Made by a program: the position numbers and the translations under genes. A DNA stretch of 37,423 nt from a virus: positions 1 through 37,423 of IMG/VR virus record IMGVR_UViG_3300046000_001329; one strand, given 5' to 3'. Below, piece after piece: positions 1 through 37,423 of the stretch; positions within the stretch are counted from its first letter, which is position 1, and each line of letters opens with the position of its first letter. The notes under the pieces are model-generated. The model was not told the DNA's origin, did no database searches, and was given only the letters and a program-made list of their open reading frames with translations.

Positions 1-2
1 GG

Positions 3-128
3 CCATCATAAGCCTTGAGTACAGCTTCGTATAGCTCTTCTACATTAGTGCAGTCTTTAAGTATCTTAGTTCCTTTAGCAGGACCAATACCTTTTAATCC
101 TTCGATGTTATCCACTCTGTCACCAGTT
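3..128. repeat. Left copy of 126-bp terminal redundancy
   Basis: This stretch is identical to the last 126 bases of the window (37298-37423). It lies inside the 5'-3' exonuclease gene and the reading frame continues correctly through the junction, so the contig closes into a circle. Bases 1-2 (GG) do not match the CA that precedes the right-hand copy and look like an assembly edge error. The repeat is most simply an assembly overlap of a circular or circularly permuted map. A real packaging repeat inside this gene is less likely. Confidence 0.93.
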
Positions 129-598
129 AGAATCTGTAAGTAGAAAGCGTGCCAACCAGCAAACTCAGAGACATAGTACTTCTCTTTCTTGCGGTAGTTG
201 TAATGATGTCCTCTAAACTGGTTCAAGTCCTTGTCGATGTGGACCATCAAGGATTCATCTTCATCAAGTGCATAAGCAGCTATACCGACAGCGTCATCAG
301 CTTCTATACCATCTACAACTACAAAACCCCAAGAGGTCACTAGGTGGTCTCTTAGGGCTTGTAAGTGTACTGGCTTCTCAGTTGGTCGAGTTCCTTTGTA
401 CGGTGTTGTGACTGCGATGTCATTTCGGAAGTTACCCTTACCTGTAAGGAATCCCTGATACTCATCACATTCAATGTCCATACAAAGCTCAATCATCGTT
501 GCTTCTAAGCGAGACACTGCTAGGGCTTCATCTACATCATTAGATGAGAACCCCACAGCGTAGCACAAAGAATCAGCGTCAATGAGAGCCGTTATCAT
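3..598 (-). CDS. 5'-3' exonuclease (FEN/T7 gp6-type), N-terminal 198 codons; continues at 37297-37213
   Basis: My translation starts MITALIDADSLCYAVGF and gives a protein of about 226 aa once joined to 37297-37213 through the circular junction. Visible 5'-nuclease motifs are LIDADSL at the N-terminus (metal-binding Asp), RNDIAVTTPYKG plus basic residues, GIEADDAVG and the acidic pair IDKDL, then LTGDRVDNIEGLKGIGPAKG, the helix-hairpin-helix that holds duplex DNA in the FEN family. In T7-like phages this enzyme degrades host DNA and removes RNA primers. The ATG (598-596) overlaps the ssDNA-binding protein stop as TAATG, which indicates translational coupling. The gene is intact on the circle and only cut by the window edge. 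Confidence 0.92.
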   Translation of the reverse strand, partial: MITALIDADSLCYAVGFSSNDVDEALAVSRLEATMIELCMDIECDEYQGFLTGKGNFRNDIAVTTPYKGTRPTEKPVHLQALRDHLVTSWGFVVVDGIEADDAVGIAAYALDEDESLMVHIDKDLNQFRGHHYNYRKKEKYYVSEFAGWHAFYLQILTGDRVDNIEGLKGIGPAKGTKILKDCTNVEELYEAVLKAYD

Positions 599-1014
599 TA
601 AAGAATGTCGTCGTCTAAATCAGCTGTCGCTGTTGCTTCAGGATTGTATTCCTTCAAGTCAGTGATAACAATCTTCATCAATGTAGGGCTAACACCTGAT
701 TTGTTCTTCCAGTTCCAGTTGTAAGCTGATACCAAAGCTGTTGCTTTAGAACCGTTAGCGACCAAAGCAGTAATGTGATTACCTTTGTCATCTACAGGCT
801 TGATTGGATTGCTAGACTTAACGGTAACGAACCAGCCCTTCTCAGGTTTGTCTTCACGCTTACGAGGTGCTACACCGATAGCTTCTAATGCTGCTACCGC
901 TTGGTCTGTTAGGTTGCATAAGTCAACCTGATATTTACCTGACATCTCTGACACCTTGTCAAAGAAAGCCCAATTAACTTCTGCTGATAATTTTACTGGT
1001 TTAATTTCACTCAT
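598..1014 (-). CDS. ssb: Single-stranded DNA-binding protein, T7 gp2.5-like
   Basis: The 138-aa protein has a mixed beta-type body and ends in a strongly acidic tail with a hydrophobic tip (TADLDDDIL). Such a tail is the hallmark of phage and bacterial ssDNA-binding proteins and contacts polymerase and helicase. The length and its place between the DNA polymerase and exonuclease genes match the gp2.5 family, which has an OB fold. A strong ribosome site (AAGGAG) lies about 6 bases before the ATG. A possible promoter lies just upstream at 1141-1168, so SSB may be expressed separately from the polymerase. Assignment rests on tail, size and context; the OB fold itself is not proven here. Confidence 0.8.
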   Translation of the reverse strand: MSEIKPVKLSAEVNWAFFDKVSEMSGKYQVDLCNLTDQAVAALEAIGVAPRKREDKPEKGWFVTVKSSNPIKPVDDKGNHITALVANGSKATALVSAYNWNWKNKSGVSPTLMKIVITDLKEYNPEATATADLDDDIL

Positions 1015-1140
1015 TTGATTCTCCTTAGATACTGCGTTTAAAAGTGTAGCTACTTGCTTCGTATTACTCTTGAATTATTATACTATCTGCAGCAGTTATA
1101 ACAGTGTTCATATGTAACCAGCTACTTTCGCTACAAGGTA

Positions 1141-1168
1141 AGTATACTACATTTTAGTGCTTTGTCAT
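1141..1168 (-). promoter_or_regulatory. Putative sigma70 promoter for ssb
   Basis: On the minus strand, ATGACA (1168-1163) and TATACT (1146-1141) are separated by 16 bp. It faces the ssb gene across a roughly 140-base untranslated stretch, one of the few real gaps in the leftward arm. A separate perfect TATAAT (1082-1077) lies further down but has no good -35 box. Confidence 0.4.
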
Positions 1169-1366
1169 TCCACGATGTAAAATATCTTCAAGTCCTTCAA
1201 CTTCACCTTCTATTAAATCATCGCCTACTTCTACTACTAACTGAATCATGTCTTCTCCAGGTAAATCTGTTTTAATGATATAGGTATCATTCCTGTAAGC
1301 AACTATAGACACAACACCTGCTACATTCTCTTCATCGTCGTAATCGTACTCGTCATCTTTAATCAT
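1154..1366 (-). CDS. Small acidic hypothetical protein
   Basis: 70 aa, very acidic at the N-terminus (KDDEYDYDDEE) and through the second half (VEVGDDLIEGEVEGLED), ending in a basic GMTKH. I do not recognise the family. Its ATG overlaps the end of the endonuclease VII gene by 8 bases, so it is probably translated as part of the polymerase operon. An acidic protein of this size could be a DNA mimic or a replication accessory protein, but nothing in the sequence decides this. It is the last gene before the gap that carries a possible ssb promoter. Confidence 0.65.
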   Translation of the reverse strand: MIKDDEYDYDDEENVAGVVSIVAYRNDTYIIKTDLPGEDMIQLVVEVGDDLIEGEVEGLEDILHRGMTKH

Positions 1367-1787
1367 TATCTGCTGCCTCTAAGTATTTAACTACTTTTAA
1401 AATAGACTCTAAGCTATCCCCTAGCTGCCCTATAGACCTGTTACAGCCACGACAGAGGACACCTCTAAATGCCATTGTAGCATGGTCGTGGTCATAACAA
1501 AGTTCTTTAGTGGAAGAACAAATCTGACATTTAACAGATGATTGCATACGCTGTTTATATGTCTCAGCATCTATGCAATATCTCTTCTTTGTCTGATGGT
1601 CTGTCTTCCAATCTCTTGCTTTAGGATTGTTATTATTTTCTTTGTATTTACAAGACAAGCATAGATTGCGATAGCCGTGTTTACTTTGATTACTTTTAAC
1701 AAACACTGATGATAGTTGCCCTATATCAAAACACTCAACCGAGCATTCTTTACATTTTCTAATGGGTATCACGCCATGAGTTTCCAA
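1359..1787 (-). CDS. Recombination endonuclease VII-like HNH nuclease
   Basis: 142 aa with the endonuclease VII pattern: an N-terminal pair of zinc-type cysteine motifs (CKEC and CLSC), then CQIC, a DHDH metal site, RGVLCRGCN and a helical tail starting IGQLGD. T4 endonuclease VII (gp49) resolves branched DNA before packaging; many phages also carry small free-standing relatives that behave as selfish nucleases. The start is TTG at 1787, inside the 3' end of the polymerase gene; AGGGGAG lies 7 bases upstream and supports it. An in-frame GTG a few codons later is the alternative. It overlaps the polymerase by 29 bases. Confidence 0.85.
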   Translation of the reverse strand: METHGVIPIRKCKECSVECFDIGQLSSVFVKSNQSKHGYRNLCLSCKYKENNNNPKARDWKTDHQTKKRYCIDAETYKQRMQSSVKCQICSSTKELCYDHDHATMAFRGVLCRGCNRSIGQLGDSLESILKVVKYLEAADND

Positions 1788-2646
1788 TCTTATACTCCCC
1801 TGTAAGTGGACATTGCATTTCTAACAGTATACCTGCATCTGTAATTGATTGTACTCCGTACTTACCTACAGTTTCAGCATCTTCTGGTTTACATTCAATT
1901 TGCCATTCATCATGGCAGTTCACGCAGAACTTATGTTCTATCTTTTCTTTCTTTAAACGATTAGACAACAACACAACTGCTTGCTTCATTACGATTGCAC
2001 CCGCACCTTGCAGTAGCGTATTGAGTGCGGAGTGTTCCGAACGAACCAATAACTTCCGTCCGTCAAGACCTGGTAGCCAGCCTTTTTGAGAGTAGATACG
2101 ACCAACTTTCTCACGAAGTGCTTTGAGTTTCGGGGTGTTGCGTAGAAAACTAGTAATGAGTTTTTGTCCTTCTTTCGCACCACCTCCAACAATCGACCCG
2201 ATTTTGGGACTTCCCGCACCATACAAGAAGGCATAAATAAATGTTTTAGCTTGATTCCTCGTTTCAAGTCCTGCTGCCATCTGATTGGCTGTGTGTATGT
2301 CGCCTGATACGACTTCAGTTGTATACGCATCGTCTTTCATATAGTGAGCTAACATTCTCAACTCCAAACCTGAAGCGTCAATGCCAACTAATCTATTGCC
2401 TTTCTCTACAGTCCATAGGTTTCTACATTCAGGTCCGTAGACAGCACCGCTGTTAGGAACTTGAGCCATGTTAGGACTCATGTGCGTCATACGACCAGTA
2501 ACTGCACCGTTAGTAATGACACGACCGTGAACCCTACCATCTGATTCTACTGCTGATAACCAAGATTCTATCTGAGCAATCCTTTTCTGAAGCATTAAGT
2601 ATTCTTTGAGACTTTCAGCATATCGTTTTAATTCTGCATTAGCCAT
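1759..2646 (-). CDS. polA: DNA polymerase A family, C-terminal polypeptide (palm and fingers)
   Basis: 295 aa from the ATG at 2646; an in-frame GTG at 2661 is possible but the ATG keeps homology tighter. It carries the whole polymerase active site of the T7/Pol I family: NGAVTGR before motif A, motif A GIDASGLELR (catalytic Asp about residue 90), motif B RNQAKTFIYAFLYGAG and motif C HDEW. The tyrosine of KTFIY matches T7 Tyr526 and E. coli Pol I Phe762. The protein starts at the helix that in T7 reads KEYLMIQKRI, so it lacks the exonuclease and part of the thumb, which are encoded separately at 3123-3911. Together the two parts make about 557 aa, a normal length for a small podovirus polymerase. 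They probably assemble non-covalently. Confidence 0.93.
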   Translation of the reverse strand: MANAELKRYAESLKEYLMLQKRIAQIESWLSAVESDGRVHGRVITNGAVTGRMTHMSPNMAQVPNSGAVYGPECRNLWTVEKGNRLVGIDASGLELRMLAHYMKDDAYTTEVVSGDIHTANQMAAGLETRNQAKTFIYAFLYGAGSPKIGSIVGGGAKEGQKLITSFLRNTPKLKALREKVGRIYSQKGWLPGLDGRKLLVRSEHSALNTLLQGAGAIVMKQAVVLLSNRLKKEKIEHKFCVNCHDEWQIECKPEDAETVGKYGVQSITDAGILLEMQCPLTGEYKIGNSWRDTH

Positions 2647-3121
2647 GGTTGGTGAACTCACCTTGTAATTCTTGTCTTTTTTTCATTACTACTTTTGCTG
2701 CTTCTTCTACTGTCTTAAATAATCCTAGATAATGTTTTTTACCTTCATGTTTTAGTTCTGCAGAATATTTACCACAGCCATGCAAAGAAACTCCTTTTAC
2801 CTTTGTTTTGCTGTTTTTGTAACTTGAACGATTCCATTGATTCTGACTTCTTGTGGCTTCTCTCAAGTTTGCAATTCTGTTGTCTGTTTTAATACAGTTC
2901 ATATGGTCTATTTCTTTTGGAAGGTATCCGTGATTTTTAAAAAATATAATTCTATGAACTGAATACAGTTTTCCACAGTACATAACATATTTATAACCTG
3001 TTCGTTGAACTGTTCCAGCCTCTTTTCCCTTGAGTTTATTATTTCCACGGTCTACATTCCAGTATAGCTTTCCGTCAGAGCTTTCTGTCCATAACATATC
3101 TATCTCATCAATACTTAACAT
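2639..3121 (-). CDS. HNH homing endonuclease inserted in the DNA polymerase gene
   Basis: 160 aa. The HNH motif is seen as YSVHRIIFFKNHGYLPKEIDH followed by NRIANLREATRSQNQWN, then an AP2-like DNA-binding segment (KGVSLHGCGKYSAELKHEGKKHYLGLF) ending in GEFTNHG. This is the architecture of free-standing phage homing endonucleases. The ATG follows the stop of the polymerase N-part by one base with AAGGA 8 bases upstream. Its stop overlaps the start of the polymerase C-part. The insertion is therefore nearly all coding, so the gene splits the polymerase instead of sitting in an intron. A related copy lies at 21650-22195. Confidence 0.92.
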   Translation of the reverse strand: MLSIDEIDMLWTESSDGKLYWNVDRGNNKLKGKEAGTVQRTGYKYVMYCGKLYSVHRIIFFKNHGYLPKEIDHMNCIKTDNRIANLREATRSQNQWNRSSYKNSKTKVKGVSLHGCGKYSAELKHEGKKHYLGLFKTVEEAAKVVMKKRQELQGEFTNHG

Positions 3122-3122
3122 T

Positions 3123-3911
3123 TTAGTTTTCCTTTATAATTAAATCTAGCACATCTTCATCAATTATAATGCTTCCTTTGTCGGTTTTTTTCTTGGCAAC
3201 CCAACCTTTCTCTTGGAGACGCTCTGCGATTTGCTGGCGACTGCCTGGGTTGAACGGGGTGATGATGTCGTTGAGGGCTTTACCTGTGGTTTTATGGACT
3301 CGATTGGACTCGACTTTCGGAGGAAATATGCTTTCCATTTCAACTTTGATAGCGTCCAGCTTAGTCTTAAGAGTGCATAGAAGCTCCGTAGCTCCTCTTT
3401 CATCGAGCTTAAAGCCGTTTCGTTCTTGCTCTGCAATGATGATTGCAACCTGGTGTTCGAGTTCGATACTCTTTTGCGAGTAGTCATTTTTCATTTCCCT
3501 TTCTAAATGTTTATAAAGTTCTGCTGTTACCTTTGTATCCTGTATACAATAATCTAACATCTCTTGTGAGTACTTGTCAAACTGATTAAATTCTATCTTT
3601 GGATAACCTAGTCTATTACCCCAAGCAGCCAAGCTGTGTCCATCTTCTAAGCTAGGGTTATACAACCTAGACATAACAAGAGTATCTACAACCTGAGACT
3701 TCTTTACCTGTATATTCCATAATCTCTTTAATACAGGGAAATCAAACCCTATGCCATTATGTGCGATTAAACTAACACAAGAGTCTAAGTAGGCTTGTAG
3801 ATTATCTGGTCGTAAGAATGTAGACACAACATCAGTGTCTAAGTCACGACAAACCACACACCATATCTTATCGTGTTCTAGGTTTGTTTCGATGTCAATA
3901 ATTACTCTCAT
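3123..3911 (-). CDS. polA: DNA polymerase A family, N-terminal polypeptide (3'-5' exonuclease plus thumb start)
   Basis: 262 aa. Exo I is DIET (residues 6-9), Exo II is IAHNGIGFDFPVL and Exo III is YCIQDTKVTAELY, so all proofreading metal ligands are present. The second half contains ITPFNPGSRQQIAERLQEKGW, the equivalent of the T7 thumb segment FNPSSRDHIQKKLQEAGW, and ends at IIIDEDVLDLIIKEN just where T7 continues into KEYLMIQKRI. The missing remainder is encoded after an HNH gene at 1759-2646. The ATG overlaps the stop of the upstream gene (3911) by one base. Proofreading and polymerisation therefore reside on separate chains. Confidence 0.93.
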   Translation of the reverse strand: MRVIIDIETNLEHDKIWCVVCRDLDTDVVSTFLRPDNLQAYLDSCVSLIAHNGIGFDFPVLKRLWNIQVKKSQVVDTLVMSRLYNPSLEDGHSLAAWGNRLGYPKIEFNQFDKYSQEMLDYCIQDTKVTAELYKHLEREMKNDYSQKSIELEHQVAIIIAEQERNGFKLDERGATELLCTLKTKLDAIKVEMESIFPPKVESNRVHKTTGKALNDIITPFNPGSRQQIAERLQEKGWVAKKKTDKGSIIIDEDVLDLIIKEN

Positions 3912-4285
3912 TAGATTAGTGTAACCAAGTCTGTTAATTTAATCAAGTATAACTTTGATGTCATGTCGTCACCGCCACGAACACTTCTAGGGTTATGTCG
4001 TGCAATGTACTTACGCAGAGTGCTTACTTTAAGAAGGACAGAAAAAACAATGTCATCGCCAATGGCACAATTATGTAGCCAGTAATCCGCTTCAGTAGTA
4101 ATGATTCCCGACGGCTTTCCTCTTGACTCATGTTCAATGACGATGTTACCTGTCGTCTTCCATTTGTCTTTCTCAGTTTTAATCTCAATCTTACTTTGTC
4201 CGAGAATCTCTGCAACCTTTTGTTCAAACACTTGTCCATAAGCTAAATCCAAATCAAATCGTTTATCGTTATTGTGTAAAGACAT
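3911..4285 (-). CDS. Putative PD-(D/E)XK-type nuclease or DNA-processing protein
   Basis: 124 aa. The centre reads QVFEQKVAEIL then KIEIKTEKDKWKTTGNIVIE and later KPSGIITTEADYWLH. A helix with Glu followed by a strand with E-x-K is what the PD-(D/E)XK nuclease fold looks like, and small phage proteins with this layout are known as predicted endonucleases. I do not see a clear first aspartate between the helix and the E-x-K strand, so the active site may be permuted or degenerate. It sits directly upstream of the polymerase exonuclease part and overlaps it by one base, consistent with a replication or recombination role. Confidence 0.6.
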   Translation of the reverse strand: MSLHNNDKRFDLDLAYGQVFEQKVAEILGQSKIEIKTEKDKWKTTGNIVIEHESRGKPSGIITTEADYWLHNCAIGDDIVFSVLLKVSTLRKYIARHNPRSVRGGDDMTSKLYLIKLTDLVTLI

Positions 4286-4478
4286 TTACCAACCCCATGA
4301 CATACATAGCTACTGCAACACCTTCAACCACGAACAAAGCCATGTCCTTGTGTTGAAGCCCTGAATAAGCCCAAAGAGCAGACCCAACAAAACCAAACCA
4401 TAAGTTAAGTGGAAACTCGTTTAGACTTGTTAGTGCGATTCCTAACAGGCACAGTATCGTTCCTAACCACTTTATCAT
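4269..4478 (-). CDS. Small membrane protein
   Basis: 69 aa from an internal ATG (4478), chosen because AAGG lies 7 bases upstream; a longer reading from 4496 adds MNQGKK. There are two or three hydrophobic helices: WLGTILCLLGIALTSL, LWFGFVGSALWAYSGL and ALFVVEGVAVAMYVMGLV. No known family is recognised. Its 5' end lies inside the 3' end of the preceding gene (4405-4635) in another frame, an unusually long overlap of 74 bases. Its 3' end overlaps the next gene by 17 bases. Membrane proteins of this sort in early phage operons often alter the host envelope, but that is only inference. Confidence 0.6.
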   Translation of the reverse strand: MIKWLGTILCLLGIALTSLNEFPLNLWFGFVGSALWAYSGLQHKDMALFVVEGVAVAMYVMGLVNVFTQ

Positions 4479-4635
4479 CTTCTTTCCTTGGTTCATTAAA
4501 CATTGCTGCTAGTAAGTCCTGAATCTCAGGCTCTGTAGCAGTCCATGAAGTGCCGTTGTTAAAGTAAACCTGGCGGTCAATAATGTAAGTAACATTGTTG
4601 ATGTTAACTATTCTGTTTCCAATTTTGATGTTCAT
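4405..4635 (-). CDS. Small hypothetical phage protein
   Basis: 76 aa, starting MNIKIGNRIVNINNVTYIID and containing NGTSWTATEPEIQDLLAAMF, followed by a basic, polar tail. The first 55 residues look like a compact beta-beta-helix protein. The tail lies in the region that also encodes the membrane protein in another frame, so it may be under little constraint. The ATG overlaps the previous stop as ATGA. Function unknown. Confidence 0.6.
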   Translation of the reverse strand: MNIKIGNRIVNINNVTYIIDRQVYFNNGTSWTATEPEIQDLLAAMFNEPRKEDDKVVRNDTVPVRNRTNKSKRVST

Positions 4636-4826
4636 ACTTTAACCACCTTTATCCATGTTGCGAAATGGTGTAACACACCGTGACTGTCGTAACAGAAAGC
4701 AAAGCCATCACTAAAGTTTTTAAGTTTAAATACTTCTGTATCGTAATCACCAAGTACACTAAACTTATCACCCTCGTGTAGCTTATCTAGCTGACACATA
4801 TCTGCGATGTCGTGTTCGTTAATCAT
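4632..4826 (-). CDS. Small hypothetical protein
   Basis: 64 aa from the ATG at 4826 (MINEHDIADMCQLDKLHEGD), preferred over an upstream ATG at 4862 because GGAAGGG lies 8 bases before it and the overlap with the upstream gene drops to 8 bases. It is a mixed beta-rich sequence (KFSVLGDYDTEVFKLKNF, HHFATWIKVVKV) with no recognised motif. Its end is coupled to the next gene as ATGA. Role unknown. Confidence 0.6.
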   Translation of the reverse strand: MINEHDIADMCQLDKLHEGDKFSVLGDYDTEVFKLKNFSDGFAFCYDSHGVLHHFATWIKVVKV

Positions 4827-5151
4827 ATTTGTTACCCTTCCTAAACTCATCAATGGCTTCATCTAACATGATACCTGTGAGCCATGTCCAGTTCTGACCA
4901 CGACCATCACAAGAGATAACTGTTGGTGCAACGACCTCTTCAGGTAAGTCCCACGCTTGTGTCTTTAACCAGCGATAGCGTTCAGCGTCTTCAAAGACTT
5001 CTACATTGTCTTGTATCTTACTAAAGACATCTTTATTAAGACTGCGTAAACGCTCAATCTCTAAACACAAAGCCAAGATATAGTTACGAGTGACATGATA
5101 TTCATCGTTTTTTGCGTAGTTCCGTGCAGCTTCTAATAAGTCTTGTTTCAT
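4819..5151 (-). CDS. Conserved-type phage hypothetical with AERYRWL motif
   Basis: 110 aa. An N-terminal helical half (MKQDLLEAARNYAKNDEYHV, ALCLEIERLRSLN) is followed by EDAERYRWLKTQAWDLPEEV and a C-terminal GIMLDEAIDEFRKG. The AERYRWL signature followed by a short beta/turn and a D-x-A-I-D helix recurs in many phage proteins of unknown function. The ATG overlaps the upstream nuclease gene by 4 bases (ATGA). No enzymatic motif is visible. Confidence 0.7.
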   Translation of the reverse strand: MKQDLLEAARNYAKNDEYHVTRNYILALCLEIERLRSLNKDVFSKIQDNVEVFEDAERYRWLKTQAWDLPEEVVAPTVISCDGRGQNWTWLTGIMLDEAIDEFRKGNKYD

Positions 5152-5702
5152 AATTTCCCCTTTTTATGTAATCTTAACACATTCTCTGCGAAGATAACAA
5201 GCTGTTCAATAGATGCAGAACTTTTCATGGTGTTAGCTAAGTTAGAGATAACCTGTATATTGCCTCTTACATAACCAAGCTTAGGGTCAATCTTATCTAA
5301 AGAAGGAGAAGACCACTCTGAAAAAGGTTCTAGTTTTATTCCTAAGTAAGGACAAAACTCAGGGATGTGTATATCATCCACTGATATATCAAAAACAACA
5401 CCATATTTTTTTGCCCTAGTTCTAGCGTTTTGAACTAGATATTTATCTTGGTTTTCTATTTTCCACTGCTTCTGTTTAGCTAAGTCTGAATAAGGGTCTG
5501 TTGCATATTTTTGCTTCTTATTAGCCTTTGTTCTAGCACAGATAGTTTCTTTGTTTTTCAAATAGTATTCCTTTCTTTTAGCTTTAAGATGCTCTTTGTT
5601 CTTTTCTCTATAATCTTTGCTTGATTCTTTTTTACGAGCAATGATAGCTTCTTTGTTTTGCTCATAGTAGTTTTTAAAATACTCGGCTCGGTCTCGTTTC
5701 AT
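5148..5702 (-). CDS. Putative phage endonuclease (selfish HNH-like nuclease)
   Basis: 184 aa from the ATG at 5702, which has GGAG 6 bases upstream; a GTG at 5714 is less likely. The N-terminal 95 residues are very basic and repetitive (NKEAIIARKKESS, NKEHLKAKRKEYY, NKETICARTK), typical of a DNA-clamping linker. The C-terminal part reads FCPYLGIKLE then PSLDKIDPKLGYVRGNIQVI and SNLANTMKSSAS. The pattern SLD-(R/K)-ID, GY, GN, S-x-x-A-N-x-x-K is one I associate with phage-borne HNH-like nucleases. It has its own consensus promoter (5726-5754) immediately upstream, as expected of an autonomous mobile gene. Exact family uncertain. Confidence 0.65.
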   Translation of the reverse strand: MKRDRAEYFKNYYEQNKEAIIARKKESSKDYREKNKEHLKAKRKEYYLKNKETICARTKANKKQKYATDPYSDLAKQKQWKIENQDKYLVQNARTRAKKYGVVFDISVDDIHIPEFCPYLGIKLEPFSEWSSPSLDKIDPKLGYVRGNIQVISNLANTMKSSASIEQLVIFAENVLRLHKKGKL

Positions 5703-5725
5703 GTAAATCTCCACATTAAAACATT

Positions 5726-5754
5726 AGTATACACGAAAATGTTTCGGGTGTCAA
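5726..5754 (-). promoter_or_regulatory. Sigma70 promoter for the 5148-5702 nuclease gene
   Basis: On the minus strand, TTGACA (5754-5749) and TATACT (5731-5726) are separated by exactly 17 bp. Start of transcription would fall about 20 bases before the ATG at 5702. It lies in the only gap between the primase-helicase and this gene. Confidence 0.75.
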
Positions 5755-5761
5755 CATATAT

Positions 5762-7360
5762 TTATAGCTCATCAAAAGTCTCAACTAAACGATAGATATT
5801 CTTATCAAAATATAAAGAACCAGCAAACCCTGTTTCACCTGTATACCTAGACTTTAAAACACGAAGTTTTGTAGTGTTCTTTTCTATAGCACAAGTAGAT
5901 TGTTGATTTCTTTCCAACCCTATCACTGCATCAGATAACTGACTAATACCTTGTGTTCCTCGTAAATGAGACAAGCTAATTTCAACACCATTTTCTAGTC
6001 CTTTATTACCGTCAATTCGTCTTGTATGAGATACACCAAACAAACCAACACCTGTTTCCTCAACAAATGTTCGTAAGCGTGTCAGCAACATATCTAAGCC
6101 CTTACGCTCATCAGTATCAATACCTGATAAAACCATCTGATAATGGTCTAAAAATATCCATTTACAATCCTGTGCTTTAGCCATCCACCGAAGTTTACTA
6201 AGAACAACATCAATGTCTAAAGAACCAAAATGAGCAAAAATAGTACAACGACCTGTACCCATGGTGTTATCAAAAGCTTTTTGATATTCTTCTTGAGTGT
6301 ATTCAGTGTGGGGTAAATGTAATGCTTTATTTGCTTCAAAAGCCATAATACCTAAAGCAGTCCTGGCTGGTTTTTCTTCTAGGAAAGCTAGTCCGATATT
6401 GTCATTAGTTGTTTTTAACAAATGATGTACAAGCTGTCTAAGGACTGTTGACTTGCCTTGTCCTGTGGCACTTGTAATAGTAATCAGCTCGCCACCTCTC
6501 AAACCACATAGCATATTATCTAAAGTACCAAAAGGATAGTGTGCGTCAGGCAGTCTTTGAGGCTCTCTTAATTCATCCCACAGGTCTTTACCGTTAATTA
6601 AGCCTTCGGGACTATGTTGCTCAGAAGCCCACCAAGCATCAGTAAATTCTTTAATAGAGTCATTCTTAAGATAATCACACGCATCCTTGTATCCTTTCTT
6701 ATGTTTCATTACTTTAACTTTGCCACCGAATAACTCCGCTACTGCTTGAGCTGCTTTCTGTCCTGGCTCATCAGCATCAAAGCAAATCACAATAGCATCA
6801 AAGGTATCAATCCACTCATACTGTGCCTTACAGTCCTTTAAAGCAGCACTAGCACCGTTTCTAACACTTACGCAAGGGTACTTGCTACCTTGCATCTGAA
6901 ACGAAGCCATAGCGTCTAATTCGCCCTCGCAGATAGTCAGGTAACGACCGCCTTTAGTAAAGTTAGTTTGTCCGAATAGTAATGCTTCTTTGAAGTCACC
7001 AGCAATACTAAACTGTTTACTTGGTACATCTCTTGTCTTAACCGCAGTCATAACACCATCAGCGTCATAGTAGGGATAGAATTGTTTATCTCTTGATTGC
7101 TTAACTCCGTAGCTTAGGCAAGTAGACGAAGTAATACGACGGTCAGCGATAGAACTAGTAGAAGCAGTGTCATAAAAGTTTAAATCCTTATTCATTGGTT
7201 TCTTTTCGGTTTTAATTGTTGAGCCATCACCAGCAGTATAGGTGTGGCAGACATGGCAATAGGTGTGGTCATCATCATACAGACTATTACCGTCACTAGA
7301 GCCACAGTCATTACAGGCTAAGTGCTTAATAAACTTTGATTCTGTTTTTTGTGTCATCAT
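5762..7360 (-). CDS. Bifunctional DNA primase-helicase, T7 gp4-like
   Basis: 532 aa with all domains of the T7 gp4 family in order. The zinc-binding primase domain has Cys16, Cys19, Cys35 and Cys38. The TOPRIM domain has the Glu of CEGELDA (about 145) and the DAD of CFDADEPG (195-197). The RecA-like DnaB-type helicase domain has Walker A SATGQGKS (297-304), Walker B WIFLDH (401-406), SHTRRIDG and an arginine-rich LRGTQGISQLSDAV motif. It unwinds DNA at the fork and lays down primers for the polymerase encoded downstream. Two adjacent ATGs follow AAGGA; the first is 5 bases and the second 8 bases away, and either could serve. The gene is intact. Confidence 0.97.
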   Translation of the reverse strand: MMTQKTESKFIKHLACNDCGSSDGNSLYDDDHTYCHVCHTYTAGDGSTIKTEKKPMNKDLNFYDTASTSSIADRRITSSTCLSYGVKQSRDKQFYPYYDADGVMTAVKTRDVPSKQFSIAGDFKEALLFGQTNFTKGGRYLTICEGELDAMASFQMQGSKYPCVSVRNGASAALKDCKAQYEWIDTFDAIVICFDADEPGQKAAQAVAELFGGKVKVMKHKKGYKDACDYLKNDSIKEFTDAWWASEQHSPEGLINGKDLWDELREPQRLPDAHYPFGTLDNMLCGLRGGELITITSATGQGKSTVLRQLVHHLLKTTNDNIGLAFLEEKPARTALGIMAFEANKALHLPHTEYTQEEYQKAFDNTMGTGRCTIFAHFGSLDIDVVLSKLRWMAKAQDCKWIFLDHYQMVLSGIDTDERKGLDMLLTRLRTFVEETGVGLFGVSHTRRIDGNKGLENGVEISLSHLRGTQGISQLSDAVIGLERNQQSTCAIEKNTTKLRVLKSRYTGETGFAGSLYFDKNIYRLVETFDEL

Positions 7361-7565
7361 ATATTTCCTTTAGTGTTGCTTCATCCCCAACTCGGTCTAG
7401 CAAGAATGACTCTAGTGCTTCTTCAATCAAGCCTAGATGTGGCTCAGGGTCTTGTAGTACTAGCTTTGTAATCGCTAATTGTAGTTCAACTTTCTTATCC
7501 ATTTTTTTCCATTTCCATGCGTTATTCCAATTAAATAAATGAAGAGGCGGACATTTCCAACTCAT
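7326..7565 (-). CDS. Small hypothetical protein upstream of primase-helicase
   Basis: 79 aa. The start at 7565 is supported by GAGGAG 8-9 bases upstream and by ATGA coupling to the preceding gene. An internal ATG at 7502 (MDKKVELQLAITKLVLQ) would give a 58-aa protein but has only a weak ribosome site. The N-terminal 20 residues are tryptophan-rich (WKCPPLHLFNWNNAWKWKK); the rest is an acidic helical protein. It overlaps the primase-helicase start by 35 bases, so translation is likely coupled. Function unknown. Confidence 0.55.
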   Translation of the reverse strand: MSWKCPPLHLFNWNNAWKWKKMDKKVELQLAITKLVLQDPEPHLGLIEEALESFLLDRVGDEATLKEIYDDTKNRIKVY

Positions 7566-7813
7566 CCCCTAATCTCCTCTATAACTTCTTTAGCCCATTT
7601 AATATGTTCTTTATTCTGCAAAAGAATCTTATCGTAACTAAGCTCAATGTACTCATTGGCGATAGACTCCATCACTTGTAATAGCTTATCAGCCCTTACC
7701 TGAACTAGACTATGTGCTTTAAATAATCTATCTCGTTCGGTTTGTAGTTCTTCTATATAAGCTCGCATCTTCTTCATCTGCTCATGTGCTAAATATTCTA
7801 AATCATTGTTCAT
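7562..7813 (-). CDS. Coiled-coil hypothetical protein
   Basis: 83 aa, almost wholly helical with heptad-like spacing (HEQMKKMRAYIEELQTERDR, VQVRADKLLQVMESIANEYI). Such short coiled coils are common in early phage operons and often bind other proteins. Both ends are coupled by 4-base ATGA overlaps to its neighbours. No specific family is recognised. Confidence 0.65.
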   Translation of the reverse strand: MNNDLEYLAHEQMKKMRAYIEELQTERDRLFKAHSLVQVRADKLLQVMESIANEYIELSYDKILLQNKEHIKWAKEVIEEIRG

Positions 7814-8034
7814 TTATTTACTCCTTGTCTAACTCTGTAAGGGAATCTACCCTCTAACCAAAAACATCTACGCTCATTGTTATCGCTAATCGCTCTATAC
7901 CCTTCCCAGATTACACCGCTTTGAGTGTAGCTAGGGCAGTGGTCAAAGCTATCAACATAGTGATTCAACGAGCCATAAGCAAAGCCACCCATAAAAGCGA
8001 AGACAAAGCCCAGGACTATAAGAGCATCTTTCAT
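7810..8034 (-). CDS. Small single-pass membrane or exported protein
   Basis: 74 aa. Residues 5-22 (LIVLGFVFAFMGGFAYGS) form a hydrophobic helix after a short charged start, either a signal anchor or an uncleaved signal. The remainder is polar with two cysteines (HCPSYTQ and RRCFWLEGRF) that could form a periplasmic disulfide. It is coupled to both neighbours by ATGA overlaps. An envelope role is inferred from topology only. Confidence 0.6.
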   Translation of the reverse strand: MKDALIVLGFVFAFMGGFAYGSLNHYVDSFDHCPSYTQSGVIWEGYRAISDNNERRCFWLEGRFPYRVRQGVNK

Positions 8035-8195
8035 ACAGGCTCTAAGTTATCTAACTTTTTATTGATAACATCAGTCAATTCATCGAGGGTAAACTCGACA
8101 CCTTGACTAAGGCAAAGGTCAGCAAACTCATACAGTAGAAAGTGTCTACCAGCTTCTTGTGCTTCTTTAGGACTCATTTCCATAAAATTCAACAT
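8031..8195 (-). CDS. Small hypothetical protein, first gene of a leftward transcript
   Basis: 54 aa from the ATG at 8195 (MLNFMEMSPKEAQEAGRHFL). This start is fixed by AGGAG 5-6 bases upstream and by the promoter at 8218-8246, whose transcript would begin around 8211; the longer open frame from 8246 would start within the promoter. The protein is helical and acidic (EFTLDELTDVINKKLDNLEPV). Function unknown. It heads the 8195-5762 unit, which ends in the primase-helicase. Confidence 0.7.
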   Translation of the reverse strand: MLNFMEMSPKEAQEAGRHFLLYEFADLCLSQGVEFTLDELTDVINKKLDNLEPV

Positions 8196-8217
8196 AACTT
8201 CTCCTATTGTTTTAGAC

Positions 8218-8246
8218 ATAGTAAAAACATATTTAGACATTGTCAA
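8218..8246 (-). promoter_or_regulatory. Strong leftward sigma70 promoter
   Basis: TTGACA (8246-8241) and TACTAT (8223-8218) on the minus strand, spacer 17 bp. The expected transcript starts about 16 bases before the ATG at 8195. It would drive the small genes and the primase-helicase. Confidence 0.8.
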
Positions 8247-8268
8247 TAGATTTAAATAAATAAAGTAC

Positions 8269-8297
8269 TTGACAACATTTTAAGACATCTATATAAT
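8269..8297 (+). promoter_or_regulatory. Perfect consensus rightward promoter, antisense to neighbouring genes
   Basis: TTGACA (8269-8274), 17-bp spacer, TATAAT (8292-8297). The bases before the -35 box (TAAATAAAGTAC) and the TATAATACT at the -10 box closely match the main rightward promoter at 12637-12665. No plus-strand gene lies downstream; the genes at 8440-11803 are all on the other strand. Confidence 0.75.
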
Positions 8298-8370
8298 ACT
8301 TTTCAACAAGGTTCTTTATAGATTGTTCTCTATAAGGGTTTATTGTTAATGATTGTAACTCTAAAGAGGT

Positions 8371-8394
8371 CTACATAGCTACATAGCTATATAG
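8371..8394. repeat. Three tandem 8-bp repeats CTACATAG, CTACATAG, CTATATAG
   Basis: Three octamers lie head to tail without spacers. The last is a perfect palindrome that also occurs at 12261-12268, 12787-12794 and 12796-12803, all in non-coding DNA. Likely a protein-binding array (operator); no known regulator is assigned. Confidence 0.6.
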
Positions 8395-8439
8395 GGCTAA
8401 AGTGTGTAATTACTGAACCACACTCCCATAATTGCATGG

Positions 8440-8691
8440 TTATCTTTCTTTCCAATAGTCATCATAATCCCCATCATCAACATATAGCTGGTCTTCCTCG
8501 CTGGTGTCTAGCAAGTCTGCTAAGTCGGTGTCAGCTTCACCCATAAGGTCATTACGAACCTGTAAGGGTATAGATGAGCCTATTTCTTTAAGACATACTC
8601 CGCATAGCTCTATAAATCTCTTAGTAACGGCATGGCGTAGAGTAGCCTCATAATCGCTCAGTTGTTCGTTGCAACATCCGCATCTTGACAT
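8440..8691 (-). CDS. Small zinc-finger phage protein
   Basis: 83 aa from the ATG at 8691, which has AAGGA 7 bases upstream; the longer frame from 8706 would begin inside the HNH gene. It starts MSRCGCCNEQLSDYEATL and continues to FIELCGVCLKEIG, giving two CxxC pairs about 30 residues apart, a small zinc ribbon of a type widespread in phage early regions. The tail is very acidic (GEADTDLADLLDTSEED, DDGDYDDYW). It could bind nucleic acid or a host protein; its role is not known. It is coupled to the HNH gene just upstream. Confidence 0.75.
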   Translation of the reverse strand: MSRCGCCNEQLSDYEATLRHAVTKRFIELCGVCLKEIGSSIPLQVRNDLMGEADTDLADLLDTSEEDQLYVDDGDYDDYWKER

Positions 8692-8693
8692 TT

Positions 8694-9161
8694 TTAGTCC
8701 TTCCATATTTGATTGTTAATTACACGACAAACCTGTGATGTAGATGTATTAAACATTTTAGCTATCTCAGGATATTTCTTACCACCTTGTTTAAAAACTT
8801 CTCTTATTTCATTGGCTATACTTTTGTTTAAGTTCTCCCCTGTTTTCTTAATCCCTATTGTTTTCCTGCCTTTTTTAATCATGTCCTCAGCGTTTTCCTT
8901 AGCCGTTCCTATCCATAAATGATTAGGATTGACACATCTAGGGTTATCGCATGAGTGACATACTTGTAAACCTTTAGGGATGTCACCATTAAAGTATTCA
9001 TAAGCAAACCTGTGTGCCTTATACATAACCCATTTATCATTTATAAAGCGTCTAAACGCACCATATTTTCTATTCAAAGTACCTTCCCATAGCCAACAAG
9101 TATCAGTCTTATTAACCTTAGCAACCCATCTATCATATTCGTTCTGTCTATCTAGTTTCAT
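8694..9161 (-). CDS. HNH homing endonuclease with C-terminal helix-turn-helix
   Basis: 155 aa from the ATG at 9161 (GGAGG 6 bases upstream; the frame opening at 9182 would start at or before the transcript start). The N-part has CWLWEG and YGAFRRF followed by the HNH_3-type core: HRFAYEYFNGDIPKGLQVCH, CDNPRCVNPNHLWIG and AKENAEDM. The C-part (IREVFKQGGKKYPEIAKMFN, TSTSQVCRVINNQIW) is a helix-turn-helix that would give target recognition. This is a typical free-standing mobile endonuclease. It has a private consensus promoter at 9184-9212. Confidence 0.93.
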   Translation of the reverse strand: MKLDRQNEYDRWVAKVNKTDTCWLWEGTLNRKYGAFRRFINDKWVMYKAHRFAYEYFNGDIPKGLQVCHSCDNPRCVNPNHLWIGTAKENAEDMIKKGRKTIGIKKTGENLNKSIANEIREVFKQGGKKYPEIAKMFNTSTSQVCRVINNQIWKD

Positions 9162-9183
9162 ACAATCCTCCGTTAAAACCATA

Positions 9184-9212
9184 ATGATACCACACTATGC
9201 AACGCTTGTCAA
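9184..9212 (-). promoter_or_regulatory. Sigma70 promoter for the HNH gene at 8694-9161
   Basis: TTGACA (9212-9207) and TATCAT (9189-9184) on the minus strand, spacer 17 bp. The start site would be about 16 bases before the ATG at 9161, the same spacing as at 8218-8246. Confidence 0.75.
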
Positions 9213-9271
9213 GTGTTTTTAGTTTAAACCCTAGATAGAGCCGTTAAAATAGCCCTACCCATATCTACCCA

Positions 9272-9300
9272 TTGACACACCAACAAAAACCCCATATAGA
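9272..9300 (+). promoter_or_regulatory. Possible rightward promoter, antisense
   Basis: TTGACA (9272-9277), 17-bp spacer, TATAGA (9295-9300) on the plus strand, in the 138-bp gap before the leftward gene at 9322. It lacks the upstream AT box of the other rightward promoters, so it is weaker evidence. Confidence 0.45.
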
Positions 9301-9321
9301 GCGTTCTAGTGCGTTTTAGAG

Positions 9322-9510
9322 CTAGTATATTGTTGAATGAATATGCTCGGAAAGCAAATCCGCATCTTCTGTCAGTTTTTCGAGTGCTTCATCAGTCAAT
9401 AGAGTACCATCAACATACTCACCATAAGAGAAATAAGCATCGCAAAAATCAGGATAATCTTTAGTGTCTATCCCATCGACTTCAAGCGTTTTATAGTTAA
9501 TTTGTGTCAT
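9322..9510 (-). CDS. Small acidic phage hypothetical protein
   Basis: 62 aa, with DYPDFCDAYFSYGEYVDGTLLTDEALEKL. The motif YPDFCDA-(Y)-x-S-x-(A/G)-E followed by LT-(D/E)-E-x-L is seen in small early proteins of many unrelated phages, where it has no known role. It overlaps the upstream winged-helix gene by 14 bases and shares its transcript. It is the last gene before a gap holding two promoters. Confidence 0.7.
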   Translation of the reverse strand: MTQINYKTLEVDGIDTKDYPDFCDAYFSYGEYVDGTLLTDEALEKLTEDADLLSEHIHSTIY

Positions 9511-9874
9511 ATTTTAACCCCATTTCTTTAGAATACATCATAAATAAGTAGTTTTTTCTTAACAGGTTAGCCCGCCAATGGTCAGAATTGCTAAACTTAG
9601 TTAAGTCAGTCTTAGCCCTTGACTTTCTGTTTTCCCGTGTCTTTAAAGGTTCAGACATAGGCTTGAGTTTATAGACTGAATTAGGTCTTCGTCGGTTACA
9701 TTCGTCCGTCTCGCTACGCTTTCCGACCACCTCAAGAGCATTTCTTTTCTTAAGTGTGTTCAATATACAATGGACTGCTTCTTTTGTATGTTGCCCGCCC
9801 ATGGCATCTCTTAACTCTCTGGCGGTCATGCAACGAGTTGTTAAGAGCGTCACTATCTGCTGAACTTTAGTCAT
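9497..9874 (-). CDS. Small DNA-binding protein, winged-helix-like
   Basis: 125 aa from the ATG at 9874, chosen because AGAGGG lies 8 bases upstream and it overlaps the previous stop by 8 bases; the open frame extends to 9982 but the extra 36 residues run through the upstream gene. Residues 1-60 (VQQIVTLLTTRCMTARELRD, HTKEAVHCILNTLKKRNALE) have the spacing of a winged helix-turn-helix: helix, recognition helix, then a wing (VVGKRS...NSVYKLK). The C-terminal half is basic. It may be the phage's transcription regulator; target unknown. Confidence 0.65.
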   Translation of the reverse strand: MTKVQQIVTLLTTRCMTARELRDAMGGQHTKEAVHCILNTLKKRNALEVVGKRSETDECNRRRPNSVYKLKPMSEPLKTRENRKSRAKTDLTKFSNSDHWRANLLRKNYLFMMYSKEMGLKYDTN

Positions 9875-10040
9875 TATCTCCACCCTCTCTAAGTTGGTTG
9901 CACATATCCTCCATACAAGATAAACAAGTAGGGCAGAAAGCCATTGGCAATATGCCAAAATAGCCCTCAATACCGCCTTCACCGTCTAAGCTAAACTCAC
10001 ATGAGCAAGTTGAGCATATTCGCATTGATTCATCAGTCAT
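9867..10040 (-). CDS. Small zinc-binding protein
   Basis: 57 aa from the ATG at 10040 (AAGGA 7 bases upstream). Two cysteine pairs, CSTC and CPTC, flank a 27-residue loop (EFSLDGEGGIEGYFGILPMA), with two further cysteines after them. This is a small treble-clef or zinc-ribbon-like fold common in phage and plasmid genes of unknown role. It is coupled to the winged-helix gene downstream (overlap of 8 bases). Confidence 0.7.
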   Translation of the reverse strand: MTDESMRICSTCSCEFSLDGEGGIEGYFGILPMAFCPTCLSCMEDMCNQLREGGDND

Positions 10041-10176
10041 TATTAAATCCTTTCCTTTCATTTAACTCGTCTTCTATTTCGTGCTTTAACATGATGTCAT
10101 TAACCCCTAAACTAACAACAGACAACTGCTTTAAGAGTGCTTTCAACTGTCTTACAGTCATGTTTTTAATATCCAT
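10033..10176 (-). CDS. Small helical hypothetical protein
   Basis: 47 aa from the ATG at 10176 (MDIKNMTVRQLKALLKQLSV). An excellent AGGAGG lies 5 bases upstream; the ATG at 10179 is slightly too close, and the longer frame from 10284 would run through the preceding gene. It resembles a SAP-like two-helix unit (TVRQLKALLKQL, NDIMLKHEIEDEL), which might bind DNA, but the match is weak. Confidence 0.6.
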   Translation of the reverse strand: MDIKNMTVRQLKALLKQLSVVSLGVNDIMLKHEIEDELNERKGFNND

Positions 10177-10186
10177 CATTACCTCC

Positions 10187-10522
10187 TTAGAATTGTCTAA
10201 AAATATAAAGATTAGGTTTAGACTCACCCAATACCCATGTTTGATTATTGAGCCAATCAGTAACATAAGACAAAGAATCATCATCTTCTAATCGTGACTC
10301 ATCCATCATATAGCCGTACGCCTCAATGATTTCATTAATATGCATCTCGCTAAAGTCGCAACATAGAGCTATGACATCAAGTTCCATTTCTTCGCTTGAA
10401 TCTTCTTCAAGCTCTTCTAAGCCATTGAATAGAATTTCTAAGCCCTCATAAGTAAAGGCATCGCCTCTGTCCATGCGTTTAAAAGCATCGTGAAATTGAT
10501 AAGAGTTAATTGTTTGTTTCAT
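10187..10522 (-). CDS. Conserved-type phage hypothetical (FTYEGLEILFNGLEELEED)
   Basis: 111 aa, acidic. The stretch DAFTYEGLEILFNGLEELEE followed by ELDVIALCCDFSE is a pattern I recognise from many phage and plasmid genes of unknown function, often close to antirestriction-type proteins. Its high negative charge would be compatible with DNA mimicry, but this is inference. GGAG lies 8 bases upstream of the ATG. It is separated by only 2 bases from the preceding small gene. Confidence 0.75.
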   Translation of the reverse strand: MKQTINSYQFHDAFKRMDRGDAFTYEGLEILFNGLEELEEDSSEEMELDVIALCCDFSEMHINEIIEAYGYMMDESRLEDDDSLSYVTDWLNNQTWVLGESKPNLYIFRQF

Positions 10523-10524
10523 GT

Positions 10525-10677
10525 TTAATTCTCCAAAAGTTTAGATTTAATAGACAATAAAATATCTTGCCCTTGTTTAGCTTTTTCTTTATCAGGATAG
10601 TTAAATTCTAGCTCGCCCCATTGTTTAGTTATTAAATAGCTAAGTACCTTCTTTTCTTCTACTGTTAAATTGTTCAT
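10525..10677 (-). CDS. Small hypothetical protein (50 aa)
   Basis: My translation starts MNNLTVEEKKVLSYLITKQW and ends LLSIKSKLLEN. The ATG (10677-10675) has AAAGGGG 7-8 bases upstream. It is charged and helical, spaced 2 bases from the next gene and codes without gaps between two real neighbours, so it is probably genuine. No family is recognised. Confidence 0.65.
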   Translation of the reverse strand: MNNLTVEEKKVLSYLITKQWGELEFNYPDKEKAKQGQDILLSIKSKLLEN

Positions 10678-10689
10678 GATTAAACCCCT

Positions 10690-10782
10690 TTAGTTTGTTT
10701 GTGTTAAAGCGATTGCGAATAGATAGCCAAAGCCAATGGCTAATGATAGTAATACAACTGCGTTAATAATAAAGTTTTTCAT
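10690..10782 (-). CDS. Tiny membrane peptide (30 aa)
   Basis: My translation starts MKNFIINAVVLLSLAIGFGY and ends LFAIALTQTN: one hydrophobic helix of about 22 residues with a positive N-terminus. AAGGGAA lies 8 bases before the ATG. It fills the space between two better supported genes. Such single-helix peptides are common in phages; role unknown. Confidence 0.55.
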   Translation of the reverse strand: MKNFIINAVVLLSLAIGFGYLFAIALTQTN

Positions 10783-10803
10783 TGTGTAATTCCCTTTTAA
10801 AGT

Positions 10804-10825
10804 CCTGGGAGATTTCTCACCCAGG
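10804..10825 (-). other. RNA hairpin between two early genes
   Basis: On the leftward transcript CCTGG pairs with CCAGG and an inner GAG with CTC around an AAAT loop. No U-run follows, so it is not a classical terminator; it may be an RNA-processing or stability element. Confidence 0.35.
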
Positions 10826-10837
10826 TGATGCGAGTAA

Positions 10838-11164
10838 TTATTCGAACCAATTTATTTTGATGCCTTTAGTGTCGCAACAGTCAATCACTAACTGTTCTAA
10901 TGCTTCCCATTTGCTACTGTTTATAGACACCTCTAGCGTGTCAGCCAGGAGAATAGCTTTGTCCCTGGTGTTAGCGTACTCGTTTAGTAGTGCGTCTGTA
11001 ATGTACTGTTCTAGTGTGTTCATTTTTAAACCCTTTATAAAGTCTAATGCCTCTTGTTTAGTTTCAAACATATAATTATCGCCTTTTGAATCAGCATATT
11101 CTGTATATGTTCGGTTATCTTCAATAATCCAATAATCTGCAACAATCTCTATTTGTTTTAACAT
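10838..11164 (-). CDS. Hypothetical protein, possibly with a second internal start
   Basis: 108 aa. The first 45 residues (MLKQIEIVADYWIIEDNRTY, FETKQEALDFIKGLK) form a small beta-helix unit. The rest (MNTLEQYITDALLNEYANTR onward) is helical. An AAAGGG sits 6 bases before the second methionine at about 11023, so a 61-aa short form may also be made. The full-length start ATG overlaps the preceding stop as TAATG. No known family. Confidence 0.65.
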   Translation of the reverse strand: MLKQIEIVADYWIIEDNRTYTEYADSKGDNYMFETKQEALDFIKGLKMNTLEQYITDALLNEYANTRDKAILLADTLEVSINSSKWEALEQLVIDCCDTKGIKINWFE

Positions 11165-11304
11165 TATTCAATATCCTCAGCAATCCATTTCAATTCCTCG
11201 TAGACCTTTTGTAAATCGTCTTGAATGTCTTGAGGTAGGTCATCAGTCCAAACTGAACGGATAAGCTCTCTAGCTTGCTCTAATGTGCGTTGTTTTTGGT
11301 TCAT
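11164..11304 (-). CDS. Small helical hypothetical protein (46 aa)
   Basis: My translation starts MNQKQRTLEQARELIRSVWT and ends KWIAEDIE. It is charged and fully helical with an acidic second half. AAAGGA lies about 9 bases upstream of the ATG and its stop overlaps the next start as TAATG. No motif is recognised; likely an early host-interaction protein by position only. Confidence 0.65.
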   Translation of the reverse strand: MNQKQRTLEQARELIRSVWTDDLPQDIQDDLQKVYEELKWIAEDIE

Positions 11305-11334
11305 AATATGTTGTCCTTTGTTTGTTTATCTAAG

Positions 11335-11366
11335 ACCGTATCTCTACGGTTTCGCCTCATAAAGGC
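11335..11366. other. Two adjacent hairpins in an intergenic leader
   Basis: ACCGTA and TACGGT (11335-11340 and 11345-11350) form a perfect 6-bp stem with a 4-base loop, followed by GCCT and AGGC (11354-11366). Neither has a U-run on either strand. They lie between the first two genes of the leftward arm and could be RNA processing or attenuation elements. Confidence 0.4.
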
Positions 11367-11383
11367 TCGTCAGTTAGATTTGT

Positions 11384-11803
11384 TTAAAAATGTGGGTTAC
11401 GCTCTTCAATATGACCACTAACCATGTACCAGCAATTCATTTTCCAAGAGCCTGATTGTTTGTATCTGTAAAATGTACGACCATTTGAGGTGCTGATTTT
11501 CTTTAGTGTTTTAGATATAGCAGTGATATGACCGCATGGAGATGAATCACCATTGAATGAGTAAGACACCTGGTCACCTACTTGAGGTGCTTCAATGACA
11601 TCAAACCTAGGTGAGGTGCAAGAGCCAGCGTCAGTAGCGATATAAAGCTTCTGAGCATACTCTGTAACCTTGTCAGCGAGTTGTTGAGCCTCTTCTAAAC
11701 TGTTGAGGTCGTGACGGCTCACCCAGGTGCTATTGTCTTCTATACCCATCAAATGTGGTGCTATGCCTGTAACTTTGTTTTCTTGAATATTGTAATAGTT
11801 CAT
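11384..11803 (-). CDS. Conserved-type phage hypothetical, first leftward gene
   Basis: 139 aa. The C-terminal 70 residues (RFDVIEAPQVGDQVSYSFNG, PCGHITAISKTLKKISTSNG, RTFYRYKQSGSWKMN) form a small beta-barrel-like domain that recurs in early proteins of many phages, with no known function. The N-terminal part (YNIQENKVTGIAPH) is also beta-rich. AAGGA lies 8 bases before the ATG. It opens the leftward arm, downstream of a possible promoter at 11956-11983 and a leader of roughly 145 bases. Confidence 0.75.
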   Translation of the reverse strand: MNYYNIQENKVTGIAPHLMGIEDNSTWVSRHDLNSLEEAQQLADKVTEYAQKLYIATDAGSCTSPRFDVIEAPQVGDQVSYSFNGDSSPCGHITAISKTLKKISTSNGRTFYRYKQSGSWKMNCWYMVSGHIEERNPHF

Positions 11804-11955
11804 GGTTTGATTCCTTTGTGTTTGTTGTTTAATTTCTAACTACAAGCGAATCTTCTCATGGAACAAGCAGAAAATGTACACTATCGTCCATTTTATTTTT
11901 CTATCACTATGTTAATCTTGATAGCTTTAGACTAACAGACCGCAACCCCTTTGTT

Positions 11956-11983
11956 TATATAGAAAACTGCGAACAGGTGTCAC
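11956..11983 (-). promoter_or_regulatory. Putative leftward promoter for the early operon
   Basis: GTGACA (11983-11978), 16-bp spacer, TATATA (11961-11956) on the minus strand. It is the best leftward candidate upstream of the first gene at 11803, but both boxes are imperfect. Confidence 0.45.
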
Positions 11984-12157
11984 CCTATACTAAGGTATCA
12001 CTTTAGACTTAAACTCAACAGAGAGCGTTTAAATCGTTTCTAAGAACCTGTATATAAAACCACTGTGATTCTATACAGTTATTTATGTCTTGATATAGTC
12101 TAGGTCTATCATTCCTGGCTTCTGATAGGCTTTAGCTATGATGTCTATGTTAGTCAA

Positions 12158-12320
12158 TACTAACTTAGTCAGTCAGTTAAGTGTGTGTCTACTAACTTAG
12201 GTGGCACTGAAATGGTGCAACATAGCCTCTCACACCTGCCTGTGGATAACCTGTGGATAACTATATAGCCTGTGGATAACTCTAGAGCTCGGACAAGTAT
12301 GTAAGTGCTTACTAACTTAG
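12158..12320. repeat. Three direct 11-bp repeats TACTAACTTAG
   Basis: Identical copies at 12158-12168, 12190-12200 and 12310-12320, flanking the DnaA boxes. A partial CACTAACATT follows near 12354. The first copy is also the right arm of a small hairpin (GTTAGT-CAAT-ACTAAC). They resemble iterons bound by a replication or regulatory protein. Confidence 0.7.
12241..12279. promoter_or_regulatory. Cluster of three perfect DnaA boxes
   Basis: TGTGGATAA (complement TTATCCACA, the strict DnaA consensus) at 12241-12249, 12252-12260 and 12271-12279, all in the same orientation. The first two are 11 bp apart, one helical turn. A CTATATAG palindrome lies between boxes two and three. Three perfect copies in 39 bp is far above chance. 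Confidence 0.8.
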
Positions 12321-12365
12321 ACCAATATAGACCTGTGATGTAAGTAAGTACTCACTAACATTGAT

Positions 12366-12381
12366 GGCGGGGAGGGGGTGG
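12366..12381 (+). other. G-rich tract, possible quadruplex
   Basis: GGCGGGGAGGGGGTGG stands out in AT-rich DNA next to the DnaA boxes. It has enough G-runs for a two-tetrad quadruplex. It could mark a replication or strand-switch site. Confidence 0.4.
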
Positions 12382-12499
12382 CTGTGATGTTATAATGTTG
12401 TTGCTACCCCTAATATTTACAATAAGGTAAAATAGCAATAATGCTATAACGCTATGATTTCAATAACTAAAAGTAATATAGAATCATTGTTGGAGAAAC

Positions 12500-12575
12500 T
12501 GCACACTTTAGGTCATGCGGAGTACCTATAAAGCCTATGGAGGTCCGCTAAGGTAACAATGCACTCTTCAGGTCA
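12500..12575. repeat. 16-bp direct repeat with exact 60-bp offset
   Basis: TGCACACTTTAGGTCA (12500-12515) and TGCACTCTTCAGGTCA (12560-12575) differ at two positions. They lie upstream of the main rightward promoter and may be a pair of activator sites. Confidence 0.55.
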
Positions 12576-12636
12576 ATACAGATGGTACTTTGTCAGATTC
12601 AGACATACTTTCTTTGTGAATAGATGTAAATAAAGC

Positions 12637-12665
12637 TTGACAAGAATTAACAATGTTGTTATAAT
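12637..12665 (+). promoter_or_regulatory. Main rightward promoter, perfect sigma70 consensus
   Basis: TTGACA (12637-12642), 17-bp spacer, TATAAT (12660-12665), preceded by the AT-rich TAAATAAAG. It faces the terminase and structural genes through a leader of about 200 bases. The same upstream box is shared with the promoters at 8269 and, in part, 17132. Confidence 0.88.
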
Positions 12666-12684
12666 ACTCTCTATAGAACCCTAT

Positions 12685-12758
12685 AGCACTTTGTTAAACC
12701 CTAAGCCTAATTAACCACCTTGATGAAAACAAACTAAATAAGCCTCTAACAAAGTGCT
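12685..12758 (+). other. Long inverted repeat in the structural-operon leader
   Basis: AGCACTTTGTTA (12685-12696) is the exact complement of TAACAAAGTGCT (12747-12758), giving a 12-bp stem closing a 50-base loop about 15 bases after the expected transcript start. No U-run follows, so it is a leader structure and not a terminator. Confidence 0.6.
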
Positions 12759-12786
12759 TAAGAGTTCTGAAGGAATCAATATAGAA

Positions 12787-12803
12787 CTATATAGTCTATA
12801 TAG
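12787..12803. repeat. Two CTATATAG palindromes in the leader
   Basis: CTATATAG at 12787-12794 and 12796-12803, one base apart, nested inside a TCTGAAG/CTTCAGA inverted repeat. The same octamer lies between the DnaA boxes and at 8387-8394. Candidate operator. Confidence 0.5.
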
Positions 12804-12875
12804 AGCACTTCAGATAAAAAAGTAATACTTTAGATAATTTTATTTGTCTTTCCCCTATTGGGATAAAAGGATGCA

Positions 12876-13310
12876 ATGTCAGATGCTGAACACACGGTCG
12901 AAAAGAAGTCTCGTCCAAAGATTAAACGAAGAGAAGTAGTGGATGGAAAACCTAAGTTAGGTCGTCCGAAGAAAGCCGACATACAGAAGAAAAAGAAACC
13001 TGGTATTGTTGGTCGTCCTGTAGGGGATGCTGGTCGCATAGCAGAGTTTAAAGCAAGGTTACTGGCTACTGCTGGTGACACAGTAATTACAAAGATTATA
13101 GAAACAGCACTGACAGATGGTCATCCTTCGCAGGGGGCAATGCTAAAGTTCTGTGGAGACAGGTTGTTACCCTTGTCCAGTTTTGAAGCTAAGGGCGGTA
13201 ACTCAATGCCAACCATAAGTATCAACATTAGTGGAATCACCAACCCAACGGTTGATGCTAACGAAGTAATAGATGATGTCACTGATGTTTATATTAAAGA
13301 TATAGAGTAA
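12876..13310 (+). CDS. terS: Terminase small subunit
   Basis: 144 aa. A very basic N-terminus (KKSRPKIKRREVVDGKPKLG and KKADIQKKKK) precedes a helical middle (RIAEFKARLLATAGDTVITK, AMLKFCGDRLLPL) and a short beta-rich, acidic tail. Position directly before the large terminase with a TAATG overlap, size and composition all fit a DNA-recognising small terminase subunit, which selects the packaging site and stimulates the motor. AAGG lies 5 bases upstream of the ATG. No classical helix-turn-helix is obvious; the assignment is mainly positional. Confidence 0.75.
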   Translation: MSDAEHTVEKKSRPKIKRREVVDGKPKLGRPKKADIQKKKKPGIVGRPVGDAGRIAEFKARLLATAGDTVITKIIETALTDGHPSQGAMLKFCGDRLLPLSSFEAKGGNSMPTISINISGITNPTVDANEVIDDVTDVYIKDIE

Positions 13311-14572
13311 TGGCTGATTTAAACTTTCAGCTACTAAAGTGGCAACAAGAAGTATTTAAGGATGAAACCAGATTCAAGGTTATTGCTGCTGGTCGAAGAT
13401 GTGGTAAATCACGACTCTCTGCAGTAACCTTATTGATTGAAGGTATTAACTGTCCAGAGGGCAGTAGCGTTATGTATGTGGCTCCGACCTTGGGACAAGC
13501 CAGAACAATTATCTGGGAACTGTTAATGGAGTTAGGTAGACCAATTATCAAGTCTGCACACATTAATAACCTAGAGATTACTTTGGTGAATGGTCGTAAG
13601 ATATTAGTTAGAGGTGCGGATAACCCTGACTCATTGCGTGGTGTGTCTTTATCATACTTAGTAATGGACGAGGTAGCTTTTATTAAAGCTGATATTTGGG
13701 AAAGAGTACTTCGTGCTTCTTTGTCAGATAGAAAAGGTAGAGCGATGTTTATCTCTACTCCGTCAGGAAGAAACCACTTCTATGATTGGTATCAGCTTGG
13801 ACAGACAGGTGAAGATGAAGATTGGAAGTCTTGGCACTTTACTACTTCTGATAATGAAACGATTGACCCTAAAGAGATTGAAGCTGCTAAACGCACACTA
13901 TCTAGCTTTGCTTTCAATCAAGAATATATGTCTTCCTTTAACAACGCTGGTGCAGGTTTGTTTAAAGAAGAGTGGGTTAAGTTTGGAGAAGAACCTAATT
14001 ATGGTAGCTGGTACATCGCTATCGATTTAGCTGGCTTTGAAGCTGTGTCTAAGAATGCTTCTGCAGCTAAGAGTAGATTAGACAAATCAGCGATTGCTTG
14101 CGTTAAGGTGATGGATGATGGCAGTTGGTTTGTCGATAAGATTGAGTCTGGTCGTTGGGATATTGAAGAGACAGCAACCAGGATACTAAAGAATATTAAA
14201 CACTATGAGCCTCTAGCAGTTGGTATAGAACGAGGGGCTTTAAAGAATGCAGTGTTACCGTACTTAAGTGATTTGATGAGAAAGAATAATACTTATGCTC
14301 ACATTGCTGACTTAACACATGGTAACAAGAAAAAGACAGATAGAGTTATTTGGGCTTTGCAGGGACGGTTTGAACATGGAAGAGTGTCTTTAAACTGTGA
14401 TGGAGACTTTGATGAGTTTGTTGACCAACTCTTAATGTTTCCCACTGCTGGAGTACATGATGACTTACCAGACGCATTGTCGTACATCGACCAGTTAGCT
14501 GTTACTAGCTACAACACGGACGAGGATGGCGGTGATGAGTGGGAAATGATGGATGTAATTAGTGGTTACTAA
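13310..14572 (+). CDS. terL: Terminase large subunit (packaging ATPase and nuclease)
   Basis: 420 aa. The ATPase domain shows Walker A AAGRRCGKS (residues 27-35), Walker B YLVMDE (Asp120, Glu121) and the coupling motif ISTPSGR. The RNase H-like nuclease domain shows AIDLAG (Asp239), IERG (Glu307) and HDDLPDAL (384-388), the usual metal ligands. It cuts concatemers and pumps DNA into the prohead. All catalytic residues are present and the length is normal for a compact terminase. The start overlaps terS by one base. Confidence 0.97.
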   Translation: MADLNFQLLKWQQEVFKDETRFKVIAAGRRCGKSRLSAVTLLIEGINCPEGSSVMYVAPTLGQARTIIWELLMELGRPIIKSAHINNLEITLVNGRKILVRGADNPDSLRGVSLSYLVMDEVAFIKADIWERVLRASLSDRKGRAMFISTPSGRNHFYDWYQLGQTGEDEDWKSWHFTTSDNETIDPKEIEAAKRTLSSFAFNQEYMSSFNNAGAGLFKEEWVKFGEEPNYGSWYIAIDLAGFEAVSKNASAAKSRLDKSAIACVKVMDDGSWFVDKIESGRWDIEETATRILKNIKHYEPLAVGIERGALKNAVLPYLSDLMRKNNTYAHIADLTHGNKKKTDRVIWALQGRFEHGRVSLNCDGDFDEFVDQLLMFPTAGVHDDLPDALSYIDQLAVTSYNTDEDGGDEWEMMDVISGY

Positions 14573-14583
14573 CAAGGGAATTT

Positions 14584-15108
14584 ATGGCAGATAATAATCA
14601 GCTAGGTTTGTTTCAAGAAGCAATGATGCAGAACCAACAACAGGTTGACCCTATTCAACAAATGGCTAGAGAGTTTTCTCAAAAGAACCAATATTTTCGA
14701 CAGTTGTTAGGTGATAATATTATTGACCAAGGTATGCAGCAGTACGGTCCAGAGTTTTTTACTTTACTAGAACAACAGATTTCACAGAACCCTAATCTAA
14801 CAGCAACTTTGCAAGGCTCTACTGGACAGTTTATGCCGATGCAAAATGGAATGCAAGCTATGAATATGCCAGCAATGTTAAACGCTCGGTTAGGTGCAGA
14901 CCAAGAAGGCTTAAGAGGTGGTGTGTCTACAATGCTTGTGCAGATGCCTGATGGTTCTTACAAACAAATGCCTAGAATGTATGACGCTGGCTACAACACA
15001 AACGCTATGGGTGGCAATATAGACATAGGTGCTAACTTTGTTCCTAAAGATGGACAGATGCCTAAATCGATGTACAACATACAAGCTCGTTACAACAAAA
15101 AGTTTTAA
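14584..15108 (+). CDS. Gln/Met-rich protein between terminase and portal
   Basis: 174 aa, rich in Q, N, M and G (MMQNQQQVDPIQQMAREFSQ, MPMQNGMQAMNMPAMLN), with a helical first half and an extended second half. No known domain. A ribosome site (AAGGGAA) precedes the ATG. Genes in this slot in related podoviruses often encode minor head or head-completion proteins, so a virion role is plausible but unproven. Confidence 0.65.
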   Translation: MADNNQLGLFQEAMMQNQQQVDPIQQMAREFSQKNQYFRQLLGDNIIDQGMQQYGPEFFTLLEQQISQNPNLTATLQGSTGQFMPMQNGMQAMNMPAMLNARLGADQEGLRGGVSTMLVQMPDGSYKQMPRMYDAGYNTNAMGGNIDIGANFVPKDGQMPKSMYNIQARYNKKF

Positions 15109-15120
15109 TAAAGGAACAAC

Positions 15121-17124
15121 ATGGCTGAAAATATGGATATGAACGAAGACACTCAATGGGATGCTCCTTCAGAATCTGATAGAGAGTTAACTTCTTTTGT
15201 TGTTGCACACTGTGACCGCTGGAGAGACCATCGTGATGAGAACTATCTAGAAGATTGGAAAGAGTATGAGCGTATCTTCCGTGGTCAATGGGCTGCCGAA
15301 GATAAGACTCGTGATTCAGAGCGTAGTCGTTTAATATCTCCTGCAACGCAACAAGCTGTTGAGACTCGACACGCTGAAATCATGGAAGCTATCTTTGGTA
15401 ACGGTGAGTTCTTTGACATCAAGGACGATGTACAAGACATAAACGGTAATCCAATGGATGTTGAGATGATGCGTGTTCAACTCCGTGAAGACCTAGAAAA
15501 GTACAAGATTCGTAAGTCTATTGACCAAATTGAATTGATGGCAGAAATCTATGGTACTGGTGTTGGTGAGATTATTGTTAAAACAGACATTGAGTATGTT
15601 CCGTCTACACAGCCAATCCCTGGCTCTACGCAAGCTGCGTATGGTGTATCAGAGAAAGAAGTATTCTTTGTTAAGGTAAACCCTGTTAACCCTAAGAACT
15701 TCTTGATTGACCCTAACGCTACAACGATTGATGAAGCAATGGGTGTTGCGATTGAGAAGTTTGTGTCTATTCACAAGATTGTTGAAGGTATGGAAAAAGG
15801 TATCTATCGTAAGGTAGATGTAGGTCCATACGGTGTGGATGATGACTTAGAGCCAACACAAGAACTAACACAGTATCAAGATGACAAAGTAAAGCTATTA
15901 ACTTACTATGGTCTAGTTCCTAGAGAGTACCTAGAAGCTCTTGAGAACGAAGGAGAAGAGGTTGTAGACCTATTCCCTGAGGACAGCACAGCTGACCGCT
16001 ACAGTGACCTTGTAGAGGCTATAATCGTTATTGCTAACGATGGTTTACTACTAAAGGCAGAAGCTAACCCTTACATGATGAAAGACCGTCCTGTTATCGC
16101 CTACCAAGATGATACAGTGCCTAATCGTTTCTGGGGTCGTGGAACAGTAGAAAAAGCATACAATATGCAAAAAGCTATTGATGCACAACTCCGCAGTTAT
16201 TTGGATAGTTTGGCATTGACCACAGCTCCAATGATTGCAATGGATGCTACTCGTTTACCTCGTGGTGCTAAGTTTGAAGTTAAACCAGGTAAAGCTATTC
16301 TTACTAACGGAAATCCTAGTGAGATTTTATATCCGTTTAAGTTTGGTCAGACTAGTCCTGAAAACGCTTCTACAGCAAAAGAATTTGAAAGAATGTTGTT
16401 ACAAGCAACAGGTACTTTAGATAGTCAAGCAATGGTTTCAGAAGCATCTCGTGATGGCGGTGGTCGAGGTATGTCTATGGCTATGGCTGGAATTATTAAG
16501 AAGTACAAGCGTACATTAACTAACTTCCAAGAAGACTTCCTAATCCCATTAATTAAGAAAGCTGCTTTCCGTTATATGCAGTTTGAACCTGAGCGTTATC
16601 CTTCAGTAGATATGAAGTTTATACCTACAGGTAGTTTAGGTATGATGGCTCGTGAATACGAACAGCAACAGTTAATTGGTTTGTTACAGACCCTTGGTCC
16701 TGATACTCCAGTTCTTCCTGTATTGCTCAAAGGTATTATTGGTAACTCTAGTTTGTCTAATCGTGCTGAATTAATGGCTACTTTAGACCAAATGAGTCAA
16801 CCAAACCCTGAACAGCAACAGATGGCTCAGATGGCTCAACAGATGCAGATGGAACAGTCTCAAGCAACGACTCAATCTCTACAAGCTAGAGCACAAAGAG
16901 ACCAAGCAGAGGCTCAAAAGACTGTTGTTGAGACACAATTACTACCTGAAGAGCTAAAAGCTAAGGTAATCAGCTCATTGTCTACCAATATTGATGGACA
17001 GAACCAAGACAACGAGTTTGAAAAGAGAGCCAGAATAGCTGATTTGATGCTGAAAGAGAAAGACATCAACAACAAAGGCAAGATTGTTGAGTTACAGATG
17101 CAAAAAAACAACAATTTACAGTAA
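15121..17124 (+). CDS. Portal protein (head-tail connector)
   Basis: 667 aa. The N-terminal part has the typical portal opening (WKEYERIFRGQWAAEDKTRD, RSRLISPATQQAVETRHAEI) and a long body with RPVIAYQDDTVPNRFWGRGT, AYNMQKAIDAQLRSYLDSLA and DGGGRGMSMAMAGIIKKYKR. The C-terminal 110 residues are a Q-rich coiled coil (QQQMAQMAQQMQMEQSQATT), like the barrel helices of P22-type portals. As a dodecamer it forms the DNA channel and binds the terminase. Length is in the P22-like range. AAAGGA precedes the ATG. Confidence 0.9.
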   Translation: MAENMDMNEDTQWDAPSESDRELTSFVVAHCDRWRDHRDENYLEDWKEYERIFRGQWAAEDKTRDSERSRLISPATQQAVETRHAEIMEAIFGNGEFFDIKDDVQDINGNPMDVEMMRVQLREDLEKYKIRKSIDQIELMAEIYGTGVGEIIVKTDIEYVPSTQPIPGSTQAAYGVSEKEVFFVKVNPVNPKNFLIDPNATTIDEAMGVAIEKFVSIHKIVEGMEKGIYRKVDVGPYGVDDDLEPTQELTQYQDDKVKLLTYYGLVPREYLEALENEGEEVVDLFPEDSTADRYSDLVEAIIVIANDGLLLKAEANPYMMKDRPVIAYQDDTVPNRFWGRGTVEKAYNMQKAIDAQLRSYLDSLALTTAPMIAMDATRLPRGAKFEVKPGKAILTNGNPSEILYPFKFGQTSPENASTAKEFERMLLQATGTLDSQAMVSEASRDGGGRGMSMAMAGIIKKYKRTLTNFQEDFLIPLIKKAAFRYMQFEPERYPSVDMKFIPTGSLGMMAREYEQQQLIGLLQTLGPDTPVLPVLLKGIIGNSSLSNRAELMATLDQMSQPNPEQQQMAQMAQQMQMEQSQATTQSLQARAQRDQAEAQKTVVETQLLPEELKAKVISSLSTNIDGQNQDNEFEKRARIADLMLKEKDINNKGKIVELQMQKNNNLQ

Positions 17125-17131
17125 ATAGTAC

Positions 17132-17161
17132 TTGACAAAACCTATAGTAGTGTTGTATAAT
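17132..17161 (+). promoter_or_regulatory. Internal rightward sigma70 promoter
   Basis: TTGACA (17132-17137), 18-bp spacer, TATAAT (17156-17161), preceded by TAAATAGTAC. It lies in the gap after the portal gene and would boost the scaffold and capsid genes. Confidence 0.8.
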
Positions 17162-17199
17162 TACGACATTATTAATACATTCTCCTAAAAGGACAAAGA

Positions 17200-17451
17200 A
17201 TGATAGACTCAAAGTTGCAAAGTTATTATGAGAACCAGTTTACCATGATGACTACTACAGGATGGCAGGAATTTGTAGAAGACGCTGAAGAAATGTTCAA
17301 AGCTCTCAACAATGTCCTACCAATCCAAAACGAACAAGAGTTACAGCTGAAAAAGGGACAATTAGATATTCTTAATTGGATAATTACCCGACAAGCAGTA
17401 ACTTCAGAATCTTACGAACAGCTCATATCGGGAGATACGGCAAATGCGTAA
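17200..17451 (+). CDS. Small conserved-type structural-region protein
   Basis: 83 aa, helical: SYYENQFTMMTTTGWQEFVED, AEEMFKALNNVLPI, EQELQLKKGQLDILNWIITR. I recognise this general layout (a Trp in TGW, a central LDILNWI) from small genes next to portal or scaffold in many podoviruses and cyanophages, where it is unassigned. AAAGGAC precedes the ATG and the promoter at 17132 lies just upstream. It overlaps the next gene by 8 bases. Confidence 0.7.
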   Translation: MIDSKLQSYYENQFTMMTTTGWQEFVEDAEEMFKALNNVLPIQNEQELQLKKGQLDILNWIITRQAVTSESYEQLISGDTANA

Positions 17452-17677
17452 GATATTTGAGCATATGTGTCCAGCAGGACATATTTCAGAGCACTATGTC
17501 AATTATGAGCTGACTGTAGTGCCCTGTGCAGTGTGTGGTACTGACGCAAGTCGGATTATCTCAGCACCTAGAATATCGTTAGACGGTACAGACCCTGTGT
17601 ATGTCACCGCTTACGATAAATGGGCTAAGAGACATGAAGATAAAGCAAAACAGGAACGCAAACAGAACGAAGCCTGA
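17444..17677 (+). CDS. FmdB-like zinc-ribbon protein
   Basis: 77 aa. Residues 9-32 read CPAGHISEHYVNYE then CAVCGTDASRIIS, a C-x-x-x-H...CxxC zinc ribbon followed by APRISLDGTDP, the same order as the FmdB regulatory-type ribbon found in phage structural operons. The tail (KWAKRHEDKAKQERKQNEA) is basic and helical. It is coupled to the upstream gene (overlap of 8 bases). Its job in the virion block is unknown. Confidence 0.75.
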   Translation: MRKIFEHMCPAGHISEHYVNYELTVVPCAVCGTDASRIISAPRISLDGTDPVYVTAYDKWAKRHEDKAKQERKQNEA

Positions 17678-17743
17678 GACACCTCTTACGAGCCTCAGAA
17701 CATAAATCCTAAAATCACTTGATTCGGTGACAGGAGACTTTAA

Positions 17744-18583
17744 ATGGCAGCAAACTTTATTGACCAAGACGAACTGTTTAATGGCAGTGAGCAAGAAGAA
17801 GTACAAGAAATTACTCCTCAAGAGGACTCTACGAAAGTAGAACAAACTCAGGAAGTAAATACTCCAGAACCAGAAGTAGAAGAGTTACCCGAGAAGTATA
17901 AAGGTAAATCTGCTTCACAGATAGCAAAGATGCACCAAGAGGCTGAAAAGCTTATCGGTCGTCAAGCAAACGAGGTTCACGAGGTACGAAGTCTTGCAGA
18001 CCAGTTATTAAAACAACAACTCGACTCAAACAAGAAAGTAACGCAAGAGCCGATTGAAGAATCGCAAGATGAAGACTTTTTTGCAGACCCTCAAAAGGCT
18101 GTTAACAGACAAGTTGAAAAGCATCCTGCAGTAATTGAAGCACGACAAGCAGCACTCGAAATGAAGAAGATGAAGACAGCACAACAGTTGTCCTCTAAAC
18201 ATCCAGACTTTATAACCATTGCATCTGATGCAGGGTTTCAAGATTGGGTTAAAGGTTCTGCAATTCGATTGAACTTGTTTGCTAAAGCTGACGCTGAATA
18301 CGATTTTGATAGTGCTGATGAACTTTTATCTACTTACAAAGAGATTAAACAAATCAAAGCACAACAGGTTGTCCAACAGACTAACCAATCAAATGAAGTA
18401 GAAGCTAACGCACAAAAGACTGCAATGAAAGCTGCAACGGTGGATGTTGGTGGTACTGGTGAGACAGGTAGAAAAGTATATCGTCGAGCAGACCTAATTA
18501 AATTGAGAATGACTGACCCTGATAGATACGAGCAAATGTCCGATGAAATCATGGACGCTTACGCTACAGGCAGAGTCAAGTAA
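17744..18583 (+). CDS. Scaffolding protein
   Basis: 279 aa, acidic and mostly helical: an extended N-terminus rich in E, Q and P (EQEEVQEITPQEDSTKVEQT), central helices (SASQIAKMHQEAEKLIGRQA, LADQLLKQQL) and a basic C-terminal helix (RRADLIKLRMTDPDRYEQMS) that would bind the capsid protein. It lies directly before the major capsid gene, the standard place for the internal scaffold. Sequence is not conserved enough for a family call; composition and position support it. AGGAG lies upstream of the ATG. Confidence 0.85.
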   Translation: MAANFIDQDELFNGSEQEEVQEITPQEDSTKVEQTQEVNTPEPEVEELPEKYKGKSASQIAKMHQEAEKLIGRQANEVHEVRSLADQLLKQQLDSNKKVTQEPIEESQDEDFFADPQKAVNRQVEKHPAVIEARQAALEMKKMKTAQQLSSKHPDFITIASDAGFQDWVKGSAIRLNLFAKADAEYDFDSADELLSTYKEIKQIKAQQVVQQTNQSNEVEANAQKTAMKAATVDVGGTGETGRKVYRRADLIKLRMTDPDRYEQMSDEIMDAYATGRVK

Positions 18584-18621
18584 TTTTAGTATTTAACTTA
18601 AACTTTTAAAGGAAATTTATC

Positions 18622-19581
18622 ATGGCACTAGTAGGAGTAGCATATCCAGGTGGTTCAACCTCCGTAGTAACAAAAGCAAATGCAGACAAGTTCATACCAG
18701 AAATTTGGTCTGATGAAGTTATCGCTGCTTACAAGAAAAACCTAGTATTGGCTAATCTTGTTCGCAAAATGTCTTTCAAAGGCAAAAAAGGCGATACATT
18801 GCATATCCCTAAACCAACTCGTGGTGTAGCTAACGCTAAAGCAGCTAACACTGCAGTTACCGTTCAAGCTGACACAGAGTCAGAAGTACAAGTTTTAATC
18901 AACAAGCATTTTGAATATTCTCGTTTCATTGAGGACATCGCTGCTGTTCAAGCTCTTTCATCACTACGCTCTTTCTACACAGAAGATGCTGGTTATGCTT
19001 TAGCTAAACAAGTTGATGACGAGCTTATCGCTTTAGGTAAGACTTTTGGTGACGGTTCAAGTTCATATGTACATAGCAACAGCTACTTCATCGATGCAAC
19101 TACTGGTTTAACAGCTTACGCTGTTGACACAGTAACTACATCTGATGTATTCACTGACGCTGGCTTCCGTAAGATTATCCAGTTAATGGATGACGCTGAT
19201 GTACCAATGGACGGTCGTAAGTTTGCAATCCCACCATCATTGCGTAATGCAATCATGGGTGTGGACCGCTACAACTCTAGCGATTTCGTTGATGGTCGTG
19301 GTGTTCAGAACGGTCAAATCGGTAAGTTATATGGTATTGATATTTTTGTATCAAGCAATATGCCTACGATTGAGACTGCTGCTGACAACTCAGCTGGCGA
19401 TGCAATCAAAGCTGCTTTGTTGTTCCACACTGACACAATGGTGTTGGCAGAGCAAGTTGGTGTTCGCTCACAGACTCAGTACAAGTTAGACTACTTGTCA
19501 ACTCTTTACACTGCAGATACATTGTTCGGTGTTAAGACAGTTCGACCAGAAGCTGGTTTCGTATTAGCTGTGAATGCTTAA
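18622..19581 (+). CDS. Major capsid protein
   Basis: 319 aa. Features expected of an HK97-fold capsid protein of N4/T7-like podoviruses: PEIWSDEVIAAYKKNLVLAN, KGDTLHIPKPTRGVANAKAA, NKHFEYSRFIEDIAAVQALS near the N-arm and E-loop, GRKFAIPPSLRNAIMGVDRY and GIDIFVSSNMPT in the P-domain. It lies after the scaffold and before a strong terminator at 19597. The codon use is even and the ribosome site (AAAGGAAATT) is strong, as expected for the most abundant protein. Confidence 0.92.
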   Translation: MALVGVAYPGGSTSVVTKANADKFIPEIWSDEVIAAYKKNLVLANLVRKMSFKGKKGDTLHIPKPTRGVANAKAANTAVTVQADTESEVQVLINKHFEYSRFIEDIAAVQALSSLRSFYTEDAGYALAKQVDDELIALGKTFGDGSSSYVHSNSYFIDATTGLTAYAVDTVTTSDVFTDAGFRKIIQLMDDADVPMDGRKFAIPPSLRNAIMGVDRYNSSDFVDGRGVQNGQIGKLYGIDIFVSSNMPTIETAADNSAGDAIKAALLFHTDTMVLAEQVGVRSQTQYKLDYLSTLYTADTLFGVKTVRPEAGFVLAVNA

Positions 19582-19596
19582 TTAAGCAATAAGATT

Positions 19597-19622
19597 CCCT
19601 GCTTCGGCAGGGGTCTTTTTTA
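19597..19622 (+). terminator. Strong intrinsic terminator after the major capsid gene
   Basis: CCCTGC, TTCG loop, GCAGGG, then GTC and seven Ts. A GC-rich stem with a UUCG tetraloop and a U-run is textbook. Read-through must feed the tail genes because no good promoter is seen right after it. Confidence 0.95.
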
Positions 19623-19669
19623 AGAGTTCTTGAGAGAGCTTTTAAACAAGACAACAAAGGATAAAATTT

Positions 19670-21649
19670 ATGGCGATTTATCGAGGAGCAGGCGGTGCAG
19701 GTGATGCAGTAGCTGACTCAGCAAGTGAAGCTTTATTAGTTCGTGAATTAGCCATTGAAGTACAGGCTGACGCTGATGCTGCAGAGGCTGCAAGAGCTGC
19801 TGCTGTTACTGCTAAGGTAGCTGCAGAGTTAGCTGAGACTAATGCTGAAACTGCAGAGACCAACGCTGAGACTGCCGAGACTAATGCTGAGACTGCACAA
19901 GCTGCCGCTGCTTCTAGTGCTAGTGCCGCATCAACATCTGCAACTAACGCTGCTAACTCTGCTACAGCTGCTCAGACTGCTGAAACAAACGCTGAGACGG
20001 CTGAGACCAATGCAGAGACTGCAGAAACTAATGCAGCAAGTTCTGCTTCAGCTGCATCTACTTCAGCAAGCAACGCTTCTAGTTCTGCCAGTGCTGCAAG
20101 TACATCAGCTACGAATGCCTCTAACAGTGCTACAGCAGCTTCTGGTTCAGCTTCTACAGCCTCAACTCAAGCTACTAATGCTGCTAGTTCAGCTTCTGCA
20201 GCGTCTACTTCTGCAACCAATGCAAGTAACTCAGCTACATCAGCAAGTACATCAGCATCTACTGCTACAACACAAGCTGGTATAGCAACTACTCAAGCTA
20301 CTAACGCATCGTCATCAGCAACAGCTGCACAGACTGCAGAAACCAATGCTGAGACAGCAGAGACTAACGCAGCTGCTTCTGCAAGTGCAGCATCAACTTC
20401 TGCAAGCAACGCTTCCACATCAGCAACCAATGCAAGTAACAGTGCTAGTGCAGCATCAACAAGTGCTACCAATGCTTCTAACTCTGCTAGTGCTGCAGCT
20501 ACTTCTGCAACCAACGCAGCCAATAGTGCTACTGCTGCTGCTGCTTCAGCTGCCTCTATAAATCCTGCAAGCATTGTAATAACAGGTGGTTCTATCAATG
20601 GAACTACTGTTGGTGCTACTACTCCTTCTACTGGTGCATTTACTACTTTATCTGCAACTGGAGTAGCTACAGTATCTGCTGGCTCTGTTTCTGCACCAGC
20701 TATTACTACTTCTGGCGATACTAATACAGGTATATTCTTCCCAGCAGCCGATACTATTGCCTTTACAGAGGGTGGTACTGAGTCAATAAGGATTACATCG
20801 GCTGGTGATGTAGGTATTGGTACAAGTAGTCCCGCTGCAAAATTAGATGTAAATGGATTAGCTAACGCAACTTGCTTGAAGGCAAGTGGAACAGCATCAG
20901 GAAGTTTTGCTGCAAATTCTTGGTTTGCTCAAAATGAAGGAAGCAGTATTAGTCGTGTTTATTATTGTGGCGCTAATACATCAACATATGGAATTTTACA
21001 AGAATATGCAGCTTATTCTAACGGGACTCCAGCAATAACTCGTTATTCAACTAGCGATGTTCAAATATTCTATACCAACGGCTCAGAGCGTATGCGTATT
21101 GACTCTAGTGGTAACTTGCTAGTGGGGACTACGAGTGCATTAGGCAAATTAACTGTTTCAACTACTGCTTCTGATACTGTAACTGCTTCATTTGCTAACA
21201 CAAGTGCAAGTCCTTATGGTGTTTTAGTAGATTTTACAAGCGACCCTAACAACGGTACAAATTATGTTTTTAAATCTAGACTAATTAACAACACCAACAT
21301 ATACACAATATTTTCTAATGGAACAACATCTGCTCGTTCTGATGAGCGTTTTAAGAAAAATATAGAAACTACAAGAGATGGTTACGCTGAAGATTTAAGT
21401 AAGTTAAGAGTTGTCAAATACCATTGGCACAATATTGATGACAAAGCACCAAAAGAACTTGGTTTTATTGCCCAAGAAGTTGAGCAAGTATTTCCAAATT
21501 TAATTTCTACAGAAATGAATGATGATGGTATTGATGTTAAAAGCATTAAAACATCTGTTTTTATTCCAATGCTTGTAAAAGCTATTCAAGAACAACAAGC
21601 CATCATTACAGACCTTAAATCAAGAATTGAAACTTTAGAAAGTAAGTAA
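19670..21649 (+). CDS. Long tail fibre with S74 intramolecular chaperone
   Basis: 659 aa in three parts. The N-terminal 40 residues precede a long low-complexity stalk (about residues 45-300) built of E-T-N-A-E-T-A and S-A-S-A-A-S-T-S-A-T-N-A units, a probable trimeric coiled rod. A beta-rich section follows (ITGGSINGTTVGATTPSTGA, GNLLVGTTSALGKLTV). The last 103 residues are a Peptidase_S74 chaperone starting at Ser557 (SDERFKKNIETTRDG, KELGFIAQEVEQVFP) and closing in a coiled coil. S74 domains trimerise the fibre and then cleave themselves off at that serine. It is the most likely host-recognition fibre. Confidence 0.92.
   Translation: MAIYRGAGGAGDAVADSASEALLVRELAIEVQADADAAEAARAAAVTAKVAAELAETNAETAETNAETAETNAETAQAAAASSASAASTSATNAANSATAAQTAETNAETAETNAETAETNAASSASAASTSASNASSSASAASTSATNASNSATAASGSASTASTQATNAASSASAASTSATNASNSATSASTSASTATTQAGIATTQATNASSSATAAQTAETNAETAETNAAASASAASTSASNASTSATNASNSASAASTSATNASNSASAAATSATNAANSATAAAASAASINPASIVITGGSINGTTVGATTPSTGAFTTLSATGVATVSAGSVSAPAITTSGDTNTGIFFPAADTIAFTEGGTESIRITSAGDVGIGTSSPAAKLDVNGLANATCLKASGTASGSFAANSWFAQNEGSSISRVYYCGANTSTYGILQEYAAYSNGTPAITRYSTSDVQIFYTNGSERMRIDSSGNLLVGTTSALGKLTVSTTASDTVTASFANTSASPYGVLVDFTSDPNNGTNYVFKSRLINNTNIYTIFSNGTTSARSDERFKKNIETTRDGYAEDLSKLRVVKYHWHNIDDKAPKELGFIAQEVEQVFPNLISTEMNDDGIDVKSIKTSVFIPMLVKAIQEQQAIITDLKSRIETLESK
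19840..20560 (+). repeat. Low-complexity repeats within the tail fibre gene
   Basis: Degenerate units such as ACTGCAGAGACCAACGC and AGTGCTGCATCAACATCTGC recur dozens of times in frame and encode Ala/Ser/Thr/Asn/Glu-rich heptad-like blocks. Such repeats expand and contract easily, so fibre length may vary between relatives and assembly here could be collapsed. Confidence 0.85.
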
Positions 21650-22195
21650 TTGAAACCATCCCTAACCCAAGCAGAAGTAAAAGAACTGTTTGATTACAGG
21701 GATGGTGATTTGTTTTGGAAAGCTAGACCTAGGTCTGATTTCAAATCTGATTTAACTTTTAAACAATGGAATCCAAAACATATTGGTAAAAAAGCAGGCA
21801 CTTTTTCTAATAGTCATGCATCTGTTTCAATAAATAAACACCATTATCAATTGCATAGGATAATTTTTCTTTGGCATCATGGATATTTAGGAGAAATAAT
21901 TGACCATATTGATTGCAATCCTAAAAACAATAATATTGAAAACCTAAGAATTGCAACTCATAAGCAAAACATAAGAAATTCAGGTATGTATTCACATAAC
22001 AAAAGTGGTATTAAAGGGGTTTGTTGGAATACTGCAAAGAAAAAGTGGATGGTACAAATTAAGGTTAATTCAAAGCAAACATACATAGGTCTGTATGATG
22101 ATATTGAATTGGCTGATTTAGTTGCTCAAGAGGCTAGAAATAAATATCATGGGCATTTTGCAAATCATGGAAAGGGAGCATCAAATGGAATTTAA
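21650..22195 (+). CDS. HNH homing endonuclease next to the tail fibre
   Basis: 181 aa with a TTG start directly after the tail fibre stop. HNH core: YQLHRIIFLWHHGYLGEIIDH, then NNIENLRIATHKQNIRNSG, then an AP2-like segment (SGIKGVCWNTAKKKWMVQIK, TYIGLYDD) and a C-terminus AHF-type (YHGHFANHGKGASNGI). It is the same architecture as the HNH gene at 2639-3121, sharing LHRI-IF, HGYL and IDH positions and the NHG end. It sits between two phage genes without breaking either, and overlaps the next gene by 11 bases. There is no clear ribosome site; translation may rely on coupling. Confidence 0.88.
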   Translation: MKPSLTQAEVKELFDYRDGDLFWKARPRSDFKSDLTFKQWNPKHIGKKAGTFSNSHASVSINKHHYQLHRIIFLWHHGYLGEIIDHIDCNPKNNNIENLRIATHKQNIRNSGMYSHNKSGIKGVCWNTAKKKWMVQIKVNSKQTYIGLYDDIELADLVAQEARNKYHGHFANHGKGASNGI

Positions 22196-22472
22196 AGTTG
22201 TAGATATGAAACGAAACACAGAAACTGGCATGGTCTTTGAAGCTCATTGGACTTTATCCAAACAAGATGGAGAGTTTAGTTCTTCTTTATATGGCTCAAT
22301 TGGCTTAGAACCAAGTGATTCTTTTATTGATTTTAACAATCTAACAGAAGCAACAGTTAAGACTTGGTTAGCAGATAAGCTAGACTTAGAAGCTATGGAA
22401 GCTAGTCTTGATGCTCAATTAGCAGAACTAAAAGCACCAAAGGTCGCAACTGGTTTACCTTGGGTAGCATAA
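22185..22472 (+). CDS. Small phage protein downstream of tail fibre
   Basis: 95 aa from the ATG at 22185, chosen because AAAGGGAG lies upstream and the longer open frame would run through the HNH gene. Sequence: MEFKVVDMKRNTETGMVFEA then HWTLSKQDGEFSSSLYGSIG, SDSFIDFNNLTEATVKTWLA. This shape (a short beta-sandwich with WTLS, YG and a LTE..V..W helix) occurs in small unassigned proteins near phage tail genes. It probably used to follow the tail fibre directly before the HNH insertion. Confidence 0.7.
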   Translation: MEFKVVDMKRNTETGMVFEAHWTLSKQDGEFSSSLYGSIGLEPSDSFIDFNNLTEATVKTWLADKLDLEAMEASLDAQLAELKAPKVATGLPWVA

Positions 22473-22621
22473 TGGAATTAACTCTTAAACTAACTGTAGA
22501 AGAAGTAAACTTTATTTTAGGTACTTTAGGTGAGTTACCTAGCAAGACTGGAGCTTTTCCATTAATGATGAAAGTTAAGGAACAAGCAGAGATTCAAGTA
22601 GAACAGCCTAAAGCGGAGTAA
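22472..22621 (+). CDS. Small conserved-type phage protein (49 aa)
   Basis: My translation starts MELTLKLTVEEVNFILGTLG and contains ELPSKTGAFPLMMKVKEQAE. The pattern L-T-x-E-E-V-N-x-I-L-x-x-L-G-E-L-P-(S/T)-K-T-G is a familiar one in many marine and freshwater phages, without known function. The ATG overlaps the previous stop (TAATG). Confidence 0.7.
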   Translation: MELTLKLTVEEVNFILGTLGELPSKTGAFPLMMKVKEQAEIQVEQPKAE

Positions 22622-22623
22622 GC

Positions 22624-22836
22624 ATGAACGAAGGACAAATCGACCCTTACAAGTATGGTAAACTAACAGCTCAAGTAGAGTCTATGGAAAAGAAGATAGA
22701 CAAACTAGAGTCTAACATGGAAGAGTTACTAGAATTAGCCAATCGTAGCAAAGGTGGCTTCTGGATGGGTATGACCATTGCTTCTATTGTTGGAGGTGTT
22801 ATTACCTTCATTACATCACATTGGGTAGTTAAATGA
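22624..22836 (+). CDS. XhlA/holin-like membrane protein
   Basis: 70 aa. A coiled-coil segment (LTAQVESMEKKIDKLESNME ELL-type heptads) is followed by one transmembrane helix (FWMGMTIASIVGGVITFITS) and a basic end, the layout of hemolysin XhlA-like proteins found with phage tails or lysis genes. GGAG lies 5 bases before the ATG. It may aid host membrane permeabilisation, but a separate holin is encoded at 31737. Confidence 0.65.
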   Translation: MNEGQIDPYKYGKLTAQVESMEKKIDKLESNMEELLELANRSKGGFWMGMTIASIVGGVITFITSHWVVK

Positions 22837-23177
22837 GAGAACTTACAGTAGGTAAGAACCTTGTAGCGAATACTGCTACAACAATTTATACTACACCTAA
22901 AGGGTGTAAAGCCATATTAACATTGTTATACATATCTAACAGCACAGGTTCTAACAAGACTGTGAATGCTGCATGGCACGACCACAGTGAAGGCGATGAC
23001 ATTGTTATTCTTGGTACAACTAACTTAGACGCTAATAAATATATTCAGTTGTCTGATGGCAGAGTAGTCATGGACGAATATGATTATATTAAAATAACAA
23101 CAGAAACAGGTTCTAGTATGTCAGTTATTCTGACTATGGAAATACATCAAACAACATCTTATCAAAACGGAGCTTAA
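22833..23177 (+). CDS. Probable minor virion protein (beta-sandwich)
   Basis: 114 aa, beta-rich: [60 protein letters not shown]. This strand pattern resembles small head-fibre or tail-decorating proteins in podoviruses. It overlaps the previous gene by an ATGA. No catalytic residues are visible. Confidence 0.6.
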
Positions 23178-23179
23178 CA

Positions 23180-23359
23180 ATGCCACTCAAAAAAGGTAAA
23201 TCAGACAAAACAGTATCTTCTAACATCAGTAAGATGGTTAAAGAAGGTAAGCCACAGAAGCAAGCAGTCGCTATTGCTTTATCTAAGGCTGGTAAATCTT
23301 TCCCTGTTAGGGGTAATCGTACAGCTACAAACATGAAAAAAAGCGGTCGTGGACGCTAA
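23180..23359 (+). CDS. Small basic phage protein (59 aa)
   Basis: My translation starts [20 protein letters not shown] and contains [17 protein letters not shown], ending in a basic MKKSGRGR. The MPLKKGKS...NI..(L/M)...G.P..QAVAIAL.KAGK pattern is shared by small basic proteins of many phages. GGAG lies 7 bases upstream of the ATG. It may be packaged or bind DNA; role unknown. Confidence 0.75.
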
Positions 23360-23366
23360 ATAGTTG

Positions 23367-23395
23367 TTGACACAAACATAAAAATGTGGTAAACT
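23367..23395 (+). promoter_or_regulatory. Sigma70-like promoter before tail genes
   Basis: TTGACA (23367-23372), 17-bp spacer, TAAACT (23390-23395), preceded by TAAATAGT as in the other rightward promoters. It lies in the gap before the tail adaptor gene. Confidence 0.6.
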
Positions 23396-23405
23396 TAGAA
23401 AATCT

Positions 23406-23477
23406 ATGAACATGAAACATTCTGAAGAGACTAAATTAAAAATGTCTTTAGCTAGACAAGGTAAAAGGAACTTATGA
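23406..23477 (+). pseudogene. NUMOD3-like fragment, possible homing-endonuclease remnant
   Basis: A 23-codon frame reading MNMKHSEETKLKMSLARQGK then RNL. KHSEETK-x-K-x-S-x-A-x-x-G-K is the NUMOD3 DNA-binding motif normally found in the C-part of GIY-YIG or HNH homing endonucleases. Here it stands alone, with no catalytic domain. It overlaps the next gene as ATGA and may now only serve as a leader peptide. Confidence 0.4.
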
Positions 23478-24121
23478 ACTATATTTCTTTGGTTAATGAT
23501 GTATTAATAAGACTTAGAGAGACAGAGGTATCTTCTGTCAATGATAACGCTTATTCTAAACTAATAGCTAAGTTTGTCAATGATTCTAAAAGAATGGTTG
23601 AAGATGCTTACAACTGGAATGCTTTGTCAGATACACTGTCTGCTGTAACAGGTGCAGACATATTTAACTATGTTTTAGTGGGTTCAGGACAAAGATTCCG
23701 TGTTATTGATGTCTTAAACGACACAAGCGATACAATCCTTTACAACGCACCAACCAGATACATGAACCAACAGTTCTTGTTATCGTCAAGCAGTAAAGGC
23801 TCTCCTCACTACTATAACTTTAACGGTACAGATTCTAACGGAGATACACAGGTTGATTTATTCCCTATTCCGAATGGTGTGTACAATATCCGCTTTAACA
23901 TCATTAAACCTCAAGTAGCATTATCTGCAGATGCTGATAGTGTTCTAGTACCTTCAGAGCCAATCGTTATGTTAGCTTATGCTAAGGCATTAGCAGAGCG
24001 TGGTGAAGACGGTGGACTAGCTTCTAGCGAGGCTTATGGCTTATATAAAACATCATTAGCAGACGCTATTGCTTTAGAGTCTGGTCGTTACATTGAAGAA
24101 TCACAATGGGATGCTATCTAA
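23474..24121 (+). CDS. Tail adaptor / tubular protein A-type
   Basis: 215 aa. Starts MNYISLVNDVLIRLRETEVS with a helix bundle (IAKFVNDSKRMVEDAYNWNA) and a C-terminal helix rich in Ala and Glu (AYAKALAERGEDGGLASSEA). This is the layout of the T7 gp11/P22 gp4-type connector that joins the portal to the tail. It lies immediately before the large tail-nozzle protein, as in other podoviruses. AAGGA lies close before the ATG. Confidence 0.82.
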   Translation: MNYISLVNDVLIRLRETEVSSVNDNAYSKLIAKFVNDSKRMVEDAYNWNALSDTLSAVTGADIFNYVLVGSGQRFRVIDVLNDTSDTILYNAPTRYMNQQFLLSSSSKGSPHYYNFNGTDSNGDTQVDLFPIPNGVYNIRFNIIKPQVALSADADSVLVPSEPIVMLAYAKALAERGEDGGLASSEAYGLYKTSLADAIALESGRYIEESQWDAI

Positions 24122-25720
24122 ATGGCAGAGACTCTTGTAACTGGAACGATTGCAGCTCCAGGCTTTTTTGGTCTTAATACTCAAGATTCCTCAGTACAGT
24201 TATCTTCTGGTTTTGCATTAGAGGCTAATAACTGCGTAATCGACCGCTATGGTCGTATTGGTGCTAGACAGGGGTGGACTAAGGTCAATACCACTGCAGC
24301 GTCTACAGGCAACTTTAGAGCTATCTTCGAGGTGTTTAAAGATGACGGCAATGTTGTGTTGTCTGCAGCTAATAATAATATTTATTCAGGCACTACAACT
24401 TTAACTGCATTAGCTGTTCGTAACTCAACTGATACAGGTAACTTAACTTACACTATTACTGATGATAACTGGCAGATTGCTGGTATGCCTTATGACACTG
24501 GAGCAACTCCTTCAGGTCACGCTATCCTAGTACAGTCAGGACATCCTCTATTGGTTTACCATAAGTTAGGTGCTACAGCTCATGCACATACAGGTGCTTA
24601 TGGTTTACAGAGATTAGGCGATATTGCTACTAATCTACCAGGTTCTTACACTGTCACTAGCTTTACTCCGAATGTGGTGATGACAGCATTTGGTCGTGTT
24701 TGGGTAGCTGATATTGCTAACGATAGACAAACAGTTTACTTCAGTGATTTATTAGACCCTACTCAATGGAAGACAGGAACAGCAGGATATTTAGACATTA
24801 GTGAAGTTGTGCCTAACAATGACCCTATTGTTGCTTTAGCTGCTCATAATGGATTCTTAATTATATTCTGTGAGAAGCACATAGTTGTTTATAGTGGTCC
24901 TTCTGACCCTTCAGCTTTAGCATTATCAGACACAATTACTGGTATTGGTTGTATCGCTAGAGACTCTGTAGCATCTATTGGTACAGACTTAATGTTCTTG
25001 TCTTCAACTGGTGTACAGTCTCTACAGCGTGTTATTCAAGAGAAGTCACTACCATTTAGAGATGTGTCTAAGAATGTACGAGATGAGTTATTAACTAATG
25101 TGGCTTCTGAAACATTAAAGAACATTAAAGGTGTTTACTTCCCTACTGATGCTTTTTATTTGTTATCTTTACCCTCTACTGGCTTTACTTATTGTTTTGA
25201 TACAAGAGGTGTGTTAGAGAATGGTGCAGCAAGAACTACTATTTGGAAACAGATTAATCCTACAGCATTCTGTGTAACACAAGATAGACAGTTCTATATT
25301 GGTAAACCAGGATACATCGGTAAGTATAATCTGTATGAAGATGACGGTGCTAAGTATCGTATGTCTTACTTTACTAACTACTTTGACTTTGAATCTGCTA
25401 CTACTAACAAGATTCTAAAGCGTATCAATGTAACTGCTATTGGTGGTTCTAATCAACCTATCGCTGTTAAATGGGGCTATAATTACACTCGTAACTACTT
25501 CTCTCGTGGTATTACATTACAGAGAGTTGAAGTATTTGAATACGGTACTGCAGAATATAACATTGCAACATACACTAATGGTATTGCGTTAGATATAGCA
25601 AAGATTCCAGCTTCTGGTTCAGGAACAGTAATACAGATTGGATTTGAATCAGACATTGATGGTACACCATTATCAATACAGAAAATCGATTTTTTCCTTA
25701 AACAGGGAAAGACACTTTAA
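24122..25720 (+). CDS. Tail nozzle / stabilisation protein (tubular protein B-type)
   Basis: 532 aa, beta-rich throughout. The N-terminus (GFFGLNTQDSSVQLSSGFAL, EANNCVIDRYGRIGARQGW) is characteristic of the P22 gp10-like stabilisation / tail tubular B family: proteins that form the hexameric beta-propeller nozzle below the adaptor. Later segments (VWVADIANDRQTVYFSDLLD, HNGFLIIFCEKHIVVYSGPS, LMFLSSTGVQSLQRV) look like propeller blades. It follows the adaptor directly (one-base gap or none). Confidence 0.87.
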   Translation: MAETLVTGTIAAPGFFGLNTQDSSVQLSSGFALEANNCVIDRYGRIGARQGWTKVNTTAASTGNFRAIFEVFKDDGNVVLSAANNNIYSGTTTLTALAVRNSTDTGNLTYTITDDNWQIAGMPYDTGATPSGHAILVQSGHPLLVYHKLGATAHAHTGAYGLQRLGDIATNLPGSYTVTSFTPNVVMTAFGRVWVADIANDRQTVYFSDLLDPTQWKTGTAGYLDISEVVPNNDPIVALAAHNGFLIIFCEKHIVVYSGPSDPSALALSDTITGIGCIARDSVASIGTDLMFLSSTGVQSLQRVIQEKSLPFRDVSKNVRDELLTNVASETLKNIKGVYFPTDAFYLLSLPSTGFTYCFDTRGVLENGAARTTIWKQINPTAFCVTQDRQFYIGKPGYIGKYNLYEDDGAKYRMSYFTNYFDFESATTNKILKRINVTAIGGSNQPIAVKWGYNYTRNYFSRGITLQRVEVFEYGTAEYNIATYTNGIALDIAKIPASGSGTVIQIGFESDIDGTPLSIQKIDFFLKQGKTL

Positions 25721-25732
25721 AGGAGTTATATT

Positions 25733-26419
25733 TTGTCAAACTATACAAAGGCAACAAACTTTGCCACTAAAGACACACTACCTAGTGGTGACGCTGGTAA
25801 GATTGTTAAAGGCACAGAGATAGATAACGAGTTTAATTCTATTTCAGGTGCTATCAGTTCTAAAGCTGACTTAGCTTCTCCTACATTTACAGGAACTCCT
25901 GCAGGTCCTACAGCTACTGCTGGTTCTAGTACAACACAATTAGCTACTACAGCTTTTGTTACAGTTGCTTTAGCTGCGGTTTATCCTGTAGGTTCTATCT
26001 ACATTAATGCTACTAGTGCATCTAATCCCTCGACTCTTTTAGGCTTTGGTACTTGGACTGCATTTGGTGCTGGTCGTGTAATGGTTGGTCTAGATGCAGG
26101 AAATGCTGCGTTTGACACAGCTGAAGAAACTGGCGGTTCTGCAGATGCTATTGTTGTATCTCATACTCATACAGCAACATCTACTTCTACTGTAACAGAC
26201 TCTGGACACGGACACACTTATGGTAGAGCTAGTGGTCAATATAGTAATGGTTTTGCTTTCCAAGACCAGTCTTTAAATGGAACAGGCTACACCACTAATA
26301 CAGCAACAACAGGAATTACAGTAGCTACAGCCACGACTAACGCCTCTACAGGTTCTAGTGGCACTAATGCTAACTTACAACCATACATCACGGTAAGAAT
26401 GTGGAAGCGAACAGCGTAA
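25733..26419 (+). CDS. Short tail fibre / collar-domain protein
   Basis: 228 aa with a TTG start; AAAGGAG 7 bases upstream supports it. The N-terminus (DAGKIVKGTEIDNEFNSISG) attaches to the virion. The middle has ATTAFVTVALAAVYPVGSIY and LLGFGTWTAFGAGRVMVGLD, the phage tail-collar motif. The C-part has His-rich repeats (SHTHTATSTSTVTDSGHGHT), which bind metal in trimeric fibres such as T4 gp12, and ends NLQPYITVRMWKRTA. It probably assembles as a trimer and contacts the host surface. Confidence 0.85.
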   Translation: MSNYTKATNFATKDTLPSGDAGKIVKGTEIDNEFNSISGAISSKADLASPTFTGTPAGPTATAGSSTTQLATTAFVTVALAAVYPVGSIYINATSASNPSTLLGFGTWTAFGAGRVMVGLDAGNAAFDTAEETGGSADAIVVSHTHTATSTSTVTDSGHGHTYGRASGQYSNGFAFQDQSLNGTGYTTNTATTGITVATATTNASTGSSGTNANLQPYITVRMWKRTA

Positions 26420-26450
26420 AGATACCAGTAGTTAACTATTTAAATTAAAT

Positions 26451-27308
26451 ATGAATATTATTGAACAACCTAGATTTGAGCTAAGTAGTGCAAGAACCGA
26501 AGAAAAAATACAGGTTATTGAGGCTGAGTTTTTAAAGCAGAAGCAAGTAGACTGTCCTGTTGTTCATAGATTTGGTCCTAATATTTATATTAGAGAAGTA
26601 ACACTACCAACTGGTTCTTTCTCTATTGGACACTATCAAACAACCGTACATTTAAACATTATGTTAACTGGTAAAGTAACGATGGTCAATGAGGATGGAA
26701 GTAAAACAGCTCTTGTAGCTCCTCAAACATTTGTTTCTGGACCTGGGCGTAAAGTTGGATATATTGAAGAGACTGTTGTTTGGCAGAATGTTTATTCTAC
26801 AACCGAGACTGATGTTGAAAAGCTTGAAGAAATGTTTTTAAATAAAAGTATTACTTGGCAGGAACATCAAAAAGCTAACGAATTACTACTAACTTTTGAT
26901 AATAAAGAAGACATCAAAGACTATTATAAAGCCATTTCTGAGTATGGGTTTACAGAAGAAGTTGTCCGTATGCAGTCTGAAAACACAGAAGACCAAATAG
27001 ATTTACCTTTTGGAAACTATAAAATGACGGTGGCTGACTCAAAGATTGAAGGTAAAGGTGTGTTTGCTACAGGTAATATTATTGAAGGTGAAGTTATTGC
27101 ACCTGCAAGAATAAATGGTAAAAGAACACCAGCAGGAAGATATACAAACCATGCTCGGCATCCTAATGCTGTTATGGTTTTAAAAAACAACAACGACATT
27201 GATTTAGTTGCTCATACAGAAATCAAAGGATGTCGTGGTGGAAACCTAGGTGAAGAAATCACTATAGATTATAGACAAGCATTGAGTTTATCTTTAAGGA
27301 GTAATTAA
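26451..27308 (+). CDS. Cupin-SET domain fusion (putative protein lysine methyltransferase)
   Basis: 285 aa in two parts. Residues 40-120 form a cupin-like barrel (GHYQTTVHLNIMLTGKVTM, then VAPQTFVSGPGRKVGYIEE). Residues 188-280 are a SET domain: GKGVFA (201-206), RYTNHARHPNA (230-240, the NHxxxPN cofactor motif), IKGCRGGNLGEEITIDY (258-274, the E-x-x-x-D-Y motif). SET domains transfer a methyl group from S-adenosylmethionine to lysine. A helical linker joins the parts. No ribosome site is seen before the ATG, unlike almost all neighbours. It lies between tail fibre and ejection-protein genes, so it may modify virion proteins or enter the host; both are inference. Confidence 0.83.
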   Translation: MNIIEQPRFELSSARTEEKIQVIEAEFLKQKQVDCPVVHRFGPNIYIREVTLPTGSFSIGHYQTTVHLNIMLTGKVTMVNEDGSKTALVAPQTFVSGPGRKVGYIEETVVWQNVYSTTETDVEKLEEMFLNKSITWQEHQKANELLLTFDNKEDIKDYYKAISEYGFTEEVVRMQSENTEDQIDLPFGNYKMTVADSKIEGKGVFATGNIIEGEVIAPARINGKRTPAGRYTNHARHPNAVMVLKNNNDIDLVAHTEIKGCRGGNLGEEITIDYRQALSLSLRSN

Positions 27309-27309
27309 T

Positions 27310-28383
27310 ATGTCAGGAGTCGCTACCGCTGTAGTAGCAGGTAATGTAATCGGAGGTATGCTATCAGGTAACGCTGCTAAAGACGCAGCTAATACATCCG
27401 CTAATGCTCAAATTGAAGCAGCCAGAATAGCTGCTGAACAATCTAAGTTTAAACCTTTTGGTTTAACAACTAACTTGGGAAGTTCTAACTTTGGATTAGA
27501 CCCATCAGGTAACTTAACAAGTGCTGGTTATACACTAGACCCTAGATTACAAAACCTTCAAACAGGTTTAATGGGCGGGTATGGCGGGCAATTAACCCAA
27601 GCTCAGAATCTAGATACTTCTCAGTTAATGTCTGGTGGACAGAGGTTGATGTCTTTAGGTAATCAATACTTAGCTGCTTCACCAGAGCAGGCAAGTCAAG
27701 ATTGGTTACAAAATCAAAGAAACCTTTTAGCTCCTGTACAAGAACAAGAATTAGCGGGTCTTCGTAATAGAACATATCAGACAGGTCGTACAGGTCTAGC
27801 TACTGGTGGAACTTCTGCTGGTAACATGGCAGCAACAAACCCTGAGTTTGCAGCTTATTATAATTCACTAGCTAATACAGACAGAACATTAGCAGCTCAA
27901 GCAGATGCCTACGGACAACAAAGAAGTTTATTTGGTCAAAGCCTTCTTACAGGCGGTACTGATGTTGTGGGTAAAGGGTTCGGATTACAAACTTCTGCTT
28001 ACGGTCCTTTAACAACAACTCTAGGTCTTTCAGAAGCTGTTGAAGCACAAGGTCAGTCTCCATTTACTTTGGGTGTTAATTTAGGAGGTAGACAAACACA
28101 AGCTAATCAACTTGGTGCTGGTTTATTAAATAGTGCTTCTCAGAATGCTGCTTTAACACAACAACGAGCTAATTCTTTCAGTCCTTTAGGTACTACGCTT
28201 TCTGGTGTTGCAAATAGTCCGTATATGTCTCAATGGTTTCAAAATACACTTAATCAACCAGGCACACAGACAACCAGCAATACTAACTTAATGTATGACC
28301 AATACGGTCAGAATCCACAATATAATCCAGGTGCATCGTATACTTCTAATTGGTATGGCGGCACTGGTGGAATGGGAGATTAA
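27310..28383 (+). CDS. Internal virion / ejection protein 1
   Basis: 357 aa. The N-terminus has a glycine-zipper membrane segment (ATAVVAGNVIGGMLSGNAAK) followed by AANTSANAQIEAARIAAEQS, the usual start of podovirus DNA-ejection proteins. The remainder is rich in G, Q, N, S and T. The three genes 27310-31715 occupy the place of T7 gp14-16 or P22 gp7/16/20. They would be ejected ahead of the DNA to span the cell envelope. AAGGAG precedes the ATG. Confidence 0.8.
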   Translation: MSGVATAVVAGNVIGGMLSGNAAKDAANTSANAQIEAARIAAEQSKFKPFGLTTNLGSSNFGLDPSGNLTSAGYTLDPRLQNLQTGLMGGYGGQLTQAQNLDTSQLMSGGQRLMSLGNQYLAASPEQASQDWLQNQRNLLAPVQEQELAGLRNRTYQTGRTGLATGGTSAGNMAATNPEFAAYYNSLANTDRTLAAQADAYGQQRSLFGQSLLTGGTDVVGKGFGLQTSAYGPLTTTLGLSEAVEAQGQSPFTLGVNLGGRQTQANQLGAGLLNSASQNAALTQQRANSFSPLGTTLSGVANSPYMSQWFQNTLNQPGTQTTSNTNLMYDQYGQNPQYNPGASYTSNWYGGTGGMGD

Positions 28384-28384
28384 T

Positions 28385-29548
28385 ATGGCACAACAAGATA
28401 TCGTAGGTAATTTATTTGGTGTTACACCGCAAATATATGAGCAGTCTCAAGCTGACAAAGCAAGACAACAAGCTCTTCAATATGCTCAACTTGACCCTCA
28501 ACAACAATCACAGTTTGCATTGTATTCTGCTGGTCAAAACATTCCTAAAGCTGTTGGTGGCTTACTAGGTATTGAAGACCCTCAAATGCAGTTAGTAAGT
28601 CGTACTAATCAGCTAGTACAACAAATCGGTGTTGATACTCCTGAGAAGCTACGAACATTAGCTGGTGAGTTACAGAAACTTCCTGGTGGGGCTAGTTTAG
28701 CTACACAAGCAATTGAGAGAGCTAATAAAATGCTAGAATCACAAGCAACTGTAACAGCTAAAACGAGAGAACAGCTACCAACTATTGCTAAACTACAGTC
28801 TTATAGACAATCTTTAGTAGCACAGCTAGGTCCTAACGACCCTCGTGTTAAAGAAGTTGACGCTATCATAAGAGCTGAAGGCGAAGGTAAAGGAACTAAA
28901 ATTGTAATGCCAGCAGGTGAAACAGAAGTATCTAAAGTTGTTGGTAAAGGTGTCGGTGATAAGATTCTTTCAACAGCAGCTGCGGGTGAAGCAGGAGCAG
29001 ACAACCTAACTAAAATTGATGAAACATTAAATGAACTACGAACAAACAAAGCATTTACTGGCTCATTCGTTGAGATACAAACAAACTTAGCAAAAATTCA
29101 AGCTAAATTTGCTGGAGACACAAAGGCAGGTAAACAAGTTACTGATACAGAATATTTAGATGCTTTACTAGGTTCTGATGTATTCCCTATGATTAATTCT
29201 TTAGGTATTGGTGCAAAGGGTCTTGATACCCCAGCTGAAAGAGAGTTTTTGCGTAAAGTAATGACAGGTACAGTTTCTCTTGAGCGTGATACTTTAATTA
29301 AACTAACAGAAACAAGAAGAAATATTGCTGAACGAGCTGTTAAAAAGTATAATAAAGCAGTTGAGAATGGTGAGTTAAACGAATATTTTAGATTAAAAGG
29401 TATTAAACCTACAACTATTAATATACCAAAGACAGTTGTTGACCCAGGTGCTGATTATGACAAATATGTTGATTACATAAAAAACCAGGGTAAAACACCT
29501 AAAACTAGAGAACAGTATATTCAAGACAAGACAAACCTAAAAGGATAA
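28385..29548 (+). CDS. Internal virion / ejection protein 2
   Basis: 387 aa from the ATG at 28385 (MAQQDIVGNLFGVTPQIYEQ), which has GGGAG upstream; the longer open frame reading back into the previous gene is rejected. It is helical and Q/A-rich (QADKARQQALQYAQLDPQQQ), with a middle KLQSYRQSLVAQLGPNDPRV and a tail of lysine-rich helices. No enzyme motif, such as a transglycosylase, is visible. Position and composition support an ejection-protein role. Confidence 0.75.
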   Translation: MAQQDIVGNLFGVTPQIYEQSQADKARQQALQYAQLDPQQQSQFALYSAGQNIPKAVGGLLGIEDPQMQLVSRTNQLVQQIGVDTPEKLRTLAGELQKLPGGASLATQAIERANKMLESQATVTAKTREQLPTIAKLQSYRQSLVAQLGPNDPRVKEVDAIIRAEGEGKGTKIVMPAGETEVSKVVGKGVGDKILSTAAAGEAGADNLTKIDETLNELRTNKAFTGSFVEIQTNLAKIQAKFAGDTKAGKQVTDTEYLDALLGSDVFPMINSLGIGAKGLDTPAEREFLRKVMTGTVSLERDTLIKLTETRRNIAERAVKKYNKAVENGELNEYFRLKGIKPTTINIPKTVVDPGADYDKYVDYIKNQGKTPKTREQYIQDKTNLKG

Positions 29549-29549
29549 T

Positions 29550-31715
29550 ATGGCTAAGTACAAAACATCAGCAGAAGCTATTGCTGATTTATCCAAGCAG
29601 TTAGAAGAAAGAAAAACAGTACTTAGAGGTATTGGAATTACAACCGACCCTGTTTTAAAAAAGAACAAAGATAAAGTACAGGCTGAGATTAGTAAGTTAG
29701 AAAACCAACTACTTGTTGAGAATATGTCTTCCACGGGGTTTACAGGTAAAGCTGGTGTAACTGGTCTAGGTTTTTTCGCTGGAGTACCTAGAGGTGTTAC
29801 ATCTATGATTGACTTGGCTGGTTCAGCAGCCAATAAGTTAGAGACAACCTTCCCCACTTTGTTTCCTGCTTATCCTGGAAGACGACAAGACCCTTTTCTA
29901 ACACCTAGAGTTTTACCAGGTATTGAATCAACCTCTAATGAATCTGCAGTTGCGTTTGGTTTAGGTGAAGGTGCTGGTATGTCGGCTCTGGGCGGACCTA
30001 CACAAATGGCAATTGGCGGTGTTACTAGATTGGCTGATGAAGCATTATTTGATGGAGTTCCTATTGTACAGTTGACTACAGCTGCTGGTTTACTTAGTGT
30101 AGCGGGTATAAAAGGTATTCAAAACTGGAGAGAAAATAGAGGTGTTAAGAAAATTCTTGACCAACTTGGTCCTGACGGTGAAACCACTCTTCGTAAGTTC
30201 ATGCTTAAAGGGCAAGACAGTTCTGACCCCCGTGTTGCTGGTATTGTTGCAGAACTAAGAAGCAACCCTAAGTATGCTAACTTATTTAATATTTTAGAAA
30301 AGCAAGCTACTGAGACAGCTACTTCAGGTGCTAGAGTTACTACTAAAGCAGGGTATCAGGCTGAAGATGCTGGTAAAGGTATTTTTCAAGCTGTTGATGC
30401 ACGAATCAGCGGTTTAAAAGAACAAATTAAAACTGCTGGTGGTCCTGCTTATAACAAAGCTACGGAACTTGCTGGTGATACACCTATGGTTGTTACCGAT
30501 AATACGCAAGCTAAGATTGCTGATTTAATTTCTAAATATAAAGCATCAGAATTGCCTGATTCACAAAGCACAGTTAAATTCTTAGAAACTTTACAAGATA
30601 ACCTAACTAACGGTGTATTTCAAAAAAAGATGACTATTCCTCAATTACAGGCTTGGTTAACAGACTTTGGTAAAAAAGCAGCAGGTAATGAATCTTTAAT
30701 TACTGATGTATCTGTTGGAACTCAACAAAAGATTTCAGCAGCTATCTTTGGCGGTCTTAAAGATGATTTAACATTAATGGCTCAGTCTAAAAATGTAGAC
30801 GAAAGAGCTGTTGCTAATTTAATGATAGGTGCTTCTAAGAAAACTAAACAAGCTGTAGATGGTTATCAAGCAGCTATATCTCAAGGCTTGCCTGAAATTC
30901 TTAAAAATAAAAACATTGCTTCTATTGATACAGATACTCTAATGAAGACTATTGACGGTCTTTCTGCTGCACAGCAGAGAAGTTTGTTTGGTATTTTAAA
31001 GAATACAGCTCCTGAAGATTTAAAGAGAATTCAACAAGTTAACTATGATAACTTTGTACAGTCTTCTAAAAAAACATTAGCTGATGGTTCTACAGGAGTA
31101 GATTTACAATCTTTAGCATCTAAATTTAATATTTTACCTGAACCAGATAAATCTAAATTAGCATTGTCTTTAGGTACAAGTTTAGAAGACTTTTCAGGTC
31201 GTATGAAAGATGCTGAAAACTTCTTTAAGTATCAACAACGATTTGCAGGCACAGACAAATCAAATCTTATTAACCCTGCAGTAGTGTCTGAAGCTGCTTA
31301 TGCTGGTACAGGCGGTCGGTATGCTCCAGCAAAGGTAGCAGGTGTTACTACTCGTCTTTACAATGAGATTAAAGGCGGTTTAAGCGATGACAAAGTTATG
31401 AGCTTACTTATGTCTCCAGAAACTAAAGGAGTATTAAGACAAGCTGTTACAAACCCTAATGACATTAAAACTTTAGAAAAGATTGATAAAGCATTTACAC
31501 TTTCACAGCCATCACAATCGGTTAAAGCAGCTGCTATACTTACTGTTCCAGAAGTAGCCCCTGGACAGCAACCTGAGATTAATCCAGAGTATGAGGCTAT
31601 CGGTGCGGCAGAGCCAGGTGCGGTTTCTCAAACTACTCAGCCTCAAACACCTCCTCCTGTACAATATAGTGATGAGGAAATTAATTCTTGGAATGCCATC
31701 GGTGCTGCAGATTAA
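29550..31715 (+). CDS. Internal virion / ejection protein 3 (large)
   Basis: 721 aa, the largest protein of the genome. It starts with a coiled coil (AIADLSKQLEERKTVLRGIG), has glycine-rich hydrophobic stretches (GLGFFAGVPRGVTSMIDLAG, GLGEGAGMSALGGPTQMAIG) that could cross membranes, and a long helical body. The C-terminus is proline/glutamine rich and ends DEEINSWNAIGAAD, where EAIGAAE is nearly repeated. No lytic transglycosylase motif is recognised. It is the likely counterpart of T7 gp16 or P22 gp16, though shorter than T7's. Confidence 0.75.
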   Translation: MAKYKTSAEAIADLSKQLEERKTVLRGIGITTDPVLKKNKDKVQAEISKLENQLLVENMSSTGFTGKAGVTGLGFFAGVPRGVTSMIDLAGSAANKLETTFPTLFPAYPGRRQDPFLTPRVLPGIESTSNESAVAFGLGEGAGMSALGGPTQMAIGGVTRLADEALFDGVPIVQLTTAAGLLSVAGIKGIQNWRENRGVKKILDQLGPDGETTLRKFMLKGQDSSDPRVAGIVAELRSNPKYANLFNILEKQATETATSGARVTTKAGYQAEDAGKGIFQAVDARISGLKEQIKTAGGPAYNKATELAGDTPMVVTDNTQAKIADLISKYKASELPDSQSTVKFLETLQDNLTNGVFQKKMTIPQLQAWLTDFGKKAAGNESLITDVSVGTQQKISAAIFGGLKDDLTLMAQSKNVDERAVANLMIGASKKTKQAVDGYQAAISQGLPEILKNKNIASIDTDTLMKTIDGLSAAQQRSLFGILKNTAPEDLKRIQQVNYDNFVQSSKKTLADGSTGVDLQSLASKFNILPEPDKSKLALSLGTSLEDFSGRMKDAENFFKYQQRFAGTDKSNLINPAVVSEAAYAGTGGRYAPAKVAGVTTRLYNEIKGGLSDDKVMSLLMSPETKGVLRQAVTNPNDIKTLEKIDKAFTLSQPSQSVKAAAILTVPEVAPGQQPEINPEYEAIGAAEPGAVSQTTQPQTPPPVQYSDEEINSWNAIGAAD

Positions 31716-31736
31716 ATATTATTTTTAGGATAAACC

Positions 31737-32135
31737 ATGTTACCAATAGCAGCTATATTAAGCATAGGTGAGAAGGTTCTCGATAGAGTCCTTCCTAACC
31801 CAGAAGCCAAAGCAAAAGCGTTAGCAGAGTTAGCCAAGCTAGAGCAAGACGGTAAATTAGCTGAGTTACAGGCGGACACTGTTGAGGCTCAAGAAATAAG
31901 CAGTCGCTGGACTTCAGACATGGGTTCAGATTCTTGGCTGTCTAAGAACATTAGACCAATGACATTAATTGCTATCCTAATTGGTTACTTCATATTTGCT
32001 ACGGCATCAGCTTTTGGCTTAGATGTTAAACAAGCTTATGTTGAGTTGTTAGGTCAATGGGGTATGTTGATTATGTCTGCCTATTTTGGTGGTCGTACTC
32101 TCGAAAAGATTATCGATATGAAATCTAAAAAGTAA
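31737..32135 (+). CDS. Holin-like protein (3-TM family)
   Basis: 132 aa. The N-terminal half is amphipathic (LPIAAILSIGEKVLDRVLPN, KALAELAKLEQDGKLAELQA). Then WLSKNIRPMTLIAILIGYFIF and LGQWGMLIMSAYFGGRTLEK form two clear membrane helices. The sequence SRWTSDMGSDSWLSKNIRP-type segment before the helices is typical of the three-transmembrane holin family found in phages and gene transfer agents. It lies two genes before the endolysin. AGGA precedes the ATG. It would form the membrane lesion that times lysis. Confidence 0.82.
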   Translation: MLPIAAILSIGEKVLDRVLPNPEAKAKALAELAKLEQDGKLAELQADTVEAQEISSRWTSDMGSDSWLSKNIRPMTLIAILIGYFIFATASAFGLDVKQAYVELLGQWGMLIMSAYFGGRTLEKIIDMKSKK

Positions 32136-32716
32136 TGAAAGACCTAGTACCTCAAATATTAGCGTATGTCAGTAGCCCTTTTAGGCTATTTGCTATTGTA
32201 ATTATGTCGGTACTGACCTTTACTGGTTATTTTGTTTGGCAGAACCAAGGCTTGATGCTTGATGCTTACACCAAGTCTAAACAGCTACCTTCTATGAATT
32301 CTGCTCGGTATGATGATGCTGCCAAAGTCATATTTAAGGGTACAAACGCTGATTTAGTTGTTATCTTTTCAGTAAATCCCTTGTTAGGCACTCGTATTGT
32401 TGAGCGAGCCTACCAACCTGATAAACGATACAAAGAGTTTGACGGGTACGATGTTGGTCTTTTTACTGCAAACATAAACAACAATAACGACATCATTAAG
32501 CTAATGGCTAATGAAATACCTTGTGGTGAATACAACAAAGCACAGTCAGAAATTGGACTATGGTACAAATCTATTGGTATTAACTATACTTGTCGTATCT
32601 CTGTACCGCCTGATGTTAATAAGTTTATTGGTCAGATAACAGTTGGTTGGAAAGAACAACCTGAAAGCCCACAAGTTATGTTATCTATAGCAAGTTCAAT
32701 GTTAATGAGGAAATAA
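32135..32716 (+). CDS. Membrane-anchored protein of the lysis cassette
   Basis: 193 aa. One N-terminal membrane helix (LFAIVIMSVLTFTGYFVWQN) is followed by a soluble domain (DDAAKVIFKGTNADLVVIFS, LLGTRIVERAYQPD, EIGLWYKSIGINYTCRISVP). Its start overlaps the holin stop as TAATG and its end abuts the endolysin. Spanins and antiholins occupy this position in other phages, but this domain is larger and has no spanin-like coiled coil or lipobox. The soluble part looks alpha/beta; function unknown. Confidence 0.6.
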   Translation: MKDLVPQILAYVSSPFRLFAIVIMSVLTFTGYFVWQNQGLMLDAYTKSKQLPSMNSARYDDAAKVIFKGTNADLVVIFSVNPLLGTRIVERAYQPDKRYKEFDGYDVGLFTANINNNNDIIKLMANEIPCGEYNKAQSEIGLWYKSIGINYTCRISVPPDVNKFIGQITVGWKEQPESPQVMLSIASSMLMRK

Positions 32717-33159
32717 TGACATCTACTCCACTATCAGTACACTTTACACTAGAAGAACTGACTAACTCAGAGATTGCAGAGCGTAAGGGATTAGACAATA
32801 CTCCTAATGAACAAGAGATTAATAACCTAAGTAGACTTGCTGCATTGCTTGAGATTGTTAGAGCAGTAGTAGGTCAACCTATTATGATTAACTCTGCATT
32901 CCGTAGTAAGGCTGTTAATGACGCTGTAGGCTCGAAAGACACTAGCCAACATAGGGTAGGGTGTGCTGCTGACATTAGAGTGCCAGGAATGACCCCTAGA
33001 GAGGTTGTATTGGCTTGTAAAGCTAAGGATGTACCATTTGACCAAATCATTGAAGAGTTTGGCTCATGGACGCATATAAGCGTTACTAACGAACCTAGAG
33101 GAACACCGAGAAAACAAGCTTTAGTTATTGATAAGGCTGGTACTCGTCCTTTTGTATAG
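32716..33159 (+). CDS. Endolysin, M15-type peptidase
   Basis: 147 aa. It has the M15 metallopeptidase motifs: SAFRSKAVNDAVGSKDTSQH with zinc ligand His79, VGCAADIRV with Asp86, and EEFGSWTHIS with Glu113/114 and His120. These enzymes cut peptide cross-links in peptidoglycan (D-Ala-D-Ala carboxypeptidase or L-Ala-D-Glu endopeptidase type). There is no signal peptide, so it relies on the holin. The gene closes the rightward arm. The length is normal for a single-domain endolysin. Confidence 0.92.
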   Translation: MTSTPLSVHFTLEELTNSEIAERKGLDNTPNEQEINNLSRLAALLEIVRAVVGQPIMINSAFRSKAVNDAVGSKDTSQHRVGCAADIRVPGMTPREVVLACKAKDVPFDQIIEEFGSWTHISVTNEPRGTPRKQALVIDKAGTRPFV

Positions 33160-33301
33160 TATATTACACATTATTGCACTATAGTACAACTAAAGATAAG
33201 AAGTATTGCATTATAGTGCAATTCTATGTAAATCCTCTTTTTAAAATAAGAATTACATAAATTACGGAAGCAAGCCTCGTAAATTACGGAATCAAATCCG
33301 A
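33160..33301. repeat. Convergent intergenic region with inverted and tandem repeats
   Basis: ATTGCACTATA (33173-33183) is the complement of TATAGTGCAAT (33212-33222), an 11-bp inverted repeat. Next, TAAATTACGGAA occurs at 33258-33269 and 33280-33291 as the core of two imperfect 22-bp tandem units (33258-33301). No gene is seen. On the plus strand no classical terminator follows the endolysin, so the inverted repeat may help end that transcript. Confidence 0.6.
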
Positions 33302-33311
33302 TTAACTGTGT

Positions 33312-33334
33312 AAAAAAACCACCCCGAAGGGTGG
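33312..33334 (-). terminator. Strong intrinsic terminator of the leftward operon
   Basis: Read on the minus strand: CCACCC, TTCG loop, GGGTGG, then seven Ts. It lies 28 bases past the ribonucleotide reductase stop and is the exact end of the leftward arm. Confidence 0.94.
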
Positions 33335-33361
33335 CTATAAAGGTACTACACACAAGGAAAC

Positions 33362-35269
33362 TTATATTTCGCATCCGCCAGCGGAGCAACTAAGAGTTTG
33401 GACACCTTCCACATTGTCGTCATACTCTTTAAATGTAGCCCAATCAATGTCAGCAGGTTGTAAAGCTTTTAACTTAGCATACTCTTCTGCGTTAACCTCT
33501 TCATAAGGGGCTTGCTTGTATGTCCCTCCGTCCATCGGTAGGAAAGACACGCCAGTAACCTCATCAAAGTGTTCAAACACCCATGCTCCAACTTCCATCC
33601 ATTCATTCTCTTTAACAGAGATAGTCACAGACGGCTTATGTTCGCAATAGTGACGCTGAAACAATAACCACAACTTCAAGTGTTGCACAGCAGTTAAGTC
33701 TTCACGCAACAAAGCACCGTCAGCCACAGCAACAGGGAAACTAAATACTGTTGTTGATTCAGGCTTCATCACACACGGCTCTGCCACAAATCCAGCTTGA
33801 ATCATAAACTGTGTTAAAGGGTCTTTGTTATCACCTCTAACACGACGAATATAGTATTGGCTATGCTGAGGATGAATGCCAGAGGCAGTACTACAAAGCT
33901 GCGACACTGTACCTTCGGGTTTAACAGCTGTAACAGCCACACTCTGGTTAATTCCAATGATAGCAGCAAATTCAGCATTAGTAGTAACAGCAACATCTTT
34001 CAACCTTTCTAGTCTAGCTGGTAACTGAGGGTCATCAGGGTTATTCAACAGTGCGTTATCACAGATACCTGTCATAGACACACCTAGTAGTGCTTCTTCT
34101 TCTGTATTCTTTTGCCATACTTTACGCAAGTAAGGGAAGTCTGTTAACGACGCTTGAAAAGTTCCAAGGATAGATGCCACACGAATCTTATGCTCCAAAG
34201 AATCCATAGTGTCATCACTGCGAACAATACAACTAGAAAGATTACAGAACTGATAAGGACGCAAGATAATCTCGCTGCAAGGGTTTGTACCAAAATCGTA
34301 TGAAGCGTCTCTTCTTCCATTCTTTTCAGCTTGTCTCTGTGATGCGTCACGACTAAATATTCCTCTCTCGCCTGAATGAGACTCATAGATACTTGTCCAC
34401 TCACGCATAAATTGACCAATGTACGGTTTCTCTTTATAGACAGCAGAGTTATTAGCTAATGCTCTTTGTCCTTGACCATCCCACCAATTACCTGCTTTAG
34501 CATGAGCCATCTTGTCATCAGACAAGTCAGACAAGCTAATCATGGCACTGCGTCGTACTCCGCCCACAACAACAACTTCCCCGATTTTGCAGAGAATATC
34601 ATGGCATTCGAGTGATGATAAGCGACGACCAACTGCTCCTTTGAACTTGGTAACACAAAACTTATAAAGTTCTTCCAAAGGTCCAGGTCCAGACGCTCTT
34701 CCACCAAAGGTTTTAAGTCTAGCTCCTGCAGGTCGAACCTTTGATACATCGAACCTTGGAATCTCACCAGAATATAAAAGAGCCAAGAGCTGTCTAAGCG
34801 ATTTTGCCCATCCTTCTTTAGAATCCGACACACTAATAGTAGTCTGACTATCAAACAACTGCTCTGGCACTTCAGGTAATTTAGTAACATATTGTTGCTC
34901 CACTGAGAATCCTACACCTGTACCACAGAGAAGGATGTACATAGCTTCATCAAAAGCTTTAGGGTCATCAATAGGTAAATATGAACAGTTAAATGCTGCC
35001 ACATTCTGACGCTCTAAGGCTGGACCTGCAGTCATGATAGCTCTCATTGACGGCATCACTGCTAAATCGTTTACTGCTAGTTCTAACTCTGCACGAAGTT
35101 CTTTAGTTAATGTGTAGTTCTGCTTTGTCTGTAGATGCTTTTCCATGAAGTCAAAGTATCTTGCTACTGTTTCATTCCAGTGTTCACGACGACCTTCATT
35201 GTCAATGTATCGACTGTAGCGACTTTTTGCAATGAAATTATTATAAGGACTCATTGTGTATTTATTCAT
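33362..35269 (-). CDS. nrdJ: Ribonucleotide reductase, class II monomeric, adenosylcobalamin-dependent
   Basis: 635 aa. It reduces ribonucleoside triphosphates to deoxy forms using a coenzyme B12 radical. Active-site residues match the Lactobacillus leichmannii enzyme: Cys95 (119 there), Asn329, Cys331 and Glu333 (406, 408, 410), Cys342 (419) and the C-terminal pair Cys628 and Cys633 in CSAGGCEI (731, 736); the spacings 11 and 5 are identical. AVKPEGTVSQLC is the conserved substrate loop. The gene is intact, with no intron or HNH. It is shorter than the bacterial enzyme, as phage versions often are. It needs host B12 and thioredoxin-type reductant. Confidence 0.95.
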   Translation of the reverse strand: MNKYTMSPYNNFIAKSRYSRYIDNEGRREHWNETVARYFDFMEKHLQTKQNYTLTKELRAELELAVNDLAVMPSMRAIMTAGPALERQNVAAFNCSYLPIDDPKAFDEAMYILLCGTGVGFSVEQQYVTKLPEVPEQLFDSQTTISVSDSKEGWAKSLRQLLALLYSGEIPRFDVSKVRPAGARLKTFGGRASGPGPLEELYKFCVTKFKGAVGRRLSSLECHDILCKIGEVVVVGGVRRSAMISLSDLSDDKMAHAKAGNWWDGQGQRALANNSAVYKEKPYIGQFMREWTSIYESHSGERGIFSRDASQRQAEKNGRRDASYDFGTNPCSEIILRPYQFCNLSSCIVRSDDTMDSLEHKIRVASILGTFQASLTDFPYLRKVWQKNTEEEALLGVSMTGICDNALLNNPDDPQLPARLERLKDVAVTTNAEFAAIIGINQSVAVTAVKPEGTVSQLCSTASGIHPQHSQYYIRRVRGDNKDPLTQFMIQAGFVAEPCVMKPESTTVFSFPVAVADGALLREDLTAVQHLKLWLLFQRHYCEHKPSVTISVKENEWMEVGAWVFEHFDEVTGVSFLPMDGGTYKQAPYEEVNAEEYAKLKALQPADIDWATFKEYDDNVEGVQTLSCSAGGCEI

Positions 35270-35271
35270 TC

Positions 35272-35427
35272 TTATCGTACTTCCTTTTCCAGTTTATCGG
35301 CTCTTTCCTCAATGCGGTCAGAGAATGCTTCAACAATGTCTTCGCTATTAATATCTAACAACTCCAACAAGGTTATTTCATCAAGGTCGATTAGACGCTC
35401 TTTAATCTCGTGCAGCAATAGTGGCAT
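35272..35427 (-). CDS. Small acidic phage protein (51 aa)
   Basis: My translation starts MPLLLHEIKERLIDLDEITL and contains LELLDINSEDIVEAFSDRIE then ERADKLEKEV. The pattern I-K-E-R-(L/I)...(L/V)-x-x-L-x-(I)-x-(S/T)-E-D-(I/L)-(V/L)-x-x-F-x-D-(R/K)-I is known from tiny early proteins of many phages. The stop lies 2 bases before the reductase ATG, and the ATG is inside the end of the upstream gene. The ribosome site is weak (GA-rich). Confidence 0.6.
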   Translation of the reverse strand: MPLLLHEIKERLIDLDEITLLELLDINSEDIVEAFSDRIEERADKLEKEVR

Positions 35428-35737
35428 CTTTTTCTTTCTTGATTAAATACTCTAAATAGTGTGCAGCCTTTTCAAGGTCTTCCACACCGTTCTTATGAGG
35501 GTATCGTAACACATATTTAATAATGTTACCAGCCCAATAGTTCAGTTCCCACTCTTCTATAATTTCCCAAGGTTGGCAAGCTCTCTTGTAATGAGAACCT
35601 CCAACTTGACGAGATAGAACATCTCCCTGGTCTTCTAAGCCTTCCCTAGATAATAACCAATCTTTTAGAGAAGGACGGTTATTATAACACACATTTGGCA
35701 TTGCTACAGGGTTATCATTAAATTTATTTTCCATCAT
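35402..35737 (-). CDS. DUF3310-like protein
   Basis: 111 aa. The core SRQVGGSHYKRACQPWEIIE followed by LNYWAGNIIKYVLRYPHKNG and EDLEKAAHYLEYLIKKE is the DUF3310 signature (GGSHY, PWEII, GN-I-KY-x-R, G-x-x-DL-x-KA). Such proteins are widespread in phages and are often annotated as nucleotide kinases or as nucleotide metabolism proteins, without direct proof. Its neighbour is ribonucleotide reductase, consistent with a nucleotide role. AAGGGG precedes the double ATG start. It overlaps the upstream stop as ATGA. Confidence 0.88.
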   Translation of the reverse strand: MMENKFNDNPVAMPNVCYNNRPSLKDWLLSREGLEDQGDVLSRQVGGSHYKRACQPWEIIEEWELNYWAGNIIKYVLRYPHKNGVEDLEKAAHYLEYLIKKEKDATIAARD

Positions 35738-36471
35738 GCAACCCCTTTGATTTTAATACCTTTTTTAACCGCTGTAGTCCCTTGACTCCACGAACCGCAG
35801 TCCCTGCACTGATACCTTTGATAAGTACCTGTTGTCGCCAAAGTGAATCCACGCTTCTGTATCTTCGTTGAAGCACAGCTTGGACATACATGGTTATCGG
35901 TATTAAGATTGCGATTAGGAAGCGATTTAATCCAAGGTAACAACTTATAGTAAAGCTTTTCCAATAATATGACATCTTGGATGTTGTACTTTTCCATACG
36001 ACTCCAAGCTGCACTATCTTTGTCCATACATTTAAGCCACAGTTCAAATCCTTCATGCTCTACCTTCTTACCTAGTCCTAGTTGTTGTGAGACATAATCT
36101 AACTTATTGCTAGTAAACCTAAAGTTGCTCCTAACAGTACGAAGTAAATCAATCTTCTTACTAGGAGATGGTGGATTAAGATTATGTAAAAGAAATTCCT
36201 TGTTGAGAATAGGTAAGTCGAACTTATTGCCATTATAAGTAACAACACCGTCTGCTGAGTCGATAAGTCCATGAATACCTTTTAACATTTTCTTTCTTGA
36301 TGATTTGTGAATAGAATCAAACACAACTTCTTTATCACCGAGCCACTTAGCACAGTAGCAAAGAACTTGTGATGAGTCTATCATCTGATTGATGCCAATG
36401 TTCTGGTCGAATAGTCCCCAAACATACGCACTGTTGGGGCTTGTTTCAATATCAAGTAATAAAATTCTCAT
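35734..36471 (-). CDS. DnaQ-like 3'-5' exonuclease with C-terminal zinc ribbon
   Basis: 245 aa. The RNase H-like exonuclease shows LLLDIETSP (Asp6, Glu8), GVVTYNGNKFDLPILNKEF and YNIQDVILLEKLY, that is Exo I, II and III with all acidic residues. The last 55 residues form a zinc ribbon (CPSCASTKIQKRGFT, YQRYQCRDCGSWSQGTT) like those of transposase or topoisomerase tails. The polymerase exonuclease is a separate chain here, so this is a second proofreading-type enzyme, perhaps acting on recombination intermediates. ATGA overlaps join it to both neighbours. Confidence 0.87.
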   Translation of the reverse strand: MRILLLDIETSPNSAYVWGLFDQNIGINQMIDSSQVLCYCAKWLGDKEVVFDSIHKSSRKKMLKGIHGLIDSADGVVTYNGNKFDLPILNKEFLLHNLNPPSPSKKIDLLRTVRSNFRFTSNKLDYVSQQLGLGKKVEHEGFELWLKCMDKDSAAWSRMEKYNIQDVILLEKLYYKLLPWIKSLPNRNLNTDNHVCPSCASTKIQKRGFTLATTGTYQRYQCRDCGSWSQGTTAVKKGIKIKGVA

Positions 36472-36674
36472 TTAGTTTTCTTCTTCCAATCGTAAACAAA
36501 CCAAGGACCTACAACTTCTAAAGCATCAACCACTTTCTTAAAGCTATCTAAGTCTTCTTGTCCCCAATTCTTATCTTTGATGTCTTTTTTAAGAGACTTG
36601 TATGTACCGATTAAACGACCAGCAACAATCTCATCACAGAAGTCGTTATCAATGTCAATTTTAATTTCACTCAT
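36468..36674 (-). CDS. Small conserved-type phage hypothetical
   Basis: 68 aa. MSEIKIDIDNDFCDEIVAGRL followed by YKSLKKDIKD and EDLDSFKKVVDALEVVGPWF. The pattern D-(F/L)-x-D-E-I-V-x-x-x-L-x-x-x-Y-x-x-L...A-(L/I) is common to small proteins of T7-like and other phages and has no known function. The ATG lies 2 bases after the nuclease stop; its end overlaps the next gene by 4 bases. Confidence 0.7.
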   Translation of the reverse strand: MSEIKIDIDNDFCDEIVAGRLIGTYKSLKKDIKDKNWGQEDLDSFKKVVDALEVVGPWFVYDWKKKTK

Positions 36675-36675
36675 A

Positions 36676-37008
36676 TTATCCTGCCATCATGTCAAAGAGA
36701 ACCTCAGCGTCAATCACTGCTAAGGGCTTACAACCGTTTTGTTTAATGATTACAATAGGCTCATACTTACCGTGAGACTTAGCTTGTTCATAGTAATTAT
36801 ACACAGCTACCTTCGCTAGTGACTTACATTCAAACACTGCAGGTATCTCATCCTTTGCAAACTGAGACATCACTACATCTTCACCGTGCGAACCCATTGG
36901 ACAACTACGCAAGTCTAATTCGCTTAGTTGCGGATACCTTGCTAGTAGTTCTTTTACGACCCATTTTTGCAGGTTTCGTCCCTTTGCTTTCGCTGATTGT
37001 GTTTTCAT
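36676..37008 (-). CDS. PD-(D/E)XK nuclease, endonuclease or Holliday-junction resolvase-like
   Basis: 110 aa. Basic helix KGRNLQKWVVKELL, then SHGEDVVMS (Asp44) and AVFECKSLAKVAVYNYYEQA (Glu60, Lys62), the PD-(D/E)XK catalytic pattern, and a final IVIIKQNGCKPLAVIDAE strand pair. It resembles small phage resolvases and takes the role of T7 endonuclease I, which no other gene here provides. AAGGT lies 8 bases before the ATG. Its 5' 104 bases overlap the upstream gene in another frame. Confidence 0.82.
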   Translation of the reverse strand: MKTQSAKAKGRNLQKWVVKELLARYPQLSELDLRSCPMGSHGEDVVMSQFAKDEIPAVFECKSLAKVAVYNYYEQAKSHGKYEPIVIIKQNGCKPLAVIDAEVLFDMMAG

Positions 37009-37234
37009 TTAATATTACCTTTCTGTTTTTAATCCATGCTTTAGGGATGTGCATTCTTGCATTGGTTTGGTCGATAGACCAGGTAGATGCTAGACACAGT
37101 GCTTCGTCTGTTTCATCAACTAAATAACCAATAGTGGTACAGTGATGCACCTCTGCTTTAGTCTTTGATTCCCATCCTGAGTCCGCTACTGCGTCAATCC
37201 AAACTACTTGTATTACTTTAGGGGTGGTTGCCAT
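36905..37234 (-). CDS. Hypothetical phage protein with long 3' overlap
   Basis: 109 aa. Residues 1-75 are beta-rich: PKVIQVVWIDAVADSGWESK, CTTIGYLVDETDEALCLAST, ARMHIPKAWIKNRKV. The pattern W-(I)-D-A...W...T-(I/V)-G-(Y/W)-L-V-x-E-T-(D)-E...IP-x-x-W-I recurs in small proteins of many phages and plasmids. The last 35 residues are basic and read through the 5' end of the nuclease gene; they may be dispensable. AAGGCG lies upstream of the ATG, which overlaps the exonuclease end by 22 bases. Confidence 0.7.
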   Translation of the reverse strand: MATTPKVIQVVWIDAVADSGWESKTKAEVHHCTTIGYLVDETDEALCLASTWSIDQTNARMHIPKAWIKNRKVILNENTISESKGTKPAKMGRKRTTSKVSATKRIRLA

Positions 37235-37423
37235 ACATCGCCTTGTTTTCGTTGTAAGTAAAGTAAGTTTCCATTCTCTAACACCCTTGGAGTATCACCA
37301 TCATAAGCCTTGAGTACAGCTTCGTATAGCTCTTCTACATTAGTGCAGTCTTTAAGTATCTTAGTTCCTTTAGCAGGACCAATACCTTTTAATCCTTCGA
37401 TGTTATCCACTCTGTCACCAGTT
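37213..37423 (-). CDS. 5'-3' exonuclease, C-terminal part (joins 3-598 on the circle)
   Basis: This is the last third of the exonuclease, including the helix-hairpin-helix DNA-binding motif (DNIEGLKGIGPAKGTKIL) and the terminal VLENGNLLYLQRKQGDVWQP. Bases 37298-37423 repeat 3-128. Only 37297-37213 adds new coding sequence, giving a total of about 226 codons. No start codon belongs here; the GTG at 37410 is internal. Confidence 0.9.
   Translation of the reverse strand, partial: TGDRVDNIEGLKGIGPAKGTKILKDCTNVEELYEAVLKAYDGDTPRVLENGNLLYLQRKQGDVWQPPLK
37298..37423. repeat. Right copy of the 126-bp terminal redundancy
   Basis: Identical to 3-128. When annotating one genome unit, count only one copy. 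Confidence 0.93.

Follow-up and report, generated by a model that had tools for sequence, protein, structure and literature searches.

A reduced SET domain fused to a tail-module cupin in a short-tailed phage

Here we describe a phage protein of 285 residues in which a helical linker joins a cupin barrel to a C-terminal SET domain, encoded in a 37,423-base window that comprises an entire virus record. The SET fold serves to methylate lysines of proteins, and the most economical reading, which we favor tentatively and at a little under an even chance, is that a virion-module cupin holds a SET lysine methyltransferase that acts on a virion partner. Homologues already sit in databases as 'SET domain containing protein', as 'hypothetical protein', under a structure-derived name or in a PHROG of unknown function; what is new here is the fusion of a reduced SET domain to a phage tail-module cupin. 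The open-access library we searched yielded no publication about SET proteins of phages, and hardly anything has been explored of how phage SET enzymes might methylate lysines in phage or bacterial proteins.

An earlier note on this DNA had proposed a cupin barrel joined to a SET domain in a reading frame at 26451-27308. A frame with exactly those ends lies on the plus strand, and both folds are backed by profiles and by confident AlphaFold models, giving the following layout:

26451-27308, plus strand: cupin-SET fusion gene (285 aa, ATG start, without a Shine-Dalgarno sequence; PHROG 34170, E 3.4e-89)
26541-26810, plus strand: cupin-like (RmlC jelly-roll) domain, about residues 31-120 (PHROG 12032/24280; AlphaFold strands 37-115; Foldseek matches to PDB cupins)
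26814-26978, plus strand: helical linker, residues 122-176 (AlphaFold helices; comparison of relatives L283 and L285)
27006-27278, plus strand: mini-SET domain without the SET-I segment, about residues 186-276 (Pfam, profile, AlphaFold and Foldseek)
27051-27059, plus strand: GxG motif G201-K-G203, the expected SAM contact (G203 in 76/76 homologues, G201 in 73/76)
27123-27152, plus strand: R-T-P-A-G-R-Y-T-N-H motif, residues 225-234 (G229, N233 and H234 in 76/76; R225, T226 and R230 in 75/76)
27252-27272, plus strand: E-E-I-T-I-D-Y motif, residues 268-274, with the expected catalytic Tyr274 (E269 and Y274 in 75/75 covered)

PHROG 34170, which has no function assigned, matches the whole protein, while the N-terminal half matches PHROGs 12032 ('short tail fibre', E 1.2e-33) and 24280 ('tail fibre adhesin'). 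The full-length AlphaFold model (pLDDT 92.6, pTM 0.86) retrieved both cupins and SET domains in Foldseek, and the fusion is confirmed.

For the SET part, the Pfam match taken alone is weak (PF00856, 22.8 bits against a cut-off of 22.4). A 76-sequence profile compared with the PDB matched the MLL1 SET domain (9e-11), EZH2 (1e-7) and PBCV-1 vSET (1e-7), and a model of the SET part alone (pLDDT 91.1) placed vSET first in Foldseek (3kma, E 1.2e-5, TM 0.65), with EZH2 and MLL1 also at the top, so that structure prediction returned the SET fold that had been proposed. The GKG, NHxxxPN and E-x-x-x-D-Y motifs read from the letters are all present, the second within R-Y-T-N-H...P-N at residues 230-239 and the third running from E269 to Y274. 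Conservation was counted over 76 diverse homologues: G203, G229, N233 and H234 are invariant in all of them, E269 and Y274 in the 75 that cover that region, and G201, R225, T226, R230 and N239 each occur in at least 73 of 76. The SAM-binding motif residues are thus kept across homologues, and profile, fold and conservation together rule out a chance motif match. Every part of the fusion is under strong purifying selection, with median dN/dS values of 0.056 for the cupin (27 independent close pairs), 0.078 for SET (27) and 0.062 for the linker (21), indicating that SET is selected about as strictly as the cupin. Judged from motifs and fold, the SET part is likely a catalytically active lysine methyltransferase that would bind SAM through GxG and NH and use Tyr274 in catalysis.

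This SET domain is a reduced one. The distance from GxG to NH is exactly 30 residues in 76/76 homologues, so the SET-I segment is missing from all of them; compared with MLL1, about 34 residues fewer lie between the two SET halves, where SET-I sits. In most SET enzymes the peptide groove takes its shape from SET-I, but this segment varies among the known ones, and a reduced variant is therefore still compatible with a SET fold. The absence of SET-I nonetheless counts towards a quite unlikely alternative in which the mini-SET no longer acts as an enzyme and either binds SAM or a peptide or forms a structural beta-clip part of the tail. The same alternative is favored by the structural members of the beta-clip class, to which SET folds belong, and by Asp273, which is replaced by Asn or Ser in a third of homologues. 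Against this, the domain is most conserved at its cofactor and catalytic residues, and having Asn in front of the Tyr does not conflict with activity because the Tyr never varies where covered.

The cupin part appears to be a scaffold. Foldseek matched its barrel to many PDB cupins (best 3lag, E 3e-5, TM 0.70 over the target), but the classic 2-His-1-Glu metal site of enzymatic cupins is not present in the domain: H67 alone of the classic motif is broadly kept, and no Glu stands where the motif expects one. The cupin probably has a structural role. Its homology to the PHROG 12032 short tail fibre family (E 1.2e-33) comes with a label that is annotation only; we found no experiment, proteomics or structure behind 'short tail fibre' for this cupin family and no experimental role for the cupin gene in the literature on the related phages X14, P26218, PBR31 and GT1. 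The cupin also matches eight plasmid records, whereas the SET part matches none. The plasmid homologues (NZ_CP039344.1, 48316-48654, and seven more records) are annotated as hypothetical proteins, and their 'plasmids' are 40-56 kb, non-mobilizable, from Acinetobacter and Stenotrophomonas, and possibly phage-plasmids.

Gene order places the fusion among virion genes. The late genes begin with terminase, portal, major head protein, an S74-type fibre, an SU10-type adaptor and an Hc3-like gene, and continue with a Gp10_C tail gene, cupin-SET, three ejection-slot genes and a holin. Those around the fusion are:

23474-24121, plus strand: SU10-type adaptor gene (PF24175)
24122-25720, plus strand: stabilisation/head-closure (Hc3-like) gene (PHROG 578, E 6.7e-13)
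25733-26419, plus strand: tail gene upstream of cupin-SET, with a Gp10_C (baseplate/knob-like) C-terminus (PF21939, E 6e-26; PHROG 6465)
27310-28383, plus strand: P22 gp7-like 'DNA ejection' slot gene downstream of cupin-SET (Rhodoferax phage homologue, E 4e-6; neighbor survey)

The position between fibre and ejection genes given in the earlier note therefore holds, with a Gp10_C-type tail gene before the fusion and, after it, an ejection gene whose Rhodoferax phage homologue belongs to PHROG 598 ('DNA ejection'). Of the genes with enough flank, 124 distinct cupin-SET and 47 cupin-only ones, 108 and 42 respectively are followed directly by a DNA-ejection homologue. The succession of adaptor, Hc3, needle slot, cupin-SET slot and gp7-like gene is that of P22 (gp4, gp10, gp26, gp14, gp7), and it recurs in Rhodoferax phage P26218, Pseudoalteromonas phage PH1, Vibrio phage 234P9 and Thalassomonas phage BA3. 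With its slot defined by synteny, the cupin-SET protein is predicted to be a late, virion-module protein of a short-tailed phage (podovirus). That it instead acts on its own in the cytoplasm, its cupin a dimerisation domain only and without any virion role, would suit the general tendency of cupin folds to form dimers and the purely annotated origin of the 'tail fibre' label; it is highly improbable given that distant podoviruses keep the cupin, with or without SET, in tight synteny with genes for head closure and ejection.

P22 gp14 (PHROG 651, DUF2824) occupies the same slot, between the tail needle and gp7. Homology between it and cupin-SET was rejected (hhalign probability 0.2%). We also considered the idea that gp14 is an acetyltransferase; because Pfam returned DUF2824 only and a PDB search gave one weak, unrelated match, we do not claim a shared 'transferase slot'.

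Several other features of the window's genes were recorded. The tail fibre that bears the peptidase S74 chaperone domain (19670-21649) lies apart from the other tail genes, after the major head protein and before the adaptor, and is directly followed, within the virion block, by a homing-type HNH endonuclease with an AP2 domain (21650-22195). The second ejection-slot gene (28295-29548 if called from the first start codon) shares 89 bases with the gene before it and has no ribosome site; its true start may be further downstream. A ribonucleotide reductase gene on the minus strand (33362-35269, PHROG 367) converges on the late block.

The earlier note had also singled out the missing ribosome site of the cupin-SET gene and suggested low or regulated expression. 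The site is truly absent (no Shine-Dalgarno sequence, duplex energy 0) and most neighboring genes have one, but the absence is not unique to this gene, since the window genes at 28295 and 32135 also score an energy of 0 and many close relatives of the cupin-SET gene have weak sites or none (energies 0 to -3). Being common to relatives and to other genes of the block, it does not bear out low or regulated expression.

We then turn to how the fusion is distributed. Overlapping searches of viral contigs turned up at least 310 relatives for the full-length protein, at least 440 for the SET part and at least 528 for the cupin, and the fetched loci, repeats included, held 264 cupin-SET and 65 cupin-only ORFs; the fusion is widespread among environmental phages. 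Cupin-only homologues fill the same gene slot in other podoviruses and have a shorter tail in place of the linker found in cupin-SET proteins. L283 and L285 have near-identical cupins, yet only one of the two proteins continues into linker and SET, while its partner stops after a short helix-like tail. Mapped onto the cupin tree, the SET label takes 7 changes (3 of them forced by well-supported branches), an exact number that is soft given the few columns in the tree, against 18.6 with shuffled labels; the window's own clade, 35 rows of the tree, keeps SET throughout. SET is enzyme-like and optional, a module with several gains or losses on a scaffold that belongs to the late-gene core. Relocation of SET within cupin-only phages was considered and not adopted, as no SET was found elsewhere in the cupin-only records of L257 and L269 (G005 and G006; ~30 and 38 kb, possibly fragments). 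One contig (L102:325-1158) carries a cupin-SET gene split by frameshifts into three ORFs, a pseudogene or an assembly error that we rejected as a separate gene design.

The named relatives fit this modular picture. The PHROG 12032/24280 proteins of Thalassomonas phage BA3 and Vibrio phages ('short tail fiber protein'/'tail fiber adhesin') share a homologous N-terminal domain and the same slot before 'DNA ejection' but, unlike the window protein, have no SET and a short C-terminal tail. GenBank UOF81456.1 is a homologous cupin-SET protein and A0A6J5PTS6 ('SET domain containing protein') a close structural match; like PHROG 34170, they are catalogued or automatically named, with no function given.

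How, then, might the two domains work together? We propose that the cupin is a core structural barrel in the slot between the head-closure/tail genes and the ejection genes, and that SET, carried on a helical arm, acts as an optional, small lysine methyltransferase. Anchored by the cupin at the tail/ejection apparatus, the enzyme would methylate lysines of a neighboring virion protein during assembly. Of the adjacent products, the first ejection protein seems an unpromising substrate: it has 4 lysines in 357 aa, and it was rejected as a conserved substrate when no conserved lysine was found in it across SET-bearing phages. The second and third ejection proteins, with 34 and 58 lysines, would be better candidates. 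Counting against methylation of a virion protein are the lack of a conserved lysine in the first ejection protein, the purely annotated 'short tail fibre' label of the cupin family, the missing SET-I, the 7 gains or losses of SET and the existence of cupin-only phages. The last two imply that methylation is not generally required for assembly; so patchy a module would suggest a modification useful in some hosts or particles rather than one needed for assembly as such.

The same coming and going of SET on a kept cupin is what a host-dependent accessory function would be expected to show, and the main rival, unlikely but with precedent, is a SET enzyme aimed at a host protein (envelope, transcription or defence), held on the virion through the cupin or made late in infection. 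The precedent lies in PBCV-1 vSET (A612L; PDB 3kma/1n3j), the top solved structural neighbor and, like the window SET, a very small viral SET. vSET differs in coming from a virus of a eukaryote and standing alone, whereas the window SET is fused to a cupin and lacks the SET-I segment; a bacterial host has no H3 histone. vSET is reported to be packaged in virions; it methylates histone H3 K27, and this is circumstantially linked to host shut-down (PMC7019647). In phiKMV-like phages, a predicted acetyltransferase brings about cleavage of the alpha subunit of host RNA polymerase (PMC7552054), a second precedent for a host target. Set against a host target are the location of the cupin-SET gene in the virion block and the retention of SET throughout the window's clade of 35 rows. 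Because the conserved, selected and widespread SET domain is present or absent on one scaffold in sister phages, a ready comparison exists, and the cultured phages Rhodoferax P26218 and Pseudoalteromonas PH1 make cupin-SET function testable.

Finally, the statement that SET methyltransferases are mainly eukaryotic and chlamydial is untrue for phages. Besides the 310-440 relatives of the fusion, viral contigs encode stand-alone mini-SETs of ~100 aa, with similarly short GxG-NH spacing, at no fewer than 574 places; the domain is common in phages, and fusion to a cupin is one of its uses. A broader proposal, possible though rather doubtful, is that minimal SET lysine methyltransferases without SET-I form a phage-wide class acting on bacterial or virion proteins, the podovirus form being exchangeable on a tail/ejection cupin and some infectious particles carrying their own enzyme. 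The mini-SETs of cyanophage P-RSM6 and Pelagibacter phage Kolga resemble the window SET in their compactness, their R-T-P-L-G-G-F-I-N-H-S motif and their short GxG-NH spacing, but are single-domain proteins of ~100 aa with slightly longer spacing and no cupin. Stand-alone SET genes are very common in marine phage contigs, including L341-L420; that of P-RSM6 (L176:2974-3270) adjoins a gp25 baseplate wedge gene, and that of Kolga lies at L174:5965-6270.
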